This document shows positions 1-64,000 of a stretch of DNA of 64,000 bases, piece by piece. Each line of letters starts with the position of its first letter. Position 1 is the first letter of the stretch. Below the pieces are notes generated by a model that was not told where the DNA came from, ran no database searches, and was given only the letters and a program-made list of their open reading frames with translations. A program made the translations under genes and the position numbers. This stretch comes from Blastococcus sp. HT6-4. Lineage in GTDB: Bacteria; Actinomycetota; Actinomycetes; Mycobacteriales; Geodermatophilaceae. The stretch spans positions 3,844,001 to 3,908,000 of the forward strand of contig NZ_CP155551.1 in assembly GCF_039679125.1 (NCBI RefSeq), written 5' to 3'.

Positions 1-558
1 GAGCAGGGCGACGCCGACCGCGGCATTCACGAGGTGGTCCGTCCATCCCTCCTGGCCGGGCACCAGGAGGGTCCAGCCGAGCGCGAACAGCGGCAGCGAC
101 ACGACCCCCGTGCCCAGCGCGGCCGCGGCGCGCACGGTCCGGCCGGCCCGCCGGAACGGCAGCGCCCCGAGGACGGCGGGCACGAAGGTGAACAGCCAGT
201 GCAGCACCGGGATGAGCGCGTCCACCACGGTCGTCGAGTAGGCCGCCGAGTAGAGGGCGTTCCACGCCAGGACGGCGGCCGTCAGCACGAGGACCGTCAG
301 CCACGCCACCGCGGCCGGCCCGCGGAACCACGGCCCCGCCGCACGCCGGGTCGCGGCCGCCGCGACGACCAGGCAGACCACGGTCAGCCCGAGGACGAGC
401 GCCCAGAGCGCCGCGGGCACGTCGTCGACCATCAGCCCGCCCCTGGTCAGCCGGGGGAGCGGCCAGTCCGCGATGCCGAGGGCCATCGCGGCGACGGTCA
501 GCCCGGCGACGGCGAGCACGAGCGGCCAGGACCGCGCGGGCGCTGCGGGGGATCTCAT
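1..558 (-). CDS. Partial polytopic membrane protein, unknown function
   Basis: The reading frame is open from an ATG at 558 to the left window edge, giving 186 visible residues; the C-terminus lies outside. About five or six hydrophobic segments are visible, near residues 12-32, 53-72, 88-105, 119-139, 150-172 and 177 onward, separated by short Arg-rich loops. It starts 20 bases after the menD stop on the same strand, so it may be co-transcribed with menC-menD, but no motif ties it to menaquinone synthesis. I do not recognise the family. A GTG three codons upstream is an alternative start. That it is a membrane protein is well supported; the role is unknown. Confidence 0.6.
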
Positions 559-578
559 GGTGCGCACCGTCCCACGCG

Positions 579-2270
579 TCAGCGCGGGGCGAGGGCCTGG
601 GCCGCCACGACGCGCAGGTCGGCGGCGAGCGCGGCCTCCGCACGCTGGTCGGTGCCGACGACGACGACCCGCGGCCCGCCGAGCCCCAGCACCTCCGGGA
701 GCTCCTCGGCCGAGCCGACCCGCGACGCGGCCCACCCGAGCGCCGAGGCCACCGCCACCAGGTCGCGGCCGTGCGGCGTCCCGAACACCCGGCGGTAGTT
801 CCGGGCATGGCGGTCCTGCCCCGGCTCGAGCTGGGCGAAGATCCCGCCGCCGTCGTTGTCGGGCACGACGACCGTGAGGTCGGGACGGGGCTCACCCTCG
901 CCCAGCAGGAGCCCGGTGAGGTCGTGCAGGAACGTCAGGTCGCCCATCAGCGCGAACGCCGGCCCGCCGTGCACCAGCGCCGCACCCACGGCCGTCGAGA
1001 CCGTGCCGTCGATGCCCGCGACACCGCGGTTGGCGAGCACCGTGAGGTCGGGCCGCGGCACCGCGAGCCGGTCGACGTCGCGGACCGGCGTCGAGGACCC
1101 CAGCACCAGCAGCGCCCCGGACGGCAGCGCGGCGACGACGTCGCGGGCCAGCCGGGCGGCGGTCAGCCCCGGAGCGGCGTCGAGCGCCGCGTCCACGGCG
1201 TCGCCGACCCGTTCCGCGGCGACGCGCCAGGCGGCCGCCCACGGCTCGTCGGCCGCGTCGTCGGGCCCGGTACCGGCGAACAGCCGCGCGACCCGGCTGC
1301 TCGACCGGCCGGCGTCGGCCCACCGCGGGGACGCGCTCACCGTCTCGACCGCGACCGCCGGGTCGGCCAGCAGGGCGCTGACCGGCCGGGAGAGCGTCGG
1401 CCGCCCCACGACCAGCACCCGCTCGGGCCGGTGCGCGGCCAGCCAGGTGCCGGCACCGAGGAGCAGCGCACCGCCCCGCAGGGCCGCCCCGTGCCCCCAG
1501 AAGCCGCTGCTGGGCTCGGCGAGGACCGGCCGGCCGACGCCCTCGGACAGCCCCGGTGCGGCGTGCCGCGGCCCGTCGCCGGCGATCACCAGCATCCGCG
1601 GCGGCAGCCGGTGCGCCTGCGCCGCCCAGCCGGCCGACGGCTCCGCCGCGGTCCAGGGCCGCCCGCCGGGGCGGCCGGCCCAGGGCGCGGCGAGCTCGGC
1701 CGGCGGCTCCTCGTCGGGGAGCAGCGGGTCCCGCAGCGCGAGGTTGAGCTGCACCGGCCCCGGGTCGGCCGAGAGCGTGCCGGCGGCGATGGTCAGCGCC
1801 TTGGCCACCACGGACCGCCAGTAGCGGTTCTGCTCGGGCTCGCGGCCGCCCTCGGGGACGCCGACGTCGGCCGCCCAGCGGACCGCGCCGCCGTAGAGGC
1901 CGGGCTGCTCGATCGTCTGGTTGGCCCCGGTGGCCCGCAGCTCCGGCGGGCGGTCGGCGGTCAGCGCCAGCAGGGGCACCCCGCTCGCGTCGGCCTCGAG
2001 CACGGCGGCGTGCAGGTGCGCGGTCGCCGTCCCGGACGTGGTGAGCACCGGCACCGGGCGGCCCGAGGCCTTCGCCAGCCCCAGCGCCAGGAAGGCGGCG
2101 GTCCGCTCGTCGATCCGCACGTGCAGCCGCAGCCGGCCGTTCCGCTCGGCCGCGGCCAGGGCGAGCGCGACCGGCGCGGACCGGGAGCCGGGCGAGAGCA
2201 CGGCGTCGCCGACCCCGCCGCGCACCAGCTCGTCGACCAGGACGCGGGCGAACGCGGTCGAGGGGTTCAC
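579..2270 (-). CDS. menD: 2-succinyl-5-enolpyruvyl-6-hydroxy-3-cyclohexene-1-carboxylate (SEPHCHC) synthase MenD
   Basis: This is a thiamine diphosphate enzyme that joins isochorismate and 2-oxoglutarate in menaquinone synthesis, in the cytoplasm. The 563-residue protein has the N-terminal SPGSRSAP motif near residue 20 and the DERTAAFLALG segment with the cofactor-activating Glu near 55. The C-terminal part carries NRGVAGIDGTVSTA, MGDLTFLHD and NDGGGIF, which bind Mg and diphosphate. The GTG start at 2270 overlaps the menC stop (GTGA), so the pair is translationally coupled. The open frame continues upstream, but that part runs antiparallel-free through menC in another frame and looks non-coding. 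Length and motifs fit the family well. Confidence 0.95.
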   Translation of the reverse strand: MNPSTAFARVLVDELVRGGVGDAVLSPGSRSAPVALALAAAERNGRLRLHVRIDERTAAFLALGLAKASGRPVPVLTTSGTATAHLHAAVLEADASGVPLLALTADRPPELRATGANQTIEQPGLYGGAVRWAADVGVPEGGREPEQNRYWRSVVAKALTIAAGTLSADPGPVQLNLALRDPLLPDEEPPAELAAPWAGRPGGRPWTAAEPSAGWAAQAHRLPPRMLVIAGDGPRHAAPGLSEGVGRPVLAEPSSGFWGHGAALRGGALLLGAGTWLAAHRPERVLVVGRPTLSRPVSALLADPAVAVETVSASPRWADAGRSSSRVARLFAGTGPDDAADEPWAAAWRVAAERVGDAVDAALDAAPGLTAARLARDVVAALPSGALLVLGSSTPVRDVDRLAVPRPDLTVLANRGVAGIDGTVSTAVGAALVHGGPAFALMGDLTFLHDLTGLLLGEGEPRPDLTVVVPDNDGGGIFAQLEPGQDRHARNYRRVFGTPHGRDLVAVASALGWAASRVGSAEELPEVLGLGGPRVVVVGTDQRAEAALAADLRVVAAQALAPR

Positions 2271-3232
2271 GCGGCCCGCACCTCGGCGATCCGGGCGAGC
2301 CACCGCGCGGCCGTCGCCTCGCCGGCGGCCACCGCGGCGAGCCGGTCGGGCTCGGGCCGGCCGACGGGCAGCGCGCCGTCGACCGGCAGCAGCGGCGTGC
2401 TGCTCACGTCGTCGGCGAGCAGGGCCACCGTCGCCAGCCCGCAGGCGAACGGCAGCTCCGGCAGGGCGGCCGCCAGCGCGACCCCGGCGGCGATCCCGAC
2501 CGAGGACTCCAGCGCCGAGGAGACGACGCACGGCAGGCCGTGCGCCTCGGCGACCCGCAGCGCCGCCCGCACCCCGCCGAGGGGCTGCACCTTGAGGACG
2601 ACGACGTCGCAGGCCTCGCGCAGGTCCACCCGCAGCGGGTCGTCGGACCGCCGCACCACCTCGTCGGCGGCGATCCGCACGTCGATCCGCCGGCGCAGCG
2701 CGGCCAGCTCGGCGAGGGACGCGCACGGCTGCTCGACGTACTCGAGGCCCGTCCGGTCGAGCTCGCGGATCCGGGCGACGGCGGTGTCGACGTCCCAGGC
2801 CGCGTTCGCGTCCACCCGGATCGCGCCCCCGGGGCCCAGCGCGTCGCGGACCGCCTCCACCCGCGCCACGTCCTCGGCCGCCGGCCGGCCGGGCTCGGCC
2901 ACCTTCACCTTCGCCGTCCGGCAGCCGGAGGCGCGGACGATCGCGTGCGCCCGCTCCGGCCCCACCGCGGGGACCGTGACGTTCACCGGGACCGCGTCCC
3001 GCACCGGCGCCGGCCAGCCCTCGACGGCCGACTCCACGGCCGAGGCCCACCAGCGGCGGCTCTCGGCGGCGGGGTAGTCCCAGAACGGCGAGAACTCACC
3101 CCAGCCGGCCGGGCCGCGCAGCAGCACGCCGTCGCGGACGTCGATCCCGCGGAAGCGGGTGCGCATCGGCACCTCGTACACCCGCAGGTCGGTGATCCCC
3201 GCCGGGAGCGCGGCGGCGGGGGCGGCGGTCAT
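2267..3232 (-). CDS. menC: o-succinylbenzoate synthase MenC
   Basis: An enolase-superfamily enzyme that dehydrates SHCHC to o-succinylbenzoate in menaquinone synthesis. The 321-residue product shows the superfamily catalytic elements in order: the KVKV lysines near residue 110, RVDANAAWD and EQPC metal ligands, DEVV, and the LKVQPLGG lysine segment. It is the first gene of menC-menD and its stop overlaps the menD start. It diverges from menE, with only about 32-41 bases between the starts, so both promoters must share that space or lie partly in coding sequence. Length is typical for actinobacterial MenC. Confidence 0.95.
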   Translation of the reverse strand: MTAAPAAALPAGITDLRVYEVPMRTRFRGIDVRDGVLLRGPAGWGEFSPFWDYPAAESRRWWASAVESAVEGWPAPVRDAVPVNVTVPAVGPERAHAIVRASGCRTAKVKVAEPGRPAAEDVARVEAVRDALGPGGAIRVDANAAWDVDTAVARIRELDRTGLEYVEQPCASLAELAALRRRIDVRIAADEVVRRSDDPLRVDLREACDVVVLKVQPLGGVRAALRVAEAHGLPCVVSSALESSVGIAAGVALAAALPELPFACGLATVALLADDVSSTPLLPVDGALPVGRPEPDRLAAVAAGEATAARWLARIAEVRAA

Positions 3233-3273
3233 GCGGATCAGCGTAGTTCGGCAGGGTCGTAGGCTTGCGCGTC

Positions 3274-4449
3274 GTGGCGGGATCCGGAGGGGGCGGCGCA
3301 GCGAGGCGGCTCACCGCCGTGCCGGCGGCCGGGCTCACCTCCGCCGACGTCCGCGCCGCCCTCGACGGCGAGCGCCCGCTCGCCGTCCTCCCCGCCGGTC
3401 CCCCGGCCGTGGTCGACGCGGCGCGCGCGGTCCTGCGCCCCGGCGAGCCGCTGGAGCCCGGCGCCGACCTGGTCGTCGTCACCTCCGGCTCCACCGGGGG
3501 CGGGCGCGGCGTGCTGCTGTCCGCCGATGCTGTCCACGCCTCGGCGGCGGCCACCCACGACCGGCTCGGTGGCCCCGGCAGCTGGCTGCTCGCGCTCCCG
3601 GTGTCCGCCGTCGCCGGGCTGCAGGTGCTGTGCCGCAGCGCCCTGGCCGGCCGGCCGGTGACCCGGCTGGAGGTCGGGGAGCCGTTGGCCGCGGCGCTGG
3701 ACCGGATGCCGGGCGACGGCCGCCGCTACACCTCGATGGTGCCCACCCAGCTGCGCCGGTTCCTCGACGCCGAGCCCGGCGCGCTGTCCGCCTTCGACGC
3801 GGTCCTGGTCGGCGGGGCCGCGGCTGACCCGGCCCTGCTGACCCGGGCCCGCGCGGCGGGCGTCACCGTCGTCACCACCTACGGGATGACCGAGACCGCC
3901 GGCGGCTGCGTGTACGACGGGGTGCCCCTCGACGGGGTCGGCGTGCGCGTGACCGCCACCGGGCCCGCAGGACCCGGCGGTGGGCACGTCGAGCTGGCCG
4001 GGCCCACCCTGGCCCTCGGCTACCGCGGTGACCCGGCGGGCACCGCCGCGGCCTTCGCCGACGGCTGGTTCCGCACCCGCGACGCCGGCACGCTCGACGC
4101 CGCCGGCCGGCTCACCGTGCACGGTCGGCTCGACGACGTGGTGATCAGCGGTGGGGTGAACGTGGCGCCGGCCGCCGTGGAGGCCGCCCTGCGCGAGCAC
4201 CCCGACGTCGCCGACGCGGTGGTCTTCGGCCGGCCCGACGCCGAGTGGGGGCAGCGCGTCGTCGCGGCCGTCGTCCCCTCCCCCGGCGCGATGCCGGAAC
4301 TCGCCGTCCTGCGACCGTGGGTGGGCGAGCGGCTGGGCGTGCCCGCCGCGCCGCGCGAGCTGCACGTGATCGCCGCCGTCCCGACCCTGCACACCGGCAA
4401 GCCCGACCGCCGCGGCGTCGCCGCCTCGATCCCCCAGGGAGCGCACTGA
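3274..4449 (+). CDS. menE: o-succinylbenzoate-CoA ligase MenE
   Basis: An AMP-forming acyl-CoA ligase that activates o-succinylbenzoate. Motifs in order: VVVTSGSTGGGRG (P-loop-like), TTYGMTETAGG (adenine site), the hinge-region LDDVVISGGVNVAP, and TGKPDRRG with the C-terminal catalytic Lys. At about 391 residues it is shorter than general acyl-CoA ligases but normal for actinobacterial MenE. A GTG at 3274 was chosen; a TTG three codons upstream (3265) is also in frame and neither has a strong ribosome-binding site. It is followed by menA after one base, and it diverges from menC. Confidence 0.93.
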   Translation: MAGSGGGGAARRLTAVPAAGLTSADVRAALDGERPLAVLPAGPPAVVDAARAVLRPGEPLEPGADLVVVTSGSTGGGRGVLLSADAVHASAAATHDRLGGPGSWLLALPVSAVAGLQVLCRSALAGRPVTRLEVGEPLAAALDRMPGDGRRYTSMVPTQLRRFLDAEPGALSAFDAVLVGGAAADPALLTRARAAGVTVVTTYGMTETAGGCVYDGVPLDGVGVRVTATGPAGPGGGHVELAGPTLALGYRGDPAGTAAAFADGWFRTRDAGTLDAAGRLTVHGRLDDVVISGGVNVAPAAVEAALREHPDVADAVVFGRPDAEWGQRVVAAVVPSPGAMPELAVLRPWVGERLGVPAAPRELHVIAAVPTLHTGKPDRRGVAASIPQGAH

Positions 4450-4450
4450 C

Positions 4451-5320
4451 ATGGCCACCCCCGCCCAGTGGCTGGCCGGCGCGCGCCCGCGCACGCTGCC
4501 CGCGGCGCTGGCGCCGGTGCTCGTCGGCACCGGCACCGCCGTCGCGCTCGACGGCTTCCGCCTCGTCCCGGCCCTGCTGGCGCTGCTCGTGGCCCTCGCC
4601 CTGCAGGTCGCGGTGAACTACGCCAACGACTACTCCGACGGCACGCGCGGCACCGACGCCGACCGGGTCGGCCCCGTGCGCCTGGTCGGCTCGGGCGCGG
4701 CCACCCCGCGGCAGGTGCTGGTCGCGGCGATGGCGTCCTTCGCCGTCGCCGGGGTGGCCGGGCTGGTGCTCGCGGCGCTGTCCAGCTGGTGGCTGGTCGC
4801 GGTGGGCGCGGTCTGCATCGCCGCCGCGTGGACCTACACCGGCGGCCCGCTGCCCTACGGCTACCGGGCGCTGGGCGAGGTGTTCGTCTTCGTCTTCTTC
4901 GGCCCGGTCGCCGTCGTCGGGACGACGTACGTGCAGACCCGGACCCTGCCGGGGCTGGCCTTCGCGGTCTCGGTGCCGATCGGGCTGCTCATCGTGGCGA
5001 TCCTGGTGGTGAACAACCTGCGCGACATCGAGGGCGATGCGCAGGTCGGCAAGCGCACCCTCGCAGTGCTCCTCGGTGACCGCGCCACCCGCATCGGGTA
5101 CGCGGCGCTGCTCGTCGTGCCGTTCCTCGTCATCGCCGCGGTCGGCACCACCCGGCCGTGGGCGCTGCTCGGGCTGGCCGCCGCGCCGCTGGCGCTCTCC
5201 CCGGCCCGCACGGTGCTCGCCGGCGCCCGCGGCCCGGCGCTCATCGGTGTCCTGCAGTCCACCGGCCTGCTCACCCTCGCCACCGGCGTGCTGCTCGGCA
5301 CCGGGCTGGCGCTGAGCTGA
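4451..5320 (+). CDS. menA: 1,4-dihydroxy-2-naphthoate polyprenyltransferase MenA
   Basis: An integral membrane UbiA-family prenyltransferase that attaches the isoprenoid tail to dihydroxynaphthoate. The 289-residue protein carries the first Asp-rich motif NYANDYSDGTRGTD near residue 57 and the second, NNLRDIEGDAQVGKRT, near 180. Multiple hydrophobic helices lie between and after them, and an ARPRTLPAALAPVLVG start is typical for the family. The ATG lies one base after the menE stop, so menE-menA form a two-gene unit. It converges on the DUF4229 gene, whose stop lies 7 bases downstream on the other strand. Confidence 0.95.
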   Translation: MATPAQWLAGARPRTLPAALAPVLVGTGTAVALDGFRLVPALLALLVALALQVAVNYANDYSDGTRGTDADRVGPVRLVGSGAATPRQVLVAAMASFAVAGVAGLVLAALSSWWLVAVGAVCIAAAWTYTGGPLPYGYRALGEVFVFVFFGPVAVVGTTYVQTRTLPGLAFAVSVPIGLLIVAILVVNNLRDIEGDAQVGKRTLAVLLGDRATRIGYAALLVVPFLVIAAVGTTRPWALLGLAAAPLALSPARTVLAGARGPALIGVLQSTGLLTLATGVLLGTGLALS

Positions 5321-5326
5321 CGGCGG

Positions 5327-5644
5327 CTACTGCCCGCCGCTGAGCCGGTCGCGCAGGTCCTGCTTCGCCTGGCGACGGGCCACGCTGCGCGCCGCCAGCG
5401 CCTCGGTGAGCCGGTCGCGGGACGGGCGCAGCAGCACGTAGGACACCGGCATCGACAGCAGCAGCCCGAAGAGCAGGCCGGGGAAGCTGCCCAGGCCGGC
5501 CCACCAGAGGACCAGCACGAGCGTGGCCGCGATCGCGAGGCGGCCCACCGTGTACATCAGCAGCCACGGCAGGACCTTCGGCGGCGTCGCCGTACCGCCC
5601 GCCGGGCTCACCGGCGTGCCGGTGGTCGCGTTCTTCTCAGCCAT
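5327..5644 (-). CDS. DUF4229 small membrane protein
   Basis: A 105-residue protein with a hydrophilic N-terminus, two hydrophobic segments (about residues 24-46 and 52-71) and a basic, Arg/Lys-rich C-terminal tail. The GLLLSMPVSYVLLRPSRDRLTEAL stretch at the second helix and the tail matches what I know of the actinobacterial DUF4229 family, which often sits beside menA. Its ATG overlaps the end of the upstream Lrp gene by 8 bases, so the two are probably co-translated. Function is unknown. The family call rests on recognition of the pattern only. Confidence 0.8.
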   Translation of the reverse strand: MAEKNATTGTPVSPAGGTATPPKVLPWLLMYTVGRLAIAATLVLVLWWAGLGSFPGLLFGLLLSMPVSYVLLRPSRDRLTEALAARSVARRQAKQDLRDRLSGGQ

Positions 5645-6122
5645 GTCGGCCCTCCCACTTGGTCGAGAGAACGACCGTCGTCCTCGTCCGTGCGACCCCT
5701 CGGATCCTGTTCAACGCGTCGATGGCGGCCTCGAGTGCCGGGATGTCGGTCACGCGCACCTTCAGCACGTAGCCCTCGCTGCCGGCGACCCGCCAGCAGT
5801 CCTCCACCTCGGGGATCTCCCGCAGCCCCGCCTCGAGTCCGGTGTCGTCGACCGCGTCGCTCTCGATGACGCTCACGAGCGCGGTCACGTCCAGCCCGAT
5901 CGCCGCGGGATCGACGTCGGCCCGGTACCCGGTGATGACGCCGGCGGCCTCGAGCTTCCCCACGCGCTCGTGCACGGCGGGCGAGGACAGGCCCACCTGC
6001 CGGGCGAGCTCGGCGTAGCTGGCGCGGCCGTTGGCCCGCAGCAGGTCGATCAGCTGCCGGTCGACGGCGTCGATGGTCGTTCTCCGTCCTGCCCCGGAGC
6101 GGAATCCTCCGCTCGTCGGCAC
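5637..6122 (-). CDS. Lrp/AsnC family transcriptional regulator
   Basis: This has the usual layout of the family: an N-terminal winged HTH (DAVDRQLIDLLRANGRAS, then ELARQVGLSSPAVHERVGKL) followed by an RAM/AsnC ligand-binding domain containing GSEGYVLKVRV. Such proteins bind amino acids as octamers and regulate metabolism. I chose a GTG at 6122, giving 161 residues; it yields an unusual 18-residue leader. A strong GGACGGAG site stands just before the in-frame ATC codon of TIDAVDRQ, where related proteins begin, so a rare ATC start near 6074 is possible. It diverges from a small membrane protein gene and overlaps the DUF4229 start. Confidence 0.88.
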   Translation of the reverse strand: MPTSGGFRSGAGRRTTIDAVDRQLIDLLRANGRASYAELARQVGLSSPAVHERVGKLEAAGVITGYRADVDPAAIGLDVTALVSVIESDAVDDTGLEAGLREIPEVEDCWRVAGSEGYVLKVRVTDIPALEAAIDALNRIRGVARTRTTVVLSTKWEGRHG

Positions 6123-6171
6123 CGAGTATCGCCGCGGACGTACGCTGGATGGCGACGAGGGGGTGGGCATC

Positions 6172-6384
6172 GTGGCTTTCCTGGTGGTGCTGGTGTTGGC
6201 AGTGGTGGTCGTGGCGCTCGTGATGCGTGCCGCGGCCAACTCCGGTCCGGACGGCCGGCCGGGCGGCGAGCGCCGGCCGCAGCGGCCGCAGGGGCCGGTC
6301 CGGTTCGTGGCTCCCGACGACGACCCGGAGTTCCTGCGGGAGCTCGAGCGGCGGGCGCGGCGGGACGACGGCTCCCCCACCTGA
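6172..6384 (+). CDS. Small single-pass membrane protein
   Basis: About 70 residues: an N-terminal hydrophobic helix of roughly 20 residues (AFLVVLVLAVVVVALVM) followed by a charged, Pro/Arg-rich cytoplasmic-type tail ending near RELERRARRDDGSPT. A GAGGGGG site lies about 9 bases before the GTG at 6172; a GTG at 6163 is the alternative. It diverges from the Lrp/AsnC gene. Function is unknown. It is supported by the transmembrane pattern and the ribosome-binding site rather than by a known family. Confidence 0.6.
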   Translation: MAFLVVLVLAVVVVALVMRAAANSGPDGRPGGERRPQRPQGPVRFVAPDDDPEFLRELERRARRDDGSPT

Positions 6385-6409
6385 CCCCGCGCGGACCGGC
6401 CGCCGGCGC

Positions 6410-6592
6410 TCAGGCGCCGGCCGGCCCGCCGTCCCGAGCGCTGCCGTCCTCCGGCCAGCCGAGCTCACCGCTGCCCTCGCGGGGCGCGCCCGGCCAGCCG
6501 AGGTCGCCCTCCTCCGCGCCGGCGCTCGACGCCGCCCCCGCGCTCGATGCCGCCACCGCGTCCGGCCCGGCCACCGCGTCCGGACGGGTCAC
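6410..6592 (-). CDS. Possible small Ala/Gly-rich protein coupled to ccsB
   Basis: A 60-codon frame whose GTG start overlaps the ccsB stop as GTGA, the same coupling seen throughout this operon. The product is Ala/Ser/Gly/Asp-rich with an AASSAGAASSAGA run and a short internal repeat (GDLGWPG and GELGWPE). It has no hydrophobic segment and no known domain. The overlap and low-complexity composition are all the evidence, and high GC gives chance frames, so this may not be a real protein. Confidence 0.3.
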   Translation of the reverse strand: MTRPDAVAGPDAVAASSAGAASSAGAEEGDLGWPGAPREGSGELGWPEDGSARDGGPAGA

Positions 6593-7542
6593 TCGAGCCC
6601 GCCGTAGCTGTGCAGGCCGGTCGAGACCATGTTCACGTAGAGCAGGTTGAACAGCACGACGGCGAACCCGAGGACGTTGATCCAGGCGGCGGGCCGGCCA
6701 CGCCAGCCGGCCGTCGTCCGGGCGTGCAGGTAGGCGGCGTACACGACCCAGGAGATGAACATCCAGGTCTCCTTGGGATCCCAGCCCCAGAACCGGCCCC
6801 AGGCGCTCTCCGCCCAGATCGCCCCGGCGATCATGGCGAAGGTGTAGATCGGGAAGCCGAAGACGGCGGTGCGGTGGGCCACCCGGTCCAGCCCCGCGGC
6901 CGACGGCAGCCGGGACAGCAGACCCGACTCAGCCCCCGGAGCACCCGCGCTCCGGCGGGTGCGGACCAGGTACAGGGCGCTGGCGATGCCGCTCACCAGG
7001 AAGACGCCGGAGCCGAGGACCGCGCTGGTCACGTGCACGGCCAGCCAGCTGGACCGGAGCGCGGCGACCAGCGGCCCGGCCTCGGCGTAGAGGAACAGGC
7101 CGATGCCGACCATCGCGAGCACCACCGGCCCGAGCACGAAGACGCCCATGTGCCGCAGCGTCGGCTGGCGCACGGCCAGCACGAAGAAGGCGACCATGGC
7201 GACGAGGACCACCGCGGTGGCGAACTCGTACATGTTGCCCAGGGGCATCCGCCCGGTGGCCACCCCGCGGGCGACCAGGACACCGGCGTGGGCCAGCACG
7301 CCCAGCGCGGTCACCGCCATGCCGAGGACGCCCCAGCGGTTGGCCCGGGCCGGCTCCGGCGTCTCGGCGTCCGGGGCCGGGACGACCGCCGGGCCGCCGC
7401 CGGCGGCGACCAGCTCCCGCGCCCGGGCGGTCCGCCGGCCGAAGGCCAGCTCCGCGCAGAAGGCGAGCAGCGCCACCGAGTAGAGCGCGACGCTGACGGA
7501 GAAGAGGCTGTCCGACAGCTCGGCCAGCGAGGAGTCAGTCAC
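6589..7542 (-). CDS. ccsB: Cytochrome c biogenesis protein CcsB/ResC (CcsA-type haem handling)
   Basis: A multi-spanning membrane protein of 317 residues of the system II cytochrome c maturation pathway. It presents haem for ligation to apocytochrome c on the outer face. The tryptophan-rich WGRFWGWDPKETW motif near residue 250, with flanking His residues in membrane helices, is the family signature. About seven or eight hydrophobic segments are visible. The GTG start overlaps the resB stop by 8 bases, so the ResB-ResC partners are made together. It is the last clear gene of the operon running from hemL through ccdA. Confidence 0.93.
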   Translation of the reverse strand: MTDSSLAELSDSLFSVSVALYSVALLAFCAELAFGRRTARARELVAAGGGPAVVPAPDAETPEPARANRWGVLGMAVTALGVLAHAGVLVARGVATGRMPLGNMYEFATAVVLVAMVAFFVLAVRQPTLRHMGVFVLGPVVLAMVGIGLFLYAEAGPLVAALRSSWLAVHVTSAVLGSGVFLVSGIASALYLVRTRRSAGAPGAESGLLSRLPSAAGLDRVAHRTAVFGFPIYTFAMIAGAIWAESAWGRFWGWDPKETWMFISWVVYAAYLHARTTAGWRGRPAAWINVLGFAVVLFNLLYVNMVSTGLHSYGGLE

Positions 7543-9151
7543 GCGGGGGGACCTCCGGTTCGGATGCGGTGCGGGCGGGTGGGGCGCTCAGCGCCCCGCG
7601 CAGGTCGTCGGACAGGGCGGCGAAGCGCGACCCGCTCTCGCCACCGCCGCGGGCGAGCGCGGCGAGCGTCAGCACGGTACCGCCGCCGTCGGCGCCGGGT
7701 TCGGCCCGGGCGAACACCCGCTCGCGGCGGAGCAGGAGCATCCCGAGCAGCCCGACCAGCACGGCGATCGCCGCACCGAGCACCCAGAGCTGGCCGGGGT
7801 CGTGCGAGTACTGCATCGCCGCGAACTCCTTGACACCGCTGAAGGTGATGCGGGTGCCGTCGGGCAGGTCCATCGACTCGCCCACCGAGAGGTTGGCCGC
7901 GCCGACCTCGCTGAGCCGGCCGCGCTCGATCTGGCTGGCGTCGAGCGAGTACACCGACTGCGGCAACCCGGAGTCCAGACCGAGATAGCCCTGGTAGGCG
8001 ACGAGCGCGACCTGCGGTGCGAGCGGCCGCGGGTCGACGGAGGTCAGCACCCCGCCCTGCACCAGCCCCGTGGGGGCGAAGAAGCCCTCGAGGGCCAGTT
8101 GGTCCTCCTGGCCGGGGACGTCGGGCAGCTTGAGCGCGCCCTGGCTGGCCAGCGTCGTCTGGTCACTGGGGAGGAACGGGGCGCAGACGTCGGTGAACGT
8201 CGTCCCACCGGGCGCGGCCACGGTGAAGCACGGGGTGAAGCCGTGACCGGTCACGTACACCCGGTCGCCGTCGACGCGCAGCGGGTCGTTGACCCCGATG
8301 GTGGTCGGTCGCCCCTCGGCGGAGGGCGGGCCGTAGCTGATGTCAGCGGTGAACGAGGCGGCGGTGAGGTTCTCCTCGTACTCGGCCCGGAACTGCTCCA
8401 GGTCGACGCAGAGCGCGCCGAGATCGCCGCTGTCGACCAGCGGGCCCGCGGAGTAGGTGTCGTACTGCTGGAACGAGTTGCAGAAGCCCTGGCCCTCGGT
8501 GACCAGGATGCTGCCCTCGTAGCCCCACAGCTTGCCGCCGGCCAGGCCGAACAGCAGGGCGAGCAGGGAGAGGTGGAACAGCAGGTTCCCGGTCTCCTTG
8601 AGGTGGCCCTTCTCGGCCGACAGCTCGGGGCCGCGCGCCCCGTCGCGGCGGACCACGCGGAACCGGCGGACCCGCAGCTCCTCCTCGACGGCGTCGAGGG
8701 CGGCACGTTCGGCCAGCGGGGTGCGCAGCGCCGTGGAGTCGGGCAGCCGCAGCAGGTTCCGCGGCGCCGGGGGCGGCGGGGTGCGCAGCGCGCGGGCGTG
8801 CTCGACGGCGCGCGGGACCACGCAGCCGATCAGCGAGATGAACAGCAGCAGGTACACCGCGGCGAACCACGGCGAGCTGAAGACGTCGAACAGGTAGAGC
8901 CGGTCGAGCCACGGCCCCAGCTCGGGGTGATCGGCGAGGTACTGCCGCACGTTGTTCTGCGACAGCGAGCGCTGCGGCAGCAGCGAGCCGGGCACCGCGG
9001 CCAGCGCGAGCAGGAACAGCAGGATGATCGCCGTCCGCATGGCCGTCAGCCGCCGCCACCAGCGCAGCAGCTGGCCGCCCAGCCGCCGGGCCGCGGAGGG
9101 CCGCGGCGCCGGTGCGGGCGTGGCCGGCCGCGGGGGTGCCTCGACGCTCAC
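7535..9151 (-). CDS. resB: Cytochrome c biogenesis protein ResB (Ccs1)
   Basis: The partner of CcsB in system II cytochrome c synthesis. The 538-residue protein has three N-terminal hydrophobic segments (about residues 40-60, 95-115 and 190-205), a large extracytoplasmic domain, and a last transmembrane helix near 445-470. The ResB segment LTAMRTAIILLFLLALA and the conserved region after LPQRSLSQNNV are visible. A Pro/Ala-rich N-terminus precedes the first helix. GTG 9151 overlaps the ccdA stop (GTGA). The open frame continues far upstream, but that part overlaps ccdA and the thioredoxin gene and is non-coding. Confidence 0.93.
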   Translation of the reverse strand: MSVEAPPRPATPAPAPRPSAARRLGGQLLRWWRRLTAMRTAIILLFLLALAAVPGSLLPQRSLSQNNVRQYLADHPELGPWLDRLYLFDVFSSPWFAAVYLLLFISLIGCVVPRAVEHARALRTPPPPAPRNLLRLPDSTALRTPLAERAALDAVEEELRVRRFRVVRRDGARGPELSAEKGHLKETGNLLFHLSLLALLFGLAGGKLWGYEGSILVTEGQGFCNSFQQYDTYSAGPLVDSGDLGALCVDLEQFRAEYEENLTAASFTADISYGPPSAEGRPTTIGVNDPLRVDGDRVYVTGHGFTPCFTVAAPGGTTFTDVCAPFLPSDQTTLASQGALKLPDVPGQEDQLALEGFFAPTGLVQGGVLTSVDPRPLAPQVALVAYQGYLGLDSGLPQSVYSLDASQIERGRLSEVGAANLSVGESMDLPDGTRITFSGVKEFAAMQYSHDPGQLWVLGAAIAVLVGLLGMLLLRRERVFARAEPGADGGGTVLTLAALARGGGESGSRFAALSDDLRGALSAPPARTASEPEVPPRD

Positions 9152-9987
9152 AGCGCCGACTCCCCGAGCCCGGTGACGGCCAGCCACGAACGCAGCCAGC
9201 CCATCATCTCCGTCCACGCGCCGGTGACCAGCAGCAGCCCGACGAGCACCAGCACCGCGCCGCCGAAGCGGGTGACCGCCCGCGCGTGCCGGCGCAGGAA
9301 CGTCGTCGCCCCCACGGCCCAGCGGGCGCCGAGGGCCACGAGCACGAACGGCACGCCGAGGCCGAGGCAGTAGGCCAGGCCCAGCAGGGCGCCGCGGCCG
9401 GCGGTGGCCTCCTGGAAGGCGAGGTTCTGGACGGCGGCCAGCGTGGGGCCCAGGCACGGCGTCCAGCCGAGCCCGAAGACGATCCCGAGCAGCGGCGCGC
9501 CGGCAAGCCCCATCGTGGGCCGCAGGGTCAGCCGCTTGGTCCGCTGCAGCATCGGCAGCCACCCGAGGAACGCCAGGCCGACGACGACGGTGACCACGCC
9601 CATCACCCGGGTGATGGCCTCGTTGTGCACCAGGAGCAGCCGGCCGAGCCCGCCGAACGCCGTGCTGATCGCCACGAACACCGCGGTGAACCCGAGGACG
9701 AACAGCAGCGCCCCGAGCACCATGCGACCGCGGGGGGCCCGCTCGTCCACCGGCCGCACCGCGGTGGCCGTGCCGCCACCCCCTGCAGCGGTGGTCTGCG
9801 CCGTCGTCGCCGTCGTCGCCGTCGTCACCGTTCCGCTGCCGACCAGGCCGGTGACGTACGACAGGTAGCCGGGCACCAGCGGCAGCACGCAGGGCGAGGC
9901 GAAGCTGATCAGGCCGACGAGGGCCGCCACCGCCGCGGCCACGAGCAGCGGCCCGTCGGCGACCAGCCCGGCGAAGGTCTCCCCCAC
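9148..9987 (-). CDS. ccdA: CcdA-type thiol-disulfide transporter
   Basis: A membrane protein that passes reducing equivalents from cytoplasmic thioredoxin to extracytoplasmic thiol proteins, here most likely the neighbouring TlpA-like protein, to keep apocytochrome c cysteines reduced. The family signature SFASPCVLPLVPGY is near residue 30 and the second conserved Cys is in GWTPCLGPTL near 180. Six transmembrane segments are visible. The first loop contains a Thr/Ala-rich low-complexity insert encoded by a 9-base tandem repeat. The GTG start lies 3 bases after the stop of the thioredoxin gene. Confidence 0.93.
   Translation of the reverse strand: MGETFAGLVADGPLLVAAAVAALVGLISFASPCVLPLVPGYLSYVTGLVGSGTVTTATTATTAQTTAAGGGGTATAVRPVDERAPRGRMVLGALLFVLGFTAVFVAISTAFGGLGRLLLVHNEAITRVMGVVTVVVGLAFLGWLPMLQRTKRLTLRPTMGLAGAPLLGIVFGLGWTPCLGPTLAAVQNLAFQEATAGRGALLGLAYCLGLGVPFVLVALGARWAVGATTFLRRHARAVTRFGGAVLVLVGLLLVTGAWTEMMGWLRSWLAVTGLGESAL
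9800..9826. repeat. Three tandem 9-bp units inside ccdA
   Basis: The plus strand reads GCCGTCGTC three times in a row, encoding Thr-Thr-Ala repeats in a ccdA loop. It is in frame, so changes in copy number by whole units would not break the gene. Confidence 0.7.
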
Positions 9988-9990
9988 GGC

Positions 9991-10563
9991 TCAGCCCTCC
10001 GCCGTCAGCAGGTCGAGCGTGCTCCGCAGGTCCTCCTGGGACACCTCGGCGGTGTACACCGCGGCCACCCGCCCCTCGCGGTCGAGGAGGATCGTCGAGG
10101 GGACGGCGGTCGCCGGGTAGTCGCGGAACGCGAGGGCGACCTCGCCGCGCGGGTCGTAGATGGAGGGGAACTCGATCCCGAACCGGTCGATGAACGCGAG
10201 CGCGAACTGGTCGCTGGTCTCCTTCACGTTCAGGCCGAGGAACTGCACGCCCTCGTCCCGCACGTCGGCGTAGACCTCCTGGAACTCCGGCGTCTCCACG
10301 CGGCAGGGCCCGCACCACGAGCCCCAGAAGTTGAGGACGGCGACGTCGCCGGCCAGCTGCTCGGAGGAGAACTGCCCGCCCCCGAGCAGCGAGCCGGAGA
10401 ACTCCGGCGCCGACGCGCGCTCGGACTCGGGGATCACCTCGCCGCGCGGCGTGCCGGCGACGAACCGGAACTCGCCGCCGTTGTTCACCTCGACCGCGTC
10501 GGAGCCGGTGCTGCACCCGGTGAGCAGCGCAGCCGCCAGCACGGCAGGAAGCAGTCGTCTCAT
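9991..10563 (-). CDS. TlpA/ResA-like thioredoxin lipoprotein
   Basis: A 190-residue exported thiol-disulfide protein. A lipobox (AALLTGC, Cys near residue 17) follows a short signal sequence. The thioredoxin fold has the NFWGSWCGPCRVETPEF active site with CGPC near residue 88 and the cis-Pro segment TAVPSTILLDREG near 150. It probably reduces apocytochrome c cysteines, using electrons from the adjacent CcdA. The ATG at 10563 overlaps the upstream phosphatase stop (ATGA). The position between hemL and ccdA matches the Rv0524-Rv0529 order I recall for mycobacteria. Confidence 0.9.
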   Translation of the reverse strand: MRRLLPAVLAAALLTGCSTGSDAVEVNNGGEFRFVAGTPRGEVIPESERASAPEFSGSLLGGGQFSSEQLAGDVAVLNFWGSWCGPCRVETPEFQEVYADVRDEGVQFLGLNVKETSDQFALAFIDRFGIEFPSIYDPRGEVALAFRDYPATAVPSTILLDREGRVAAVYTAEVSQEDLRSTLDLLTAEG

Positions 10564-11195
10564 GCGCCGGGCACCGCGTCGGGGTCGGTGGCGCCGGCCG
10601 GCTCGGCGTAGGAGACGCCCTGCAGCTGGTCGCCGTCGTAGGTCAGGGACGTGATGCTGGCCAGCGAGCACTGCCGGCGGCGCGGGTCGTGGGCGAACCG
10701 GCGCCCCTCGACGTGCAGCCGGGTGGTCCAGATGGGCAGCTGGTGGCTGACCAGCACGGCCTCGCGCCCGCGGGCGGCGTCGCGCGCCGCCTCGACCGCG
10801 GCCAGCATCCGGGCGGCGATCTCCACGTACGGCTCACCCCAGGACGGCTGGAACGGGTTGCGCAGCTTCCACCAGTTGCGCGGCGCCCGGAAGACCCCGC
10901 CGGCGCCGCCGACGATCCTGCCCTCGAAGGCGTTGCCGGCCTCGATGATCCGCTCGTCGATCCGGACGTCGAGCCCGGTCGCCTCGGCGAGGGGGCGCGC
11001 GGTCTGCCGCGCCCGCTCCAGGGGGCTCGACACCAGGTGGGCGACGTCGTGCCCGGCGAACCAGTCCGCGGCGCGACGGGCCATGTCCTCGCCCGCGGTG
11101 GACAGCCGGAACCCCGGCAGCCGGCCGTAGAGCACGCGCCCGGGGTTGTGCACCTCGCCGTGCCGGAGCAGGTGGACGACGGTGAGCTCGCTCAC
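10560..11195 (-). CDS. Histidine phosphatase family protein (phosphoglycerate mutase-like)
   Basis: A 211-residue branch-1 histidine phosphatase with the LLRHGE catalytic motif at residues 10-15, [11 protein letters not shown], and a second catalytic His in [10 protein letters not shown] near 150. The substrate is unknown. Homologues sit in the same place, directly after hemL, in mycobacteria (Rv0525). GTG 11195 overlaps the hemL stop and the gene's own stop overlaps the next start, so it is embedded in the haem/cytochrome c operon. It is not the glycolytic mutase, which is encoded near 36.1-36.8 kb. Confidence 0.88.
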
Positions 11196-12559
11196 GAGGA
11201 CCGCTCGCTGTCCAGCGCGCCGGTGCGGTGGGTCTCGACCTCGGCGGCGGCGCGGGCCGCGGCCGGCAGCGCATCGAGCACCCGCTCCAGCGCCTCGCCG
11301 GAGAGCTGGGCGTTGACGAACCAGGCCTCGAACGCCGACGGGGGCAGGTACACGCCCCGGGCGAGCAGCGCGTGGAAGAACGCGGTGTAGCGGGCGACGT
11401 CCTGGGTGCGGGCGTCGGCGTAGTCGCGCACCTGTCGCTCGTCGGGCACGAAGAAGATCGAGAACATGTTGCCGGCCTGCTGCACCCGGTGCGGCACGCC
11501 GGCGGAGAACAGGGCCGCGCTGGCCGCTCCGCGGAGCACGGCGGAGACCTCGTCGCAGTGGGCGTAGACCTCGTCGGTGCAGTTGCGCAGCGTGGCCAGC
11601 CCCGCGGCCACCGCGACCGGGTTCCCGGAGAGCGTTCCGGCCTGGTAGACCGGGCCGCTCGGCGCGAGGTGGTCCATCAGGTCCGCCCGGCCGCCGAACG
11701 CCGCGGCCGGCAGGCCACCGCCCATGACCTTGCCGAAGGTGAACAGGTCGGCGTCGACGGGGTCCAGGCCGTACCAGCCCGAGGCCGAGACGCGGAACCC
11801 GGTCATCACCTCGTCGAGGACCAGCAGCGCACCGTACGCGGCGGTGATCCGGCGCAGCTCGGTGTTGAACCCGTCCAGCGGGGGCACCACGCCCATGTTG
11901 CCGGGGGCGGCCTCGCTGACGACCGCGGCGATCTGCGGGCCGCGCTCGGCGAAGACGGCCTCGACGGCGGCGACGTCGTTGTAGGGCAGCACGATCGTGT
12001 CGGCGGCCGCGCCGGTGGTGACGCCGGGGGTGTCCGGGAGCCCCAGGGTGGCCACGCCCGAGCCGGCGGAGGCCAGCAGCGCGTCGACGTGGCCGTGGTA
12101 GCAGCCGGCGAACTTGACCAGCAGCGGGCGGCCCGTGGCCCCGCGCGCCAGGCGGACGGCGGAGAGCACCGCCTCGGTGCCGGAGTTGACCAGCCGGACC
12201 CGCTCCACCGGCGCGACCCGGCGCCGGATCTCCTCCGCCAGCTCCAGCTCGCCCTCGGTGGGGGCGCCGAAGGAGAGCCCCCGGCGGGCGGCGGTGCCGA
12301 CCGCGTCGACGACGTCGGGGTGGGCGTGCCCGAGGATCATCGGCCCCCAGGAGCTGACCAGGTCGACGTAGCGGCGCCCGTCGGCGTCGGTGATCCACGG
12401 GCCGGAGCCCTCGACCATGAAACGCGGCGTGCCACCGACGGCCTGGAACGCACGGACCGGGCTGTTCACCCCGCCGGGGGTGACCTCCTGTCCACGGGCG
12501 AAGAGGCCGGCCGACACCGGGGCCTCGTAGGTGTAGGGCGAGCTGTCCAGCGAGGTCAC
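11192..12559 (-). CDS. hemL: Glutamate-1-semialdehyde 2,1-aminomutase HemL
   Basis: A PLP enzyme that makes 5-aminolevulinate from glutamate-1-semialdehyde in the C5 haem pathway, acting after HemA. The 455-residue protein starts with the conserved [12 protein letters not shown]. It has [15 protein letters not shown] near 130, [11 protein letters not shown] near 250 (PLP-binding Asp) and [12 protein letters not shown] with the PLP Lys near 275. GTG 12559 overlaps the stop of the upstream membrane protein. HemL is separated from hemACDB only by that small gene, so the whole pathway to porphobilinogen and uroporphyrinogen is one cluster. Confidence 0.95.
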
Positions 12560-13050
12560 GGTCCCAGTGTCCCCTCTGATCCCGTGCCGCGGCCGGAGGC
12601 ATCGCGCACACCGGCCAGGAGCGCGGCCCGCAGCGCCGCGGGGTCCCTCGTCGGCACCAGGACCGTCCGGCCGTCGGCGAGCCGCAGCGGCAGACCCGTG
12701 CGGCCGCGGGGCAGCGACCCGGCTCCGCCGAGGACGGGGGCCCCGGCGTCCACGCCCGAGTCGCCCGACCGCAGATGGGCGGTGTCGACGTCGGCCAGCG
12801 GCACCCGCTCGCGCCCGACGGTGAGCGCCGCGTCGGGGCCCTGCCCGTCCACCCGCACCGTCCAGACCCGCCGCGCCGAGAGACAGCCCACCGCCACGAC
12901 GCCGGGGACGACGACGAGTGCGAGGCCCCGGAGCAGCGGCGGCACGTCCGGGCCCGGCAGCGCCAGGTCCGCGACGAGGAGGAGACCGAGGACCCCGACG
13001 ACCGTCCAGAACGGCCGCCAGGAGCCCCCGGGCTCGACGTACGGGTCCAC
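12556..13050 (-). CDS. Membrane protein between hemB and hemL (Rv0513 position)
   Basis: A 164-residue protein with two hydrophobic segments (about residues 13-31 and 38-58). A soluble C-terminal part resembles a PH/DUF3093-like small beta domain: VWTVRVDG, then [14 protein letters not shown] and [27 protein letters not shown] 13050 lies 6 bases after the hemB stop and its end overlaps hemL. A two-helix membrane protein sits at the same place in mycobacteria. Function is unknown; a role in anchoring or in haem precursor handling would be a guess. Confidence 0.75.
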
Positions 13051-13055
13051 CGGGG

Positions 13056-14060
13056 TCAGCGCGAGACCAGGCGCGCGGCCTCGACCGCCCAGTAGGTGAG
13101 CACCTGGCCCGCCCCGGCGCGGCGGATGGCGATCAGCGTCTCCAGGATCGCCCGCTCGCGGTCGATCCAGCCGTTGGCCGCGGCCGCCTCGACCATCGCG
13201 TACTCGCCGCTGACCTGGTAGGCGCTCACCGGCACGTCGACCGCGTCGGCCACCCGGGCCACGATGTCGAGGTAGGGCAGCGCGGGCTTGACCATGACGG
13301 CGTCCGCGCCCTCGGCGAGGTCCTGCCGGACCTCGCGCAGCGCCTCGTCGGCGTTCGGCGGGTCCATCTGGTAGGTCGACCGGTCGCCGAACTGCGGGGC
13401 GCCCTCGGCCGCCTCGCGGAACGGCCCGTAGAAGCCCGAGGCGTACTTGGCGGCGTAGGCCAGGATCGGCACCTCGGTGAACGCGGCGCTGTCCAGCCCG
13501 GCGCGGATCGCCGCGACCTGGCCGTCCATCATCCCGCTCGGCGCGACGAGGTGGGCGCCGGCCTGGGCCTGCGCGATCGCCACCGCCGCGTACCGGTCCA
13601 GCGTCGGGTCGTTGTCCACGACGCCCGCGGGCGTGACGACGCCGCAGTGCCCGTGGTCGGTGTACTCGCACAGGCACAGGTCGGCCATGAGCACCAGCTC
13701 GTCGCCCAGGTCCGACCGGAGCTGCTGCAGCGCCACGTTGACGACCCCGTCGGCGGCGTCGGCCTGGGAGCCGACCGGGTCCTTGTCCGCGGGGATGCCG
13801 AAGAGCATCAGCCCGCCGATGCCGGCCTCGGCCGCCTCCTGCGCCGCCTTCCGCAGCGAGTCGGGCGTGTGCTGGACGACGCCGGGCATCGAGCCGATCG
13901 GGACCGGCGAGTCGATGCCCTGCTTGACGAAGACCGGCAGCACCAGGTCGGCCGGGGCCAGCCGGGTCTGCGCGGTCAGCCGCCGCAGCGCGGGCGTCGA
14001 GCGCAGCCGGCGCCCGCGCGCGAAGCCCGGGTTCGCACCGCCCCGGTGGGCGTCGCTCAC
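13056..14060 (-). CDS. hemB: Delta-aminolevulinic acid dehydratase HemB
   Basis: Condenses two 5-aminolevulinate molecules to porphobilinogen. The 334-residue protein carries the zinc-type site [13 protein letters not shown] near residue 128 with three Cys, so it is predicted to be zinc-dependent rather than the Mg-only Asp-rich type. The two Schiff-base lysines are in [15 protein letters not shown] near 205 and [11 protein letters not shown] near 257. GTG 14060 overlaps the hemD stop (GTGA). The fourth gene of rex-hemA-hemC-hemD-hemB. Confidence 0.95.
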
Positions 14061-15601
14061 CTGCCCTCGCCGTCCTCCGCCTCGCGCAGCGACAGCGCGT
14101 ACTCGGCCAGCGCGTCCACCAGCGGGGCGACCGCGGCGGTCTCCGGCTGGACGTCGACGCGCAGGCCGAACTCCTGGGCGCTGGCCGCCGTCGCCGGGCC
14201 GATCACCGCGACGACGGTCTTGGCGTGCGGCTTGCCGGCGATGCCGACCAGGTTGCGGACCGTGCTCGACGAGGTGAAGCAGACGGCGTCGAAGCCACCG
14301 CCCTTGATCGCCTCGCGCACCGATGCGGCCGGCGGCGCGGCGCGCACCGTCCGGTAGGCGGTGACGTCGTCGATCTCCCAGCCCCGCTCGACCAGGCCGG
14401 CAGCCAGGGTCTCGGTCGCGATGTCGGCGCGCGGCAGGAGGACGCGGTCGATCGGGTCGAACACGTCGTCGTAGGGCGGGAAGTCGGCCAGCAGTCCCTG
14501 GCTGGACTGCTCGCCGGTCGGCACCAGCTCCGGCTGGATGCCGAAGTCGCGGACGGCCTCGGCGGTCTGCTCCCCGACGCAGGCGACCTTCACCCCGGCG
14601 AAGGCGCGGGCGTCGAGGCCGAGCTCCACGAACTTCTCGCGCACGGCCTTCACCGCGTTCACCGAGGTGAACACGATCCAGCCGTAGCGGCCGGTGACCA
14701 GGCCCTTGATGGCGCGGTCCATCTGCGCGGGGCTGCGCGGCGGCTCGACGGCGATCGTCGGCACCTCGACCGGCACCGCGCCGTAGGCCCGCAGCCGGTC
14801 GCTCATCTCGCCGGCCTGGTCCTTCGTGCGCGGCACCAGCACCCGCCAGCCGAACAGCGGGCGGCTCTCCCACCACGACGTCCGGGCGCGCTTGTCGACG
14901 GCGGCGCCGACGGTGGCCACGACCGCGCCGCTGAGCGGGTCGAGCCCGGCGGTCTTCTCCGCGACGGCCGACAGCTTGGTGACGATGCTCTTCTGGCCGG
15001 TGCCCGATCCGCCGGTGGTGACCACGACCGGGGTGCTGCCGGAGAGCCCGCCCTCGACCAGCCGCACGGCCGCGTCGGGGAGCTGGTCGGCCGTGCCCTG
15101 CAGCACCAGCGTGCCGCCGGCGCCGGCGGTCGCGGCGGCCAGGGAGGCGACGTCCACCCCGCTGCGCAGGTCCGCGGTGAGCGCGGTGCTGCCCATGGCC
15201 ACACCGGCGAAGGCGGGGACGGCGGTCGCGGTGGCCACGCCGGGCACGACGTCGAAGGGCACCGAGGTGCGGCCGACGGCGAACACCTCCTTGACCACGT
15301 CGTCGGAGGTGTACGGATCGCCGGTGACGAGCCGGACCACGACCGACCCGTTCTTGGCGCTCGCGACCGCGCCCTTGGCGATGTCGGCCGGCTCGCCGGA
15401 GACCGGCGTCAGCTCCGTCTCGGGGTTGGCCTCGCGGACGGCGTCCTGGACGGCGGGCGGGACGTCGGGGTCGACGAGGACCACCGCCGCCTCGGCCAGC
15501 GCCGCGGTCGCCCGGGCGGTGAGCATGCCGGGGTCACCGGGGCCGGCGCCGACGAACACGACCCGGCCGGACTGGCCTGCGGTCTTGCGGAAGCGCGTCA
15601 T
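14057..15601 (-). CDS. hemD: Fusion of SUMT-like domain and uroporphyrinogen-III synthase HemD
   Basis: A 514-residue two-domain protein. Residues about 12-250 resemble uroporphyrinogen-III methyltransferase (VGAGPGDPGMLTARA; VVPGVATATAVPA). Residues 265-510 are HemD (GWRVLVPRTKDQAGEMS, IVFTSVNAVKAV, CFTSSSTVRNL), which closes hydroxymethylbilane to uroporphyrinogen III. The methyltransferase half has GDPYTSDDV and TALTADLRS where I expect GRG-type and PLTHR-type motifs, so its activity is doubtful. ATG 15601 follows hemC by 88 bases. HemD function is strongly supported by position and motifs. Confidence 0.9.
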   Translation of the reverse strand: MTRFRKTAGQSGRVVFVGAGPGDPGMLTARATAALAEAAVVLVDPDVPPAVQDAVREANPETELTPVSGEPADIAKGAVASAKNGSVVVRLVTGDPYTSDDVVKEVFAVGRTSVPFDVVPGVATATAVPAFAGVAMGSTALTADLRSGVDVASLAAATAGAGGTLVLQGTADQLPDAAVRLVEGGLSGSTPVVVTTGGSGTGQKSIVTKLSAVAEKTAGLDPLSGAVVATVGAAVDKRARTSWWESRPLFGWRVLVPRTKDQAGEMSDRLRAYGAVPVEVPTIAVEPPRSPAQMDRAIKGLVTGRYGWIVFTSVNAVKAVREKFVELGLDARAFAGVKVACVGEQTAEAVRDFGIQPELVPTGEQSSQGLLADFPPYDDVFDPIDRVLLPRADIATETLAAGLVERGWEIDDVTAYRTVRAAPPAASVREAIKGGGFDAVCFTSSSTVRNLVGIAGKPHAKTVVAVIGPATAASAQEFGLRVDVQPETAAVAPLVDALAEYALSLREAEDGEGR

Positions 15602-15689
15602 CGCGTGCTCCTGATCCTGGCCCGGGGGTCCCGGGCTTCTGTCATGGCCCGGTACCGGGCCGTTGGGGGGGTCTGTGGGGGTCGGGAGC

Positions 15690-16676
15690 TCACTCGCCGG
15701 CCGCCATGAGCGCGGCCGCGCCGCGGTCGAGCAGCTCGGCGGCGAGCGTGCGGCCGAGCGCGGCGGCGTCGGCCAGCGGCCCGGTGGTGGAGCCGCGGAC
15801 GGCATCGCTGCCGTCGAGCGCGGTCACCGAGGCCCGGAGGTAGAGCTCCGGGCCGGTCTCGCCCTCGGCGACCTCCGCGTAGGCGGCGACCGGCGCGCTG
15901 CAGCCGGCCTCGAGCGTGGCCAGCGTGGCCCGCTCGGCCACCACGCAGGCGCGGGTCGAGGCGTCCTCCAGCCGGCCCAGCAGCTCCCGTGTCCGGGCGT
16001 CGCTGGTCCGGCACTCCACCGCCAGGGCGCCCTGGGCGGGCGCGGGCAGCACCTGCAGCGGATCGAGGGTCTCGGTGATCCGCTCCAGGCGGCCGATCCG
16101 GCTGAGCCCGGCGCGGGCCAGCACGACGGCGTCCAGGTCACCGGGGCCCGTGCCGGCGCCGGCCACGCGGCCGAGCCGGGTGTCGACGTTGCCCCGGATC
16201 GGCACGATCTCCAGGCCCAGGCCGAGCGCCCGCAGCTGGGCGACCCGCCGGGGGGCGCCGGTACCGATCCGGGATCCGGCCGGCAGCTCGCCGAGCGTCA
16301 GCCCGTCCCGCGCCACCAGGGCGTCCCGCGGGTCCTCGCGACCCGGGACCGCCGCGAGGCTCAGCCCGGGCTCCGGCGCGGTGGGGAGGTCCTTGTAGCT
16401 GTGCACCGCCAGGTCGACCTCCCCGGCCAGGAGGGCCCGGCGGATGGCGGTGACGAACACGCCGGTGCCCCCCAGCTGGGCGATCGCGGCCGACGAGCGG
16501 TCACCCTCGGTGCTGATGAACACCAGCTCGACCGGTACGCCGGTCGCGGCGGTGAGTGCGTCGGCGATGGTCTGCGACTGGGTGCGGGCCAGCTCGCTGG
16601 CGCGGGTGCCGAGGCGCAGCGGCACGCCGCCGCCCGCGGTGACGGCGGCCGCCGGCTGCAGGTCGGTGGCGGTCAC
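15690..16676 (-). CDS. hemC: Hydroxymethylbilane synthase HemC
   Basis: Polymerises four porphobilinogens to hydroxymethylbilane with a dipyrromethane cofactor. In the 328-residue protein the cofactor Cys is in [11 protein letters not shown] near residue 262. Other family motifs are [14 protein letters not shown] near 22, HSYKDLPT near 97, and [11 protein letters not shown] near 160. GTG 16676 overlaps the hemA stop. The N-terminus has a roughly 18-residue Ala-rich extension before the LRLGTRAS core. Confidence 0.96.
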
Positions 16677-18022
16677 GCGGAGCCTCCCGGACGCTCGGGG
16701 TCGACGGTGACGGCATCGGCCAGCCGGCCCGCACCGGGCGTGACGTCGGCGTCGATGCCGAGGCCGAACAGGGCCCGCAGCGCCCCGGCGTAGTCGGTCT
16801 CCCCGGGCGTGGCGGCCAGCTCCTTGACCCGCACGGTCGGCTCGTGCAGCAGCTTGTCGACGACGCGGCGCACCGTGCGCGCGATCTCCGCGCGTGCCCG
16901 GGCGTCGAGATCGGGCAGCCGCCCGGCCAGTCGCAGCAGCTCGGCGTCGACGACCTCCGCCGCCTGGCTGCGCAGCGCGGAGACGGTGGGCCCGACCGCG
17001 GCGGCCTGGCGCTCGGCGCGCAGCAGCGCGGTCTCGGCCTCGATCATGGCGCGCGCGGTGCTGATGTCGTCGGCGGCGACGGGTCCTCCGGGAGCGCCGT
17101 CCCTCCGCTCCCCCTGCAGGAGGGCCAGGTCGACGACGTGGACGCCCGGCAGGGCCGCGACCCCCGGGTCCACGTCCCGGGGCAGCGCCAGGTCGACGAC
17201 GACCAGCGGCCGGTTCCCGCGGCCGGCCATCGCCGCCGAGACGACGTCGGTGGTCACCACCAGGCCGGTCGCGCCCGTGCAGGTCAGCAGGACGTCGGCG
17301 GCGGCCAGCTCCTCGGGCAGGTGGTCCATGGGGGCCGGCCGGCCGGCGACGGCCTCGGCGAGCCGGCGGGCCGAGCCCTCGGTGCGGCTGCTGACGACGA
17401 CGTCGGCGCCGCGACGGGCCAGCGTGGTGGCGGCCAGCGCACCCATCGAGCCCGCGCCGACCACCAGCACCGGGCGGCCGGCGAGGTCGCCGATGCGCGC
17501 CTCGGTGCGGTCGAGCGCGACCGAGACGAGCGAGGCGCCGGCCCGGTCGATGCCGGTCTCGGAGTGCACCCGCTTGCCCACCCGTAGCGCGCGCTGGGCC
17601 ACGGGGTGCAGCGCGCGGCCGACGGTGCCCTCCTCCCGGGCCAGCGCGTACGCCGCGCGCAGCTGGCCGAGCACCTGGGTCTCGCCGACGACCATCGAGT
17701 CCAGCCCGGCGGCGACGGTGAACAGGTGGGCGACGGCCTGGTCCTCGTAGTGCACCGTGACGTACGGGGAGAGCTCCTCCACCGTGGCCCCGGCCTGGCG
17801 GGCGAGCACCCGGCTGACGTCGGTGACGCCGCCGTGGAAGCGCTCGACCTCGGCGAACACCTCGACCCGGTTGCAGGTCGCCAGCACGAGGGCCTCGCTG
17901 ACGTGGTCGCTCTCGACCAGTTCGTGCAGCGCCTTCACGCGGTCGTCGGCAGCCATCGCGAACTGCTCGAGCAGCGCGACGGGTGCGGTCTGGTGGCTCA
18001 CGCCCACCGCCAGCAGACTCAC
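16673..18022 (-). CDS. hemA: Glutamyl-tRNA reductase HemA
   Basis: The first committed and usually rate-limiting enzyme of C5 haem synthesis: it reduces glutamyl-tRNA to glutamate-1-semialdehyde. The 449-residue protein has GVSHQTAPV at its start and [11 protein letters not shown] with the catalytic Cys near residue 50. An NADPH-binding [14 protein letters not shown] follows near 182, then a C-terminal dimerisation helix domain. GTG 18022 overlaps the rex stop, so redox regulator and pathway entry enzyme are translationally coupled. Confidence 0.96.
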
Positions 18023-18744
18023 GCCGACTCCTCCCCCGCGGGCACGGCGCGCTGCTGGCCCAGGAAGGCCAGCACCTGCAGCTCGACGGACAGGTCGACC
18101 TGGCGGACGTCGACGCCCGCGGGCGCCGCCAGCGTCACAGGTGCGAAGTTCAAGATGCTCCTCACCCCGGCCGCGATCAGCCGGTCGCAGACCGGCTGGG
18201 CCACGTCGGCCGGCGTCGCGATGACCCCGATGGAGGCCTCCCGCGCCGGAACGGTGGCTTCCAGTTCGGCCAGGGACTGCACCGTCAGCCCCCCGATGCG
18301 CTGGCCGACGCGGGCCGGCGCGGCGTCGAAGAGACCGACGAACCGGAAGCCCCGGCTCCCGAAACCCGCGTAGTCGGCGAGCGCCGTGCCGAGGTTCCCG
18401 ATGCCGACGAGCACGCAGGCCCGCGACTGCTCGGCGCCGAGCACGCGGGCGATCCGCTCGCGCAGGGCACGGACGTCGTAGCCGACCCCGCGCACGCCGC
18501 AGGAGCCCAGGTGGGACAGGTCCTTGCGCAGGCCGGCCGGGTTGACCCCCGCGGCGGAGGCGAGGTCCCCGGAGGAGACGGTGGTCCGGCCGCCGTCGGC
18601 GAAGCTGGTCAGCACCCGCAGGTACACGGCCAGACGTGCGACGGTGGCCTCCGGGATGGTCCGGGGCCGCGGCTGGATCACGGGCTCTCCACAGCGGTCG
18701 CACCCGGGAGACCCGGCGGGCGCCGGGGGCGGGAACTGCGACAT
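18019..18744 (-). CDS. rex: Redox-sensing transcriptional repressor Rex
   Basis: A NADH/NAD+-sensing repressor. In the 241-residue protein an N-terminal winged helix ([16 protein letters not shown], then [20 protein letters not shown]) is followed by a Rossmann domain with [15 protein letters not shown] near 105. The C-terminal swapped helix holds [14 protein letters not shown] 18744 was chosen over an upstream in-frame extension that lacks family similarity. A Cys pair in CDRCGEP near residue 19 is extra to the family core. It heads the haem operon and has a probable Rex operator about 45 bases upstream. Confidence 0.95.
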
Positions 18745-18789
18745 CGGGACACGCGAGCAGCACGTGCTCGCGTCCGCCACGGTAACCGC

Positions 18790-18809
18790 TTGTGAACGCA
18801 GGAACAAAG
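18790..18809. promoter_or_regulatory. Probable Rex operator upstream of rex-hemACDB
   Basis: TTGTGAA-CGCAGG-AACAAAG. The first half-site matches the known Rex operator (TTGTGAA-N6-TTCACAA) perfectly; the second keeps only the central CA and a few other bases. It lies 46 bases before the rex ATG, where autoregulation by Rex is known in Streptomyces. Binding is inferred. Confidence 0.6.
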
Positions 18810-18924
18810 TTGCCGAGGGGGCAGGGGCCCCCTGACCTGGCCGATTCCGGCCGGTTGTGGCAGAGACCACCGTAACCGCCCTCCGGGAGCCACCCGGACG
18901 GGGGGCCCGCGGCCCCCGGAGGGA

Positions 18925-19170
18925 TCAGCGAAGGCCCAGGTCGCGGCGCAGCCGGGGCACGTCGAGGGTGAAGTAGGAGTGCTCGCGGCCGTCGAGCAGC
19001 AGCACCGGGACCCGGTCGCCGTACTCGGCCTGCAGCTCCGGGTCGGTGTCGACGTCGACCTCGTGGACGTCGACACCGGCCTCGGCGGCGATCGGGACGA
19101 GCTGCTCGGCCGCGGTCAGGCAGAGGTGGCAGCCCTCGCGCCCCAGCAGCTGCAGCCGCGGCTCACTCAC
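18925..19170 (-). CDS. Glutaredoxin family protein
   Basis: An 81-residue protein of the glutaredoxin-like DUF836 type with a CxxC active site (LGREGCHLCLTAAE, Cys near 14 and 17). The cis-Pro element is in YGDRVPVLLLDG. Homologues sit upstream of hemA in mycobacteria (Rv0508). GTG 19170 overlaps the end of the acyl-CoA synthetase gene by 8 bases. It probably works as a small cytoplasmic thiol reductase, possibly with mycothiol as electron donor, but its partner is unknown. It ends 116 bases before the Rex operator. Confidence 0.88.
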   Translation of the reverse strand: MSEPRLQLLGREGCHLCLTAAEQLVPIAAEAGVDVHEVDVDTDPELQAEYGDRVPVLLLDGREHSYFTLDVPRLRRDLGLR

Positions 19171-20782
19171 CGGCGGCCTCCTCCGCGCCCGCGGCCACCG
19201 CCGCCGGCTCGGCGCCCGTGAGCCCGAGCTCGCGCAGCCGCGCCCGGCTGACCTTGCCGGTGAGCGAGTGCGGCAGCGACGGGAGGAACTGCACCGACGT
19301 CGGCACCTTGTAGCGGGCCAGCGACTCCGCCGCATGGGCCTGCAGCTCCTCCACCGCCGGCTGCTCCCCCGGCGCCGCGACGACGACGGCCCGCACGGAA
19401 GCGCCGGTGCGGGGGTGGGGGACACCGATCACCGCGCTCTCCACGATCGCGGGGTGCTGGTCGAGCACCCGCTCCACCTCGGCCGGGTAGACGTTGAAGC
19501 CGCTGACGAGGATGAGGTCGCTGCGCCGGTCGACCAGGTGCAGATCCCCGTCCGCGTCGCGGTAGGCGAGGTCGCCGGTGCCGATCCAGCCCTCGGCGTC
19601 CGGCCCGTCGGCGCCGTCGGGCCAGTAGCCGGCGAACAGGTTCGGACCGCGCACCCAGATCTCCCCCGGGCCCTCGTCGTCGGAGTCGTCGGAGGCCGAG
19701 GTGGCGTGCGGGTCGGCCGGGTCGGCGGATCCGTCGGGTGCGGTGGCCTCGTCCGCGGCCGGCTGGTCGGCGGGCGGCAGCCCGCTCGTCGCCGTGTCCC
19801 GCAGCACCAGCTCCAGGCCGGGCACGGGGCCGCCGATGCAGGCGGGCTTGGCGCGCCCCGTGGCCAGGGTGCTGGCGACCACCGGCGCGGCCTCGGTCAG
19901 CCCGTAGCCCTCCCACACGGTGACCCCGGCGCGCTCGCGCATCGCCGTCCAGACGTCCTCGGGGAGCGGCGCCGCTCCGGCGGAGGCGACCCGCACGGCG
20001 GCGAACCCCCGCCGCAGCTCGGCGTCGCTGCAGGCGGCGAGCCATGCCTGGTACATCGGCGGTGCGCCCGGCACCGCGGTGACCTCTTCCTCGGCCATGA
20101 CCGTCAGCGACGCCCGGGGGTCGAAGCTCTCCTGCAGGACGGTGCAGGCTCCGGTGGCGGCCGCCAGGCCGAAGCCGGCGTTGAGGCCGTAGACGTGGAA
20201 CAACGGCAGTACCAGCAGCACCCGGTCGTCGGTGCGCACCGGCGGCGACGCCATCGCCAGGCACTGCTCCTGGTTGGCGCGCAGCGCGCCGGAGGTGAGC
20301 ATCGCGCCGCGCGGCCGCCCCGTCGTCCCGCTGGTGTAGCAGAGGAAGGCGAGCGCGTCGGGGTCGTCGGCGACCCCGGCGGCCGGGTCTTCCGCCTCGG
20401 GCGGGCCGGGGCAGACGGGCACCTCGGCCGGCGAGCCCCGGTCCCCGGCGGCCACCAGGAGCGCCGCGCCGGAGTCGGTGAGCACGTGCTCGAGCTCGGG
20501 ATCGGTGTAGGCGGTGTTGACCGGGACCACGACCAGCCCGGCGCGCAGGGCCCCGACGACGGCGCGCAGCCAGTCGATCCCGTTCGGCAGCTGGACGGCG
20601 ACCCGGTCCCCCGGAGCCAGGCCGCGGGCGGCGTACCCCGCGGCCACCCGGTCGGCCAGCTCGTCCAGCCGGCCCCAGGTCAGCCGCCGGTCGCCGGCCA
20701 CCACCGCCGGGGCGTCGGGATCGCGCTGCGCCGCCGCGCGCACGAGCGCGGCGAGCGACGTGCCTGCCTCGGACACGGGCAT
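19163..20782 (-). CDS. AMP-dependent acyl-CoA synthetase with acidic insert
   Basis: A 539-residue ANL-superfamily ligase. Motifs: FLCYTSGTTGRPRGAML near 150, VWEGYGLTEAAP near 280, GWIGTGDLAYRD near 410, RRSDLILVSGFNVYPAEVE near 430 and a C-terminal catalytic Lys in LTGKVSR. Family knowledge says it makes an acyl-CoA through an acyl-AMP; the carboxylate is not predictable. Residues about 331-371 form an Asp/Ala/Pro-rich insert between core motifs that is unusual for the family. ATG 20782 has no strong ribosome-binding site. It diverges from the sigma factor gene, with 194 bases between starts. Confidence 0.88.
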   Translation of the reverse strand: MPVSEAGTSLAALVRAAAQRDPDAPAVVAGDRRLTWGRLDELADRVAAGYAARGLAPGDRVAVQLPNGIDWLRAVVGALRAGLVVVPVNTAYTDPELEHVLTDSGAALLVAAGDRGSPAEVPVCPGPPEAEDPAAGVADDPDALAFLCYTSGTTGRPRGAMLTSGALRANQEQCLAMASPPVRTDDRVLLVLPLFHVYGLNAGFGLAAATGACTVLQESFDPRASLTVMAEEEVTAVPGAPPMYQAWLAACSDAELRRGFAAVRVASAGAAPLPEDVWTAMRERAGVTVWEGYGLTEAAPVVASTLATGRAKPACIGGPVPGLELVLRDTATSGLPPADQPAADEATAPDGSADPADPHATSASDDSDDEGPGEIWVRGPNLFAGYWPDGADGPDAEGWIGTGDLAYRDADGDLHLVDRRSDLILVSGFNVYPAEVERVLDQHPAIVESAVIGVPHPRTGASVRAVVVAAPGEQPAVEELQAHAAESLARYKVPTSVQFLPSLPHSLTGKVSRARLRELGLTGAEPAAVAAGAEEAAGE

Positions 20783-20976
20783 CTCCTGTCGTCGGTGCGG
20801 CAGGCAACCGGCCGTCGGCGCGCGGTGACGGGCGCGCCAGGGCAAGCTGCCGTGGACGAGCTGGGGCGATGTTGTCACCATGGCGCCTGCGCCGCAGCCC
20901 GCGTGCGCCGTTCCGGCGCGCCCCGGGAACCAGGACGGTCCAGGACAGCGGGCCGACGAGGAGGTCGATCGCCCGC

Positions 20977-21750
20977 ATGCCGCAGCCGCTGGACGCCGAG
21001 CTGCCCGCCGGGGCGGTTCCGCACTACCGGCCCGGGGCACGCCCCACGCCGTTCCCGCGCGCGAGCACGGAGGCGCTGTCCGCCGACGCCGGCCTCGGTC
21101 GGAGCGCCGGGGCAGCGCACGCCGGCTCCGCAGCGACGGCGGAGCTGCCCGCCGGGGTGGCCGCTGAGCTCGCCGCGGCCGAGGCCGGGGCCGCCGCCTC
21201 CGGGAACGTCGACGTCTGGCACCTGGTCGGGCGGTCGCAGGCCGGCGACGCGGAGGCGTTCGGCCGGCTCTACGACCACTACGTGACGCTGGTGCACCGC
21301 TACGCCTACCACCGGGTCGGTGACCGGGCGACGGCCGAGGACATCACCAGCGAGACCTTCGTGCGCGCTCTGCGGCGGATCGACTCGCTGTCCTTCCAGG
21401 GCCGCGACGTCGGTGCCTGGCTGATCACGATCGCCCGCAACATCATCCGCGACCAGGTCAAGAGCAGCCGCTTCCGCCTCGAGGTCACCATCGCCGACAT
21501 GCGCGACGCCGACCGGGCCACCGACGGGCCCGAGGACGCGGTGCTCCAGCACCTGACGAACGAGCAACTGCTGGCGTGCGTGCGACAGCTGGGGAGCGAG
21601 CAACAGGAGTGCATCGTGCTGCGCTTCCTGCACGGTCTGTCGGTCTCGGAGACTGCCGAGATCATGGGCAAGAAGGACGGCGCCATCAAGGCGCTCCAGC
21701 ACCGGGCGGTCCGGCGGCTGGCGAGCCTTCTGCCCCACGGGCTGCGATGA
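20977..21750 (+). CDS. ECF sigma factor, BldN-like
   Basis: A 257-residue sigma-70 family protein. Region 2 runs from AGDAEAFGRLYDHYV to AEDITSETFVRALRRI, with the typical KSSRFRLEV linker. Region 4 spans QQECIVLRFLHGLSVSETAEIMGKKDGAIKALQHRAVR. The GAWLITIARN and KSSRFRLEV stretches closely resemble Streptomyces BldN as I remember it, and the downstream gene order (anti-sigma, HAD phosphatase) is the bldN-rsbN order. An Ala/Pro-rich N-terminal extension of about 75 residues precedes region 2, as in BldN, which is made as a pro-protein. ATG 20977 follows a GAGGAG site at a long spacing. Confidence 0.88.
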   Translation: MPQPLDAELPAGAVPHYRPGARPTPFPRASTEALSADAGLGRSAGAAHAGSAATAELPAGVAAELAAAEAGAAASGNVDVWHLVGRSQAGDAEAFGRLYDHYVTLVHRYAYHRVGDRATAEDITSETFVRALRRIDSLSFQGRDVGAWLITIARNIIRDQVKSSRFRLEVTIADMRDADRATDGPEDAVLQHLTNEQLLACVRQLGSEQQECIVLRFLHGLSVSETAEIMGKKDGAIKALQHRAVRRLASLLPHGLR

Positions 21751-21866
21751 GCCCGGGCCGGGGCATCCGCGTCACCGACCCGTTCCGCCGCCCGTCGGCC
21801 GGATCGGAGCGGGCCCGCGGCGGGAGCGGCCGCCGGAACGATGTCAGGACGGGAGGTCGCCGGTGA
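21747..21866 (+). CDS. Possible 39-residue Arg-rich mini-protein bridging sigma and anti-sigma genes
   Basis: An ATG at 21747 overlaps the sigma factor stop as ATGA. The frame stays open for 39 codons and its stop (TGA 21864-21866) overlaps the GTG start of the anti-sigma gene. So the 112-base gap is fully spanned by a frame coupled at both ends. The product is basic and low in complexity. It could be a real small protein or only a translational bridge that keeps sigma and anti-sigma synthesis linked; a chance frame is also possible. Confidence 0.35.
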   Translation: MSPGRGIRVTDPFRRPSAGSERARGGSGRRNDVRTGGRR

Positions 21867-23023
21867 ACCAGCACGACGACGGCGCACCCCCACCCGGTCC
21901 CACGGTGCTGCAGGACCGCGAGGAGGCGGTCGCCCACCGCCTCCGGGCTCTCTCGGGGCAGCTCGACACCGCCCCGGACCCGCAGTACCGGGCCCGGGCC
22001 CGGGCTCGCCTGGTCGCGATGACCGCGGTGCGCGGTCCGGCGCCCGCTCACCGCCCGCTGCGGGACCGGCTGCTCGCCGCCCGGGCGGCCGACCGCCCGC
22101 CCTCGCGCTGGCGCACCCGGCTCACCGCCGGGCTGGCCGGCGCCGCCGTCGGCGTGACCGGGCTGGCCGCGCTCGTCGCCGTCGCGGCGGGCGCCCAGCC
22201 CGGCGACCCGCTCTACGACCTCAAGCGCGGCACCGAGCAGACGCAGCTGGCGCTCGCCGGTGAGAGCCGCGGGCAGACCCTGCTGGAGCTGGCGCGCACG
22301 CGGCTCGCCGAGCTCGAGCGGCTGGACCCCGGCGGTGACGCCGGCCTGGCCCTGGCCACCCTGCGGGCGATGGACCGGCACACCCTGGAGGGCGCCGCCT
22401 GGCTCACGGAGCGGGCGGTCCAGGCGCGCGACGCCGGGGCCCTGGACGAGCTGCTGAACTGGGCGGCCACGCAGTCGGGACGGCTCCGCGCGCTCGGGGC
22501 GAACCTGCCGATGGGTGCCCGGCCGGCGTCGGACGACTCGGCGACCCTCCTGGACCAGGTCACCGTCCGCACCGACGGGCTGAGCGCGGCGCTGGGCTGC
22601 CGGTCCGGCCCGGTCGTCATCGGCGCCGACCGGCTGGGCCCGGTGCCCGGCGACTGCCCCGGGGACGCCGCGCCGTCCCCCGCGCCCGAGGAGCCCCCGG
22701 TGCCCGCCGTCCCCTCACCGGGAACCGACGGCCCGCCCCCGGCGGCGCCGCAGAGCCCGTCGGCGCCACCGACCACCGAAGGCCCTCCTCCGGCCGGTGC
22801 GCCGGGCGGCGCGCCGGGCCGCGCACCGGGCGGTGCCCCCAGCGATTCCCCCGGCTCCGGCGCACCGCCCCTCACCGGTGGACCCGCGCCGTGGGCGGTG
22901 CCGGAGGTGTCGGTTCCCGGCCGCGGCACCGGGACGCCGCCCGTGCCACCGGTGGTGGACGTCCCGGCGCCCGGGCCGCTGAGGCTCTGCCTGCCGCCGC
23001 TGGCCACCATCGGCGACTGCTGA
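21863..23023 (+). CDS. RsbN-like membrane anti-sigma factor (DUF5667)
   Basis: A 386-residue protein. The N-terminal cytoplasmic part (about residues 1-85) contains [21 protein letters not shown]. One transmembrane helix ([21 protein letters not shown], about 90-112) follows, then the DUF5667 motif [21 protein letters not shown] and helical repeats. A roughly 110-residue Pro/Gly/Ala-rich extracytoplasmic tail ends in [11 protein letters not shown]. By position and layout it should bind and inhibit the BldN-like sigma factor at the membrane, as RsbN does in Streptomyces. GTG 21863 has a GGGAGG site 7 bases upstream. Confidence 0.82.
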
Positions 23024-23108
23024 CCGGGACCTCGACCGCCACCCGGAACCGGTTAGGGTTCCGTGCACCGACCCTGACGCTCGGGGCGGAGCCAGCCAGG
23101 GAGGTCCC

Positions 23109-24119
23109 GTGCCGCGACTGCCGGTGCCCGGCCGCCGGGCCGCACGGTCCGGGGGGCGTCTCGACGAGGAGACGCGCGCGCACGTCGCCGGGGCGGCGTC
23201 GGCCGCGGCGGCAGATGTCGCGGCACCGGCGATGGTCCGTCCCGACCTCACCGGGGCGGCGTTCTTCGACGTCGACAACACCATGATGATGGGCGCGTCC
23301 CTGTTCTGGTTCGCTCGCGGGCTGGCCGCGCGGGAGTACTTCTCCAGCCGGGATCTCGCGCGCTTCGTCTGGCAGCAGGCGAAGTTCCGGATCGCCGGCA
23401 ACGAGAGCGCCGACGACATGATCACCATCCGGGAGAACGCCCTGGCGTTCGTCGCCGGCCGCGAGGTCAGCGAGATCATGGAGGCCGGCGAGGAGATCTA
23501 CGACGAGCTGATGGCCGACCGGATCTGGTCGGGCACTCGGGTGCTGGCGCAGCAGCACCTCGACGCCGGCCAGCGGGTGTGGCTGGTGACGGCCACCCCC
23601 GTGGAGCTCGCGTCGATCATCGCCCGGCGGCTGGGTCTGACCGGCGCCCTGGGGACCGTCGCCGAGGTCGTCGACGGCCGGTACACCGGCCGGCTGGTCG
23701 GTGAGCTCATGCACGGCCCGGCCAAGGCCGAGGCGGTGCTCGCCCTCGCCGAGCGGGAAGGGCTCGACCTCTCTCGCTGCACCGCCTACAGCGATTCGGC
23801 CAACGACCTGCCGATGCTCTCCCTCACCGGGACGGCGGTCGCGGTCAACCCCGACACCGAGCTGCGGGCGGCGGCACGGGCCCGCGGCTGGACCATCCGC
23901 GACTACCGCACCGGACGGAAAGCGGCACGGATCGGCGTCCCCACGATCGCCGCGGCCGCGCTGTCCGGCGGTCTCGTGGGCGGCGCGCTGGCCCTGCGGC
24001 GGCGCAACAAACTGCCCTGGTGGACCACCGAACCGATCGTCCCGGTCGCCGAACCGGGGCTGACGCTGCAGGCGCTTCAGGCGCCGAAGACGCTCTTCCG
24101 GCGCAGGAGCAGCTGGTAG
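23109..24119 (+). CDS. HAD-IB family phosphatase (SerB1-like)
   Basis: A 336-residue haloacid dehalogenase hydrolase. Motif I is [11 protein letters not shown] near residue 57, motif II is [11 protein letters not shown] near 162, and motifs III/IV are GPAKAEAV and [12 protein letters not shown] near 220. An Ala/Arg-rich N-terminal extension of about 45 residues and a C-terminal hydrophobic stretch ([20 protein letters not shown]) suggest membrane association. Related proteins (Rv0505c, and the gene after rsbN in Streptomyces) keep this position. The substrate is unknown; phosphoserine and lysophospholipid headgroups have both been proposed for the family. Its last 43 bases overlap the converging acyltransferase gene. 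Confidence 0.87.
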
Positions 24120-24988
24120 AGCGAGTGCTGGATGGTCTCACGCACCTGATCGGTGAGGTTGAAGACCAGCATCGGGTCCTCGGCGGCGGCCGGGCCGTAG
24201 GACGCCGTCTCGATCGGCTCCCCGAAGGCGATGAGCCACTTCGACGGCAGCGGCACCAGGCCGAGCGGGCCCAGCAGCGGGAACGTCGGCGTGACCGGGA
24301 AGTAGGGCAGGCCGAGCAGCCGCGCGGCCGTCTTCGCGTTCCCGACCATCGGGTAGATCTCCTCGGCGCCCACGATCGCGCACGGGATGATCGGTGCCCC
24401 GGTCCGCAAGGCCGCCGAGACGAAGCCGCCGCGGCCGAACCGCTGCAGGGTGTACCGCTCGCGGAACGGCTTGCCGATGCCCTTGAAGCCCTCCGGGAAG
24501 ACGCCGACCAGCTCGCCCTCGGTGAGCAGCCGCTCGGCGTCCTCGTTGCAGGCGAGCGTGGCGCCGAACTTGCGGGCCAGCGCGCCGACGACCGGGAGCT
24601 CGAACACGAGGTCGGCGCCGAGCAGGCGGAAGCGCCGGGCCGCGGGGTGCTCGTCGTGCAGCGCGACGGTCGTCATCAGCGCGTCGACGGGGATCGTGCC
24701 GGAGTGGTTCGCGACGACGAGCGCGCCCCTGTCGGCCGGCACGTTCTCCAGGCCGACGGTCTCCACGCGGAACCACTTCTGGAACAGCGGGCGGAGCGCC
24801 GGCAGCAGGACGTGGTCGGCGAGGTCCGGGTCGAACCCGAACTCGTCGGTGTCGTACTCACCGGTGAGCCGCCGCTGCAGGAACTGGAGCCCTCCGGCGA
24901 GCTGGTCCTCCCAGCCCGGCGCCGGCGGGGGCGGCACGAACTGGTCGTCGTCGTCCGGCCGCAGCGGGATCACGCGCGCCTCAGGCAT
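24077..24988 (-). CDS. PlsC-type lysophospholipid acyltransferase
   Basis: A 303-residue acyltransferase with [13 protein letters not shown] near residue 91 (HX6D spacing rather than the classical HX4D, as in the actinobacterial subgroup) and the phosphate-binding [12 protein letters not shown] near 163. [13 protein letters not shown] segment follows. It probably acylates a lipid or lipid precursor at the inner membrane face. ATG 24988 overlaps the upstream epimerase stop by 8 bases. It converges on the HAD gene. The gene pair matches Rv0501-Rv0502 in order. Confidence 0.87.
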
Positions 24989-26087
24989 CGCGCACCGCCC
25001 GGAGACCCGGGACCGGCGGAGCCGGCCGCAGCCAGCGCTCGACCGCCGTGGCGGTGCCGCCGACGTGGCCGAGCAGGGAGCGCAATCCGCCGGTGACGGA
25101 ATGCACCGCTTCCGGAGCGACCACCGGCGAGACGGTACGGGCGTAGTCGGCCAGCGCCGCGGCCGTCGAGTACCGGGGGGTGTAGCCGAACTCCGTGCGC
25201 AGGACCGTGGTGTCCACGACCCGGCCGAAGTTGAGGAACCGCATCTGCTCCGGGGAGTAGTCGACGAAGCCGAACCGGCGCGAGAGCCGGCCGATCGAGC
25301 CGAGCGTCGGCGAGGGCAGCGGCACCTCGATCCGGCCGAGCCGGCGGATGGCCTGGGACAGCAGCAGGGTGCCCTGACCCCCCACGTTGACCGTGCCGAC
25401 GAAGTCGCCGGTGGTGGCGCGGGTGAGGACCGCGAGGGCGTCGTCCTCGTGCAGGAGCTGCACGCGGGCGTCGTATCCCAGGGCGGTCGGGACCACCGGC
25501 ATGCGCAGGAACCCGGTGAGCAGCGAGTCGATCCGCGGACCGATGAAGTTCGTGAAGCGCAGGACCGCGACGTCCACGTCGGGACGGCGGCGGCCGAACG
25601 AACGCACGTAGCCCTCGATGTCGACGCTGTCCTTCGCGAACCCGCCGGACGGCACCTGCCGCGCCTGCATCGCCTCGCTGAAGACCGCGGGATCGCGGGA
25701 CGAGGCGCCGTAGACGGCGCTGGTCGACTTGAGGACGAACCGGCGCACCGACGACGCCCGCTGGCAGGCCGCCAGCAGCTGCATGGTGCCGATGACGTTG
25801 AGCTCCTTCATCGGCACCCGCCCACCGGACCCGGCGGGGGTCGAACTGATGTTCATGTGCACGACGGTGTCGACCGACGCCGCGGCGATGACCTTGCCTA
25901 TCAACGGGTTGCGAATGTCGGCGCGCACGAACTCGGTGCGACCGAGCCGGCGCAGCATCGCCGGCGACGGCGGGACGGTGTCCACGCCGATGACCCGCTG
26001 GATGCTCGGGTCTGCTGCGAGCTCGGCCGCCAGCGCGCCACCCAGCCACCGGCTCACACCGGTGACGAGGACGACCGCGGGCGGCAC
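24981..26087 (-). CDS. NAD-dependent epimerase/dehydratase (GalE2-like)
   Basis: An extended short-chain dehydrogenase of 368 residues. VLVTGVSRWLGGALA is near residue 6, in place of the usual GxxGxxG (the third Gly position is shifted). KSTSAVYGASS carries the Ser/Tyr region and is followed by NFIGPRIDS and a C-terminal substrate domain. The typical YxxxK is not obvious after VYGASSRD, so it may be a non-catalytic or atypical member. GTG 26087 was chosen by family start. The gene is just downstream of bS22, in the order of mycobacterial Rv0500B-Rv0501. Confidence 0.82.
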   Translation of the reverse strand: MPPAVVLVTGVSRWLGGALAAELAADPSIQRVIGVDTVPPSPAMLRRLGRTEFVRADIRNPLIGKVIAAASVDTVVHMNISSTPAGSGGRVPMKELNVIGTMQLLAACQRASSVRRFVLKSTSAVYGASSRDPAVFSEAMQARQVPSGGFAKDSVDIEGYVRSFGRRRPDVDVAVLRFTNFIGPRIDSLLTGFLRMPVVPTALGYDARVQLLHEDDALAVLTRATTGDFVGTVNVGGQGTLLLSQAIRRLGRIEVPLPSPTLGSIGRLSRRFGFVDYSPEQMRFLNFGRVVDTTVLRTEFGYTPRYSTAAALADYARTVSPVVAPEAVHSVTGGLRSLLGHVGGTATAVERWLRPAPPVPGLRAVRDA

Positions 26088-26097
26088 GAGCGTCAGC

Positions 26098-26196
26098 TCA
26101 CTTCTTGTTGCGACGCTGAACGCGCGTCTTCTTCAGCAGCTTGCGGTGCTTCTTCTTCGCCATCCGCTTGCGCCGCTTCTTGATGACCGAACCCAC
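26098..26196 (-). CDS. Small ribosomal protein bS22 (AURKAIP1/COX24 domain)
   Basis: A 32-residue, extremely basic protein: it starts [18 protein letters not shown] and ends RTR-type TRVQRRNKK after LLKKT. This closely matches actinobacterial bS22 (about 33 residues), a 30S subunit protein near the decoding centre. The GTG start at 26196 fits the family length exactly. The gene lies between the epimerase (10 bases downstream) and the HTH gene, as in mycobacteria. Confidence 0.9.
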
Positions 26197-26357
26197 GTGG
26201 TGCTCCCGACGTCGTCACTACTCTGATCAGCTCGAATGCGACAGCGGGTCGCCCCCGGTGCCGCTCGGCGACCGAGCGTACCCGAGCCGCCCCGCGGCGA
26301 TGCTGCCGCGGGCGGCCGGTACCGGGACGGGAGCGGGCTCAGGCGATGCCTCCGGCG

Positions 26358-26421
26358 CGACTCCGCGCGCCGGTCCGCTCCTCGCTCGTTCCTCGCTGCG
26401 ATGCTCCCGACGCTGTCGTCA
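26358..26421 (-). repeat. 64-bp dispersed intergenic repeat, copy A
   Basis: Matches 33021-33084 at 61 of 64 positions. On the minus strand it contains two tandem 11-mers (AGCGAGGAACG, AGCGAGGAGCG). It reaches the stop codon of the HTH gene. The other copy also follows a regulator gene directly, in the same orientation. Confidence 0.75.
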
Positions 26422-26763
26422 CGCGATGTCGGTGTAGGCGTCTCGCAGGTAGTCCTGGACGGCGCGCTCCGGCACGCGGAAGGACCGGCCGACGCGCACG
26501 GCGGCGAGCTCGCCGGCGTGCACGAGGCGGTACACGGTCATCTTGGAGACGCGCATCATCGAGGCGACCTCGGCGACGGTCAGGAAGGCGACGGCGGCGC
26601 GAGGGGCCGGGACGGCCGGGCGGCCGATGGGCATGGCGGCGGGGTGCTGAGCCGGCACCGGGCGGGCCATCGCGGCGGCGTTCATCGGGCGACCCATCTG
26701 ACGGGGCATGGGCATCCCCGGACGGACGACGGTGGCGGCAGCGTGGCGCTGGGGCATGGTCAT
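26419..26763 (-). CDS. Excisionase-type helix-turn-helix DNA-binding protein
   Basis: A 114-residue protein. A low-complexity N-terminus rich in Pro, Met and Ala (about residues 1-57) precedes a MerR/excisionase-like winged HTH: FLTVAEVASMMRVSKMTVYRLVHAGELAAVRVG, then SFRVPERAVQDYL. It resembles the HTH protein encoded beside bS22 in mycobacteria (Rv0500A) and streptomycetes, distantly related to BldC. ATG 26763 has a GGAG site 7 bases upstream; an in-frame ATG two codons later is also possible. The regulated genes are unknown. Confidence 0.85.
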   Translation of the reverse strand: MTMPQRHAAATVVRPGMPMPRQMGRPMNAAAMARPVPAQHPAAMPIGRPAVPAPRAAVAFLTVAEVASMMRVSKMTVYRLVHAGELAAVRVGRSFRVPERAVQDYLRDAYTDIA

Positions 26764-27126
26764 GTCTTCGTCTCCGGTACCTAGCTCGTGTCGTGGCGCC
26801 GGCTTCCCCACCGGCAACTGAACACGCACGCGCTGGTACTGAGAGTAAGGGGACGCACGGGGCTGAAGCGATGGTTGAAACGAACAGGCGGACCGGTCCG
26901 TCCTAGGCAGAACTACACCTATGCAACACGGTGCACACCCGTTCCGGCGCGTGTAGCGACACGGTGAGCAAATAGTGACGCAGCGTCGACCACATTCGCC
27001 CCTGGGTGCACTACCGTGTTCGACCCTTGACGCTCAGTGGCCGTCGACCTGTCGACGACCGGGACCGCCCGGTGTCGACAGGTCGACCCCGCTCCGCGCG
27101 GACGACGTCGCGCCCGGACGTCGACG
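26764..27126. other. 363-base intergenic region between proC and the HTH gene
   Basis: I see no convincing gene here. It holds the strong hairpin downstream of proC (27043-27087), a 12-bp palindrome CGGACCGGTCCG at 26889-26900 and a locally lower-GC stretch (26930-26990). That stretch probably includes the HTH gene promoter on the minus strand. No clear -35/-10 pair stands out. Confidence 0.6.
27043..27087 (-). terminator. Strong hairpin after proC
   Basis: A perfect 14-bp inverted repeat (GTCGACCTGTCGAC at 27043-27056, GTCGACAGGTCGAC at 27074-27087). The stem continues inward past one bulged G as ACCGGG/CCCGGT around an ACCG loop. It starts 40 bases after the proC stop. There is no T-tract, as is common for actinobacterial terminators. 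Confidence 0.75.
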
Positions 27127-27945
27127 TCAGGACGTGTCGCGGCCCAGCTCCACCGAGCGGGCGTGCGCCGCCTCGATGGCGGCGATCAGGGCCGCACGCA
27201 CCCCGTGCCGCTCCAGCTCCCGGACGGCGGCGATCGTCGTCCCGCCGGGACTGGTGACGGCCTCGCGGAGCTGGACCGGGTGCTCACCCGAGTCGCGCAT
27301 CATGACCGCCGCGCCGAGCGCCGTCTGCACGATGAGGTCGGCGGCCAGCGCCCGCGGCAGGCCGAGCAGGATGCCCGCGTCGACCATGGCCTCGACCAGG
27401 AAGAAGAAGTACGCCGGGCCGCTGCCCGACAGCGCAGTCACCGCGTCCTGCTGCGACTCGGGCACCCGGCGCACCTGACCCACGGCCGCCAGCAGTGCCT
27501 CGGCCTCGTCCAGGTCCTCGTCCCCCGCGTGCGCGCCGGCGGAGAGCACGCTCATCCCCTCGTCCACCAGCGCCGGGGTGTTCGGCATGACCCGGACCAC
27601 CGGGACGCCCGCCGGCAGGGCCGCCTCGATCCGTGCCGTCGGCACCCCGGCGGCCACCGAGACCACGAGGTGGCCGTGGTCCACGTGCCCGGCCACGAGC
27701 CCGAGGAGCGTGTCGATGTCCTGAGGCTTGACCGCGAGGAGCAGGACGCGGGCCCGGGCGGCCGCGTCGGCCAGCCCCACCGTCGGCACCCCGTAGCGCT
27801 CGGTCAGCTGCGCGGCACGTTCCGGGCTCCGTTCGACCACCAGGATGCCGTCGGCTCCCCCGCGCCGCACCAGCCCCGACAGCAGCGCCTCGCCGATCTT
27901 CCCGCCGCCGATGATCGCCAGCCCGCGGCGGCCGGTCGCGGTCAC
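27127..27945 (-). CDS. proC: Pyrroline-5-carboxylate reductase ProC
   Basis: Makes L-proline from pyrroline-5-carboxylate with NAD(P)H. The 272-residue protein has the N-terminal Rossmann motif IIGGGKIGEALLSGL near residue 11, LAVKPQD, and VRVMPNTPALV near 118. The signature region runs from SGSGPAYFF to REAVTSPGGTT near 230. GTG 27945 overlaps the stop of a small upstream gene as GTGA, and an AGGGGAG site lies about 6 bases before it. Confidence 0.95.
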   Translation of the reverse strand: MTATGRRGLAIIGGGKIGEALLSGLVRRGGADGILVVERSPERAAQLTERYGVPTVGLADAAARARVLLLAVKPQDIDTLLGLVAGHVDHGHLVVSVAAGVPTARIEAALPAGVPVVRVMPNTPALVDEGMSVLSAGAHAGDEDLDEAEALLAAVGQVRRVPESQQDAVTALSGSGPAYFFFLVEAMVDAGILLGLPRALAADLIVQTALGAAVMMRDSGEHPVQLREAVTSPGGTTIAAVRELERHGVRAALIAAIEAAHARSVELGRDTS

Positions 27946-28169
27946 GACGGGCTCCCCTCGACGGGCGCCGGCAGACGGACGGCGTGGCCGGCGGCCAGCA
28001 CGCGGTGCTGGTCCTCGGTCGGTTCTCCCCAGGGCATGACGTGCTCCCAGCTGTCGGGCGTCCGGCCGTTCCAGGCCGGGCGCGCACCGGTGATGGCGAT
28101 CTGTCGTGGATCGACGGCCGTGCCGGCGGGCACCCCGCCACCGGCCATCAGGACGCTCAGGCAGCGCAC
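27942..28169 (-). CDS. Small hypothetical protein coupled to proC
   Basis: A 75-residue frame with a GTG at 28169 preceded by GGGGAG at 9 bases. Its stop overlaps the proC start (GTGA). The product contains ARPAWNGRTPDSWEHVMPWG, a Trp-rich stretch that looks like real protein rather than GC-driven noise, but I do not recognise a family. It diverges from the DJ-1/PfpI gene. Starting at ATG 28148 would shorten it by seven residues. Confidence 0.5.
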   Translation of the reverse strand: MRCLSVLMAGGGVPAGTAVDPRQIAITGARPAWNGRTPDSWEHVMPWGEPTEDQHRVLAAGHAVRLPAPVEGSPS

Positions 28170-28338
28170 GAGGAGCAGCTCCCCACGCGTCCCCCGGCGG
28201 TCCGGACGGCGTCCTCCGCTCCGGACCCCGGGCGCGCGGGCCGGCCGGGCAGCCGACGGGAGCGCGGACGGACGGGCACGCCCGAAACCGTAGTGCGCGG
28301 GCGTGTGCCCGCTCCGGGGGCCGGGTAGCGCCGCCCAC

Positions 28339-28905
28339 ATGGCAGGAGAACTGAACGGGATGAGGGTGGCCGTGCTGGCCACCGACGGTGTGGAGCAGGT
28401 CGAGCTGGACCGGCCCTGGCAGGCCCTCGAGGACGCCGGCGCCGAACCGGAGCTGGTGTCGTTCAGCACGGGGACCATCACCGCCTACGAGCACATCGAC
28501 AAGGGGGAGCGCCGCACGGTCGACACCGACCTGGGATCGGCCGATCCGGACGACTACGCGGCGCTGGTGCTGCCCGGCGGCGTGATCAACGGCGACTTCG
28601 TCCGCGCCGACGCCGACGCGGTGACCTTCGTGAAGGCGTTCTTCGACGCCGGCAAGCCGGTGGCCGCGATCTGCCACGCCCCCTGGGTCCTGATCGAGGC
28701 CGGCGTCGTCCGCGGTCGCCGCATGACGTCGTGGCCCTCGCTGCAGACCGATCTGCGCAACGCCGGCGCCGACTGGGTGGACGAGGAGGTCGTCGTCGAC
28801 GGGACGCTGATCACCAGCCGCAAGCCCGACGACCTCGACGCGTTCGGCGCCGCGATCGTCGAGGAGTTCGCCGCGTCACGGGATGAGGAGACCGCCGACG
28901 CCTGA
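28339..28905 (+). CDS. DJ-1/PfpI family type 1 glutamine amidotransferase-like protein
   Basis: A 188-residue protein of the PfpI/YhbO group, known as protein deglycases or stress proteins (the exact activity is debated). The nucleophile elbow is AAICHAPWVLIEAG with Cys near residue 112 and adjacent His, and the acidic partner is in the DGVEQVELDRPW segment near 17. LPGGVINGDFVR fits the family. ATG 28339 was chosen; ATG 28360 (NGMRVAVLATDG) has a better AGGAG site and would match shorter family members. Confidence 0.88.
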   Translation: MAGELNGMRVAVLATDGVEQVELDRPWQALEDAGAEPELVSFSTGTITAYEHIDKGERRTVDTDLGSADPDDYAALVLPGGVINGDFVRADADAVTFVKAFFDAGKPVAAICHAPWVLIEAGVVRGRRMTSWPSLQTDLRNAGADWVDEEVVVDGTLITSRKPDDLDAFGAAIVEEFAASRDEETADA

Positions 28906-28918
28906 CCGCTCCGGCCGG

Positions 28919-29689
28919 TCAGGAGGCGGCGAGCAGCCCGGCCGCCGGGGCGATGGTGAGCAGGGTGCCGGCGAACACGAGGACGGCGAGCATCCGCGCG
29001 CCGACCGGCTCGGCACCCTGCCGCTGGCGCCACAGGTTGACCCCGCCCACCAGGCCGGTGACGGCGAGCGGCGCCAGGAGGACCGCCAGGTACGGGACGA
29101 TCTCCCAGATCACGGTGGCCGCGAAGTAGATCCCCACCCCGGCCGCCAGCGCGATCGCCAGCTCGCCCGCGAAGCGCAACCAGGCCAGTGCGCTCTCGCG
29201 CGGCGTGCTGTCGGCGTCGACGTCCCCGGCCCGGACCACCGGGATCGGGCCCGTCGAGGGGTTCCCGGCGCGGTCGTCGGCGGCGGTGCTCCCGGCCGCG
29301 CGTGCGGTGACCCGCTGCGCTCCGGCGGCCGTGTCGTCCGGGCGCCGCAGCGAGGGCACCGGCTGCGAGAGCTGCGGGACCCCGGGCTTGCGGTCCGGCC
29401 GCAGGCCCGGGATGGCGGCCGTGACCGGGTCGGCCGCGGCGGGGCGCCTGGGTGACCGGGGCGCGCGGGCGGGCGCCGGGTCGGACGCCTGCTGGTCACT
29501 TCGCCGCCGGCCGTACCCGGCCCGCTCGGAGGCGGCGGTGTCGTCGGCGCGGCGCTGCCGGATGCCGGTGTCGTCGTCGTCGACACGGCGGCGGCGGGCG
29601 GTGCGGGCCGCGGACTCGATGCCGGCCTCACGGAGGATCTCGGCCAGCGAGCGCCCCCCGGTGTCCGGGTTCCAGTCCGGTTCGGCCAT
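28919..29689 (-). CDS. Membrane protein at the Rv0497 position
   Basis: A 256-residue protein. It starts WNPDTGGRSLAEILREAG, followed by a long Arg/Asp/Ala-rich disordered region (about residues 25-165). Three hydrophobic helices follow near 175-195, 200-222 and 233-253. The short N-terminal motif followed by disorder and C-terminal helices matches the conserved transmembrane protein next to ppx1 in mycobacteria. Its ATG overlaps the ppx stop (TGATG), so the two are translationally coupled. Function is unknown. Confidence 0.78.
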   Translation of the reverse strand: MAEPDWNPDTGGRSLAEILREAGIESAARTARRRRVDDDDTGIRQRRADDTAASERAGYGRRRSDQQASDPAPARAPRSPRRPAAADPVTAAIPGLRPDRKPGVPQLSQPVPSLRRPDDTAAGAQRVTARAAGSTAADDRAGNPSTGPIPVVRAGDVDADSTPRESALAWLRFAGELAIALAAGVGIYFAATVIWEIVPYLAVLLAPLAVTGLVGGVNLWRQRQGAEPVGARMLAVLVFAGTLLTIAPAAGLLAAS

Positions 29690-30633
29690 CACGCCCCTCC
29701 CAACGAGTCCAGCCTGCGCAGGATGACACCTTCGCGCAGGGCCCACGGGCAGATCCGCACGCACCGTACGTCGAGCGCACGCAGAGTTGCGGCAGCGACA
29801 ACCGCTCCCGCGGGAACCTGGTGCGCACGATCGGGCGAGACGCCCGGCAGTTCGGCCAGCGCGTCGGACTCGATCCGCGACACGAAGCCCACCAGCTGAC
29901 CGAGGCCCGTCGCGGTCAGCTCCCGCGGCGTCCGCAGCCCCGCCGACGACGGCGCGGCGCCGGCGAGCCGGGCGAGGGTCCGGAAGGTCTTGCTGGTGGC
30001 GACCACCAGGTCCGGGGGGCCGACCGCGGCGATCTTCTCGGCAGCCGGCGCGAGCAGGTCGTCGGCGTGCCCGGCGAGCGCGTCGAGCGCCGCCAGGTCG
30101 GGGCGCCCGCCGGCACGGGCCGCGGGGAGGTAGCGCCGGGTCATGCGACCGGCGCCCAGCGGGAGCGACAGCGCGACGTCGGGGTCCTCGTCGATGCCGG
30201 CGGCCAGCTCCAGCGATCCGCCGCCGATGTCGAGCACCAGCAGCCGGCCGGCGCTCCAGCCGAACCAGCGCCGGACGGCGAGGAAGGTCAGCCGCGCCTC
30301 GTCCTCCCCGCTGAGCACCTGCATGTCGACGCCGGTGCGCACGCGGATCCGGTCGAGCACCTCGAGCCCGTTGGCCGCCTCGCGGATCGCGGAGGTGACC
30401 AGGGCCATGAACTCGTCGCAGTTCTGCCTCTCGGCCTGCTCGCAGGCGTTCTGCACCGCGCGCAGCAACGCCTTCTCCCCCGCCTTGGAGAGGACGTCGT
30501 CGGGCCCGACGTGCTCGGCCAGGCGCAGCACCGACTTGTCGTCGTGCATCGGGGTGGGGTGCGCCCCGCGGTGCGCGTCCACGACCAGCAGGTGCACCGT
30601 GTTCGATCCGACGTCCAGTACCCCGAGGCGCAT
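29689..30633 (-). CDS. ppx: Exopolyphosphatase/pppGpp phosphohydrolase (Ppx/GppA family)
   Basis: A 314-residue ASKHA-fold phosphatase acting on polyphosphate, and in some members on pppGpp. MRLGVLDVGSNTVHLLV opens the protein; GEDEARLTFLAVRRWFGWS is near 130 and LVLDIGGGSLELAAG near 150; the end is CPWALREGVILRRLDS. It is very close in pattern to mycobacterial Ppx1 (Rv0496), which is short and lacks the C-terminal HD domain. ATG 30633 was preferred to GTG 30654 by family start. The linkage to senX3-regX3 a few kb away fits a phosphate role. Confidence 0.93.
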   Translation of the reverse strand: MRLGVLDVGSNTVHLLVVDAHRGAHPTPMHDDKSVLRLAEHVGPDDVLSKAGEKALLRAVQNACEQAERQNCDEFMALVTSAIREAANGLEVLDRIRVRTGVDMQVLSGEDEARLTFLAVRRWFGWSAGRLLVLDIGGGSLELAAGIDEDPDVALSLPLGAGRMTRRYLPAARAGGRPDLAALDALAGHADDLLAPAAEKIAAVGPPDLVVATSKTFRTLARLAGAAPSSAGLRTPRELTATGLGQLVGFVSRIESDALAELPGVSPDRAHQVPAGAVVAAATLRALDVRCVRICPWALREGVILRRLDSLGGA

Positions 30634-30674
30634 GGGGCCGATTCTGCCGGTCACCGTCGGCCTAGGCTGGGCCG

Positions 30675-31517
30675 GTGCGGAACGAGCCCCCCGAGGAGGT
30701 CGGCGCGGACTTCGCCCGGGAGTGGGTGGAGTTCCCCGATCCCGCCGATCCCGGGCACGTGGTGCGGGCCGATCTCACCTGGCTGACCTCGGCCTGGACC
30801 TGTGTCTTCGGGCGGGGGTGCGCCGGCGTCGTCGAAGGCCGCCCCGACGACGGCTGCTGCAGCCACGGGGCGTTCTTCACCGACGAGGACGACCTGGCGC
30901 GCGTGACCGCCGCGGTCGCGGAGCTGACCGACGAGGACTGGCAGCTCGCGCCCGCCGGGCGCGGCGCGTGGACCGAGGAGGACGACGCCGAGGACGCCCC
31001 CACCGACGGCGCCGAGGCCGTGCGGTCGCTGCGCACCCGGGTCGTCGACGGGGCGTGCGTGTTCCTCAACCGGCCCGGCTTCGCCGGCGGCAGCGGCTGC
31101 GCCCTGCACGGCATGGCCGTGCGCACCGGCCTGCACCCCCTCACGACCAAGCCGGACGTCTGCTGGCAGCTGCCGGTGCGGCGGGAGCAGGAGCACGTCG
31201 ACCGGCCCGACGGCACCCAGGTGCTGATGTCGACCGTCGGGGAGTTCGACCGGCGGGGCTGGGGGCCCGGGGGTCACGACCTGCACTGGTGGTGCACCGG
31301 CTCGCCCACGGCGCACGTCTCCCCCGAGCCGCTCGTGCTCACCTACGCCGCGGAGCTGACCGCGCTCCTCGGCGCCCCGGCCTACGCCGAGCTACGCCGG
31401 CTGACCGAGGCCCGCCTCGACCAGGGGCTGGTCGCCCCCCATCCCGCCAGCCCGGAGCTCCCGGCCCGCCGGGGGCCGGTGCCCGTCGAGGTGCACCGGC
31501 GTCGTCCCGGCGTCTGA
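30675..31517 (+). CDS. Cysteine-rich conserved protein, possible metal-cluster binder
   Basis: A 280-residue protein with a cysteine pattern: [11 protein letters not shown] near residue 43, [11 protein letters not shown] near 61, [15 protein letters not shown] near 125, GGSGCALH near 139, [10 protein letters not shown] near 158, and WWCTG near 200. This resembles DUF3109/YkgJ-type cysteine-cluster proteins thought to chelate zinc or iron, but the assignment is by pattern only. It diverges from ppx with 41 bases between starts. Its last 126 bases overlap the converging GlxA-type gene, a long overlap that may mean one of the two ends is misread. Confidence 0.75.
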
Positions 31518-32489
31518 ACGACCGCCGGCCCGGAAGGTCTGCCGGTAGGCCCGCGGGGACACCCCGCGCCGCCGGCCGAACTGCTCCCGGAGACCGGCCG
31601 CGGTGCCGAAACCGACCAGTCTGGCGATCTCCTCGACCGGGGCGTCGCTGTTCTCCAGCAGTTCCTCCGCTGCGGCCAGCCGCTGGCCCAGCAGCCAGGC
31701 GTGCGGTGTCGTGCCGGTGGTCGCCTTGAACCGGCGGGCGAAGGTGCGCGAGCTCATGAGGGCACGGCGGGCGAGGTCGTCGACGCTAATGTCCTCGCCG
31801 AGATGGGCGGCCGCCCAGGCCAGGGCCACGCCCAGCAGGTCGTCCTGGCAGGCCGGCACCGGGGCGTCGATGAACTGCGCCTGGCCGCCGTCGCGGTGCG
31901 GCGGGACGACCATCTCGCGGGCGAGCGCGTTCGCCGCCGCCGCGCCCCACTCCCGGCGGAGCAGGTGCAACAGGGCGTCCACGCCGGCGGCGGTGCCGGC
32001 CCCGGTGATGATGCTGCCGTTGTCGACGTAGAGCACCGCCGGGTCCACGTCGAGCGCCGGGTACCGCGCGGCCAGCTCGCCGGCGTACTTCCAGTGGGTC
32101 GTGACCCGCTTGCCGTCCAGCAGCCCGGTCTCGGCGAGCACGAACGCGCCCGTGCAGTGGCTGACCAGGACCGCGCCCCTGGCATGGGCCGCCCGCAGCG
32201 CGTCGAGCAGCGGCCCGGCCGGCGCCTCGTCGAACAGCTCCCAGGCGGTGATCAGCACGATGTCGGAGCGGTCGAGGCGGTCCAGCCCGTGCTCCACGGT
32301 GACCGGGATGCCGGTGTCGGTGCGCAGCACCCCCGGCCGCTCGGTGACCAGCGCGAAGTCGAACCGCGGCAGCCCGAGGTGGCGGCGGTCGTAGCCGAAC
32401 ACCTCGGCGGCGACGCCGAGGCCGAAGCTGCCGATCTGGCCGTCGGCGACGACGACGCTGACCACGACGGGACGCTCGCTGCCGGTCAT
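31392..32489 (-). CDS. GlxA family transcriptional regulator (DJ-1 plus AraC HTH)
   Basis: A 365-residue two-domain regulator. Residues about 8-190 are a DJ-1/PfpI-like domain with the elbow [16 protein letters not shown], whose Cys is not necessarily catalytic. Residues about 210-310 are an AraC/XylS HTH ([20 protein letters not shown] and [11 protein letters not shown], then [16 protein letters not shown]). The protein continues some 45 residues past the HTH into sequence that overlaps the converging gene. Such regulators often control catabolic genes; no target is visible nearby. It diverges from a small zinc-ribbon-like gene. Confidence 0.9.
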
Positions 32490-32570
32490 GGGCACACTAT
32501 GGCAGAAAAGATGCGGTGACGGTCGGTCCGGCCACTCGTCCCGGCGACCCGTCCGGCGCAGGCTCGCCAC

Positions 32571-32789
32571 ATGCTGCTGATCACCTGCCCCGTGACCCGG
32601 TCCGACGAGCTGGTCGCCGACCGGCGGATCCGGTCGGCCACCAACCACCCGACGCACATCGCCCTGCACGTGGAGTGCCCGGCCTGCCAGGGGGTGCACG
32701 TCTACCGCACCGGTCGCCGCTGGGACGCCGTCCGGGAGGCCCGGGCGACAACTCCCGCTCGGGAGGCGAAGCACCTGGCTCACGCCTAG
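32571..32789 (+). CDS. Small CPxC protein
   Basis: A 72-residue protein with one CPAC pair (HVECPACQGVHVYRTGRRW) and a Cys near residue 6. It is possibly a half zinc-ribbon or a redox-active small protein. ATG 32571 lies 81 bases from the GlxA start on the other strand and 10 bases before the DUF3072 gene. The composition looks coding, but I do not recognise a family. Confidence 0.6.
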   Translation: MLLITCPVTRSDELVADRRIRSATNHPTHIALHVECPACQGVHVYRTGRRWDAVREARATTPAREAKHLAHA

Positions 32790-32799
32790 CATCGAACAC

Positions 32800-32991
32800 A
32801 TGAGCGAAGCCAACTCCGCGGACCAGACCACCGAGAAGGACCCCGACACCTGGGTCACCGGCGACGAGCCGGCCACCGGCGCGCAGAAGAGCTATCTCGA
32901 GACCCTCGCCCGGGGCACCGACGAGGAGGTCCCCGAGGATCTCTCGAAGGCCGACGCCTCGAAGAAGATCGACGAGCTCAAGAACGACTGA
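32800..32991 (+). CDS. DUF3072 small protein
   Basis: A 63-residue acidic protein with the DUF3072 pattern WVTGDEPATGAQKSYLETLA and DLSKADASKKIDELK. The family is common in actinobacteria and proteobacteria and has no known function. Its second half resembles an SAP-like helix pair. The ATG at 32800 follows the CPxC gene by 10 bases, so they may be co-transcribed. A hairpin begins at its stop codon. Confidence 0.88.
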   Translation: MSEANSADQTTEKDPDTWVTGDEPATGAQKSYLETLARGTDEEVPEDLSKADASKKIDELKND

Positions 32992-33004
32992 CGGCTGCCG
33001 TCAG
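32988..33004 (+). terminator. Short hairpin at the DUF3072 stop
   Basis: CTGACGG-CTG-CCGTCAG, a perfect 7-bp stem with a 3-base loop that includes the TGA stop. It lies between converging genes and may end transcription. No T-tract is present. Confidence 0.45.
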
Positions 33005-33020
33005 GCCCTACCCCTGAGCC

Positions 33021-33084
33021 CGACTCCGCGCCCCGGTCCGCTCCTCGCTCGTTCCTCGCTGCGATGCTCCCGTGGCTGTCGTCA
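33021..33084 (-). repeat. 64-bp dispersed intergenic repeat, copy B
   Basis: Matches 26358-26421 at 61 of 64 positions, with the same orientation and the same place relative to a regulator stop (4 bases after regX3). See copy A for the inner 11-mer repeat. Confidence 0.75.
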
Positions 33085-33088
33085 GGCC

Positions 33089-33775
33089 CTACGCCTCGAG
33101 CTTGTAGCCCAGACCCCGCACCGTCAGCAGGTACTTCGGGTTCGCGGGGTCGGGCTCCACCTTCGCGCGCAGCCGCTTCACGTGGACGTCGAGGGTCTTC
33201 GTGTCGCCGACGTAGTCCGAGCCCCAGACACGGTCGATCAGCTGCGCCCGGGTGAGCACCCGGCCGGCGTTGCGGAGCAGGAACTCCAGCAGGTCGAACT
33301 CCTTGAGCGGGAGCGACACCTGCTCGCCGTCCACCGCGACCACGTGCCGCTCCACGTCCATCCGGACCGGCCCCGCCACGAGCACGCCGTCCGAGGATGC
33401 CGCCTCGGCCGCCTCGCCGCGCCGCCGCAGCACCGCACGGATGCGGGCGACGAGCTCACGCGCCGAGTAGGGCTTCGTGACGTAGTCGTCGGCTCCCAGC
33501 TCCAGGCCGACGACCTTGTCGATCTCGGAGTCCTTCGCGGTGAGCATGATGATCGGGACGTTGCCCCGGGCCCGGAGCGCCCGGCACACCTCCGTGCCCG
33601 GCAGTCCGGGCAGCATCAGGTCGAGGAGCACGATGTCGGCCCCGTCGCGGTCGTACTCGGCCAGCGCGTCGGGGCCGTTGGCGGCCACGACGGTGTCGAA
33701 GCCCTCCCGCCGCAGCATGTAGGACAACGCGTCGGAGAAGGACTCCTCGTCCTCGACGACCAGCACACGGCTCAT
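33089..33775 (-). CDS. regX3: Response regulator RegX3 (PhoP-type)
   Basis: An OmpR-family response regulator of 228 residues. The receiver domain has EDEES near 9, LLDLMLPGLPG with phospho-acceptor Asp near 52, LTAKDSE and TKPYS Lys near 102. The winged-helix domain (LPLKEFDLLEFLLRNAGRVL; RVWGSDYVGDTKTLDVHVKRL) is nearly identical in pattern to mycobacterial RegX3. It controls the phosphate-starvation response with SenX3. ATG 33775 overlaps the senX3 stop (ATGA). The neighbouring GTTCACC array is its expected target. Confidence 0.93.
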   Translation of the reverse strand: MSRVLVVEDEESFSDALSYMLRREGFDTVVAANGPDALAEYDRDGADIVLLDLMLPGLPGTEVCRALRARGNVPIIMLTAKDSEIDKVVGLELGADDYVTKPYSARELVARIRAVLRRRGEAAEAASSDGVLVAGPVRMDVERHVVAVDGEQVSLPLKEFDLLEFLLRNAGRVLTRAQLIDRVWGSDYVGDTKTLDVHVKRLRAKVEPDPANPKYLLTVRGLGYKLEA

Positions 33776-34980
33776 GAACGCTCGTTCTCCAGACTCAGGG
33801 GGGTGGCGACGACAGGAGTTCCGGCCGCCGGATGATCGGCAGGGCCGGCGAGCGGGATGCGCAGGGTGAAGGTCGACCCCAGCCCCTCCTCGCTCCACAC
33901 GGTCACCGAGCCACCGTGGTTGCTCGCGACGTGCTTGACGATGGCCAGCCCGAGGCCGGTGCCACCGGTACTGCTGGCCCGGGACTGGTCCACGCGGTAG
34001 AACCGCTCGAACACCCGGTGCCGGTCCGCGCGCGGGATGCCGATGCCGCTGTCGGTCACGGCGATCTCGGCGAAGCCCGAACGGGCGCGGGCCGCGACGG
34101 CCACCCGGCTCTTGCCGGTGCTGTAGGCCACCGCGTTGGCCAGCAGGTTCGTCACGGCGGTGACCAACTGGCTCTCCACCCCGCGCACCACCAGCCCGGG
34201 CTGCCCGCCCACGACGATGTCGAGCTCCCGGGCCCGGGCCGCGGTGCGCGTCCGGTCGACCGCCTCGGCCAGCACCCGGTCCACGTCCACCGGCACCAGG
34301 TCCGGCAGGGGCTCACCGCCCTGGAGCCGCGACAGGTCGATCAGCTCGCGCACCAGCCGGGCGAGCCGGTCGGCCTCGTGGGCGATCCGGGCCGCGAACC
34401 GCTGCACCGCCTCCGGGTCGTCGGCGGCGCCCTCGATGGCCTCGGCCAGCAGGGCCAGCGCACCCACCGGCGTCTTCAGCTCGTGGCCGACGTTCGCGAC
34501 GAAGTCCCGGCGGACCGCCTCGACCCGCCGGGCCTCGGTGACGTCCTGCAGCACCAGCGCGACCGGTCCGGCCGGGCGCGCCGTGCCGCTGTCGAGCCGG
34601 ACGCCGTGGACCCCGACCAGGCGGGGACCGGAACCGACGAGGTCGCCGGGCAGGCGGACGTCCCCACGGCGACTGCCGCCGGTCCGGGCCGCGCGCGAGA
34701 GCGCGAGCAGCTCCGGGACGAGCAGTCGGGTCCCCCGCACGATGCCGAGCGCCCGGGCCGCCGGGTTGGCCAGGATCACCGCGTCGTCGGCGTCGACCAC
34801 CACGATCGCCGGGTCCATGAGGTCGAACAGCCGCCGGGCCAGAGCCGCCTCGGGCAGCGGGACGGCCGCCCCGTCGGAGGACTGCCCAAAATCGGAACGG
34901 GAGCGGAGAATGACCGTGGCGGCCACCACCCCACCCAGGAGGAGGCCGACCACCAGGGCGACCAGTGGACTCACGCTCAC
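33772..34980 (-). CDS. senX3: Sensor histidine kinase SenX3 (PhoR-type)
   Basis: A 402-residue membrane kinase. One clear N-terminal transmembrane helix (VALVVGLLLGGVVAATVIL) is followed by a PAS-like region. The H-box is DFVANVGHELKTPVGALALL with His near 164. N-box LLANAVAYS, G1 VTDSGIGIP, F FERFYRVDQ and G2 GGTGLGLAIVKHV boxes follow. It senses phosphate status together with PhoU and the Pst system. GTG 34980 was chosen by family start. It diverges from phoU across the PHO-box array. Confidence 0.93.
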   Translation of the reverse strand: MSVSPLVALVVGLLLGGVVAATVILRSRSDFGQSSDGAAVPLPEAALARRLFDLMDPAIVVVDADDAVILANPAARALGIVRGTRLLVPELLALSRAARTGGSRRGDVRLPGDLVGSGPRLVGVHGVRLDSGTARPAGPVALVLQDVTEARRVEAVRRDFVANVGHELKTPVGALALLAEAIEGAADDPEAVQRFAARIAHEADRLARLVRELIDLSRLQGGEPLPDLVPVDVDRVLAEAVDRTRTAARARELDIVVGGQPGLVVRGVESQLVTAVTNLLANAVAYSTGKSRVAVAARARSGFAEIAVTDSGIGIPRADRHRVFERFYRVDQSRASSTGGTGLGLAIVKHVASNHGGSVTVWSEEGLGSTFTLRIPLAGPADHPAAGTPVVATPLSLENERS

Positions 34981-35002
34981 GATGCTAGGTCCGGGAACAC
35001 CA

Positions 35003-35075
35003 GTGAACAGCGATCCGGAAGAGGTTCACCGCTCGAACGAGCCACTGTTCACCACAGCGTGGGCAGTCGTTCACC
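35003..35075 (+). promoter_or_regulatory. PHO-box array between senX3 and phoU
   Basis: GTTCACC occurs at 35024-35030, 35047-35053 and 35069-35075, spaced 23 and 22 bases (about two helical turns). An inverted GTGAACA lies at 35003-35009. GTTCACC direct repeats are the known PhoP box in Streptomyces and close to RegX3 sites in mycobacteria. A TACTGT -10-like element at 35107-35112 would serve phoU. Confidence 0.75.
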
Positions 35076-35141
35076 GGGCGGCGGCCGGGCCAGCCCCGGG
35101 CACGCCTACTGTCGGCCGAGGATCACGACGAGAGGACGACC

Positions 35142-35789
35142 GTGCGGGACAGCTACCGCGAGGAGCTCGACGACATCAACGACTGCCTGGTGGCCATGGC
35201 CAACTCGGTGGGGTCGGCGATGGGTACCGCGACGACCGCGTTGCTCGACGCCGACGTCGCCCTGGCCGACCTGGTGATCGCCGGCGACGAGGAGATCGAC
35301 GCCACCCGGGAGAGCATCGAACAGCGCTGCTTCACCCTCCTGGCCCGGCAGCAGCCGGTCGCCTTCGACCTGCGCATCATCACCACCGCGATGCGGATCG
35401 TCAGCGACCTCGAGCGCATGGGTGACCTCGCCGAGCACATCGCGAAGGTCGCCCGGATGCGGTTCCCCGACCACGCCGTGCCGCAGGACGTCCGCCCCGC
35501 GTTCCTCGAGGCCGGTCAGGTCGCCGAGCTGCTCATCACCAAGGCGGCGACGGTGATCGCCAAGCGCGACCTCGACGCCGCTCGTGAGCTCGAGACCGAC
35601 GACGACGCCATGGACCGGATCCACCGCGGCCTGTTCCGGCAGCTGCTGTCGGAGGAGTGGCCGCACGGCGTCGAGACGGCGATCGACATCACGCTGCTCG
35701 GCCGCTACTACGAGCGGTTCGCCGACCACGCCGTCAGCGTCGCCCGTCGCGTCGTCTACCTGGTCACCGGCGAGCGCTACGCGGCCTGA
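35142..35789 (+). CDS. phoU: Phosphate signalling protein PhoU
   Basis: A 215-residue all-helical protein with two PhoU repeats, each with acidic metal-binding motifs: LVIAGDEEID and DLERMGDLAEHI in the first, ELETDDDAMD and YYERFADHAVSVARR in the second. It restrains SenX3/PhoR signalling and Pst transport when phosphate is ample. GTG 35142 follows AGAGGA. It is transcribed away from senX3 from a promoter in the PHO-box region and is followed at once by a strong hairpin, so it is probably monocistronic. Confidence 0.94.
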   Translation: MRDSYREELDDINDCLVAMANSVGSAMGTATTALLDADVALADLVIAGDEEIDATRESIEQRCFTLLARQQPVAFDLRIITTAMRIVSDLERMGDLAEHIAKVARMRFPDHAVPQDVRPAFLEAGQVAELLITKAATVIAKRDLDAARELETDDDAMDRIHRGLFRQLLSEEWPHGVETAIDITLLGRYYERFADHAVSVARRVVYLVTGERYAA

Positions 35790-35790
35790 A

Positions 35791-35829
35791 GCCGTGACGT
35801 CGTCGTCCGCCGGACGGCGACGTCACGGC
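35791..35829 (+). terminator. phoU terminator hairpin
   Basis: A perfect 12-bp inverted repeat (GCCGTGACGTCG and CGACGTCACGGC). The stem continues inward through a G-T pair and GTCC/GGAC-type pairing around a GCC loop, for about 18 paired positions. It begins two bases after the phoU stop. Confidence 0.8.
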
Positions 35830-35834
35830 TCTGA

Positions 35835-36005
35835 CACCGTCACCCTCCGGGCGACACCGCGGCCAGGTGCCGTTCCCCTGCTGAGCCGAGCCCGTCCCCA
35901 CCCGCTCCTCGGGTACCCTCCGGGCCCCGCTCGTCGCGGGGCCACGCAGGGCGGCCGTCACACTGTCGTCCTCCGGACGACGACCGCGGCCAGGTGCCGT
36001 CCCCC
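35835..36005. repeat. Two imperfect direct repeats between phoU and gpm
   Basis: The 18-base ACCGCGGCCAGGTGCCGT occurs at 35856-35873 and again at 35983-36000. Similar flanks (a CCGTCA/CTGTCG then CTCCGG block before, a C-run after) extend each copy to about 45 bases. No gene is visible in the 284-base gap. Their role is unknown. Confidence 0.6.
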
Positions 36006-36073
36006 GGCCGCGGTGAGCCGCTGCATCGCACCTGCGCGGACCCCTCCGGGGCCCACTCGGCGCGATCGAGCTG

Positions 36074-36832
36074 CTACTTCTTGCCCTGGTTCTTGACGGC
36101 CTCGATGGCGGCTGCGGCCGCGTCGGGGTCGAGGTACTCCCCGCCCGGCTTCACCGGGCGCAGGTCGGCGTCGAGGTCGTAGCGCAGCGGGACACCCGTC
36201 GGGATGTTCAGCCCGACGACCTCGTCGGCGCCCATGCCGTCGAGGTGCTTCACCAGGGCGCGCAGGCTGTTGCCGTGCGCGGCGACCAGGACGGTCTGCC
36301 CCAGGCGCAGGTCCGGCACGATCGCGTCGTACCAGTAGGGGAGCATCCGCACGACGACGTCGGCGAGGCACTCGGTCGCCGGCCGCGCCTCCGGCGGCAG
36401 GAAGGAGTAGCGGGCGTCGCCGTCCTGCGAGTACTCGCTGCCCGGCTTGATCGGCGGCGGGGGCGTGTCGTAGGAGCGGCGCCAGGTCATGAACTGCTCC
36501 TCGCCGTACTCGGCGAGCGTCGCGGCCTTGTCCTTGCCCTGCAGCGCGCCGTAGTGCCGCTCGTTGAGCCGCCAGGAGCGCTTCACCGGGATCCACTGCC
36601 GGTCGGCCTCGTGCAGCGCCAGCTCGGCGGTCATGATCGCCCGGCGGAGCAGGGAGGTGTGCGAGACGTCGGGCAGCAGTCCGTGCTCGGCCATGAGCCG
36701 CCCGCCGCGCGCCGCCTCCTCACGCCCCTTGTCCGTGAGCGGTACATCCACCCAGCCGGTGAAGAGATTGGCCTTGTTCCACTCGCTCTCGCCGTGGCGG
36801 AGCAGCACCAGCGTTCCCGGGGAGGTCGTCAC
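36074..36832 (-). CDS. gpmA: 2,3-bisphosphoglycerate-dependent phosphoglycerate mutase
   Basis: The glycolytic enzyme interconverting 3- and 2-phosphoglycerate. The 252-residue protein has the catalytic [12 protein letters not shown] at the start, [15 protein letters not shown], the catalytic Glu region [12 protein letters not shown] near 90, and [17 protein letters not shown] with the second His near 185. GTG 36832 is preferred because GGCAGGA lies 8 bases upstream and homologues start there; ATG 36841 is the alternative. It sits near senX3-regX3, as gpm1 does in mycobacteria. Confidence 0.93.
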
Positions 36833-36908
36833 GGCGATCATCCTGCCCGACGCCACCGGTACGGGCAGCAGCGCCGTCGGACAGCGTCCGCGAGCCCGAC
36901 CCGTGCCG

Positions 36909-38159
36909 TCAGGCGAAGGCGAGCTCGCGATCCCCGTCCCGGGTGGCCCGGACCGCGGCCGCCACGACCTGCGCGGCCTCGCGCAGCTGCTCGTCGGTGT
37001 GCGTCGCCATCACCGTCAGGCGCAGCACGCCCTTGCCGCGCGGGACCGCCGGGTAGGCCACGGCATTGGTGTAGACGCCGGCGTCGAAGCTGGCCCGCCA
37101 CGCGGCCGCGGTGACGTCCTCGCTGCCCGTCGGGACGGCCAGGACGGCCCCGCGCCCCGGCACCGGGTCGGCTCCGGCAGCCGCCAGCTCGCGGCGCAGC
37201 AGCTCGCCGTTGTGCTGGAGCCGGAGCAGCCGCTCGGGCTCGGCGCGCAGGATCCGCAGGGCGGTGAGCGCGGCGGCGACCGACGCCGGGTCGTTGGCGG
37301 CGCTGAACACGTAGGGCATGGCGCCCGCGCGGATGCCGTCGGCGACCGCGCGCGAGGTCAGCACCGCCCCGCCGACGCTGGCCAGTGACTTGCTGAGGGC
37401 GACGGTCACCGCGTCGACCCGGTCGAGGACGCCCACCTGCTCGGCGGCGCCCCGCCCGGTCGCCCCGAGGACGCCCAGGCCGTGGGCCTCGTCGACGACC
37501 AGACGCACCCCGTACCGCTCGCAGAGCGCGACGATCCCGGCCAGCGGCGCCAGCTCCCCGGTCATCGAGTAGACGCCGTCGACGACGACGATCCCGCCCG
37601 CGCGGGGGTCGAGGGCGGCGAGGCGCGCCTCCAGCGAGCCGAGGTCGTTGTGCCGCCAGCGCACCACCGTGCCGCGGCTGGCCGCGGCGGCCGCATGCAG
37701 GCTGGCGTGCACGTGGGCGTCGACCAGCAGGACGTCGTCCGGCCCGCAGGCCGCCGAGAGCAGCGCCAGGTTCGCGTTGACCCCGGACGAGGTGAGGACG
37801 GCGGCCTCGGTCCCGTAGTGGTCGGCCAGCTCCTCCTCCAGCGCGAGGTGCAGGGCCGAGGTGCCGTTGAGCACCCGGCTGCCCGAGGCGCTCGTGCCGT
37901 ACCGGTGCAGCGCGGCTTCCGCGGCCTCGATCACCCGCGGGTCGCCGGCCAGCCCGAGGTAGTTGCCGGTGCCGAGGTTGATCCGCGCCCGGCCGTCGGC
38001 GTAGGTGGTGACCGGCAGCGGCGCCCCGGCGGTGGGGACCGCGTGGGTGGCCCGATCGGTGCTGAGGTGCTGGCGCAGCATGGCGGCGAGCGGGTTGTGC
38101 AGCAGGGGCGCGAACGGGTCGCGCCGCCGCGCGCTCGCGCTGTCGACGTACTCGGGCAC
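36909..38159 (-). CDS. Alpha-oxoamine synthase family PLP enzyme (AONS/serine palmitoyltransferase-like)
   Basis: A 416-residue PLP enzyme of the 8-amino-7-oxononanoate synthase group, which condense an amino acid with an acyl-CoA with loss of CO2. Motifs: [16 protein letters not shown] near 62, [17 protein letters not shown] near 90, [16 protein letters not shown] near 222 and the PLP Lys in [12 protein letters not shown] near 256. No other biotin gene lies nearby, so its acyl chain and amino acid are open; 2-amino-3-ketobutyrate or lipid-type products are possible. GTG 38159 has a GGAGG upstream. A striking inverted repeat covers its putative promoter. Confidence 0.87.
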
Positions 38160-38214
38160 GGGAGGCTCCCTCCGGATCGGCGCGGGGAGCCCCGCCTGCG
38201 TCGCGCGCCAGCCT

Positions 38215-38251
38215 GGGCAACGGACCGGCGATCGTCAACTGTCCGTTGCCC
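38215..38251 (-). promoter_or_regulatory. Inverted-repeat operator over the probable promoter of the oxoamine synthase gene
   Basis: Perfect 11-bp arms GGGCAACGGAC and GTCCGTTGCCC with a 15-base spacer. Read on the minus strand, the spacer holds TTGACG, a good -35, and CAGGCT follows 17 bases later as a possible -10. The downstream arm thus sits between the two elements. A terminator for the exporter gene is the alternative reading. Confidence 0.6.
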
Positions 38252-38258
38252 TATCGAG

Positions 38259-39851
38259 TCAGCGAGTGACCGACGGCACCTCCGGCCGCCGGCCCGGCAG
38301 CCAGATGAGCACGACGACGGCGGCCACCAGGCTGGCGGCCGCCGTCCCGACGGCGGTCACGTGCATGGCCGAGATGAAGGCCTCGCGAGCCGGCTGCACC
38401 ACTCCTGCGGCCGCGCGGGTCGCCTCGGGTTCACCCTCGGCCTGCACCCGGCGGACCGCTTCCAGGGTGCCGATGATCGACTCGCTCGCCTCCGCGCGCG
38501 CCGCGGGAGGCAGGTCGTCGACCACCGGGCGGAGGTAGGCCGCGTAGGAGGCGGCCAGCAGCGACCCCAGGATGGCGACGCCGAGCGCCCCGCCCACCTG
38601 GCGCACCGAGTTGTTCACAGCCGCGCCCGCGCCCGCCTTGTCCCGGGGCACGACGGACATGATCGACTCGGTGGCGGGCGCCATGACCGCCCCCATGCCC
38701 AGGCCCTGCACCGACAGCACCGCCAGCAGCAGCCAGACCGGTGACGTGAGGTCGAGGAGCTGCACCCCGAGGAACGACAGGGTGATGAGCAGGAAGCCGG
38801 TCGCGCAGACGGCCTTGGCCCCGAACCGTTCGGCCAGCCCGGAGCTCCGGGGCGCCATGAGCGCCATGCCGAGCGCGACGGGGATCAGCGCCGCGCCGCT
38901 CTGCAGGGGCGAGTAGCCGCGCACGCCCTGCAGGTAGAACACCAGGTAGAACGTGGCGCCGAGGAGCGCGAAGAAGTTCAGGCCCAGTGCCGCGGCGGCG
39001 GCGGAGAAGGCCGGGTTGCGGAACAGCGAGACGTCCAGCGCCGGGTGGGCCGACCGCCGCTGCAGCCAGACGAAGAGCGCCAGCAGGACCAGGCCGCCGA
39101 GCAGCGGCACGAGCACGCCCGGCGTCGTCCACCCTGCGCCGCCACCGCCGTGGATGATGCCGTAGACGAGGCCGGCGAGCGCGACGATGGACAGCAGCAC
39201 ACCCGGCAGGTCGAGCCGTCCCGGGGAGGGGTCCCTCGACTCCGGGACGAAGGCGAGCACCGCGACGATCCCGAGCACCGCCACGGGGACGCCGACGAGG
39301 AAGACCGCCCCCCACCAGAAGTGCTCGAGCACCGCACCACCGGCCAGCGGGCCACCCGCGACCGCGATCCCCGCCGTCCCCGCCCAGACGCCGATGGCGC
39401 GCCCGCGCTCGCGGGGCGGGAAGACGTTGGTGATGACCGCGAGCGTCGTCGGCTGGACCGCCGCCCCGCCGATGCCCATCACCGCCCGCCAGGCGATGAG
39501 CTCCAGGGGGCTGTCGCTCAGCGCGGCGAACACCGACCCCACCGCGAAGACGCCCAGCCCGATGAGCAGCACCCGCCGGCGGCCGATCCGGTCGCCGATG
39601 ACGCCCCAGGTGAACAGCAGGCCGGCGAACACGAGGATGTAGGCGTCGACGACCCACTGCAGTTCGCCCTGGCTGGCGTCCAGCTCCCGCTGCAGCGTCG
39701 GGAGCGCGACGTTGAGGATCGTGTTGCCCATGATCACCACGAGCAGGCAGACCGTCATCGTGGCGAGCACCCACCACCGCCGCGCGTAACCGGTGGGCAG
39801 CGCCTCGCCGGGCACGACCGCGCCCGGCTGCGACTTGTCGGTCGCCGTCAC
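38259..39851 (-). CDS. DHA2-family (EmrB/QacA-type) MFS multidrug exporter
   Basis: A 530-residue protein with about 14 hydrophobic segments. Family motifs: WVVDAYILVFAGLLFTWGVIGDRIGRRRVLLIGL (motif A region) near 70-100 and the antiporter motif C-like AVAGGPLAGGAVLEHFWW near 165. It is a proton-coupled drug or metabolite exporter. GTG 39851 overlaps the stop of the upstream YbjN gene, an unusual coupling for an exporter. The substrate is unknown. Confidence 0.9.
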   Translation of the reverse strand: MTATDKSQPGAVVPGEALPTGYARRWWVLATMTVCLLVVIMGNTILNVALPTLQRELDASQGELQWVVDAYILVFAGLLFTWGVIGDRIGRRRVLLIGLGVFAVGSVFAALSDSPLELIAWRAVMGIGGAAVQPTTLAVITNVFPPRERGRAIGVWAGTAGIAVAGGPLAGGAVLEHFWWGAVFLVGVPVAVLGIVAVLAFVPESRDPSPGRLDLPGVLLSIVALAGLVYGIIHGGGGAGWTTPGVLVPLLGGLVLLALFVWLQRRSAHPALDVSLFRNPAFSAAAAALGLNFFALLGATFYLVFYLQGVRGYSPLQSGAALIPVALGMALMAPRSSGLAERFGAKAVCATGFLLITLSFLGVQLLDLTSPVWLLLAVLSVQGLGMGAVMAPATESIMSVVPRDKAGAGAAVNNSVRQVGGALGVAILGSLLAASYAAYLRPVVDDLPPAARAEASESIIGTLEAVRRVQAEGEPEATRAAAGVVQPAREAFISAMHVTAVGTAAASLVAAVVVLIWLPGRRPEVPSVTR

Positions 39852-40384
39852 GCCTCGCCGTCGGAGTGACGGCGGGTGGGGTCCGCGAACGCGGCGAAGG
39901 CCTCGAGGTTGCGCAGCGACTCCCCGCGCTTGACCCGCCACTCCCACTCCCGGCGGATCGACGTGCCGAAGCCGATCTCCAGCATCGTGTTGAAGTGGTC
40001 GTCGGCGTAGCTGAGCACCGCGCCGAGGATGCGGTCGAGCTCGTCGGGGGTGACGGCGGCGTGCGGCAGCCGGCCCGTGAGGTAGACGTCGCCGACCGCG
40101 TCGATCGAGTAGCTGACGCCGTACATGCGCGCGTTGTGCTGCAGGAGGTAGGTCCACAGCTGCTCGCGGTTCTCGTCGGGCTGGCGGCAGACGAAGGCCT
40201 CCACCCGGAGCGAGTGCTCCCCGACGATCAGCCCGCAGACGGTCTTGAGCTTCTTGGTGCCGGGCAGGTCGACCAGCCACGTCCCTGGCGCGGGGTGCTC
40301 GTGGACCAGTTCGCCGTCGCGCAGCACCTGCTCGATGACGGCGTCGAGCTCCGCCGCGCCCCTCCCGCCGGCCGGACGGCTCAC
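39848..40384 (-). CDS. YbjN domain protein (Rv0487 position)
   Basis: A 178-residue YbjN-like protein with the type III chaperone-like fold. [18 protein letters not shown] opens the domain; [40 protein letters not shown] and a [20 protein letters not shown] helix follow. This protein lies next to mshA in mycobacteria too. Its function is unknown, with chaperone-like or regulatory roles suggested for the fold. GTG 40384 overlaps the mshA stop (GTGA), so it is co-translated with mycothiol synthesis. Confidence 0.85.
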
Positions 40385-41709
40385 CGGGCCACCCCCATCC
40401 CTGGCAGCGCCCGCAGCGGCCCGCCGCGCCGCGCCGGCGGCGCGATCACGGCCATCTCCGCCGCCGCCGCGGCGTAGGCCGCCACGAGGGCGTCGGCCGT
40501 GCGGTCCCAGGAGAAGCGGGCGGCGTGGCGCCGGGCGCCGGCGGCCAGCAGCTCACGGCGGGCGAGGACGGCCCGCACGGCGGCCGCGTAGTCGACCGGG
40601 TCGTGGCCGTCGACGAGGACCCCGGAGACGCCGTCGCGGACCGCTGTGGGGAGGCCGCCCACCGCGGCGGCGACGACGGGGGTGCCGCAGGCCTGCGATT
40701 CCAGCGCCACGAGACCGAAGGACTCGTTGTGGCTGGGGACGACGGTGACGTCGGCCGCGCGGTAGAAGTCGGCGAGCCGCTCGGGGGGCTGCGGCGGGTG
40801 GAACCGCACCAGGTCCGCGATGCCGAGGGAGACGGCCAGCTGCTCGAGCTGGCGCGGCGCAGCGAGCCCGGAGCCACTGGGCGCGCCGACGACGTGCACC
40901 TGCAGCCGGCGCCGGAGGGCCGGATCGGCGGCGAGCATCCGCGCGGCCGTGCCGAGCAGCACGTCGGGGGCCTTGAGCGGCTGGATGCGACCGACGAAGA
41001 GCAGGACGACGGCGTCCTCGGCCACCCCGACCGCGCGGCGAGCCGCCGCCCGGTTGCCGGGGGTGAACCGGTCGAGGTCCACACCCGGCGGGACGACGAG
41101 GGTGCGCGCCGGATCGGCGCCGTACAGGCGCACCAGCTGGCGGGCCTCCTCGTCGGTGTTCGCGATCAGCCGGTCGGCCTCGGCGACCACCTGCTCCTCG
41201 CCGATGACGCGGGAGCGGGGCTCGGGCCGGTCGCCGGCGGCGAGCGCCTCGTTCTTCACCTTGGCGAGGGTGTGCGCGGTGTGGATCAGCGGCACGCTCC
41301 ACCGGTCCCGCGCCAGCCAGCCCACCTGCCCCGACAGCCAGTAGTGCGAGTGGACGACGTCGTAGTAACCGGGCTCGTGCTGCGCCTCCTCGCGGAGCAC
41401 GGCGGCCGTGAACGCGCACAGCTGGGCGGGCAGCTCCTCCTTGCCGAGGCCCTCGAAGGGGCCGGCGCTGACGTGCCGCACGGTGACGCCCGGGCTCATC
41501 TCGACCACGGGCGGGAGGTCGCTGGAGGTGGCACGGGTGAAGACGTCCACCTCGATGCCGCGCGCGGCCAGCCGGCGGGAGACCTCGACGATGTAGACGT
41601 TCATGCCCCCGGCGTCGCCTGCACCGGGCTGGTCGAGCGGGCTCGTGTGCACCGAGAGGGTGGCCACCCGGGACGGCACGCGGGAGCCGGGGTAGCGGCG
41701 AGCGGACAC
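40381..41709 (-). CDS. mshA: D-inositol-3-phosphate glycosyltransferase MshA
   Basis: A GT4 glycosyltransferase that joins GlcNAc to inositol-3-phosphate, the first step of mycothiol synthesis. The 442-residue protein has the acceptor-side loop [20 protein letters not shown] near 20-40, [13 protein letters not shown] near 120, [15 protein letters not shown] near 250 and the nucleotide-sugar motif [20 protein letters not shown] near 345. GTG 41709 has GGAGG 7 bases upstream. It diverges from an SDR gene. Presence of MshA shows the organism uses mycothiol, consistent with the glutaredoxin-like proteins here. Confidence 0.94.
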
Positions 41710-41796
41710 GTGGGACCTCCGCTCTGCGCCTGCCGGGTCGGGGCCGCACGGCACCCCTGTCGGTCCCCCATCCTGCATCAGCGCCAGGATGGGCAC

Positions 41797-42582
41797 ATGT
41801 CAGGTTCCTCACCCACGACCCCGTCGGGGTACCGCGCACTGCCCGGGAGCGGCCGCACCGCCGTCGTCACGGGGGCCTCGAGCGGGATCGGGGCCGCCAC
41901 CACCCGGCGGCTGGCGGCCGAGGGGTTCGACGTCGTCGTCGGGGCCCGTCGCACCGACCGGCTGGCTGCGCTCGCGGAGTCGATCGGGGCCCGCGCGCTC
42001 CACCTGGACGTCACCGACCCCGGCTCGGTGTCCGCGTTCGCCGGCGCCCTCGACCGGGTCGACGTCCTGGTGAACAACGCCGGTGGCGCCTTCGACACGG
42101 CGGCGGTGGCCGACGCCGACCTGGATTCGTGGGCGCGCACCTACGAGGTGAACGTGCTGGGCACGGTGCGGCTGACCAAGGCGCTGCTGCCGGCGCTGCG
42201 GGCCTCCGGCGCGGGTGACGTGCTCTTCGTCGGGTCGACGGCCGGGTTGATCTCCTACGAGGGCGGGGCGTCGTACACCGCGGCCAAGCACGGGGTGCAC
42301 ACGCTGGCCGAGACGCTCCGGCTGGAGCTGTGCGGCGAGCCGGTCCGGGTCATCGAGATCGCGCCCGGGATGGTGCGGACCGAGGAGTTCTCGCTGAACC
42401 GGACCGGTGACCAGGCCAGGGCCGACGCCGTCTACCGCGGGGTCCGCGAGCCGCTGGTCGCCGAGGACGTCGCCGACTGCATCGCCTGGACGCTCACCCG
42501 GCCGCACCACGTGAACGTGGATCTGCTGGTGGTGCGCCCCCGCGCGCAGGCCGCCCAGCACAAGGTCGCACGGGAGGAGTGA
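41797..42582 (+). CDS. Classical short-chain dehydrogenase/reductase
   Basis: A 261-residue NAD(P)-dependent oxidoreductase. The [10 protein letters not shown] cofactor motif is near residue 26, VNNAGG near 90, catalytic Ser in [14 protein letters not shown], and YTAAK catalytic Tyr/Lys near 160. The [10 protein letters not shown] loop is typical of the YdfG/3-hydroxy acid dehydrogenase subgroup. ATG 41797 follows an AGGA. Its stop overlaps the start of the DUF3995 gene. The substrate is unknown; divergence from mshA does not by itself indicate a link to mycothiol. Confidence 0.9.
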
Positions 42583-43067
42583 CCGGTCACCGCACCGGCG
42601 CGGACCACCGGCGTCCGTTGCGCTGGCCGGGATGGGCCCGTGCGGCAGCGGCCTGGGCGACGCTCTTCGCCGCGCTGCACGTGTTCTGGGCGCTGGGTGG
42701 GTCCTTCGGGCTGGCCGGGTCGGCCGGCCGGGACCTGGCCGAGCAGCGGCCGGCGTGGTTCGTCCTCGGAGGCCTCTGGGGCGTCGCCGTCCTCCTGCTC
42801 GTCGCGGCCGGGCTCGGGATGGTGCTGGCGAGGACGGAACCGCCGCCTCGGCCGGCCGTGGTCGTCCTCGGTGCGGCCGTGGGGCCGCTCCTCCTGCTCC
42901 GGGGCCTGGTGATCGAGGTCCTGCTGCTCAGCGGCGCACTGGACGGCAACACCGCCATCGCGGCCGACCAGCGACGGTGGTCGCTGTTCCTGTGGAATCC
43001 GTGGTTCCTCGTCGGTGGGGCGTTCTTCGCGCTGGCGGCGCTGGCGGCCTACCAGCGGAGGAGGTGA
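42579..43067 (+). CDS. DUF3995 membrane protein
   Basis: A 162-residue protein with four hydrophobic helices (about residues 22-42, 62-85, 95-118 and 135-155). The DUF3995-like ALHVFWALGGSFG motif lies in the first helix and LWNPWFLVGGAFF in the last. GTG 42579 overlaps the SDR stop (GTGA). Its TGA and the murB stop are back to back, forming TGATCA across the strands. Function of the family is unknown. Confidence 0.82.
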   Translation: MTGHRTGADHRRPLRWPGWARAAAAWATLFAALHVFWALGGSFGLAGSAGRDLAEQRPAWFVLGGLWGVAVLLLVAAGLGMVLARTEPPPRPAVVVLGAAVGPLLLLRGLVIEVLLLSGALDGNTAIAADQRRWSLFLWNPWFLVGGAFFALAALAAYQRRR

Positions 43068-44075
43068 TCACGGCCGGACGGCGGTCGGCTCGCGCTCGAG
43101 CGTGACGCCGAACTTCTCCCGGACGGTCGCGACGACGCGGTCGGCGAAGGCCAGCAGTTCGGCGGCGGTCGCGCCGTCCTCGGTCGTGAGGGCGAGGCTG
43201 TGCCGTGACGACGTCCCGACGTACCCGTCGCGGGTGCCGCGGCCGAAGCCGGCGTGCTGCACCAGCCAGGCGGCGCTGAGCTTGACGTGCCCGTCACCGG
43301 CCGGCCAGCCGGGGCACCCGTCGACGGCCTGCCCGGCGGGCACGATCGGGTTGGTGAAGAACGACCCGGCGCTGCGGCTGTCGGGGTCGGCCGGGTCCCA
43401 CACCATGCCCTTGCCGCGGCGCAGCGCGAGCACCGCGTCGCGGACGTCGGCCAGCGGTGCGGTCTGCCCGACCGCGATGCCGAGGCTGCGGGCGAGCTCG
43501 GCGTAGCCGACCGGCCGGGAGAGGTCGCCGGGGTCGAGAGCGAAGGTCACGTCGAGGACGACGAACCGCCCGGGCTCCCGCTTGAGCCGGCTGTCGCGGT
43601 AGGCGAAGCCGCACTCGGCGGGCGTCAGCGTGCGGTCGGTCTTCTCGGCGCGGTCGTACACGCGGACGGCGGTGATGGTCTGGGCCACCTCCTGGCCGTA
43701 CGCGCCGACGTTCTGCACCGGCGTGGCGCCCGTGGAGCCGGGGATGCCGGACAGCGCCTCGATCCCGGCCAGCCGGTGCGCGACCGTGTGGGCGACCAGC
43801 GCGTCCCAGTCCTCCCCCGCCTGCACCGTCAGCCGGTCGCCGTCGCGCTCGATGCCGCGGGTCCGGACGGCGACGACGTCGCCGGGCCACCCCGCGTCGG
43901 GCGCGATCAGGTTGGAGCCACCGCCGATCAGCAGCAGCGGCCGGCCGGACTCATCGGCCTCGCGGACCGCGGCGACCAGCTCGTCGGCGGTCTCGGCCTC
44001 GATCAGCCGCTCGACCGGGCCGCCGACGGCGAGGGTCGTCAGCTCCGCCAGCCGGACGTCGGTTCGCACCTGCAC
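43068..44075 (-). CDS. murB: UDP-N-acetylenolpyruvoylglucosamine reductase MurB
   Basis: A FAD-dependent enzyme completing UDP-MurNAc synthesis for peptidoglycan. The 335-residue protein has the TTLAVGGPVERLIEAET start, FAD motif LLIGGGSNLI near 48, GIEALSGIPGSTGATPVQNVGAYGQE near 110-135, catalytic Ser in SAGSFFTNPIV near 235 and the C-terminal Glu region. Type I MurB. The GTG start at 44075 is 36 bases from the divergent methyltransferase gene. Confidence 0.95.
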   Translation of the reverse strand: MQVRTDVRLAELTTLAVGGPVERLIEAETADELVAAVREADESGRPLLLIGGGSNLIAPDAGWPGDVVAVRTRGIERDGDRLTVQAGEDWDALVAHTVAHRLAGIEALSGIPGSTGATPVQNVGAYGQEVAQTITAVRVYDRAEKTDRTLTPAECGFAYRDSRLKREPGRFVVLDVTFALDPGDLSRPVGYAELARSLGIAVGQTAPLADVRDAVLALRRGKGMVWDPADPDSRSAGSFFTNPIVPAGQAVDGCPGWPAGDGHVKLSAAWLVQHAGFGRGTRDGYVGTSSRHSLALTTEDGATAAELLAFADRVVATVREKFGVTLEREPTAVRP

Positions 44076-44110
44076 GGGGTCGACGGTAGCCGGGACTAAC
44101 CTGGGACCCC

Positions 44111-44980
44111 GTGGGCGAGCCGGGCAACGAGCACAAGCGCCGGGCCTCCCTGCCCGGTCAGCCGCAGCGGAAGGCGCCCCGGCTGGCCGCCGGACGGGCC
44201 CGGGCCCTGGGGCTGCCCACCCGGGGCACCACGAACGCCAACCGGTTGCGCCGGGTCGACCGCTGGCTCCTGGCCACCCAGGTGCCCCGGCTGCGCGACT
44301 CCGCGCGCCCGCTGGTCGTGGACCTGGGCTACGGCTCCTCGGCCGTCACCACCCTGGAACTGGTGGAGCGCCTCGGCCCCGAGGTGGACCGCCTGGAGGT
44401 CGTCGGGCTGGAGATCGATCCGGAGCGGGTGCGGGCCGTGGCAGCCGACCGCGACCCGCCGCGGGTCGACTTCCGGGTGGGCGGGTTCGAGCTGGCCTGC
44501 CTGCGCCCGGTGCTGGTGCGGGCGTTCAACGTGCTGCGCCAGTACGACGAGGAGTCGGCAGCCAGGGCCTGGGACACGATGCGCGGCGCGCTCGCGCCCG
44601 GGGGCCTGATCGTCGAGGGCACCTGCGACGAGTGGGGCCGCCGCTCGGCCTGGGTGGCGCTGGACGCCGACGGCCCGCTCACCCTCACGCTCGCCACCCG
44701 GGTCTCCGACATCGCGACGCCGTCGGACCTCGCCGAGCGCCTGCCCAAGGCGCTGATCCACCACAACGTCCCGGGTCAGCCGGTGCACGAGTTCCTGCGC
44801 GCCTTCGACGCCGGCTGGGCCGCCGCGGCGGGCATGTCGGCGTTCGGCCCTCGGCAGCGCTGGACGGCGGCGGTCGAGGCGCTGGGCGAGCAGGGCTGGC
44901 CGCTGGTGGGGTCGAGCCGGCGGTGGCGGCACGGCGAGGTGACGGTGCGCTGGCCGGCGGTCGCCCCGGTCCGCGCGTGA
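44111..44980 (+). CDS. Class I SAM-dependent methyltransferase-like protein
   Basis: A 289-residue protein. A basic N-terminus (RRASLPGQPQRKAPRLAAGR) is followed by a Rossmann methyltransferase fold: motif I LVVDLGYGSSAVTTLELV near 70, LEVVGLEIDPERV near 97, and GGLIVEGTCDEWGRR near 165. The substrate is unknown. The GTG at 44111 diverges from murB and the stop overlaps the next gene's GTG, which encodes a second methyltransferase-fold protein; the two may act together. Confidence 0.82.
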   Translation: MGEPGNEHKRRASLPGQPQRKAPRLAAGRARALGLPTRGTTNANRLRRVDRWLLATQVPRLRDSARPLVVDLGYGSSAVTTLELVERLGPEVDRLEVVGLEIDPERVRAVAADRDPPRVDFRVGGFELACLRPVLVRAFNVLRQYDEESAARAWDTMRGALAPGGLIVEGTCDEWGRRSAWVALDADGPLTLTLATRVSDIATPSDLAERLPKALIHHNVPGQPVHEFLRAFDAGWAAAAGMSAFGPRQRWTAAVEALGEQGWPLVGSSRRWRHGEVTVRWPAVAPVRA

Positions 44981-45816
44981 GGATCCCGCCGGGGCCCGTC
45001 GCCGTCGCCGGCGGCACGGCCGAGCTGCTCGCCGACGCCGACCGGGACGGCTCCTGGGTGCTGATGGTGGACGGCACCCCGCAGTCGCACGTCGACCTCG
45101 ACGACCCGGCGCACCTGGAGTTCGAGTACGTCCGCCGGATGGGCCACGTGCTCGACCTGGCCGGGCAGCCCGGTGCCGCCCTCGACATCGTGCACCTGGG
45201 CGGGGGCGCGCTGACCCTGCCCCGCTACGTCGCGCACACCAGGCCCGGGTCCCGCCAGCGGGTCGTCGAGATCGACCAGCCGCTCACCGACCTGGTCCGC
45301 GAGCACCTGCCGCTCCCCCGCCACGCCCGGATCCGGGTGCGCGCGGCCGATGCGCGCGAGGCGCTCGCCACCCTGCACACGGCCGCCGCCGACGTCGTCG
45401 TCACCGACGTCTTCGCCGGTGCCCGCACGCCGGCGCACCTCACCAGCGCCGAGTTCGCCGCCGAGGCCGCCCGGGTGCTGCGCCCCGGGGGCGTCTACGT
45501 GGCCAACGTCGCCGACGGTCCGCCGCTGCGCTTCGCACGCGGCCAGGTCGCCACCTTGCGCACGGCCTTCCGCCACGTCTGCCTGCTCGCCGAGCCGGGG
45601 ACGCTGCGCGGCCGCCGGTTCGGCAACCTGGTCGCGGTCGCCTCCGACGTCGAGCTGCCGCTGGCCGAGCTCAGCCGCGCCTGCGCGCGCGACCCGATGC
45701 CGTCGCGCGTGGTCGACGGCGAGGACCTCGACCGCTTCACCGGCAGCGCCCAGCCGGTGCGCGACGTCGACGCGGCGCCGTCACCGGAGCCACCTGCCGG
45801 CGTCTTCGGCCGCTGA
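44977..45816 (+). CDS. Spermidine synthase-like (fused-type) methyltransferase-fold protein
   Basis: A 279-residue protein of the spermidine synthase family. DGTPQSHVDLDDPAHLEFEY near 33 corresponds to the active-site entry. IVHLGGGALTLPRYVAHTRPG near 70 is the nucleotide-binding motif, then VVEIDQPL and VVTDVFAGARTP near 145. The usual DGxxQ-x-YHE pattern is changed, so polyamine synthesis is uncertain; many actinobacterial members have unknown roles. GTG 44977 overlaps the upstream stop (GTGA). Confidence 0.82.
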   Translation: MRIPPGPVAVAGGTAELLADADRDGSWVLMVDGTPQSHVDLDDPAHLEFEYVRRMGHVLDLAGQPGAALDIVHLGGGALTLPRYVAHTRPGSRQRVVEIDQPLTDLVREHLPLPRHARIRVRAADAREALATLHTAAADVVVTDVFAGARTPAHLTSAEFAAEAARVLRPGGVYVANVADGPPLRFARGQVATLRTAFRHVCLLAEPGTLRGRRFGNLVAVASDVELPLAELSRACARDPMPSRVVDGEDLDRFTGSAQPVRDVDAAPSPEPPAGVFGR

Positions 45817-45848
45817 GCCCGACCGGTGCGCTCAGCCGGTGCGAAGAC

Positions 45849-46139
45849 CTACCAGTTGCTGTTGCCGCGCTGCAGGCCACCGACCGCGGGACGGACGTCG
45901 ACCAGGTAGACGATCGCCGCGATCACCGCGGGCAGGCCGAGCAGCGACATCGGGGTCTTCTGCCAGAAGATGATCAGCAGCGCGAGCCCGGTGATCGCCG
46001 CCCAGCCGGGCTTGCTGAGCTTCCCGGCGGCGACGTACCCGGAGGCCGGCCGGATCAGGGCGTCGATGAACGCCCAGGCGGTCAGCGCCAGGGACGCCCA
46101 GTACAGGAGCAGCATCAGCCACCCGTCGAACACGCCCAT
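45849..46139 (-). CDS. DUF2516 membrane protein
   Basis: A 96-residue protein with three hydrophobic segments (about residues 5-28, 46-60 and 66-80). Motifs such as WAFIDALIRPASGYVAAGKLSKPGW and FWQKTPMSLLGLPAVIAAIVYLVDVRP match the actinobacterial DUF2516 family (Rv0476 position). It is downstream of hbhA but separated from it by a strong hairpin, so it probably has its own promoter. Function unknown. Confidence 0.88.
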   Translation of the reverse strand: MGVFDGWLMLLLYWASLALTAWAFIDALIRPASGYVAAGKLSKPGWAAITGLALLIIFWQKTPMSLLGLPAVIAAIVYLVDVRPAVGGLQRGNSNW

Positions 46140-46217
46140 GGGCCGAGCCTACCCGCGCCCGCGGCCACCGCGGCCCCCTCCGGCTGCCGACTCGCCCGAA
46201 GGAGGGCCCGGACGGCA

Positions 46218-46255
46218 CAGGGCCCCGGAGCGCTGGTGGCAGCTCCGGGGCCCTG
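46218..46255 (-). terminator. Terminator hairpin after the HbhA-like gene
   Basis: A perfect 14-bp stem (CAGGGCCCCGGAGC and GCTCCGGGGCCCTG) with a 10-base loop, 17 bases after the stop codon. It would stop transcription before the DUF2516 gene. Confidence 0.8.
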
Positions 46256-46271
46256 GTCGGACGCCGTGGGG

Positions 46272-47045
46272 TCAGTTCTTCTTGGCGGGCACGGCGGTCG
46301 GGTCGCTCCGGCGGGCGGTACGCGCGCGGGTGACCCGGGCGGACGCGGCCGGAGCCTTCGAGGTGGCGGCGCTGCTCTTCTTCGCGGGCGCCTTCCGCTT
46401 GGGGGCCTCGGCGGCCGGCTCGGTGGTCTCGGCGACGGCCGACTTGGTCGACTCGGCCGTCTCGTGCACGGCCTCCTCGGCCTTCGCGGCGGCCTTGCCG
46501 GCCTTGGCCGCGGTCTTCTGCGCGACCGAGGTGACCTCGTCCGACGCCTCGGACACGGCCTCGGCGGCCTCGTCGATCGCGTCCTCGAGGCTGCCCTCGA
46601 CGGTCTCCACGACCTGCTCGGTGCGGCGGCCGATCCGCCGGACGCTCGGCTGGCGGCGCAGGTCCTCGAGCACCTCGGCGCCACGCCCGGCCAGCGTCTC
46701 CACCGTGGTGGAGGCCTGGGTCCGCGCGGTGCCGACCAGCCCGGTGACGGTGCTGAGCAGCGTCTCGGGGCGGACGGCCCCGGCCACCTGCTGCGCCGTC
46801 GTGCGGGCGGTGCCGGCGGCCTCGGTGGCCCGGGTGCGGGCCTCCTTCACGGCCAGGTCGGCCTGGACCTGGGCCTCGCCGGGCAGCGCCAGCACCGAGG
46901 AGGCGGCCTGGGTACGGAACTGGCCGAACACGGTCCGGGCGCGCTCGACGGCCAGGTCACCGGCGCCGATGGCGGCGAGCACGGCGGGCCGGGCGGCGGT
47001 CACGGCGAACTCGCCGTACTGCTTCACGATCTGGGTGGTGCTCAT
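46272..47045 (-). CDS. HbhA-like (heparin-binding haemagglutinin-type) helical protein
   Basis: A 257-residue protein. The N-terminal YGEFAVTAARPAVLAAIGAGDLAVERARTVF segment resembles the start of HbhA. A long Ala/Glu/Thr coiled-coil follows, then a Lys/Ala/Pro-rich C-terminus (APKRKAPAKKSSAATSKAPA; AVPAKKN). In mycobacteria HbhA is a surface adhesin also linked to lipid bodies; in a soil organism an adhesion, cell-surface or DNA-binding role is possible because the tail is histone-like. The gene follows its XRE regulator, the Rv0474-Rv0475 order. Confidence 0.8.
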   Translation of the reverse strand: MSTTQIVKQYGEFAVTAARPAVLAAIGAGDLAVERARTVFGQFRTQAASSVLALPGEAQVQADLAVKEARTRATEAAGTARTTAQQVAGAVRPETLLSTVTGLVGTARTQASTTVETLAGRGAEVLEDLRRQPSVRRIGRRTEQVVETVEGSLEDAIDEAAEAVSEASDEVTSVAQKTAAKAGKAAAKAEEAVHETAESTKSAVAETTEPAAEAPKRKAPAKKSSAATSKAPAASARVTRARTARRSDPTAVPAKKN

Positions 47046-47074
47046 GTCGACTCCTTGGGAGGAAATGGGGGGAG

Positions 47075-47548
47075 CTAGCTGGCAGCCGCGGAGGACGCCC
47101 GGTGCTCCCGGACGTAGGTCTCGTAGAGCTCGAGCAGGACGGCCTTGTGCCGCTCGGACAGCTCATCGTCGGAACGGATCGCCGCCACGGTGTCCGGGTT
47201 CCCGGGACGCCGGTCGAGGATCCCCGCCTGCTCGTAGAGCGTCTCGGCCGAGATCTTCAGGCCCCGGGCGATCGCCGCGAGGATCTCCGCCGAGGGCTTG
47301 CGGAGGCCCCGCTCCACCTGGGACAGGTAGGGATTGCTGACCCCTGCGGTGCGGGCCAGCTCGCGCAGGGAGACTCGCGCGGCACTGCGCTGCTCACGGA
47401 TGAAGTCACCCACCGAGGAGCCCACCGCCGAGACGCCCGGCGACTCGCCGACCGAGTCGGCCACGCTGCCGGCGACCCGGTCCACCGTCTCGCGGACCGA
47501 GGTCACCTGGTCGCGGACGAACTCACCGGGGGTCTGCACCTGTCCCAC
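47075..47548 (-). CDS. XRE-family HTH regulator (Rv0474-like)
   Basis: A 157-residue protein with an N-terminal helical stretch (TPGEFVRDQVTSVRETVDRVAG). An XRE HTH follows: VSLRELARTAGVSNPYLSQVERGLRKPSAEILAAIARGLKIS, near 65-105. The C-terminal Ala/Glu-rich helix contains ERHKAVLLELYETYV. GTG 47548 is preferred over TTG 47575 because the latter would place the upstream inverted repeat inside the gene. It precedes the HbhA-like gene by 29 bases and probably regulates itself and that gene. Confidence 0.87.
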   Translation of the reverse strand: MGQVQTPGEFVRDQVTSVRETVDRVAGSVADSVGESPGVSAVGSSVGDFIREQRSAARVSLRELARTAGVSNPYLSQVERGLRKPSAEILAAIARGLKISAETLYEQAGILDRRPGNPDTVAAIRSDDELSERHKAVLLELYETYVREHRASSAAAS

Positions 47549-47559
47549 GGTAGTCCGGA

Positions 47560-47591
47560 GTGCTAGCTCCTGCAAGCGGAGGAGTTAGCAC
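47560..47591. promoter_or_regulatory. Inverted-repeat operator upstream of the XRE gene
   Basis: GTGCTAGCTCC and GGAGTTAGCAC are complementary at 10 of 11 positions across a 10-base spacer. The matching continues outward to CCGG on both sides after a 2-base slip. It ends 12 bases from the GTG start, a natural place for autoregulation. Confidence 0.6.
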
Positions 47592-47627
47592 CGGACGTGA
47601 ACAGCCTCACAGTCACCGACGCCCAGC

Positions 47628-48614
47628 TCAGGCGTTCAGCTCCGCCGCTTCCCGGACCTCGCCGACGACGCCGTTCCCACCCTGGACCGCCGGCCGCGCC
47701 CACGGAGCAAGCACCTCCGCCGGCACCCCGAGCCGCCGCAGGCCCGCCCCGAGCGCCGGCGTGCGGCCGCGGTCCCCGCCGTCGTCGAGCTTCAGGGCCA
47801 CCGCCCCGGCGCCCGGCAGCGCCGCCACGTGCACCCCGTCGGCGCCGCCCTTGACCAGCAGCCGCGGCACCGCCCGCATCAGGTCGGTGTCCTCGCGGCC
47901 GGTCCCCGCCACGAACCACGGGTGCGCCCGCATCGCATCCGCGACCGCCCGTTCCCGCGACCCGCCGGGCGCCTCGACGAGGGACAGCACACCGCGGGCC
48001 AGCCCGGTGAGCGACAGGGCGTGCTGCGGAGCCCCGCAGCCGTCCACCACGACCGCCGCCACGGGTTCCCCGGCCGCCTCGCCCAGCCGCACCTCGATCG
48101 CCTGCTGCAGCGGGTGCCCGCGGTCGAGGTACCCCGCGGTCGGCCAGCCCGCCGCGACGCACGCCGAGAGCATCGCCGCGTGCTTGCCGGAGCAGTTCAT
48201 GGCGAGGGGGTCCGGGGACCGGCCGGCCGCCAGCCAGCCCGCCTTCGTCGTCTCGTGCTGGGGCAGGGCCGGCGGGCAGCCCAGGTCGCCGGGCCCGAGG
48301 CCGACCGCCGCGAGCATCCCCGCGGCCAGCTCCCGGTGTCCGTCCTCGCCGGTGTGCGACCCGGCGCCGATCGCCAGCTCCTCGCCCGAGCGCGGCTCCC
48401 ACCCGGCGGCCAGCATCGCCGTCGCCTGCACCGGCTTGTTGGCCGAACGCGGCAGGACCGGCCGGGTGACGTCGCCGGCGGCGAACCGCAGGCCGCCGTC
48501 GGCGCCGAGCACCACGAGCGCACCCCGGTGCACCGACTCCAGGAACCCGGAGCGGTGGACCTCGACGAGGACCGGGTTGTCCGGCCAGCCCGCGGTCGCC
48601 CCCAGGGCGTTCAG
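47628..48614 (-). CDS. Asparaginase (L-asparaginase II/Rhizobium-type), probable CTG start
   Basis: A 328-residue protein of the thermolabile AnsA family of rhizobia. VLVEVHRSGFLESVHRGALVVL opens the domain. Catalytic-type motifs are RSANKPVQATAML with the Ser-x-x-Lys near 50 and NCSGKHAAMLSACVAAGWP near 137 with a second Ser/Lys pair. A GCGAPQHAL segment follows near 185. No ATG, GTG or TTG lies before the domain except inside the upstream gene, whereas CTG at 48614 has GAGG 7 bases upstream and overlaps the upstream stop (CTGA). I therefore chose CTG. Confidence 0.85.
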   Translation of the reverse strand: MNALGATAGWPDNPVLVEVHRSGFLESVHRGALVVLGADGGLRFAAGDVTRPVLPRSANKPVQATAMLAAGWEPRSGEELAIGAGSHTGEDGHRELAAGMLAAVGLGPGDLGCPPALPQHETTKAGWLAAGRSPDPLAMNCSGKHAAMLSACVAAGWPTAGYLDRGHPLQQAIEVRLGEAAGEPVAAVVVDGCGAPQHALSLTGLARGVLSLVEAPGGSRERAVADAMRAHPWFVAGTGREDTDLMRAVPRLLVKGGADGVHVAALPGAGAVALKLDDGGDRGRTPALGAGLRRLGVPAEVLAPWARPAVQGGNGVVGEVREAAELNA

Positions 48615-49171
48615 TGCCGTCCCTCGTCGGCCAGCAGCGCGGCGACGTCGGCCTCGCCGTCGCGGTACCGGCGGCCCAGCTCGGCCGCCAGCCCGTCCAT
48701 CACCTGCTGCACCCCGCGGCGGCGCTCCGACAGGCCCGTCTCGGCCGCGGCCAGCGCCCGCGCCGCCGACTCCAGCGACTCGTCGGACAGATCGGTGATG
48801 GCCGACAGGTCGGCGCCGGGAGTCAGCGAGTTCACCCAGGCCTCGTAGTCCTCCGGGCTCGCCGGCTGCACCGTCTGGTGACGCCCCAGGCCGTGCGCAG
48901 GCCCGCGGCCCTTCTCGGCGAGGATCTCGGGCAGGAGGTCGACCAGCGACCGCCCGTCGTGCTCGGCCCGCCGCTGCAGCTCCCGGCGCACGATGTCCAG
49001 CCGGCCCTGGAGCAGCCGGCGGGTGTAGGAGAGGTTGACCTCCTCCTGCTCCGCCTGCCGGCGCAGCCGCCGGACGTCGCTCATCGGCTGCCGCACCGCG
49101 TCCTCGAGGAACGACGGGTCCAGCAGCGCGTCGACGGCGGCGCCGCCGGCGGGGGGCGTCGGGGAACTCAC
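48611..49171 (-). CDS. rsiG: RsiG-like c-di-GMP-binding anti-sigma factor
   Basis: A 186-residue helical protein. Two copies of the motif E-x3-S-x2-R-x3-Q-x3-D are present: E44/S48/R51/Q55/D59 and E144/S148/R151/Q155/D159. This is the signature of Streptomyces RsiG, where two antiparallel helices bind a c-di-GMP dimer so that RsiG can hold the sporulation sigma factor WhiG. Both copies are intact here. Proteins of this group are often labelled aerial mycelium formation protein. No whiG/fliA-type sigma gene is in the window, so the partner must be elsewhere. GTG 49171; its stop overlaps the asparaginase start. Confidence 0.88.
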   Translation of the reverse strand: MSSPTPPAGGAAVDALLDPSFLEDAVRQPMSDVRRLRRQAEQEEVNLSYTRRLLQGRLDIVRRELQRRAEHDGRSLVDLLPEILAEKGRGPAHGLGRHQTVQPASPEDYEAWVNSLTPGADLSAITDLSDESLESAARALAAAETGLSERRRGVQQVMDGLAAELGRRYRDGEADVAALLADEGRH

Positions 49172-49255
49172 GGGGCGGCCTCCAGGATCGGGACACCCGG
49201 CACGCGGGCATCGGCGAGGGTCATCGGCGGGCGCCGGCGGGGCGGTGCGGCGCGG

Positions 49256-50392
49256 TCACGGCGCGATCGTCCCAGACCGGACGGCCCGGACGCGGTCGCG
49301 CGTCGCCGCCTGGGTGTCGTCGAGCGCCGGCGGGGCGTCGTCGGGGTCGACGGCCGCGGTCGACCCGCCGACCGCGAGCCCGGCGCCCTGCGCCACGGAC
49401 TGCTTCACCAGCGCCAGCGCGACCACGCCCAGCTCGTGGTGGCGGACCACGGTGCCGACCCGGCCGACCGTCCGGCTCCCGGCGAGCACCGGCTCACCGG
49501 GGGCCGGCAGGTCCTCGCTGACGCCGTCGAGGTGCAGCAGCACGAGCCGGCGGGGCGGGCGGCCGAGGTTGTGCACGCGGGCCACCGTCTCCTGGCCGCG
49601 GTAGCAGCCCTTCTCCAGGTGGACGGCGGTGCTCAGCCACTCCAGCTCGTTCGGAATGGTGCGGTGGTCGCTGTCCACGCCGAACCGCGGACGCCGGGCC
49701 TCGACCCGCAGCGCCTCGTAGGCCGCGATGCCGCTCGGGGTGGCCCCGGCGGCGAGCAGCCGGTCCGCCACGGCGTCCAGCTCGGCGCGCGGCACGAGCA
49801 GGTCGAACACCACGGCCCCGCCGTCCCCGACCGGGGGCATCCGCCGCACCCAGCCGGCCCCGGCCGGCCGGACCTCGTAACTCGCATCCGGCACCGGCAG
49901 CCCGGCCGCGGCGAGCACCTCGGGGCCGCGCGGCCCGACGACGGAGAGCACCGCCCACTCGGCGGTGACCAACTGCGGCTCCACCCGCAGCATGAACCGC
50001 ATCCGCTCGAGGTAGGCCTGCAGCGCCGCGCCGGTGCCCGGCTCGACGTCGGCCCACGTGGTGCCCGCCAGCTCGGCGACGACGAGGTGGTGCTCGACGT
50101 GCCCGTGCGGGCTGAGCACCAGCGCCTCGCTGCCGGCGCCGTCGGGGAGGCGCTCGACGTGCTGGCTGGTGATGCTGTGCAGCCACGAGAGGCGATCGGC
50201 GCCCGGCACCGCGAGCACGTCCCGGTCGCTGCGGTCGACGAGCCCGGCGCCCTCCGCCAGGACCCGCTGCTCGCGCAGGGGGTCCCCGTAGTGGGCGGCG
50301 ACGGTGCGGACGGCCTCGGCGCGGGACTCGTCCGGGGCGACCTCCACGGGCACCGCCCCGGGACGGGCGAGCAGGGGCGAGGGGGTGGTCAT
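49256..50392 (-). CDS. ygfZ: Folate-binding YgfZ-family protein
   Basis: A 378-residue protein related to glycine cleavage T protein. YgfZ proteins bind folate and support Fe-S cluster proteins and tRNA modification. The signature KGCYRGQETVARVHNLGRPP, with the key Cys, is near residue 262. The N-terminal domain has DRSDRDVLAVPGADRLSWLHSI, with a role in folate binding. ATG 50392 overlaps the Fur-family gene stop (ATGA), so an Fe-S repair protein and a metal regulator are co-translated. Confidence 0.92.
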   Translation of the reverse strand: MTTPSPLLARPGAVPVEVAPDESRAEAVRTVAAHYGDPLREQRVLAEGAGLVDRSDRDVLAVPGADRLSWLHSITSQHVERLPDGAGSEALVLSPHGHVEHHLVVAELAGTTWADVEPGTGAALQAYLERMRFMLRVEPQLVTAEWAVLSVVGPRGPEVLAAAGLPVPDASYEVRPAGAGWVRRMPPVGDGGAVVFDLLVPRAELDAVADRLLAAGATPSGIAAYEALRVEARRPRFGVDSDHRTIPNELEWLSTAVHLEKGCYRGQETVARVHNLGRPPRRLVLLHLDGVSEDLPAPGEPVLAGSRTVGRVGTVVRHHELGVVALALVKQSVAQGAGLAVGGSTAAVDPDDAPPALDDTQAATRDRVRAVRSGTIAP

Positions 50393-50847
50393 GAGGGCTC
50401 CGTTCCGGCGCGTTCTCGGCAGGCGCGGCACGTGCCCGAGAGCGCCACGTGCCCGACGTCCACGGTGAAACCCAGCTCGGCCGCCAGACGTTCCGCCGCC
50501 TGGTCCAGGAGGTCCGGCGCGGCCGACGCGATCTCCCCGCAGGAGGCGCAGACGACGTGCAGGTGCGGCCGCTCGGCGGCGTGGTAGACCGGCGCGCCGC
50601 GCCCCAGGTGGGTGTGCCAGACCAGGCCGAGCCGTTCCAGCAGCTCCAGGGTGCGGTAGACGGTCGAGGTGTCGGGCGCACTCCCGCCCGGCCCCGCCTC
50701 CTCCCGCAGCCGCGCGCCGATCGCCTCCGGTGTCGCGTGTGCGAGCGCCCCCACCGCCGCCAGCACCCGCGCGCGTTGCGGGGTCAGCCGCAGGCCGCGG
50801 GCCCGCAGCTGTTCGGCCAGCGGCGCGGCGACGTCGTCCGGGCCCAT
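50389..50847 (-). CDS. Fur-family metal-responsive regulator
   Basis: A 152-residue Fur/Zur/PerR-type repressor. The winged helix contains LRLTPQRARVLAAVGAL and STVYRTLELLERLGLV. The metal-binding part has HLHVVCASC with a CxxC pair near residue 100 and a second CRAC pair near 142, forming the structural zinc site. Whether it senses Fe, Zn, Mn or peroxide is not decided by these residues. It diverges from the pabC-like gene with 39 bases between starts. Confidence 0.9.
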   Translation of the reverse strand: MGPDDVAAPLAEQLRARGLRLTPQRARVLAAVGALAHATPEAIGARLREEAGPGGSAPDTSTVYRTLELLERLGLVWHTHLGRGAPVYHAAERPHLHVVCASCGEIASAAPDLLDQAAERLAAELGFTVDVGHVALSGTCRACRERAGTEPS

Positions 50848-50886
50848 GGCGGCAGCCTATGCCGGGGGTGCGGCAGGCTGGGACCC

Positions 50887-51735
50887 GTGACGGAGCAGCG
50901 CAGGGTCGCGACCTGGCGGGACGGCGCGGTGACGGCCGTCCCCGCGGAGCAGCCGGTGGTGACGGCCTTCGACCTGGGCCTCGCCCGCGGTGACGGCGTC
51001 TTCGAGTCCGTGGCCGTCGTCGACGGGGGCACACCACACCTCGGGGCGCACCTGGCCCGGCTGGCCCGCTCCGCCGACCGGCTGGCGCTGACCGATCCCG
51101 GGGACGGCGTCTGGCGGGCGCTGGTCGCCACGGTCCTGGCCGACTGGCCCGCCGGCGTCGAGGGCGTCTGCCGGCTGCTCCTCACCCGCGGGCTCGGGCA
51201 GGGGGCGCCACCCACGGCGCTGGCCCTGCTCGCCCCCGTTCCCGCCGAGGTGCTGCGCCAGCGCAGCGCGGGGATCTCCGTCGTCACGCTCGGCCTGGGC
51301 GTCCCGGCCGACTTCCGCGAGCAGGCGCCGTGGCTGCTCGGCGGGGCGAAGACGCTGTCGTACGCGGTGAACATGGCCGCCCAGCGGCACGCGCACGACC
51401 TGGGCGCCGACGACGTCGTCCTCACCAGCCTGGAGGGACAGCTGCTGGAGGGCCCGACCTCGACGGTGGTGTGGGCGGCCGGCGGCGCCCTGCACACGCC
51501 GCCCCAGGAGACCGGCATCCTGCCCGGCACCACCCAGGCCCGGCTGTTCGCCGCCGCCGAGCGGGACGGCTGGCCGACACGGGTGCGGCCGGGCACGGTG
51601 GACGACCTGCACGCCGCCGACGCCGTCTGGCTGCTCTCCGGCGTGCGCGGAGCCGCGCCGGTGCACACGATCGACGGGGTCCGCCGCGGGGACGCCGGGC
51701 TGTCCGGGCGGGTCAGGGAACTTCTCGCCAGGTAG
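50887..51735 (+). CDS. Aminodeoxychorismate lyase/branched-chain aminotransferase-like PLP enzyme
   Basis: A 282-residue fold-type IV PLP enzyme. TAFDLGLARGDGVFESVAV near 22, HLARLARSADRL near 52, the PLP Lys in LLGGAKTLSYAVNMAAQRHA near 155, GQLLEGPTSTVVWAA near 185 and GILPGTTQARLF near 210 are all in place. Likely 4-amino-4-deoxychorismate lyase (folate synthesis), which would suit the neighbouring folate-dependent YgfZ, but a D-amino acid transaminase cannot be excluded. GTG 50887. Confidence 0.85.
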   Translation: MTEQRRVATWRDGAVTAVPAEQPVVTAFDLGLARGDGVFESVAVVDGGTPHLGAHLARLARSADRLALTDPGDGVWRALVATVLADWPAGVEGVCRLLLTRGLGQGAPPTALALLAPVPAEVLRQRSAGISVVTLGLGVPADFREQAPWLLGGAKTLSYAVNMAAQRHAHDLGADDVVLTSLEGQLLEGPTSTVVWAAGGALHTPPQETGILPGTTQARLFAAAERDGWPTRVRPGTVDDLHAADAVWLLSGVRGAAPVHTIDGVRRGDAGLSGRVRELLAR

Positions 51736-51806
51736 CGTGATCACCAGGTGCGCCGGGAAGTCTGGTCGGCAGTCCTTTCGCCGTCCCCTATCGCCGGAGC
51801 CGTTCT

Positions 51807-53309
51807 GTGACCTCTCCCCCCTCCACCCGCCTCCTCGGTCGCGGCTCCTGGGCCGAAGCGCAGCGGGTCACCTCCGTCCTCCGCAAGGAGACCGTCGGTG
51901 GTGCCCTGCTGCTGATCGGCGCGGCGATCGCGCTGATCTGGGCGAACTCCCCCTGGGGGGAGACCTACGAGGCCCTGCGCGACACCCGCGTCGGGCCGGC
52001 CGCCCTGCACCTGGACCTGACGCTGGGCACGTGGGCCGCCGACGGCCTGCTGGCGATCTTCTTCTTCGTCGCCGGCCTGGAGCTCAAGCGGGAGTTCGTG
52101 GCCGGCGACCTCCGTGACCCGCGCCGCGCGGCGCTGCCGATCGCCGCCGCCGTCGGCGGGATGGCGGTGCCCGCCGTGTTCTTCGTGCTGCTCAACCTGG
52201 GGGGAGCCGACAACGCGCTGCGCGGCTGGGCCATCCCGGCGGCCACCGACATCGCCTTCGCGCTCGCCGTCCTCGCGGTGATCAGCACCCACCTGCCCAG
52301 CGCGCTGCGCACGTTCCTGCTCACCCTCGCCGTCGTCGACGACCTCCTGGCCATCGTCGTCATCGCGATCTTCTACACCGCCGAGCTCGTCGTCCCGGCG
52401 CTGCTGCTGTCCCTGGTGCCGCTGGCGATCTTCGGCTTCCTCGTGCAGAAGCGGATCCGCTCGTGGTGGCTGCTGCTGCCCCTGGCGGCGGTCACCTGGG
52501 TCCTGATGCACGAGTCCGGCGTGCACGCGACGGTCGCCGGCGTGCTGCTGGCCTTCACCGTGCCGGTCGTCCGCAGCCAGGCGGCCGGCGGGCCGGAGGC
52601 CGGGCCGGGGCTCGCCGAGCACTTCGAGCACCGCATCCGGCCCCTGTCGGCCGGCGTCGCCGTCCCGGTGTTCGCCTTCTTCTCCGCGGGCGTGGCCGTC
52701 GGCGGCCTCTCCGGCCTGGGCGAGTCCCTCGGCGACAGCATCGCCATCGGCATCATGGTCGGCCTGGTGGCCGGCAAGGCGATCGGGATCACCGGTGCCA
52801 CGTGGCTGGTCTCCCGGTTCACCCGCGCCCAGCTCGACGAGAACCTGGGGTGGCCCGACGTCGTGGGGCTGTCCCTGCTCGGCGGCATGGGCTTCACGGT
52901 CTCGCTGCTCATCACCGAGCTGGCCTACGGCGCCGAGACCGAGAGCTACGAGCACGCGAAGGTGGGCATCCTGTTCGGGACGCTGCTCGCCGCGGTGCTC
53001 GCCGCGGTCATCCTGCGGCTGCGGAACCGCCGTTACAAGCAGATGTACGCGGCGGAGATCTCCGACGTCGACCACGACGGCATCCCCGACGCCTGGGACA
53101 CCGTCGACGACCGGGCGGAGCACGACCCCGACTGGGACGGCACCCTGCCGCCGGGACGGACCCTGGCCGACGTGGAGGTCGACAACACCGACCCCGACGC
53201 CGCTCCCCCGCCCCACTACGAGACGGTCGACGACGAGGCCGAGCACGACCCGGACTGGGAAGGCACCCGTCCGCCGGGACGCACCCTCGGGCCCGGCAGC
53301 GGCAGCTGA
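51807..53309 (+). CDS. nhaA: Na+/H+ antiporter NhaA with acidic C-terminal tail
   Basis: A 500-residue protein. The first 410 residues are a complete NhaA with about 12 helices, [20 protein letters not shown] near 75, [15 protein letters not shown] near 145 and the essential [15 protein letters not shown]sp pair near 175. The last 85 residues are a soluble Asp/Pro-rich tail with [12 protein letters not shown], like a calcium-binding loop. Two copies of TVDDxAEHDPDWxGTxPPGRTL follow; I do not know this tail from standard NhaA proteins. GTG 51807. Confidence 0.93.
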
Positions 53310-53685
53310 GCGGGGCCGACACGCCGGTCAGGGTCCGCGACCAGCGCGTTCGCTGAGAGCTGAGCAATCCGCTTGCCCGGCCCGTTCCGGTGGTCGTACC
53401 GTCGTGGCACACGAGAGAGGAGGTGGTCCGTAACTTTGCTTAGCTACAGGACTCGTGAGGTGGCTGTCCGCTAGCCGCCGTCCAGATGGGCCGCCCGTTC
53501 GGAGTGGAATCCGAACGACGGCACTCTTCGCCCGTCCGTCGCACGGCGGCGAGCGAGAACCGGACAGTCACCCGACCCCCGGGCTGCCGACAGTTGTCCA
53601 GTCGGCCCGCGTGCTGCTCCCCCCGACCGGGGGCTGGGCGCCGCGGAGCGGCCCGGGGGTTGTCCGTTGTCCAGGGGAGGTCCGC
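53310..53685. other. 376-base non-coding region with structured leader
   Basis: No stable gene is visible before the GTG at 53686. A near-perfect Shine-Dalgarno GAGAGGAGGTG (53415-53425) introduces a 6-codon frame GTG-GTC-CGT-AAC-TTT-GCT-TAG (53423-53443). Then come a 7-bp hairpin (53459-53479) inside a GGAC/GTCC outer pair, and a perfect 8-bp hairpin CGTTCGGA/TCCGAACG (53496-53517). A C5/G5 hairpin with a GACC loop lies near 53620-53633. This order suggests an attenuator-type leader or a small RNA. Confidence 0.55.
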
Positions 53686-54417
53686 GTGCAGCTCGGCGGC
53701 TTGCCGATCGAGCACGACGTCTCCGCCGGCACCTGGCTCGCCGACGCCGTGGGCCGGTCGCACTGGAGCACCGTGGGGTCGCTCGTGCCACCGGTCTTCC
53801 CCGCCTACGCGCGGGTCCTCCACCCCGCCTATCGGTACGACGGCGACGACGACGTGGAGATCCCCTGGGCCGAGGTCGCGCGACTCAACGGCACCGTCCA
53901 CCACCCGCGCATGCAGTGGCCGGCGGTCACCCGCGGCTGGGAGTACCTGCACGAGGACAGCCAGCCCCCCACCTGGGACGGCATCCCCGCCGAGGGCCAT
54001 CTGCCCGGCACGCTCGCCGCGCGCATGGCCACCGTGCTCGCCCGGCACACCGCCACCCCGGAGCGGTGCTTCTTCGGGCGGTGGGCCGGCTCCGGGTACG
54101 ACGCCGCCGATCTCCGGGACACCCCCCGGCTGCCGCTGCCGCGGGCACGCGACGTCGTCCTGGTCCGCGGCCGGGTGGAGGACGCCGTCCGCAACCTCGC
54201 CCCCGAGCCGTCCGAGCAGAGCGCCAACCTCTGGTGGCCGGCCGACCGGGCGTGGTCCGTAGCCACCGACATCGACCTGATGTGCACCTACGTGGCCGGC
54301 AGCCGGGCCTGCATCGACGACCTGCTGGACACGCCCGGCCTGGAGGCCCTCCCCGCCGACCCCGCCGACCGCGTCGGGCACGCCGACGACCCGGTCAACG
54401 AGGTCCCACCGCGCTGA
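53686..54417 (+). CDS. Conserved actinobacterial hypothetical protein
   Basis: A 243-residue soluble protein. LPIEHDVSAGTWLADAV opens it; then SLVPPVFPAYARVLHPAY near 37, VHHPRMQWPAVTRGW near 75, and the C-terminal WWPADRAWSVATDIDLMCTYVAGS near 185. No catalytic motif is clear. GTG 53686 has AGGGGAGG 5 bases upstream. The frame stays open back to GTG 53455, adding a Pro/Arg-rich leader that crosses the hairpins; I consider that non-coding. It converges on the DUF2993 gene. Confidence 0.7.
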   Translation: MQLGGLPIEHDVSAGTWLADAVGRSHWSTVGSLVPPVFPAYARVLHPAYRYDGDDDVEIPWAEVARLNGTVHHPRMQWPAVTRGWEYLHEDSQPPTWDGIPAEGHLPGTLAARMATVLARHTATPERCFFGRWAGSGYDAADLRDTPRLPLPRARDVVLVRGRVEDAVRNLAPEPSEQSANLWWPADRAWSVATDIDLMCTYVAGSRACIDDLLDTPGLEALPADPADRVGHADDPVNEVPPR

Positions 54418-54426
54418 TACCGGCCC

Positions 54427-55470
54427 TCACGGGTCGAGGACGACCCACTCGCCGGCCACGTCGACGACCACGCCGGCGTCGACCAGGCCGATGTCGGTGA
54501 CCCGCTGGGCGAACGGCAGCGGGTCCAGCGGCACGCGGAAGGTGAACCGCTGGTCCAGCAGCAGTTCGCTGACCCGGTCCAGGCCCTCGATGCCGCCGAA
54601 CCGGGTCGGCTGCACCACCAGCTCGCCGTCCTCCGACCCGATGTCGGCGTCCGCGGAGGCCTCCAGGGTGGCGCCCAGCACGTCGACCGAGCCGTTGACC
54701 ATCAGCTCCCCGTCGTCGGCCTCGGCCAGGGTGAGCGGGCGGCCGGTGAGGTCGAGGTACTCGTTGAGGTCGTCATAGGTCAGCAGCGCCTCGGCCTCGG
54801 TGTACCGGATGACGACCTCGTCGGTCTCGCCGTGGAGCAGGTCGTGGAAGGAGAGGTAGACGTCGTCCAGCTCGGCCCGGACGGAGTCGATCCGCAGGGG
54901 GCCGGACACCAGCCCCTCCATCGCGATGTCGACCTCCTCGTAGCGGCCGCGGAGGACCTGGGGCAGGAAGAACGCTCCGCGCACCTGCACGGTGGGCCGC
55001 TCGAACGTCCCGGTCTGCTCCTGCAGCGCCTGGGCGACCAGCCCTTCCGCGGCGCGACGCGCCAGCAGGTCGGCGGCCCAGAGCAGTGCCGCGGTGGTCA
55101 GCAGCACGCCGAGCGCGAGGACCACCGTCCGCGTCTCCGGCCCCCGTCTCCTGCGCCGCCCCCCGGGCTCGGCCGGGCCGGGGCGCCCCTGGCCCCCCGT
55201 CCCCGGGTCGGCCGGCCCGGCCACCGGGTCCGCCGGCCGTCCGGTGTCCGCACGCCCGGCGGTGGCGGCGGCCGGGGCAGGAGCGGGCGGACGCGCCGGC
55301 GCGGAAGCCAGCGACCGGGTGCTGTGGTCGGCGGGCTCGACCGCGGGACGTCCGCCCCCTGCCCCGGTCCCCCGGGAGGGACGCGCGCCGGCCGCCCAGA
55401 GCAGCGCCGCGGCGCCCAGCAGCAGCCCGAGCGCGAGCCCCAGCACCCGCCGGCCCGCTCGCGTGCCCAT
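54427..55470 (-). CDS. DUF2993 (LmeA-like) membrane-anchored lipid-binding protein with duplicated anchor
   Basis: A 347-residue protein. The C-terminal 235 residues are a DUF2993 domain (RRAAEGLVAQALQEQ; VRGAFFLPQVLRGRYEEVDI; ELMVNGSVDVLGATLEASAD), related to periplasmic phospholipid-binding proteins such as mycobacterial LmeA. It has two very similar hydrophobic segments, LALGLLLGAAALLWAAG near 12-28 and LALGVLLTTAALLWAAD near 115-131, joined by a Pro/Ala/Gly-rich linker. ATG 55470 follows GGAGG; a GTG at 55488 overlaps the MMPL stop. A shorter product starting before the second helix is possible. Confidence 0.78.
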   Translation of the reverse strand: MGTRAGRRVLGLALGLLLGAAALLWAAGARPSRGTGAGGGRPAVEPADHSTRSLASAPARPPAPAPAAATAGRADTGRPADPVAGPADPGTGGQGRPGPAEPGGRRRRRGPETRTVVLALGVLLTTAALLWAADLLARRAAEGLVAQALQEQTGTFERPTVQVRGAFFLPQVLRGRYEEVDIAMEGLVSGPLRIDSVRAELDDVYLSFHDLLHGETDEVVIRYTEAEALLTYDDLNEYLDLTGRPLTLAEADDGELMVNGSVDVLGATLEASADADIGSEDGELVVQPTRFGGIEGLDRVSELLLDQRFTFRVPLDPLPFAQRVTDIGLVDAGVVVDVAGEWVVLDP

Positions 55471-55484
55471 GCCCTCGCCTCCCG

Positions 55485-57806
55485 TCACGTGCCCGGCGCA
55501 CCGGCCCCGGCGAGAACCGGCTCCTCGCGGGCGTCGTCCTCCCGCTGCTCCAGGAGCGCGTTCTGCTCGGCCGCCCCGATCGGCTGCTCTGAGATCCGGA
55601 TCCGCCGGCTCGGCCACCCCGCCGCCCGCCCGAGCAGGGTGAGGATCGCCGGCGTGAGCACCGGCCGGATGAGGAAGGTGTCGATCAGCAGGCCGAGCGC
55701 CATGATGAAGGCCACCTGCCGGAAGCTGTCCAGCGGGATGATCGCCACCATGGCGAAGGTCGCGGCGAGGATCACCCCGGCCGCGCTGATGGCCCGCGAC
55801 GTGGCGGGCATGGCGACGGCGATCGCCTCGCGCAGGGGTCGCCGGCCCGCCTCGTCCCAGATGGAGCCCACCGCGAAGACGTTGTAGTCCGATCCGAGCG
55901 CGAGCAGCAGCACGGCGGTGGTGAACGGCACGTAGAACGTCAGCCCGGGGTCCTCCAGGAGATCCTGGAACACCAGGACGGCCACGCCCAGTGAGGCGGC
56001 GACCCCCAGCGCGCTCGCGGCCAGCAGGAACAGCGGGGCGAGGACCGCCCGCAGGTAGAACGCGAGGATCACGAACTCCACGATCAACACGGCGATCATG
56101 GTGCGCCAGAGGTTCTCCTGCGTGATCAGCGCCAGCTCGGAGGCGACCGCCGTCTGCCCGGCGACGCCCACCGTCGCGCCGTCGACCCCGGCCTGCTCGA
56201 GCAGCCCCGGCAGCCGGTCCTCCAGCCGGCGGAGGTCGCTGATCGCGGTCGCGGCGAGCGGATCGCTGTCGAAGATGACCACGAACCGCGCCGCGTCGCC
56301 GTCGGCGGAGAAGACGATCCCGTACTCCTCCGCCAGCGGGCTCTGGGCCGCCCCCAGCACCTCCGCCACCCCCGGCTGCCGGTTCAGCAGCTGCTGGAAG
56401 CGCTCCAGGGCCGCCCGCTGGTCGGCGACGTCGGGGCCCTCCACGAGCAGCTCGGTGGGCGCGACCACGCCGCGCACCCCCGCGTCGTCGAGGACCTCGG
56501 CCCCTTGCCGCACCGGGTCGCCCGAGGGCAGTCCCGAGCTGAACGACAGGTCCAGCCGCAGGCCCGTCACGGGCAGCGCCGCCGGCAGGAGGATGCCGAC
56601 CCCCACCAGGAGGGCCACCCACGCGCCCCGGCGGGAGGAGGCCGAGCGCGCGAGCCACCGGGCGCCGCGGCCGGCCCGGCGGTCGAGCGCGTGCCCGCGG
56701 GCGACCCCCGAGGGGAAGAACAACCGCGGCCCCAGCACCGCCATCATCGCCGGCACGAGCGTGAGCGAGACGACGACCCCGACGACGACGGTGAGCGAGA
56801 GCGCCGGCCCGAACGCCCGGAACAGCTCGAAGTCGGCCACCAGGAGGGCCGCCGTCCCCGCCGCGACCGTGATCCCGGCGACCGCGATGATCGGGCCGTC
56901 GGTGGTGACCGCGCGCCGGGCCGCCTCGTGCGACGGGAGACCGGCGTCCAGGTGCCGGCGCATGCCGGAGAAGAAGAGGACGCAGTAGTCGGTGACGACC
57001 CCGATGAGCAGGGCGGCGGTGAGCGGCTGGAGCTGGTCGGGCAGCGCGAACCCGAGGGCCGCGGCCGCCCGGGCGAGCAGATGGGTGGCGACCAGGTAGC
57101 CGATCCCCGCCGCGAGCAGCACCACGAGCGGGGCGACCGCCGAGCGGAACGTCAGGGCGACGACCACCGCGATGAGCACGAGCGTGGCGACCTCGAAAAG
57201 GTGCAGCCGCGACTCGAGGTGGTAGGCCTGCTGCACCCGCGCCGGGGTGATCCCCGTGACGTAGGCGTCGACGCCGGCCTGGTTGCGGAAGTGGGCCGCG
57301 TACTGGCGGGCCAGCGCGGTGCTGTCGGCCAGTGACGTGCCGCCGGTCGTGTAGAGGTAGGTGACCGCCGTCTCCGGCGTCGAGGTCGGCAGGGGGACGG
57401 CGGCGATGATGTTCCCGCGCCCCGTCGGCGCCTCGCCCCGCAGGAACTCCTGGGTGTGCTGCAGTGCCCACAGCGCGATGTCGGCCCGGGTGAGCGCGCT
57501 GAGCCCGCCCGGGTCGTGGACGACCACCGCCGTCTGGGACAGGACCGGCACGCTGAACTTCTCGATCGACCGCTGCTGCACCTGCGCGGCCTCGCTGCTG
57601 GGCGGCAGGAGACTGCCGAAGTTGTTGCTCCCCCCGCCGCCCGACGGAGTGGGCAGGAGGACGGCGGCGACGGCGGCGGCCAGCCAGGCAGCGATGACGA
57701 GCCACCGCCCGGCCACCACCGCCGACCGGAAGGCGCGCCCGGCCGCGGACGCGGCGCTCGCCGGCGCCCTGAGCGCTGACCGCGCCGACGACCGTGCAGC
57801 CAACAC
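55485..57806 (-). CDS. MMPL-family RND transporter
   Basis: A 773-residue transporter with two halves. Each half has an N-terminal helix, a large extracytoplasmic loop and five or six helices. Motifs: LLIGVVTDYCVLFFSGMRRHLDAG near 295 with the proton-relay Asp/Tyr, and LLLALGSDYNVFAVGSIWDEAGRRPL near 660. MMPL proteins export lipids or lipophilic compounds. It is coupled to the DUF2993 gene (possible GTGA), so the two may move or bind lipids together. GTG 57806 follows GGAGG closely; TTG 57803 is an alternative. The longer upstream frame lacks similarity. Confidence 0.88.
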   Translation of the reverse strand: MLAARSSARSALRAPASAASAAGRAFRSAVVAGRWLVIAAWLAAAVAAVLLPTPSGGGGSNNFGSLLPPSSEAAQVQQRSIEKFSVPVLSQTAVVVHDPGGLSALTRADIALWALQHTQEFLRGEAPTGRGNIIAAVPLPTSTPETAVTYLYTTGGTSLADSTALARQYAAHFRNQAGVDAYVTGITPARVQQAYHLESRLHLFEVATLVLIAVVVALTFRSAVAPLVVLLAAGIGYLVATHLLARAAAALGFALPDQLQPLTAALLIGVVTDYCVLFFSGMRRHLDAGLPSHEAARRAVTTDGPIIAVAGITVAAGTAALLVADFELFRAFGPALSLTVVVGVVVSLTLVPAMMAVLGPRLFFPSGVARGHALDRRAGRGARWLARSASSRRGAWVALLVGVGILLPAALPVTGLRLDLSFSSGLPSGDPVRQGAEVLDDAGVRGVVAPTELLVEGPDVADQRAALERFQQLLNRQPGVAEVLGAAQSPLAEEYGIVFSADGDAARFVVIFDSDPLAATAISDLRRLEDRLPGLLEQAGVDGATVGVAGQTAVASELALITQENLWRTMIAVLIVEFVILAFYLRAVLAPLFLLAASALGVAASLGVAVLVFQDLLEDPGLTFYVPFTTAVLLLALGSDYNVFAVGSIWDEAGRRPLREAIAVAMPATSRAISAAGVILAATFAMVAIIPLDSFRQVAFIMALGLLIDTFLIRPVLTPAILTLLGRAAGWPSRRIRISEQPIGAAEQNALLEQREDDAREEPVLAGAGAPGT

Positions 57807-57896
57807 GGCCTCCAAGCCTGTGCTCGGCACTCCGAATACCGGTGGTGGGAGAAGGGTAGGACGGCGCGCGACGGATCGCCCGGCGAGAGGAGCCCG

Positions 57897-58427
57897 ATGC
57901 CCGAGGACCGAGCCGAGCCGACGGCCGGTGCGTCGGGGGCCTCGGGCGTCCACGAGGGGACCACCGTCCGGAGCGCCTGGACCTGGTGGCTCGCGGCGCC
58001 GGCGTTCGTCCTGGGCATGATCGTCGGCGCGGTGACGCTGGGGCTGCTCCGGGAGGATCCTCCCCTCCCCGCCGCCGCGGCGGAGGCGCCGCCGGACTCC
58101 GCCGAGGAGTCGCCCGGGGCGGCCCCGACCCCGTCACCGGGAGCGTCCGCGGAGATCACCGTCAACGAGGCGTGCCTGCGCGTGGTCAACGAGACCCAGG
58201 ACCTCGTCGACGTCATCGAGGGACTGGGCAGCTCGGCCGCCGACCTGGACATCGCGGGCGTGGACCAGTCGATCCGGCGCCTGCAGCCGCTGGAGACCCG
58301 GTTGCGGGCGGACCTCGCCGCGTGCGAGGCCGACACGGACCTCCCCGCCGACCTGTCGCCGACACCGGACACCGGGGAGCCGGCGGACGACACGGCCGAC
58401 CCCGCGCCGACCTCCGCGCCGGGCTGA
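57897..58427 (+). CDS. Single-pass membrane protein with extracytoplasmic helical domain
   Basis: A 176-residue protein. It has a short acidic cytoplasmic N-terminus and one helix (TWWLAAPAFVLGMIVGAVTLGLL, about residues 28-50). A Pro/Ala/Glu-rich linker and a small helical domain with two Cys (NEACLRVVNETQDLVDVIEG and LRADLAACEAD) follow, and the tail is again Pro/Asp-rich. ATG 57897 has GAGAGG upstream. It diverges from the MMPL gene. No family recognised. Confidence 0.65.
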   Translation: MPEDRAEPTAGASGASGVHEGTTVRSAWTWWLAAPAFVLGMIVGAVTLGLLREDPPLPAAAAEAPPDSAEESPGAAPTPSPGASAEITVNEACLRVVNETQDLVDVIEGLGSSAADLDIAGVDQSIRRLQPLETRLRADLAACEADTDLPADLSPTPDTGEPADDTADPAPTSAPG

Positions 58428-58455
58428 CGCCCGAGCCCGACGGGTCAGGTCCCGG

Positions 58456-60153
58456 TCACAGCCGGGCGAGCTCCGTGGCGAGGTCGTCGAGCCCCAGCGA
58501 GCCCTGGGAGAGCGCGGCCATGTGCCAGGCCTTGAGGTCGAACTCCGCACCGCGGGCCCGCTGCGCCGCTTCCCGGCCCTCCCGCCACGCCCGCTCACCG
58601 AGCTTGTAGCTGATCGCCTGCCCCGGCATGCCGAGGTAGCGCACCAGCTCGCTGTCGAGGAAGGCGACCTCGGCGCCGGAGTGGTCGGCGAGGAACGCCC
58701 GGGCCAGCGACGGCGTCCAGGGCTGCCCGCGGTGGTCGGCGAGGACGCCCTCGGCGTCGTCGGGGACCGGGAGCCGCAGGTGCATCCCGATGTCGACGAC
58801 CACCCGGATCGACCGCAGCTGCTGGGCATCGAGGTAGCCGAGCCGCTCCCCCGGGTCGGCGAAGTAGCCGAGCTCGTCCATCAGCCGCTCCGCGTAGAGC
58901 GCCCAGCCCTCGACGTTCGCGCCGACCGAGCCCAGCGACGTCTGGTAGGCCGACAGGCGGCCCGAGACCAGCGCCCACTGGGCCAGCTGCAGGTGATGCC
59001 CCGGAACGCCCTCGTGGTACCAGATCGAGACCAGGTCCCAGAGCGGGAAGCGGGTGCGCCCGAGGGTGGGCAGCCAGGTGCGGCCGGGCCGGGAGAAGTC
59101 CTGGGCCGGCCGCGTGTAGTACGGCGCCGCCGCGCTGCCGGCCGGGGCGATCATCGCCTCGACCCGCTTCACGGGCTCGGCCAGGTCGAAGTGCGTGCCG
59201 TCCAGCGCGGTGATCGCGCCGTCCATCATCGCCTGGAGCCGCTCGCGGATCGCCTCGACGCCGTCGACCGCCGGGCCGTGGAGCGACAGCCAGCGCATCG
59301 CCTCCAGCGGCGTCGCCCCCGGGCGCACCCGCTCCGCCTCGGCGCGCTGCTCCGCGAGGATCCGGCGGTGCTCGGCCCAGCCCCACGCGTAGGCCTCCTC
59401 GAGCCCCTGCCCGGTGCCGAGATCCGAGCCCGTCCACCGCCGGGCCGCGACCGCGTACCGCTCGCGGCCGACGGCGTCCGGGGTGCCCTCGGCGCGCGGC
59501 GCGTACTCGTCGCGGAGGAAGTCGCGGATCTCGGCGACGGCGCCGTCCGCGGCGCGGGCGGCGGTGTCCAGCTCGGCCCGCAGCCCCTCGGGGCCGGCGG
59601 CCGCCAGCCCGCTGAAGAACCGGCCGGCCAGCCACGCGTCCAGCTGGCCGACGACGGTGTCCACCTGGCGGGGGGCCACCAGGAGCCCGCGGCGGGCTCC
59701 CTCCGCGAGGGTCTCCCGGTAACCGCGGTAGGCCTCGGGCACGCGGGCCAGCCGGCGGGCGAGGACGGACCAGTCCTCCTCGGTGACCGAGGGCATCAGC
59801 AGGAAGACCTGCCGCACCGAGTGCAGCGGGGTGAACAGGTTGTTCAGCGAGCGGAAGCCCTCGCCGGCATCGTGCGATGCGAGCTCGGCGCCCAGCCGCT
59901 CCCGCAGCAGCCGGGCGCAGCGGCGCTCCACCGGGTCGTCGGCCACCGACGGAGAGGCCAGCACCCGGTCCAGCTCGGCCAGCGTGGCCCGGGCGAGGGC
60001 CGCCTCGGCCTCGAGCCCGGCCGGGCTCGTGTCGGGGAGCCGGTCGTCGCCCCGGCGGGTGCCCAGCGAGGTCGCGACGATCGGGTCCAGGTCGCAGACC
60101 GCGTCGACGTAGCGGTCGGCGACCTGCCGCGGGGTGGTGGCCGGAGCCGTCAC
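58456..60153 (-). CDS. DUF885 family protein (putative metallopeptidase-like)
   Basis: A 565-residue protein of the DUF885 family. The zinc-peptidase-like motif is SIWYHEGVPGHHLQLAQW near residue 375 (HExxxGH with a further His). TYTRP-type PYYTRPAQDFSRPGRTW near 340 and GWALYAERLMDELGYF near 410 follow. Family members are thought to be metal-dependent hydrolases or peptidases; the substrate is unknown. GTG 60153 overlaps the nitrobindin stop (GTGA). Confidence 0.88.
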   Translation of the reverse strand: MTAPATTPRQVADRYVDAVCDLDPIVATSLGTRRGDDRLPDTSPAGLEAEAALARATLAELDRVLASPSVADDPVERRCARLLRERLGAELASHDAGEGFRSLNNLFTPLHSVRQVFLLMPSVTEEDWSVLARRLARVPEAYRGYRETLAEGARRGLLVAPRQVDTVVGQLDAWLAGRFFSGLAAAGPEGLRAELDTAARAADGAVAEIRDFLRDEYAPRAEGTPDAVGRERYAVAARRWTGSDLGTGQGLEEAYAWGWAEHRRILAEQRAEAERVRPGATPLEAMRWLSLHGPAVDGVEAIRERLQAMMDGAITALDGTHFDLAEPVKRVEAMIAPAGSAAAPYYTRPAQDFSRPGRTWLPTLGRTRFPLWDLVSIWYHEGVPGHHLQLAQWALVSGRLSAYQTSLGSVGANVEGWALYAERLMDELGYFADPGERLGYLDAQQLRSIRVVVDIGMHLRLPVPDDAEGVLADHRGQPWTPSLARAFLADHSGAEVAFLDSELVRYLGMPGQAISYKLGERAWREGREAAQRARGAEFDLKAWHMAALSQGSLGLDDLATELARL

Positions 60154-60695
60154 CGGATGCGCTCGAGCCGGGCCGACATCGTCGGGCGCAGCGGCTCGTC
60201 CGCACCGGCGCGGTCGATGGCGTACATCAGCGCACCCTCGACGATGCCGTACAGCCGCACCGCCCGGGTGACCTCCGGCGCGTCGGGGGTGCGGGCCAGC
60301 ACGTCGCTGGTCAGCTCCCAGCTGGTCGTCGTCCGCGCGGTGCCCACGTAGATCTCCACCAGCCCGTCGGGGCTGGCGACCAGCAGTTCGACGTCGTCGT
60401 TCCCACGGGGTCGCCAGAAGCCCGACTCCCGCACGTCGGGGCCCGCGATCCTCCCGTCGTCGGTGAGCCGCCAGGTCCGGGACTCGTAGGCGAGGAACCC
60501 CCGGCCGTCGTGGCCGAACCGGATCCACTGACCGAACCGGAGATCCTGGTCGGAACCGGCCACGGCACCGCTCAGGACGCCCTCCCCGTGCCACTCCCCG
60601 AGCAGGGGCAGGACCGACAGGATCTCCTCGGAGACCTCCGGCCCGCTGCGCACGTCGGCGGTGTCGGGCACCGGCAGCTCGGTCGGCCCGGTCAT
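60150..60695 (-). CDS. Nitrobindin-type haem-binding protein (FABP/DUF1794 family)
   Basis: A 181-residue beta-barrel protein. The nitrobindin signature GEWHGEG is near residue 33. FGQWIRFGHDGRGFLAYES, GFWRPRGND, and the C-terminal YGIVEGALMYAIDR strands fit the family. Such proteins bind ferric haem and can isomerise peroxynitrite or bind NO. The proximal His expected near the C-terminus is not obvious in the last strands, so haem binding is not certain. ATG 60695 overlaps the stop of a small membrane protein (ATGA). Confidence 0.87.
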   Translation of the reverse strand: MTGPTELPVPDTADVRSGPEVSEEILSVLPLLGEWHGEGVLSGAVAGSDQDLRFGQWIRFGHDGRGFLAYESRTWRLTDDGRIAGPDVRESGFWRPRGNDDVELLVASPDGLVEIYVGTARTTTSWELTSDVLARTPDAPEVTRAVRLYGIVEGALMYAIDRAGADEPLRPTMSARLERIR

Positions 60696-60796
60696 CGCCG
60701 GGCCGCCTTCGGGCGGCGGGACAGCCGGACGGCGCCGTAGCCGAGCCCGCCGGCCGACAGCGCCGTCAGGGTGATCAGGACCCAGGCGGAGAGCAT
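60692..60796 (-). CDS. 34-residue membrane mini-protein coupled to nitrobindin
   Basis: An ATG at 60796 opens a frame with one strong hydrophobic helix (AWVLITLTALSAGGLGYGAV) and a basic tail (RLSRRPKAARR), ending in ATGA overlap with the nitrobindin start. A GTG three codons upstream is also possible. The helix plus positive tail and the coupling make a real small protein likely, perhaps a membrane anchor for the next gene product. No family known. Confidence 0.5.
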   Translation of the reverse strand: MLSAWVLITLTALSAGGLGYGAVRLSRRPKAARR

Positions 60797-60831
60797 GGCG
60801 ACCACCGTAGTGACGGCGCCGCCGGCCGGCC

Positions 60832-61761
60832 TCAGCCGGCCACCGGGGCGGTCCCGGCCGTCGCGGCCACCACCTCGGTCCACGGCGTCGGGGCGATGCC
60901 GAAGGTGGCGGTCGTGGCCGCGGCGTCGATCACGTACTCCTGGTCGAACTGGTGCCGGACGGCGACCACCTCCCGCATGACCGGGACCGCGAGACCGATC
61001 GCCCGCAGCACCGGCCACGGGATGCCGCGCACCGTGGGTGCCGGTGCCGACATGGCCGCGGCCAGGTCGCCCAGCGCCTCCCGCTGCGACCGCGGCCTGC
61101 TGCTGGGGACGTGCCAGGCCTGTCCCAGCGCCCGCTCGTCGGTGCCCAGGGTGACCAGCGTGGTGGCCACGTCGGGGAGGTAGGCCCAGCTGCGCGGCGC
61201 GTCGGGGTCGCCGACGACCCAGGCGGTGCGGCCGCGGCGCAGGGTGGCCAGCTGCCGGCCGAGGTGGGAGTTCCCCGGCGGCACCTGCGGGCCGATGAAG
61301 TCCGCGGCCCGCGCCTCGGTGACCCGCACCCGGCCGGCCTCGTGCGCGGCCCGCGCGTCGGCCCACATCCGCGCCCGCACGCGCCCCTTGGTGTCGGCGG
61401 CGGCCAGGGGGCTGTCCGGCGACATGGGCCCGTCGGGGCGCCCGTACCCGTAGAGGTTGGACATCGTGACCAGCACGGCCCCGGCACGCTCCGTCGCCGC
61501 GAGCAGCGCGGCGGCGACCGGGGGCCAGTCGGTGGCCCAGCGGTGGTAGGCGGGGTTGACGGCGTTGTAGACCGCCGCGGCTCCTCGCGTCGCCGAGGCC
61601 AGCGCTGCCGGGTCCGCCGCGTCGGCCCGGTGGTGCTCGATCCCGTCCCCGGAGGCGCCGCCGCTGCGGGAGACCACCCGCACCTCGTGTCCTCGATCGC
61701 GCAGCTGCCGTGCGGTGGTCAGGCCCACCGGCCCCTTGCCGACGACGACGTGCAGTGCCAT
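60832..61761 (-). CDS. NAD-dependent epimerase/dehydratase family protein
   Basis: A 309-residue extended-SDR protein. It has VVGKGPVGLTTARQLRDRG near residue 5 (GxGxxG-like), VYNAVNPAYHRW near 90, MSNLYGYGRPDGPM near 120 as the active-site region, and FIGPQVPPGNSHLGR. The conserved Tyr-x-x-x-Lys is not seen in its usual form, so it may act as an NAD(P)-binding reductase or sensor. ATG 61761. It diverges from a TetR-type regulator that probably controls it through repeats in the shared promoter. Confidence 0.85.
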   Translation of the reverse strand: MALHVVVGKGPVGLTTARQLRDRGHEVRVVSRSGGASGDGIEHHRADAADPAALASATRGAAAVYNAVNPAYHRWATDWPPVAAALLAATERAGAVLVTMSNLYGYGRPDGPMSPDSPLAAADTKGRVRARMWADARAAHEAGRVRVTEARAADFIGPQVPPGNSHLGRQLATLRRGRTAWVVGDPDAPRSWAYLPDVATTLVTLGTDERALGQAWHVPSSRPRSQREALGDLAAAMSAPAPTVRGIPWPVLRAIGLAVPVMREVVAVRHQFDQEYVIDAAATTATFGIAPTPWTEVVAATAGTAPVAG

Positions 61762-61790
61762 GGGTGCTCCCCGGGTCGCTGATGTGAGCG

Positions 61791-61869
61791 GTGCTCTCGT
61801 GCGAGACGGATGCTCTCGGTCGGGCCGGCGCCTGTCAAGAGCACTGCTCACAGTTGCGTGCAGCGCTCT
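61791..61869. promoter_or_regulatory. TetR operator repeats in the divergent promoter
   Basis: AGAGCACTGC (61838-61847) and GCAGCGCTCT (61860-61869) form an imperfect inverted repeat, 9 of 10 positions, with a 12-base spacer. Further GCTCT elements occur at 61791-61797 (GTGCTCT) and 61810-61816 (ATGCTCT). The array lies between the epimerase and TetR starts, as expected for a local repressor. Confidence 0.6.
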
Positions 61870-61889
61870 CACCACGGCACACTCCCGGC

Positions 61890-62567
61890 ATGCCTTCCGC
61901 CCGCGAGCGCGTCCGTGCCGAACTCACGACGGAGATCGCCGACGCGGCCCGGCGCCAGCTCGCCGAGGTGGGGGCGGCCGCCCTCTCGCTGCGCGCCGTG
62001 GCCCGCGAACTGGGCATGGCGTCGTCCGCGGTCTACCGCTACGTCCCGAGCCGGGACGACCTGCTGACCCGGCTGATCATCGACGGCTACGACGACCTCG
62101 GCGCCGCCGCGGAGGCGGCCGACACCCCGTCCGCGCCGCCCCGGGCCCGCTGGGTCGCCGTCTGCCGCGCGGTCCGGGCCTGGGCCCGTGACCATCCGCA
62201 CGAGTACACCCTCCTGTACGGCTCCCCCGTGCCGGGCTACGAGGCACCGGAGGACACCGTGCCGGCGGCGTCGCGCGTAGGCGTCGTCCTCGGCCGGATC
62301 CTCGGCGACGCCGCCCGGAGCGGGCAGCTGCCGGAGACGTCCGGGGAGCGGGACCCCTCCCTGATCAGCGACGGCGCGCTGGCCGTCCTGGGCGGCGAGC
62401 ACCCGGCGCTGGACGAGGCGGTGCGCGTACGCGCCCTGCTCGCGTGGTCCTCGCTCTTCGGGACCATCAGCTTCGAGCTGTTCGGGCACTTCGTAGGCTC
62501 CGTGCAGGACGGCGACCGGTACTTCGACCGGGCGATGACCGACCTGGCCGCCCTCCTCGGCCTGTAG
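61890..62567 (+). CDS. TetR family transcriptional regulator
   Basis: A 225-residue repressor. The N-terminal HTH is RRQLAEVGAAALSLRAVARELGMASSAVYRYVPSRDDLLT near 20-60. The ligand-binding domain belongs to the WHG/TetR_C group (WVAVCRAVRAWARDHPHEYTLLYGSPVPGY near 90; SLFGTISFELFGHFVG near 195). ATG 61890. It most likely represses itself and the divergent epimerase gene. The ligand is unknown. Confidence 0.92.
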   Translation: MPSARERVRAELTTEIADAARRQLAEVGAAALSLRAVARELGMASSAVYRYVPSRDDLLTRLIIDGYDDLGAAAEAADTPSAPPRARWVAVCRAVRAWARDHPHEYTLLYGSPVPGYEAPEDTVPAASRVGVVLGRILGDAARSGQLPETSGERDPSLISDGALAVLGGEHPALDEAVRVRALLAWSSLFGTISFELFGHFVGSVQDGDRYFDRAMTDLAALLGL

Positions 62568-62645
62568 CGGCGCCGCCGGGTCCACCCGGGCGGGGAGCCG
62601 GCGCGGCGCGGCCGACAGGGCGAGCCGCTGGTCTGCCCGGGAGTT

Positions 62646-64000
62646 GTGCGGCAGGCTGGACGGGGGACCGCCGCCGGCGGGCAGCAGCGAGGAGGAGCAG
62701 TCATCGAGAAGGCCGAGGCCGGCCGGGGCGCGACGCCGACCCCGGACGACGAGGCGCTACCGGGCACCCCCTCGTGGTTCTCGGTGCTGCACGAGTCCTC
62801 GTTCATGTTCGCCGCGGTCTGCGACACCGCCGGGACGCTGCTCACCGCCAACCGCCTGGCCATCGAGGGCCGCGGCTTCGACCGCCGCCGACACCTGGGC
62901 CGCCCCTTCTGGGAGGCCGGCTGGTGGGCCGGTGACCCGGACGTGGGCGCCACGATCCGCGAGTGGTGCCTGAAGGTGGCCGCCGGCGGTGAACCGGTCC
63001 GCGCGGTCACCAGCTTCTTCCGCGCCGACGGCACGCGGCGCACCGCCGACCTCACCATGCAGCTCGTCCGCGAAGGTGAGCAGCAGGAGTTCCTCCTGGT
63101 CACCGGTCTGGACATCACCGATCGGCTGCAGACCGAGCGGGTCACCGCCGAGGCGCGCGCGGCGGGCATGGAGGCGTCCACGCTGCGCCAGATCGCCACC
63201 GCCCGGGCCCGCGACCTGGAGGTTCTCCGCGAGACGGAGGCCAAGCTCACCCGCGCGCTCGCCATCTCCGAGCGGGTGCTGGCCAACGTGGCCGACGGCA
63301 TCTACGGGCTCGACATCGACGGCCGGGTGGAGTTCCTCAACCCCGCCGCCGCGCGGCTCACCGGGTACCGGCCCGAGGACCAGCTGGGCTGCGACCAGCA
63401 CGCGCTGATCCACGCCCGGCGCCCGGACGGCTCGCCCTACCCACGCGAGGAGTGCCCGGTCTGGCGGGCCCTCCGGACCGGTCGCACCGTGTTCGCCGAC
63501 GACGAGACGTTCTGGCGCAGCGACGGCACGGCGATCCCGGTGGAGATGGTCGTCGTGCCGACGGTGGAGGAGGGCGCGTTCACCGGCGTCGTCGTCTCGT
63601 TCCGCGACCTCACCGACCGGCGGGCCGCCCAGCGGCAGGCGGCCGAGCTCGAGGCGCTCGCCGCCCGCGCCGCGGCCGAACGGGCGCTGTCGGACCGGCT
63701 GCAGCAGTCGCTGCTCACCCCGCCGCCGGAGCCCGACCACCTGCAGATCGCCGTCCGCTACCGCCCGGCCGCGCACGAGGCGCACGTGGGCGGCGACTGG
63801 TACGACGCCTTCCTCCAGCCCGACGGGGCGACCATGCTCGTCATCGGCGACGTCATCGGCCACGACAGCCGCGCGGCCGCGGCGATGGGCCAGGTCCGGG
63901 GGCTCCTGCGCGCCCTCGCCTACGACGACGAGGAGGGGCCCGCGGCCACGCTCACCCGCGTCGAGCACGCCGCCCGGGGGCTCGCGGTCTCGACCATGGC
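62646..64000 (+). CDS. PAS-domain SpoIIE/RsbU-type PP2C phosphatase, partial
   Basis: The frame is open to the right edge, about 450 codons. There are two PAS domains (SWFSVLHESSFMFAAVCD onward; SERVLANVADGIYGLDIDG onward) with a coiled-coil linker between them. A SpoIIE-type phosphatase start follows (LSDRLQQSLLTPP, HVGGDWYDAFLQPDG, LVIGDVIGHDSRAAAAMGQ). Such proteins usually dephosphorylate anti-anti-sigma factors in stress or development. GTG 62646 is the conservative start; a strong GAGGAGGAG site stands 5 bases before an in-frame ATC at 62703, which may be the true start. The C-terminus lies outside the window. Confidence 0.88.
   Translation, partial: MRQAGRGTAAGGQQRGGAVIEKAEAGRGATPTPDDEALPGTPSWFSVLHESSFMFAAVCDTAGTLLTANRLAIEGRGFDRRRHLGRPFWEAGWWAGDPDVGATIREWCLKVAAGGEPVRAVTSFFRADGTRRTADLTMQLVREGEQQEFLLVTGLDITDRLQTERVTAEARAAGMEASTLRQIATARARDLEVLRETEAKLTRALAISERVLANVADGIYGLDIDGRVEFLNPAAARLTGYRPEDQLGCDQHALIHARRPDGSPYPREECPVWRALRTGRTVFADDETFWRSDGTAIPVEMVVVPTVEEGAFTGVVVSFRDLTDRRAAQRQAAELEALAARAAAERALSDRLQQSLLTPPPEPDHLQIAVRYRPAAHEAHVGGDWYDAFLQPDGATMLVIGDVIGHDSRAAAAMGQVRGLLRALAYDDEEGPAATLTRVEHAARGLAVSTM

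Follow-up and report, generated by a model that had tools for sequence, protein, structure and literature searches.

The gene under study, located in a 64,000-nucleotide stretch of DNA from a soil bacterium (hereafter the window), is a c-di-GMP-armed anti-sigma factor gene, rsiG, whose product is predicted from its sequence to bind c-di-GMP and the sigma factor WhiG. The explanation that best accommodates our data, and that we regard as reasonably probable, is that c-di-GMP and RsiG together hold WhiG, that WhiG, once freed, opens the flagellar cascade, and that a second sigma factor, FliA, completes it. This explanation builds on the identity of RsiG and WhiG, the contact residues, the pattern of co-occurrence, the absence of FlgM and the conservation of promoters, from which we infer binding, the direction of control and the assignment of sigma factors to promoters. 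The presence of RsiG in Geodermatophilaceae is already published; what is new is the proposed wiring.

Identification of RsiG and its genomic neighbourhood

The RsiG profile PF22802 matches the open reading frame over two stretches with 88.3 bits (cut-off 27). It is the only Pfam family matched, and FlgM is not. Among PDB sequences the frame matches 6pfj_T (E=8e-25), with about 40% identity to the solved RsiG of Streptomyces venezuelae over the fold, and its AlphaFold2 model (pLDDT 82.9), which predicts two helices in an antiparallel coiled coil like that of 6pfj, matches 6pfv/6pfj. The initial annotation had described an RsiG homologue with two intact c-di-GMP motifs, and both statements are borne out: E-x3-S-x2-R-x3-Q-x3-D is present twice in one chain, exactly in both cases (residues 44-59 and 144-159). 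Both motifs, spaced 100 residues apart, are kept in 78 of 79 sequences, a set made up of 78 Geodermatophilaceae loci and the window. The sole departure is found in Blastococcus sp. TF02A-35 (L089:6001-6555, +), where motif 2 carries C for S. The middle loop is nearly invariant across this set, and residues 86-100 show no variation in an alignment of 28 sequences; by position they form the long loop described in PMC8325347. In the model of the free protein, residues 88-98 have pLDDT values below 50.

The closest named relatives of the locus are Blastococcus, in agreement with the family to which the host had been assigned. The genome contains one RsiG locus. The presence of RsiG was to be expected, since twin-motif RsiG has been reported in 16 of 16 Geodermatophilaceae species (PMC8325347). 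The accessible part of that 2021 PNAS paper gives no function for RsiG in this family.

Table 1. Positions of rsiG, its neighbours, its motifs and related genes. Plain coordinates are those of the window; G000 is the genome that contains the window.
Feature	Position	Strand	Remarks
rsiG, twin-motif c-di-GMP-responsive anti-sigma factor	48611..49171	-	186 aa, GTG start
c-di-GMP motif 1, residues E44-D59	48995..49042	-	first long helix, H30-72
c-di-GMP motif 2, residues E144-D159	48695..48742	-	second long helix, H130-170
RsiG residues 86-100 (EKGRGPAHGLGRHQT)	48872..48916	-	long loop, by position
Asparaginase II neighbour (PF06089)	47628..48614	-	start codon uncertain
YgfZ-like neighbour, GCV_T/CAF17-type domains in residues 246-566	49256..51037	-	true start probably further downstream
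whiG	G000:C1 about 3174501-3175301	-	far outside the window
Gene for a membrane protein of about 290 aa	G000:C1:340382-341248 (L319:4266-5270)	+	away from the flagellar cluster; no Pfam match

The asparaginase II gene is conserved beside rsiG. Asparaginase and the YgfZ-like protein were considered as partners of the switch and set aside, as conserved neighbours for which no functional link was seen. A 257-aa protein encoded at 46272-47045 (-) of the window has 60 bits to PF05802 (SctB2, a type 3 secretion translocon family), a match that is more likely a coincidence of a long helical protein.

Two sigma-28-family genes and the partner of RsiG

A WhiG/FliA-type sigma factor had been called for somewhere in the genome, and two are present. 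In a search with the FliA_WhiG profile, one match exceeded the cut-off and the best of five weaker ones adjoined the flagellin gene. The strong match reaches 384 bits with NF004935 (cut-off 343) and 305 bits (E=4e-90) with the WhiG chain of 6pfj; by these sequence criteria, it is a true WhiG orthologue. Its gene lies in the order dprA, xerC-type integrase, whiG, DUF1643, rpsB, tsf, amino-acid-kinase, frr, in which names were taken from Pfam domains and the amino-acid-kinase gene is pyrH by position. The second gene sits between flgK and fliC. TIGR02479 (FliA/WhiG subfamily) is still the best match of its product, at 150.2 bits and thus under the curated cut-off of 189.6, and we regard it as a divergent relative, named FliA by position.

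Beside csrA in the flagellar cluster, a further gene (L168:7338-8435, +; G000:C1:783338-784435) encodes a 365-aa protein with 87-88% identity in three relatives (G028, G002 and G034). It scores 29.4 bits with TIGR02479, far under the cut-off, and looks like a degenerate sigma-28-type protein, possibly a flagellar regulator.

In S. venezuelae, the WhiG residues that contact c-di-GMP are K57, G61 and R62 (PMC8325347). These positions read K/G/R in 31 of 31 WhiG proteins, namely our own and those from the 30 of 46 other over-cut-off genomes for which loci were returned. The same three positions read K/G/R in none of 33 flagellar FliA proteins, where they are S/Q/A/H, N and A. This makes WhiG, on sequence grounds, very likely the partner of RsiG. 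The suggestion of the initial annotation that the sigma factor under RsiG might be a flagellar-type one in place of WhiG is not upheld, as a true WhiG is present and FliA is without all three c-di-GMP-contacting residues. The two sigma factors also differ in region 2.4 (RLQGA in 32 of 33 FliA versus RIRGA in 30 of 30 WhiG loci) and in region 4.2 (TLSRVSQMR in 31 of 33 versus TESRICQ in 30 of 30).

Co-occurrence of RsiG, WhiG and flagellin

We searched 57 Geodermatophilaceae genomes with models of flagellin, WhiG, RsiG and FlgM. Flagellin was found in 48 genomes, WhiG over the NF004935 cut-off in 47, and RsiG in 49. FlgM (PF04316) was found in none of the 57, while the Escherichia coli, Bacillus subtilis and Thermotoga controls were positive. 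Among the 51 near-complete genomes (completeness of 90% or more, contamination of no more than 5%), 47 contained all of flagellin, WhiG over the cut-off and RsiG, and four contained none of the three. The possibility of a motile stage, raised before on taxonomic grounds, is matched by flagellar genes in the genome itself.

All three were missing in eight genomes (G005, G008, G010, G016, G018, G024, G026 and G031), which come from three genera (g6, g9 and g11) whose assemblies are fragmented. Since these genera possibly form one clade, the joint absence may represent a single evolutionary loss. Two incomplete genomes show partial sets: in G054 (73% complete) flagellin and RsiG are present but no WhiG exceeds the cut-off, and G033 (74% complete) has RsiG and a WhiG under the cut-off (320 bits) but no flagellin. 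The RsiG of G033 (L322:1432-1821, +) has 29% identity, an intact motif 1 and a degenerate motif 2, and its WhiG (L323:1539-2243, +) has 52% identity. Because both are so divergent, they are likely to be contaminants or of foreign origin, or else G033 represents an unusual lineage.

Candidate promoters

Sigma-28-type promoters of the form STCA-N17-GCCGA were found at fixed spacing before flgB, the flbD-motAB and fliM operons, the membrane-protein gene of Table 1 and fliA. Sites were scored out of 12. The early operons in play are flgBC-fliEF, flbD-motAB and fliM-fliN, which were scored in our own genome and nine relatives. G009 would have been a tenth, but its contig ends too early for scoring. 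Upstream of the flgB operon the score was at least 11 in 10 of 10 genomes, upstream of flbD-motAB it was at least 10 in 9 and at least 11 in 7 of 10, and upstream of fliM it was 12 in 8 of 10. The flbD and fliM sites are missing in G022, and the fliM site is missing in G021. The -10 of all three operons is GCCGAT. For fliA, a CTCAAG-type -35 with GCCGA was present in 21 of 33 genomes, and no promoter was found in the other 12. Upstream of fliC, in a scan anchored on the conserved flagellin N-terminus, CTCAAG-N15-GCCG(T or A) scored 11 or 12 in 32 of 35 distinct genomes; G009, G025 and G052 did not reach 11 at N15 spacing.

The fliC -10 is mostly GCCGT. To compare base 5 of the -10, a neutral scoring was used in which A was not favoured over T. 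This base is A in 21 of 21 fliA sites passing the score, in 23 of 24 full STCA/GCCG early-operon sites (the exception being a second site in G052), and in 7 of 32 fliC sites; the difference between fliA and fliC has a Fisher P of 4e-09 when genomes are counted as independent despite their kinship. The two classes do overlap, since the fliC -10 reads GCCGATGA in G011 and G012 and GCCGAAGA in our own genome.

At the membrane-protein gene, the site starts 36-42 bases before the first aligned codon in 30 of 30 loci, with scores of 9 to 12 that are at least 11 in 22. It was through 8 of these loci that the site had been noticed; of the remaining 22, 14 score at least 11. At many loci only about 7 bases separate the end of the -10 from the start codon, and the mRNA may therefore lack a leader. 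The gene tracks RsiG imperfectly: it was found in 45 of 57 genomes and is missing in the RsiG-bearing G029, G041 and G049 and in G033. An ECF sigma gene has a site in our own genome and in two relatives among the matches listed, the own promoter being CTCACC-N15-GCCGATGA; directly upstream of this gene lies one for a PilZ-domain protein of the c-di-GMP receptor type (L320:4013-5503, -; G000:C1 about 145012-146502). A chemoreceptor gene has a form of the site that is one base shorter. In G020, a relative of the same genus, CTCATG-N15-GCCGATGA stands upstream of a GAF-GGDEF-EAL gene (L268:713-3001, +), an arrangement that recalls Rubrobacter, where WhiG-type promoters precede genes for c-di-GMP enzymes.

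Among 29 whiG upstreams the best score was 10 and none had a site of this class; the upstreams of csrA, o782769 and flgK had no consistent site. Upstream of rsiG, 76 of 77 loci scored 10 or less and one scored 11; the own rsiG upstream has a score of 11 with a poor -35 (CGCACC).

Controls and rejected searches

In 3000 shuffles, a score of 10 was reached by 2%, 11 by 0.13% and 12 by none. Spacer and order controls were run on 60 upstream regions, 30 of which belong to the membrane-protein gene. With the spacer one base off (14 or 16), no upstream of any gene reached 11, and on the other strand 11 was never reached. Some other spacers gave up to 6 of 10 upstreams at 11 (fliM, spacer 9), and the order-swapped motif reached 10 in 18 of 60 regions and 11 in 1 of 60. 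Single weak sites therefore mean little. Among the upstreams of called genes in the clusters, 21 of 379 reach 11, true sites included.

In the search for target promoters, which had been proposed as a check on the switch, the published WhiG consensus TAAA-N15-17-GCCGATAA had no exact match in the 57 genomes, and a related form, STCA-N17-GCCGA, was found before flagellar operons in its place, which indicates a -35 that differs from the textbook form. With up to two mismatches, TAAA-N15-GCCGATAA and TAAA-N16-GCCGATAA gave 16 and 21 sites in our own genome against 4 and 7 for the reversed controls. These were rejected: 26 of the 37 lie inside called coding frames and, of the remaining 11, the chemoreceptor site alone is plausible. 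When two mismatches were allowed, CTCA-N15-GCCGATAA had 65 sites and its reversed control 40; the position was checked for 30 of the 65, and the set was not used as a list.

Counts of STCA-N17-GCCGATGA do not separate flagellate from non-flagellate genomes (5, 7, 0, 3, 4, 4, 2 and 1 in the eight negatives and 9 in G000, with 0 or 1 each for the reversed pattern). For this reason we dropped the counts and relied on recurrence before the same genes. Of 20 site regions inspected, 12 were used (3 for the ECF sigma gene, 8 for the membrane protein and 1 for GGDEF-EAL). The regions L251, L254 and L266 had no clear gene, and L250, L252, L253, L255, L267 and the plus-strand site of L259 were single cases; all of these were left uncounted.

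A proposed circuit and its alternatives

It is established in S. venezuelae that RsiG clamps WhiG at high c-di-GMP. By analogy, at high c-di-GMP the RsiG described here would clamp WhiG, its two helices having bound a dimer of c-di-GMP. When c-di-GMP falls, free WhiG would transcribe the genes with STCA-N17-GCCGA promoters, the candidate targets being flgBC-fliEF, flbD-motAB, fliM-fliN, fliA and a few others (the membrane protein, the ECF sigma factor and the chemoreceptor). It is the canonical GCCGA -10 and the co-occurrence that point to WhiG as the factor starting the early operons and fliA. FliA, with its changed regions 2.4 and 4.2, would then make flagellin from GCCGT-type promoters. In Geodermatophilaceae, RsiG would in this way fill the role that FlgM has in other motile bacteria, with c-di-GMP instead of hook completion as the input.

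A role of the switch in motility instead of sporulation, as the initial annotation proposed, is favoured by co-occurrence and promoter anatomy, and the flagellar output is a supported, though unproven, sequence-based prediction. Flagellate actinobacteria, zoospore formers above all, are reported to be richer in c-di-GMP enzymes (PMC10746217). Descriptions of Blastococcus mention motile rods and/or non-motile cocci with a tendency to aggregate (PMC9686282). Motility was not observed in the strains of that study, though the genes are there, and this counts against a flagellar output.

The main rival, which we consider unlikely yet the strongest of the alternatives, also has RsiG holding WhiG, but lets FliA read every flagellar STCA-N17-GCCG promoter, that of fliA among them, and gives WhiG another regulon, namely the membrane protein, the ECF sigma factor and a change of cell type between cocci aggregates and rods. 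The joint disappearance of WhiG and flagella would then reflect the loss of the entire motile life stage. Every site has the same -35 core and spacing, a fliA site in 21 of 33 genomes is what autoregulation would produce, the sites of the membrane-protein and ECF sigma genes are not part of the flagellar cluster, and the -10 classes overlap in some genomes. However, the early promoters read GCCGA whereas fliC, the surest FliA target, mostly reads GCCGT, and the residues of regions 2.4 and 4.2 that are kept in WhiG are changed in FliA. Sequence alone cannot settle the choice between this rival and a cascade in which WhiG comes first.

Control of budding, spore-like differentiation or pili, with flagella linked only indirectly, appears distinctly less probable still. 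For the Rubrobacter switch the proposed targets are type IV pili and c-di-GMP enzymes (PMC8325347), and the GAF-GGDEF-EAL site of G020 would fit such an output, but that case was seen once only, and the conserved sites stand directly before flagellar operons at fixed spacing. Direct control of FliA by RsiG is the least credible reading, and hardly to be expected: both proteins are encoded in the genome and FliA is left without a known anti-sigma factor by the absence of FlgM, but all 33 FliA proteins lack the three contact residues and a WhiG with all three exists.

Relation to known systems

The wiring that we favour, with RsiG holding WhiG ahead of the flagellar cascade, shares with S. venezuelae the twin-motif monomeric RsiG and the WhiG partner with its K/G/R contacts. 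Streptomyces differs in being non-motile and in using WhiG for whiH, whiI and spores (PMC4255298, PMC8325347), whereas Geodermatophilaceae have flagellar operons as conserved candidate targets and possess FliA as a second sigma-28-type protein. In Streptomyces, WhiG is also bound by the phosphodiesterase RmdB, which prevents its capture by RsiG (PMC13232838). Rubrobacter radiotolerans, with the complex (RsiG)2-(c-di-GMP)2-WhiG (PDB 7lq2-7lq4), offers a switch with a non-spore output in a unicellular, non-sporulating actinobacterium (PMC8325347), as would Geodermatophilaceae. Its RsiG is a single-motif homodimer instead of a twin-motif protein, and its proposed output is type IV pili and DGC/PDE genes (PMC8325347), while that of Geodermatophilaceae would probably be flagella.

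As in the FlgM-FliA (sigma-28) checkpoint, an anti-sigma factor would hold a sigma factor of the flagellar clade; the differences are that FlgM is absent from all 57 family genomes, that RsiG has no FlgM match and that its input would be c-di-GMP. Chandra and Chater noted in 2013 that simple actinobacteria encode no FlgM-like protein and that the part played by WhiG in their motility had yet to be analysed (PMC4255298). In Actinoplanes, WhiG/FliA-clade sigma factors direct the flagella (and pili) genes of the zoospore regulon, but WhiG is present there and RsiG is absent (cited in PMC8325347). The open-access literature that we searched yielded no paper giving Actinoplanes FliA promoters and none linking WhiG or RsiG to flagella in Geodermatophilaceae.

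As part of the motility reading, we tentatively suggest that the spore switch of Streptomyces could be a motility switch that was reused once flagella had been lost. The present analysis names the probable partner of RsiG and supplies a short list of candidate promoters, and it detects no FlgM among the family genomes sampled. The role of WhiG before spores is therefore open to direct experiment.
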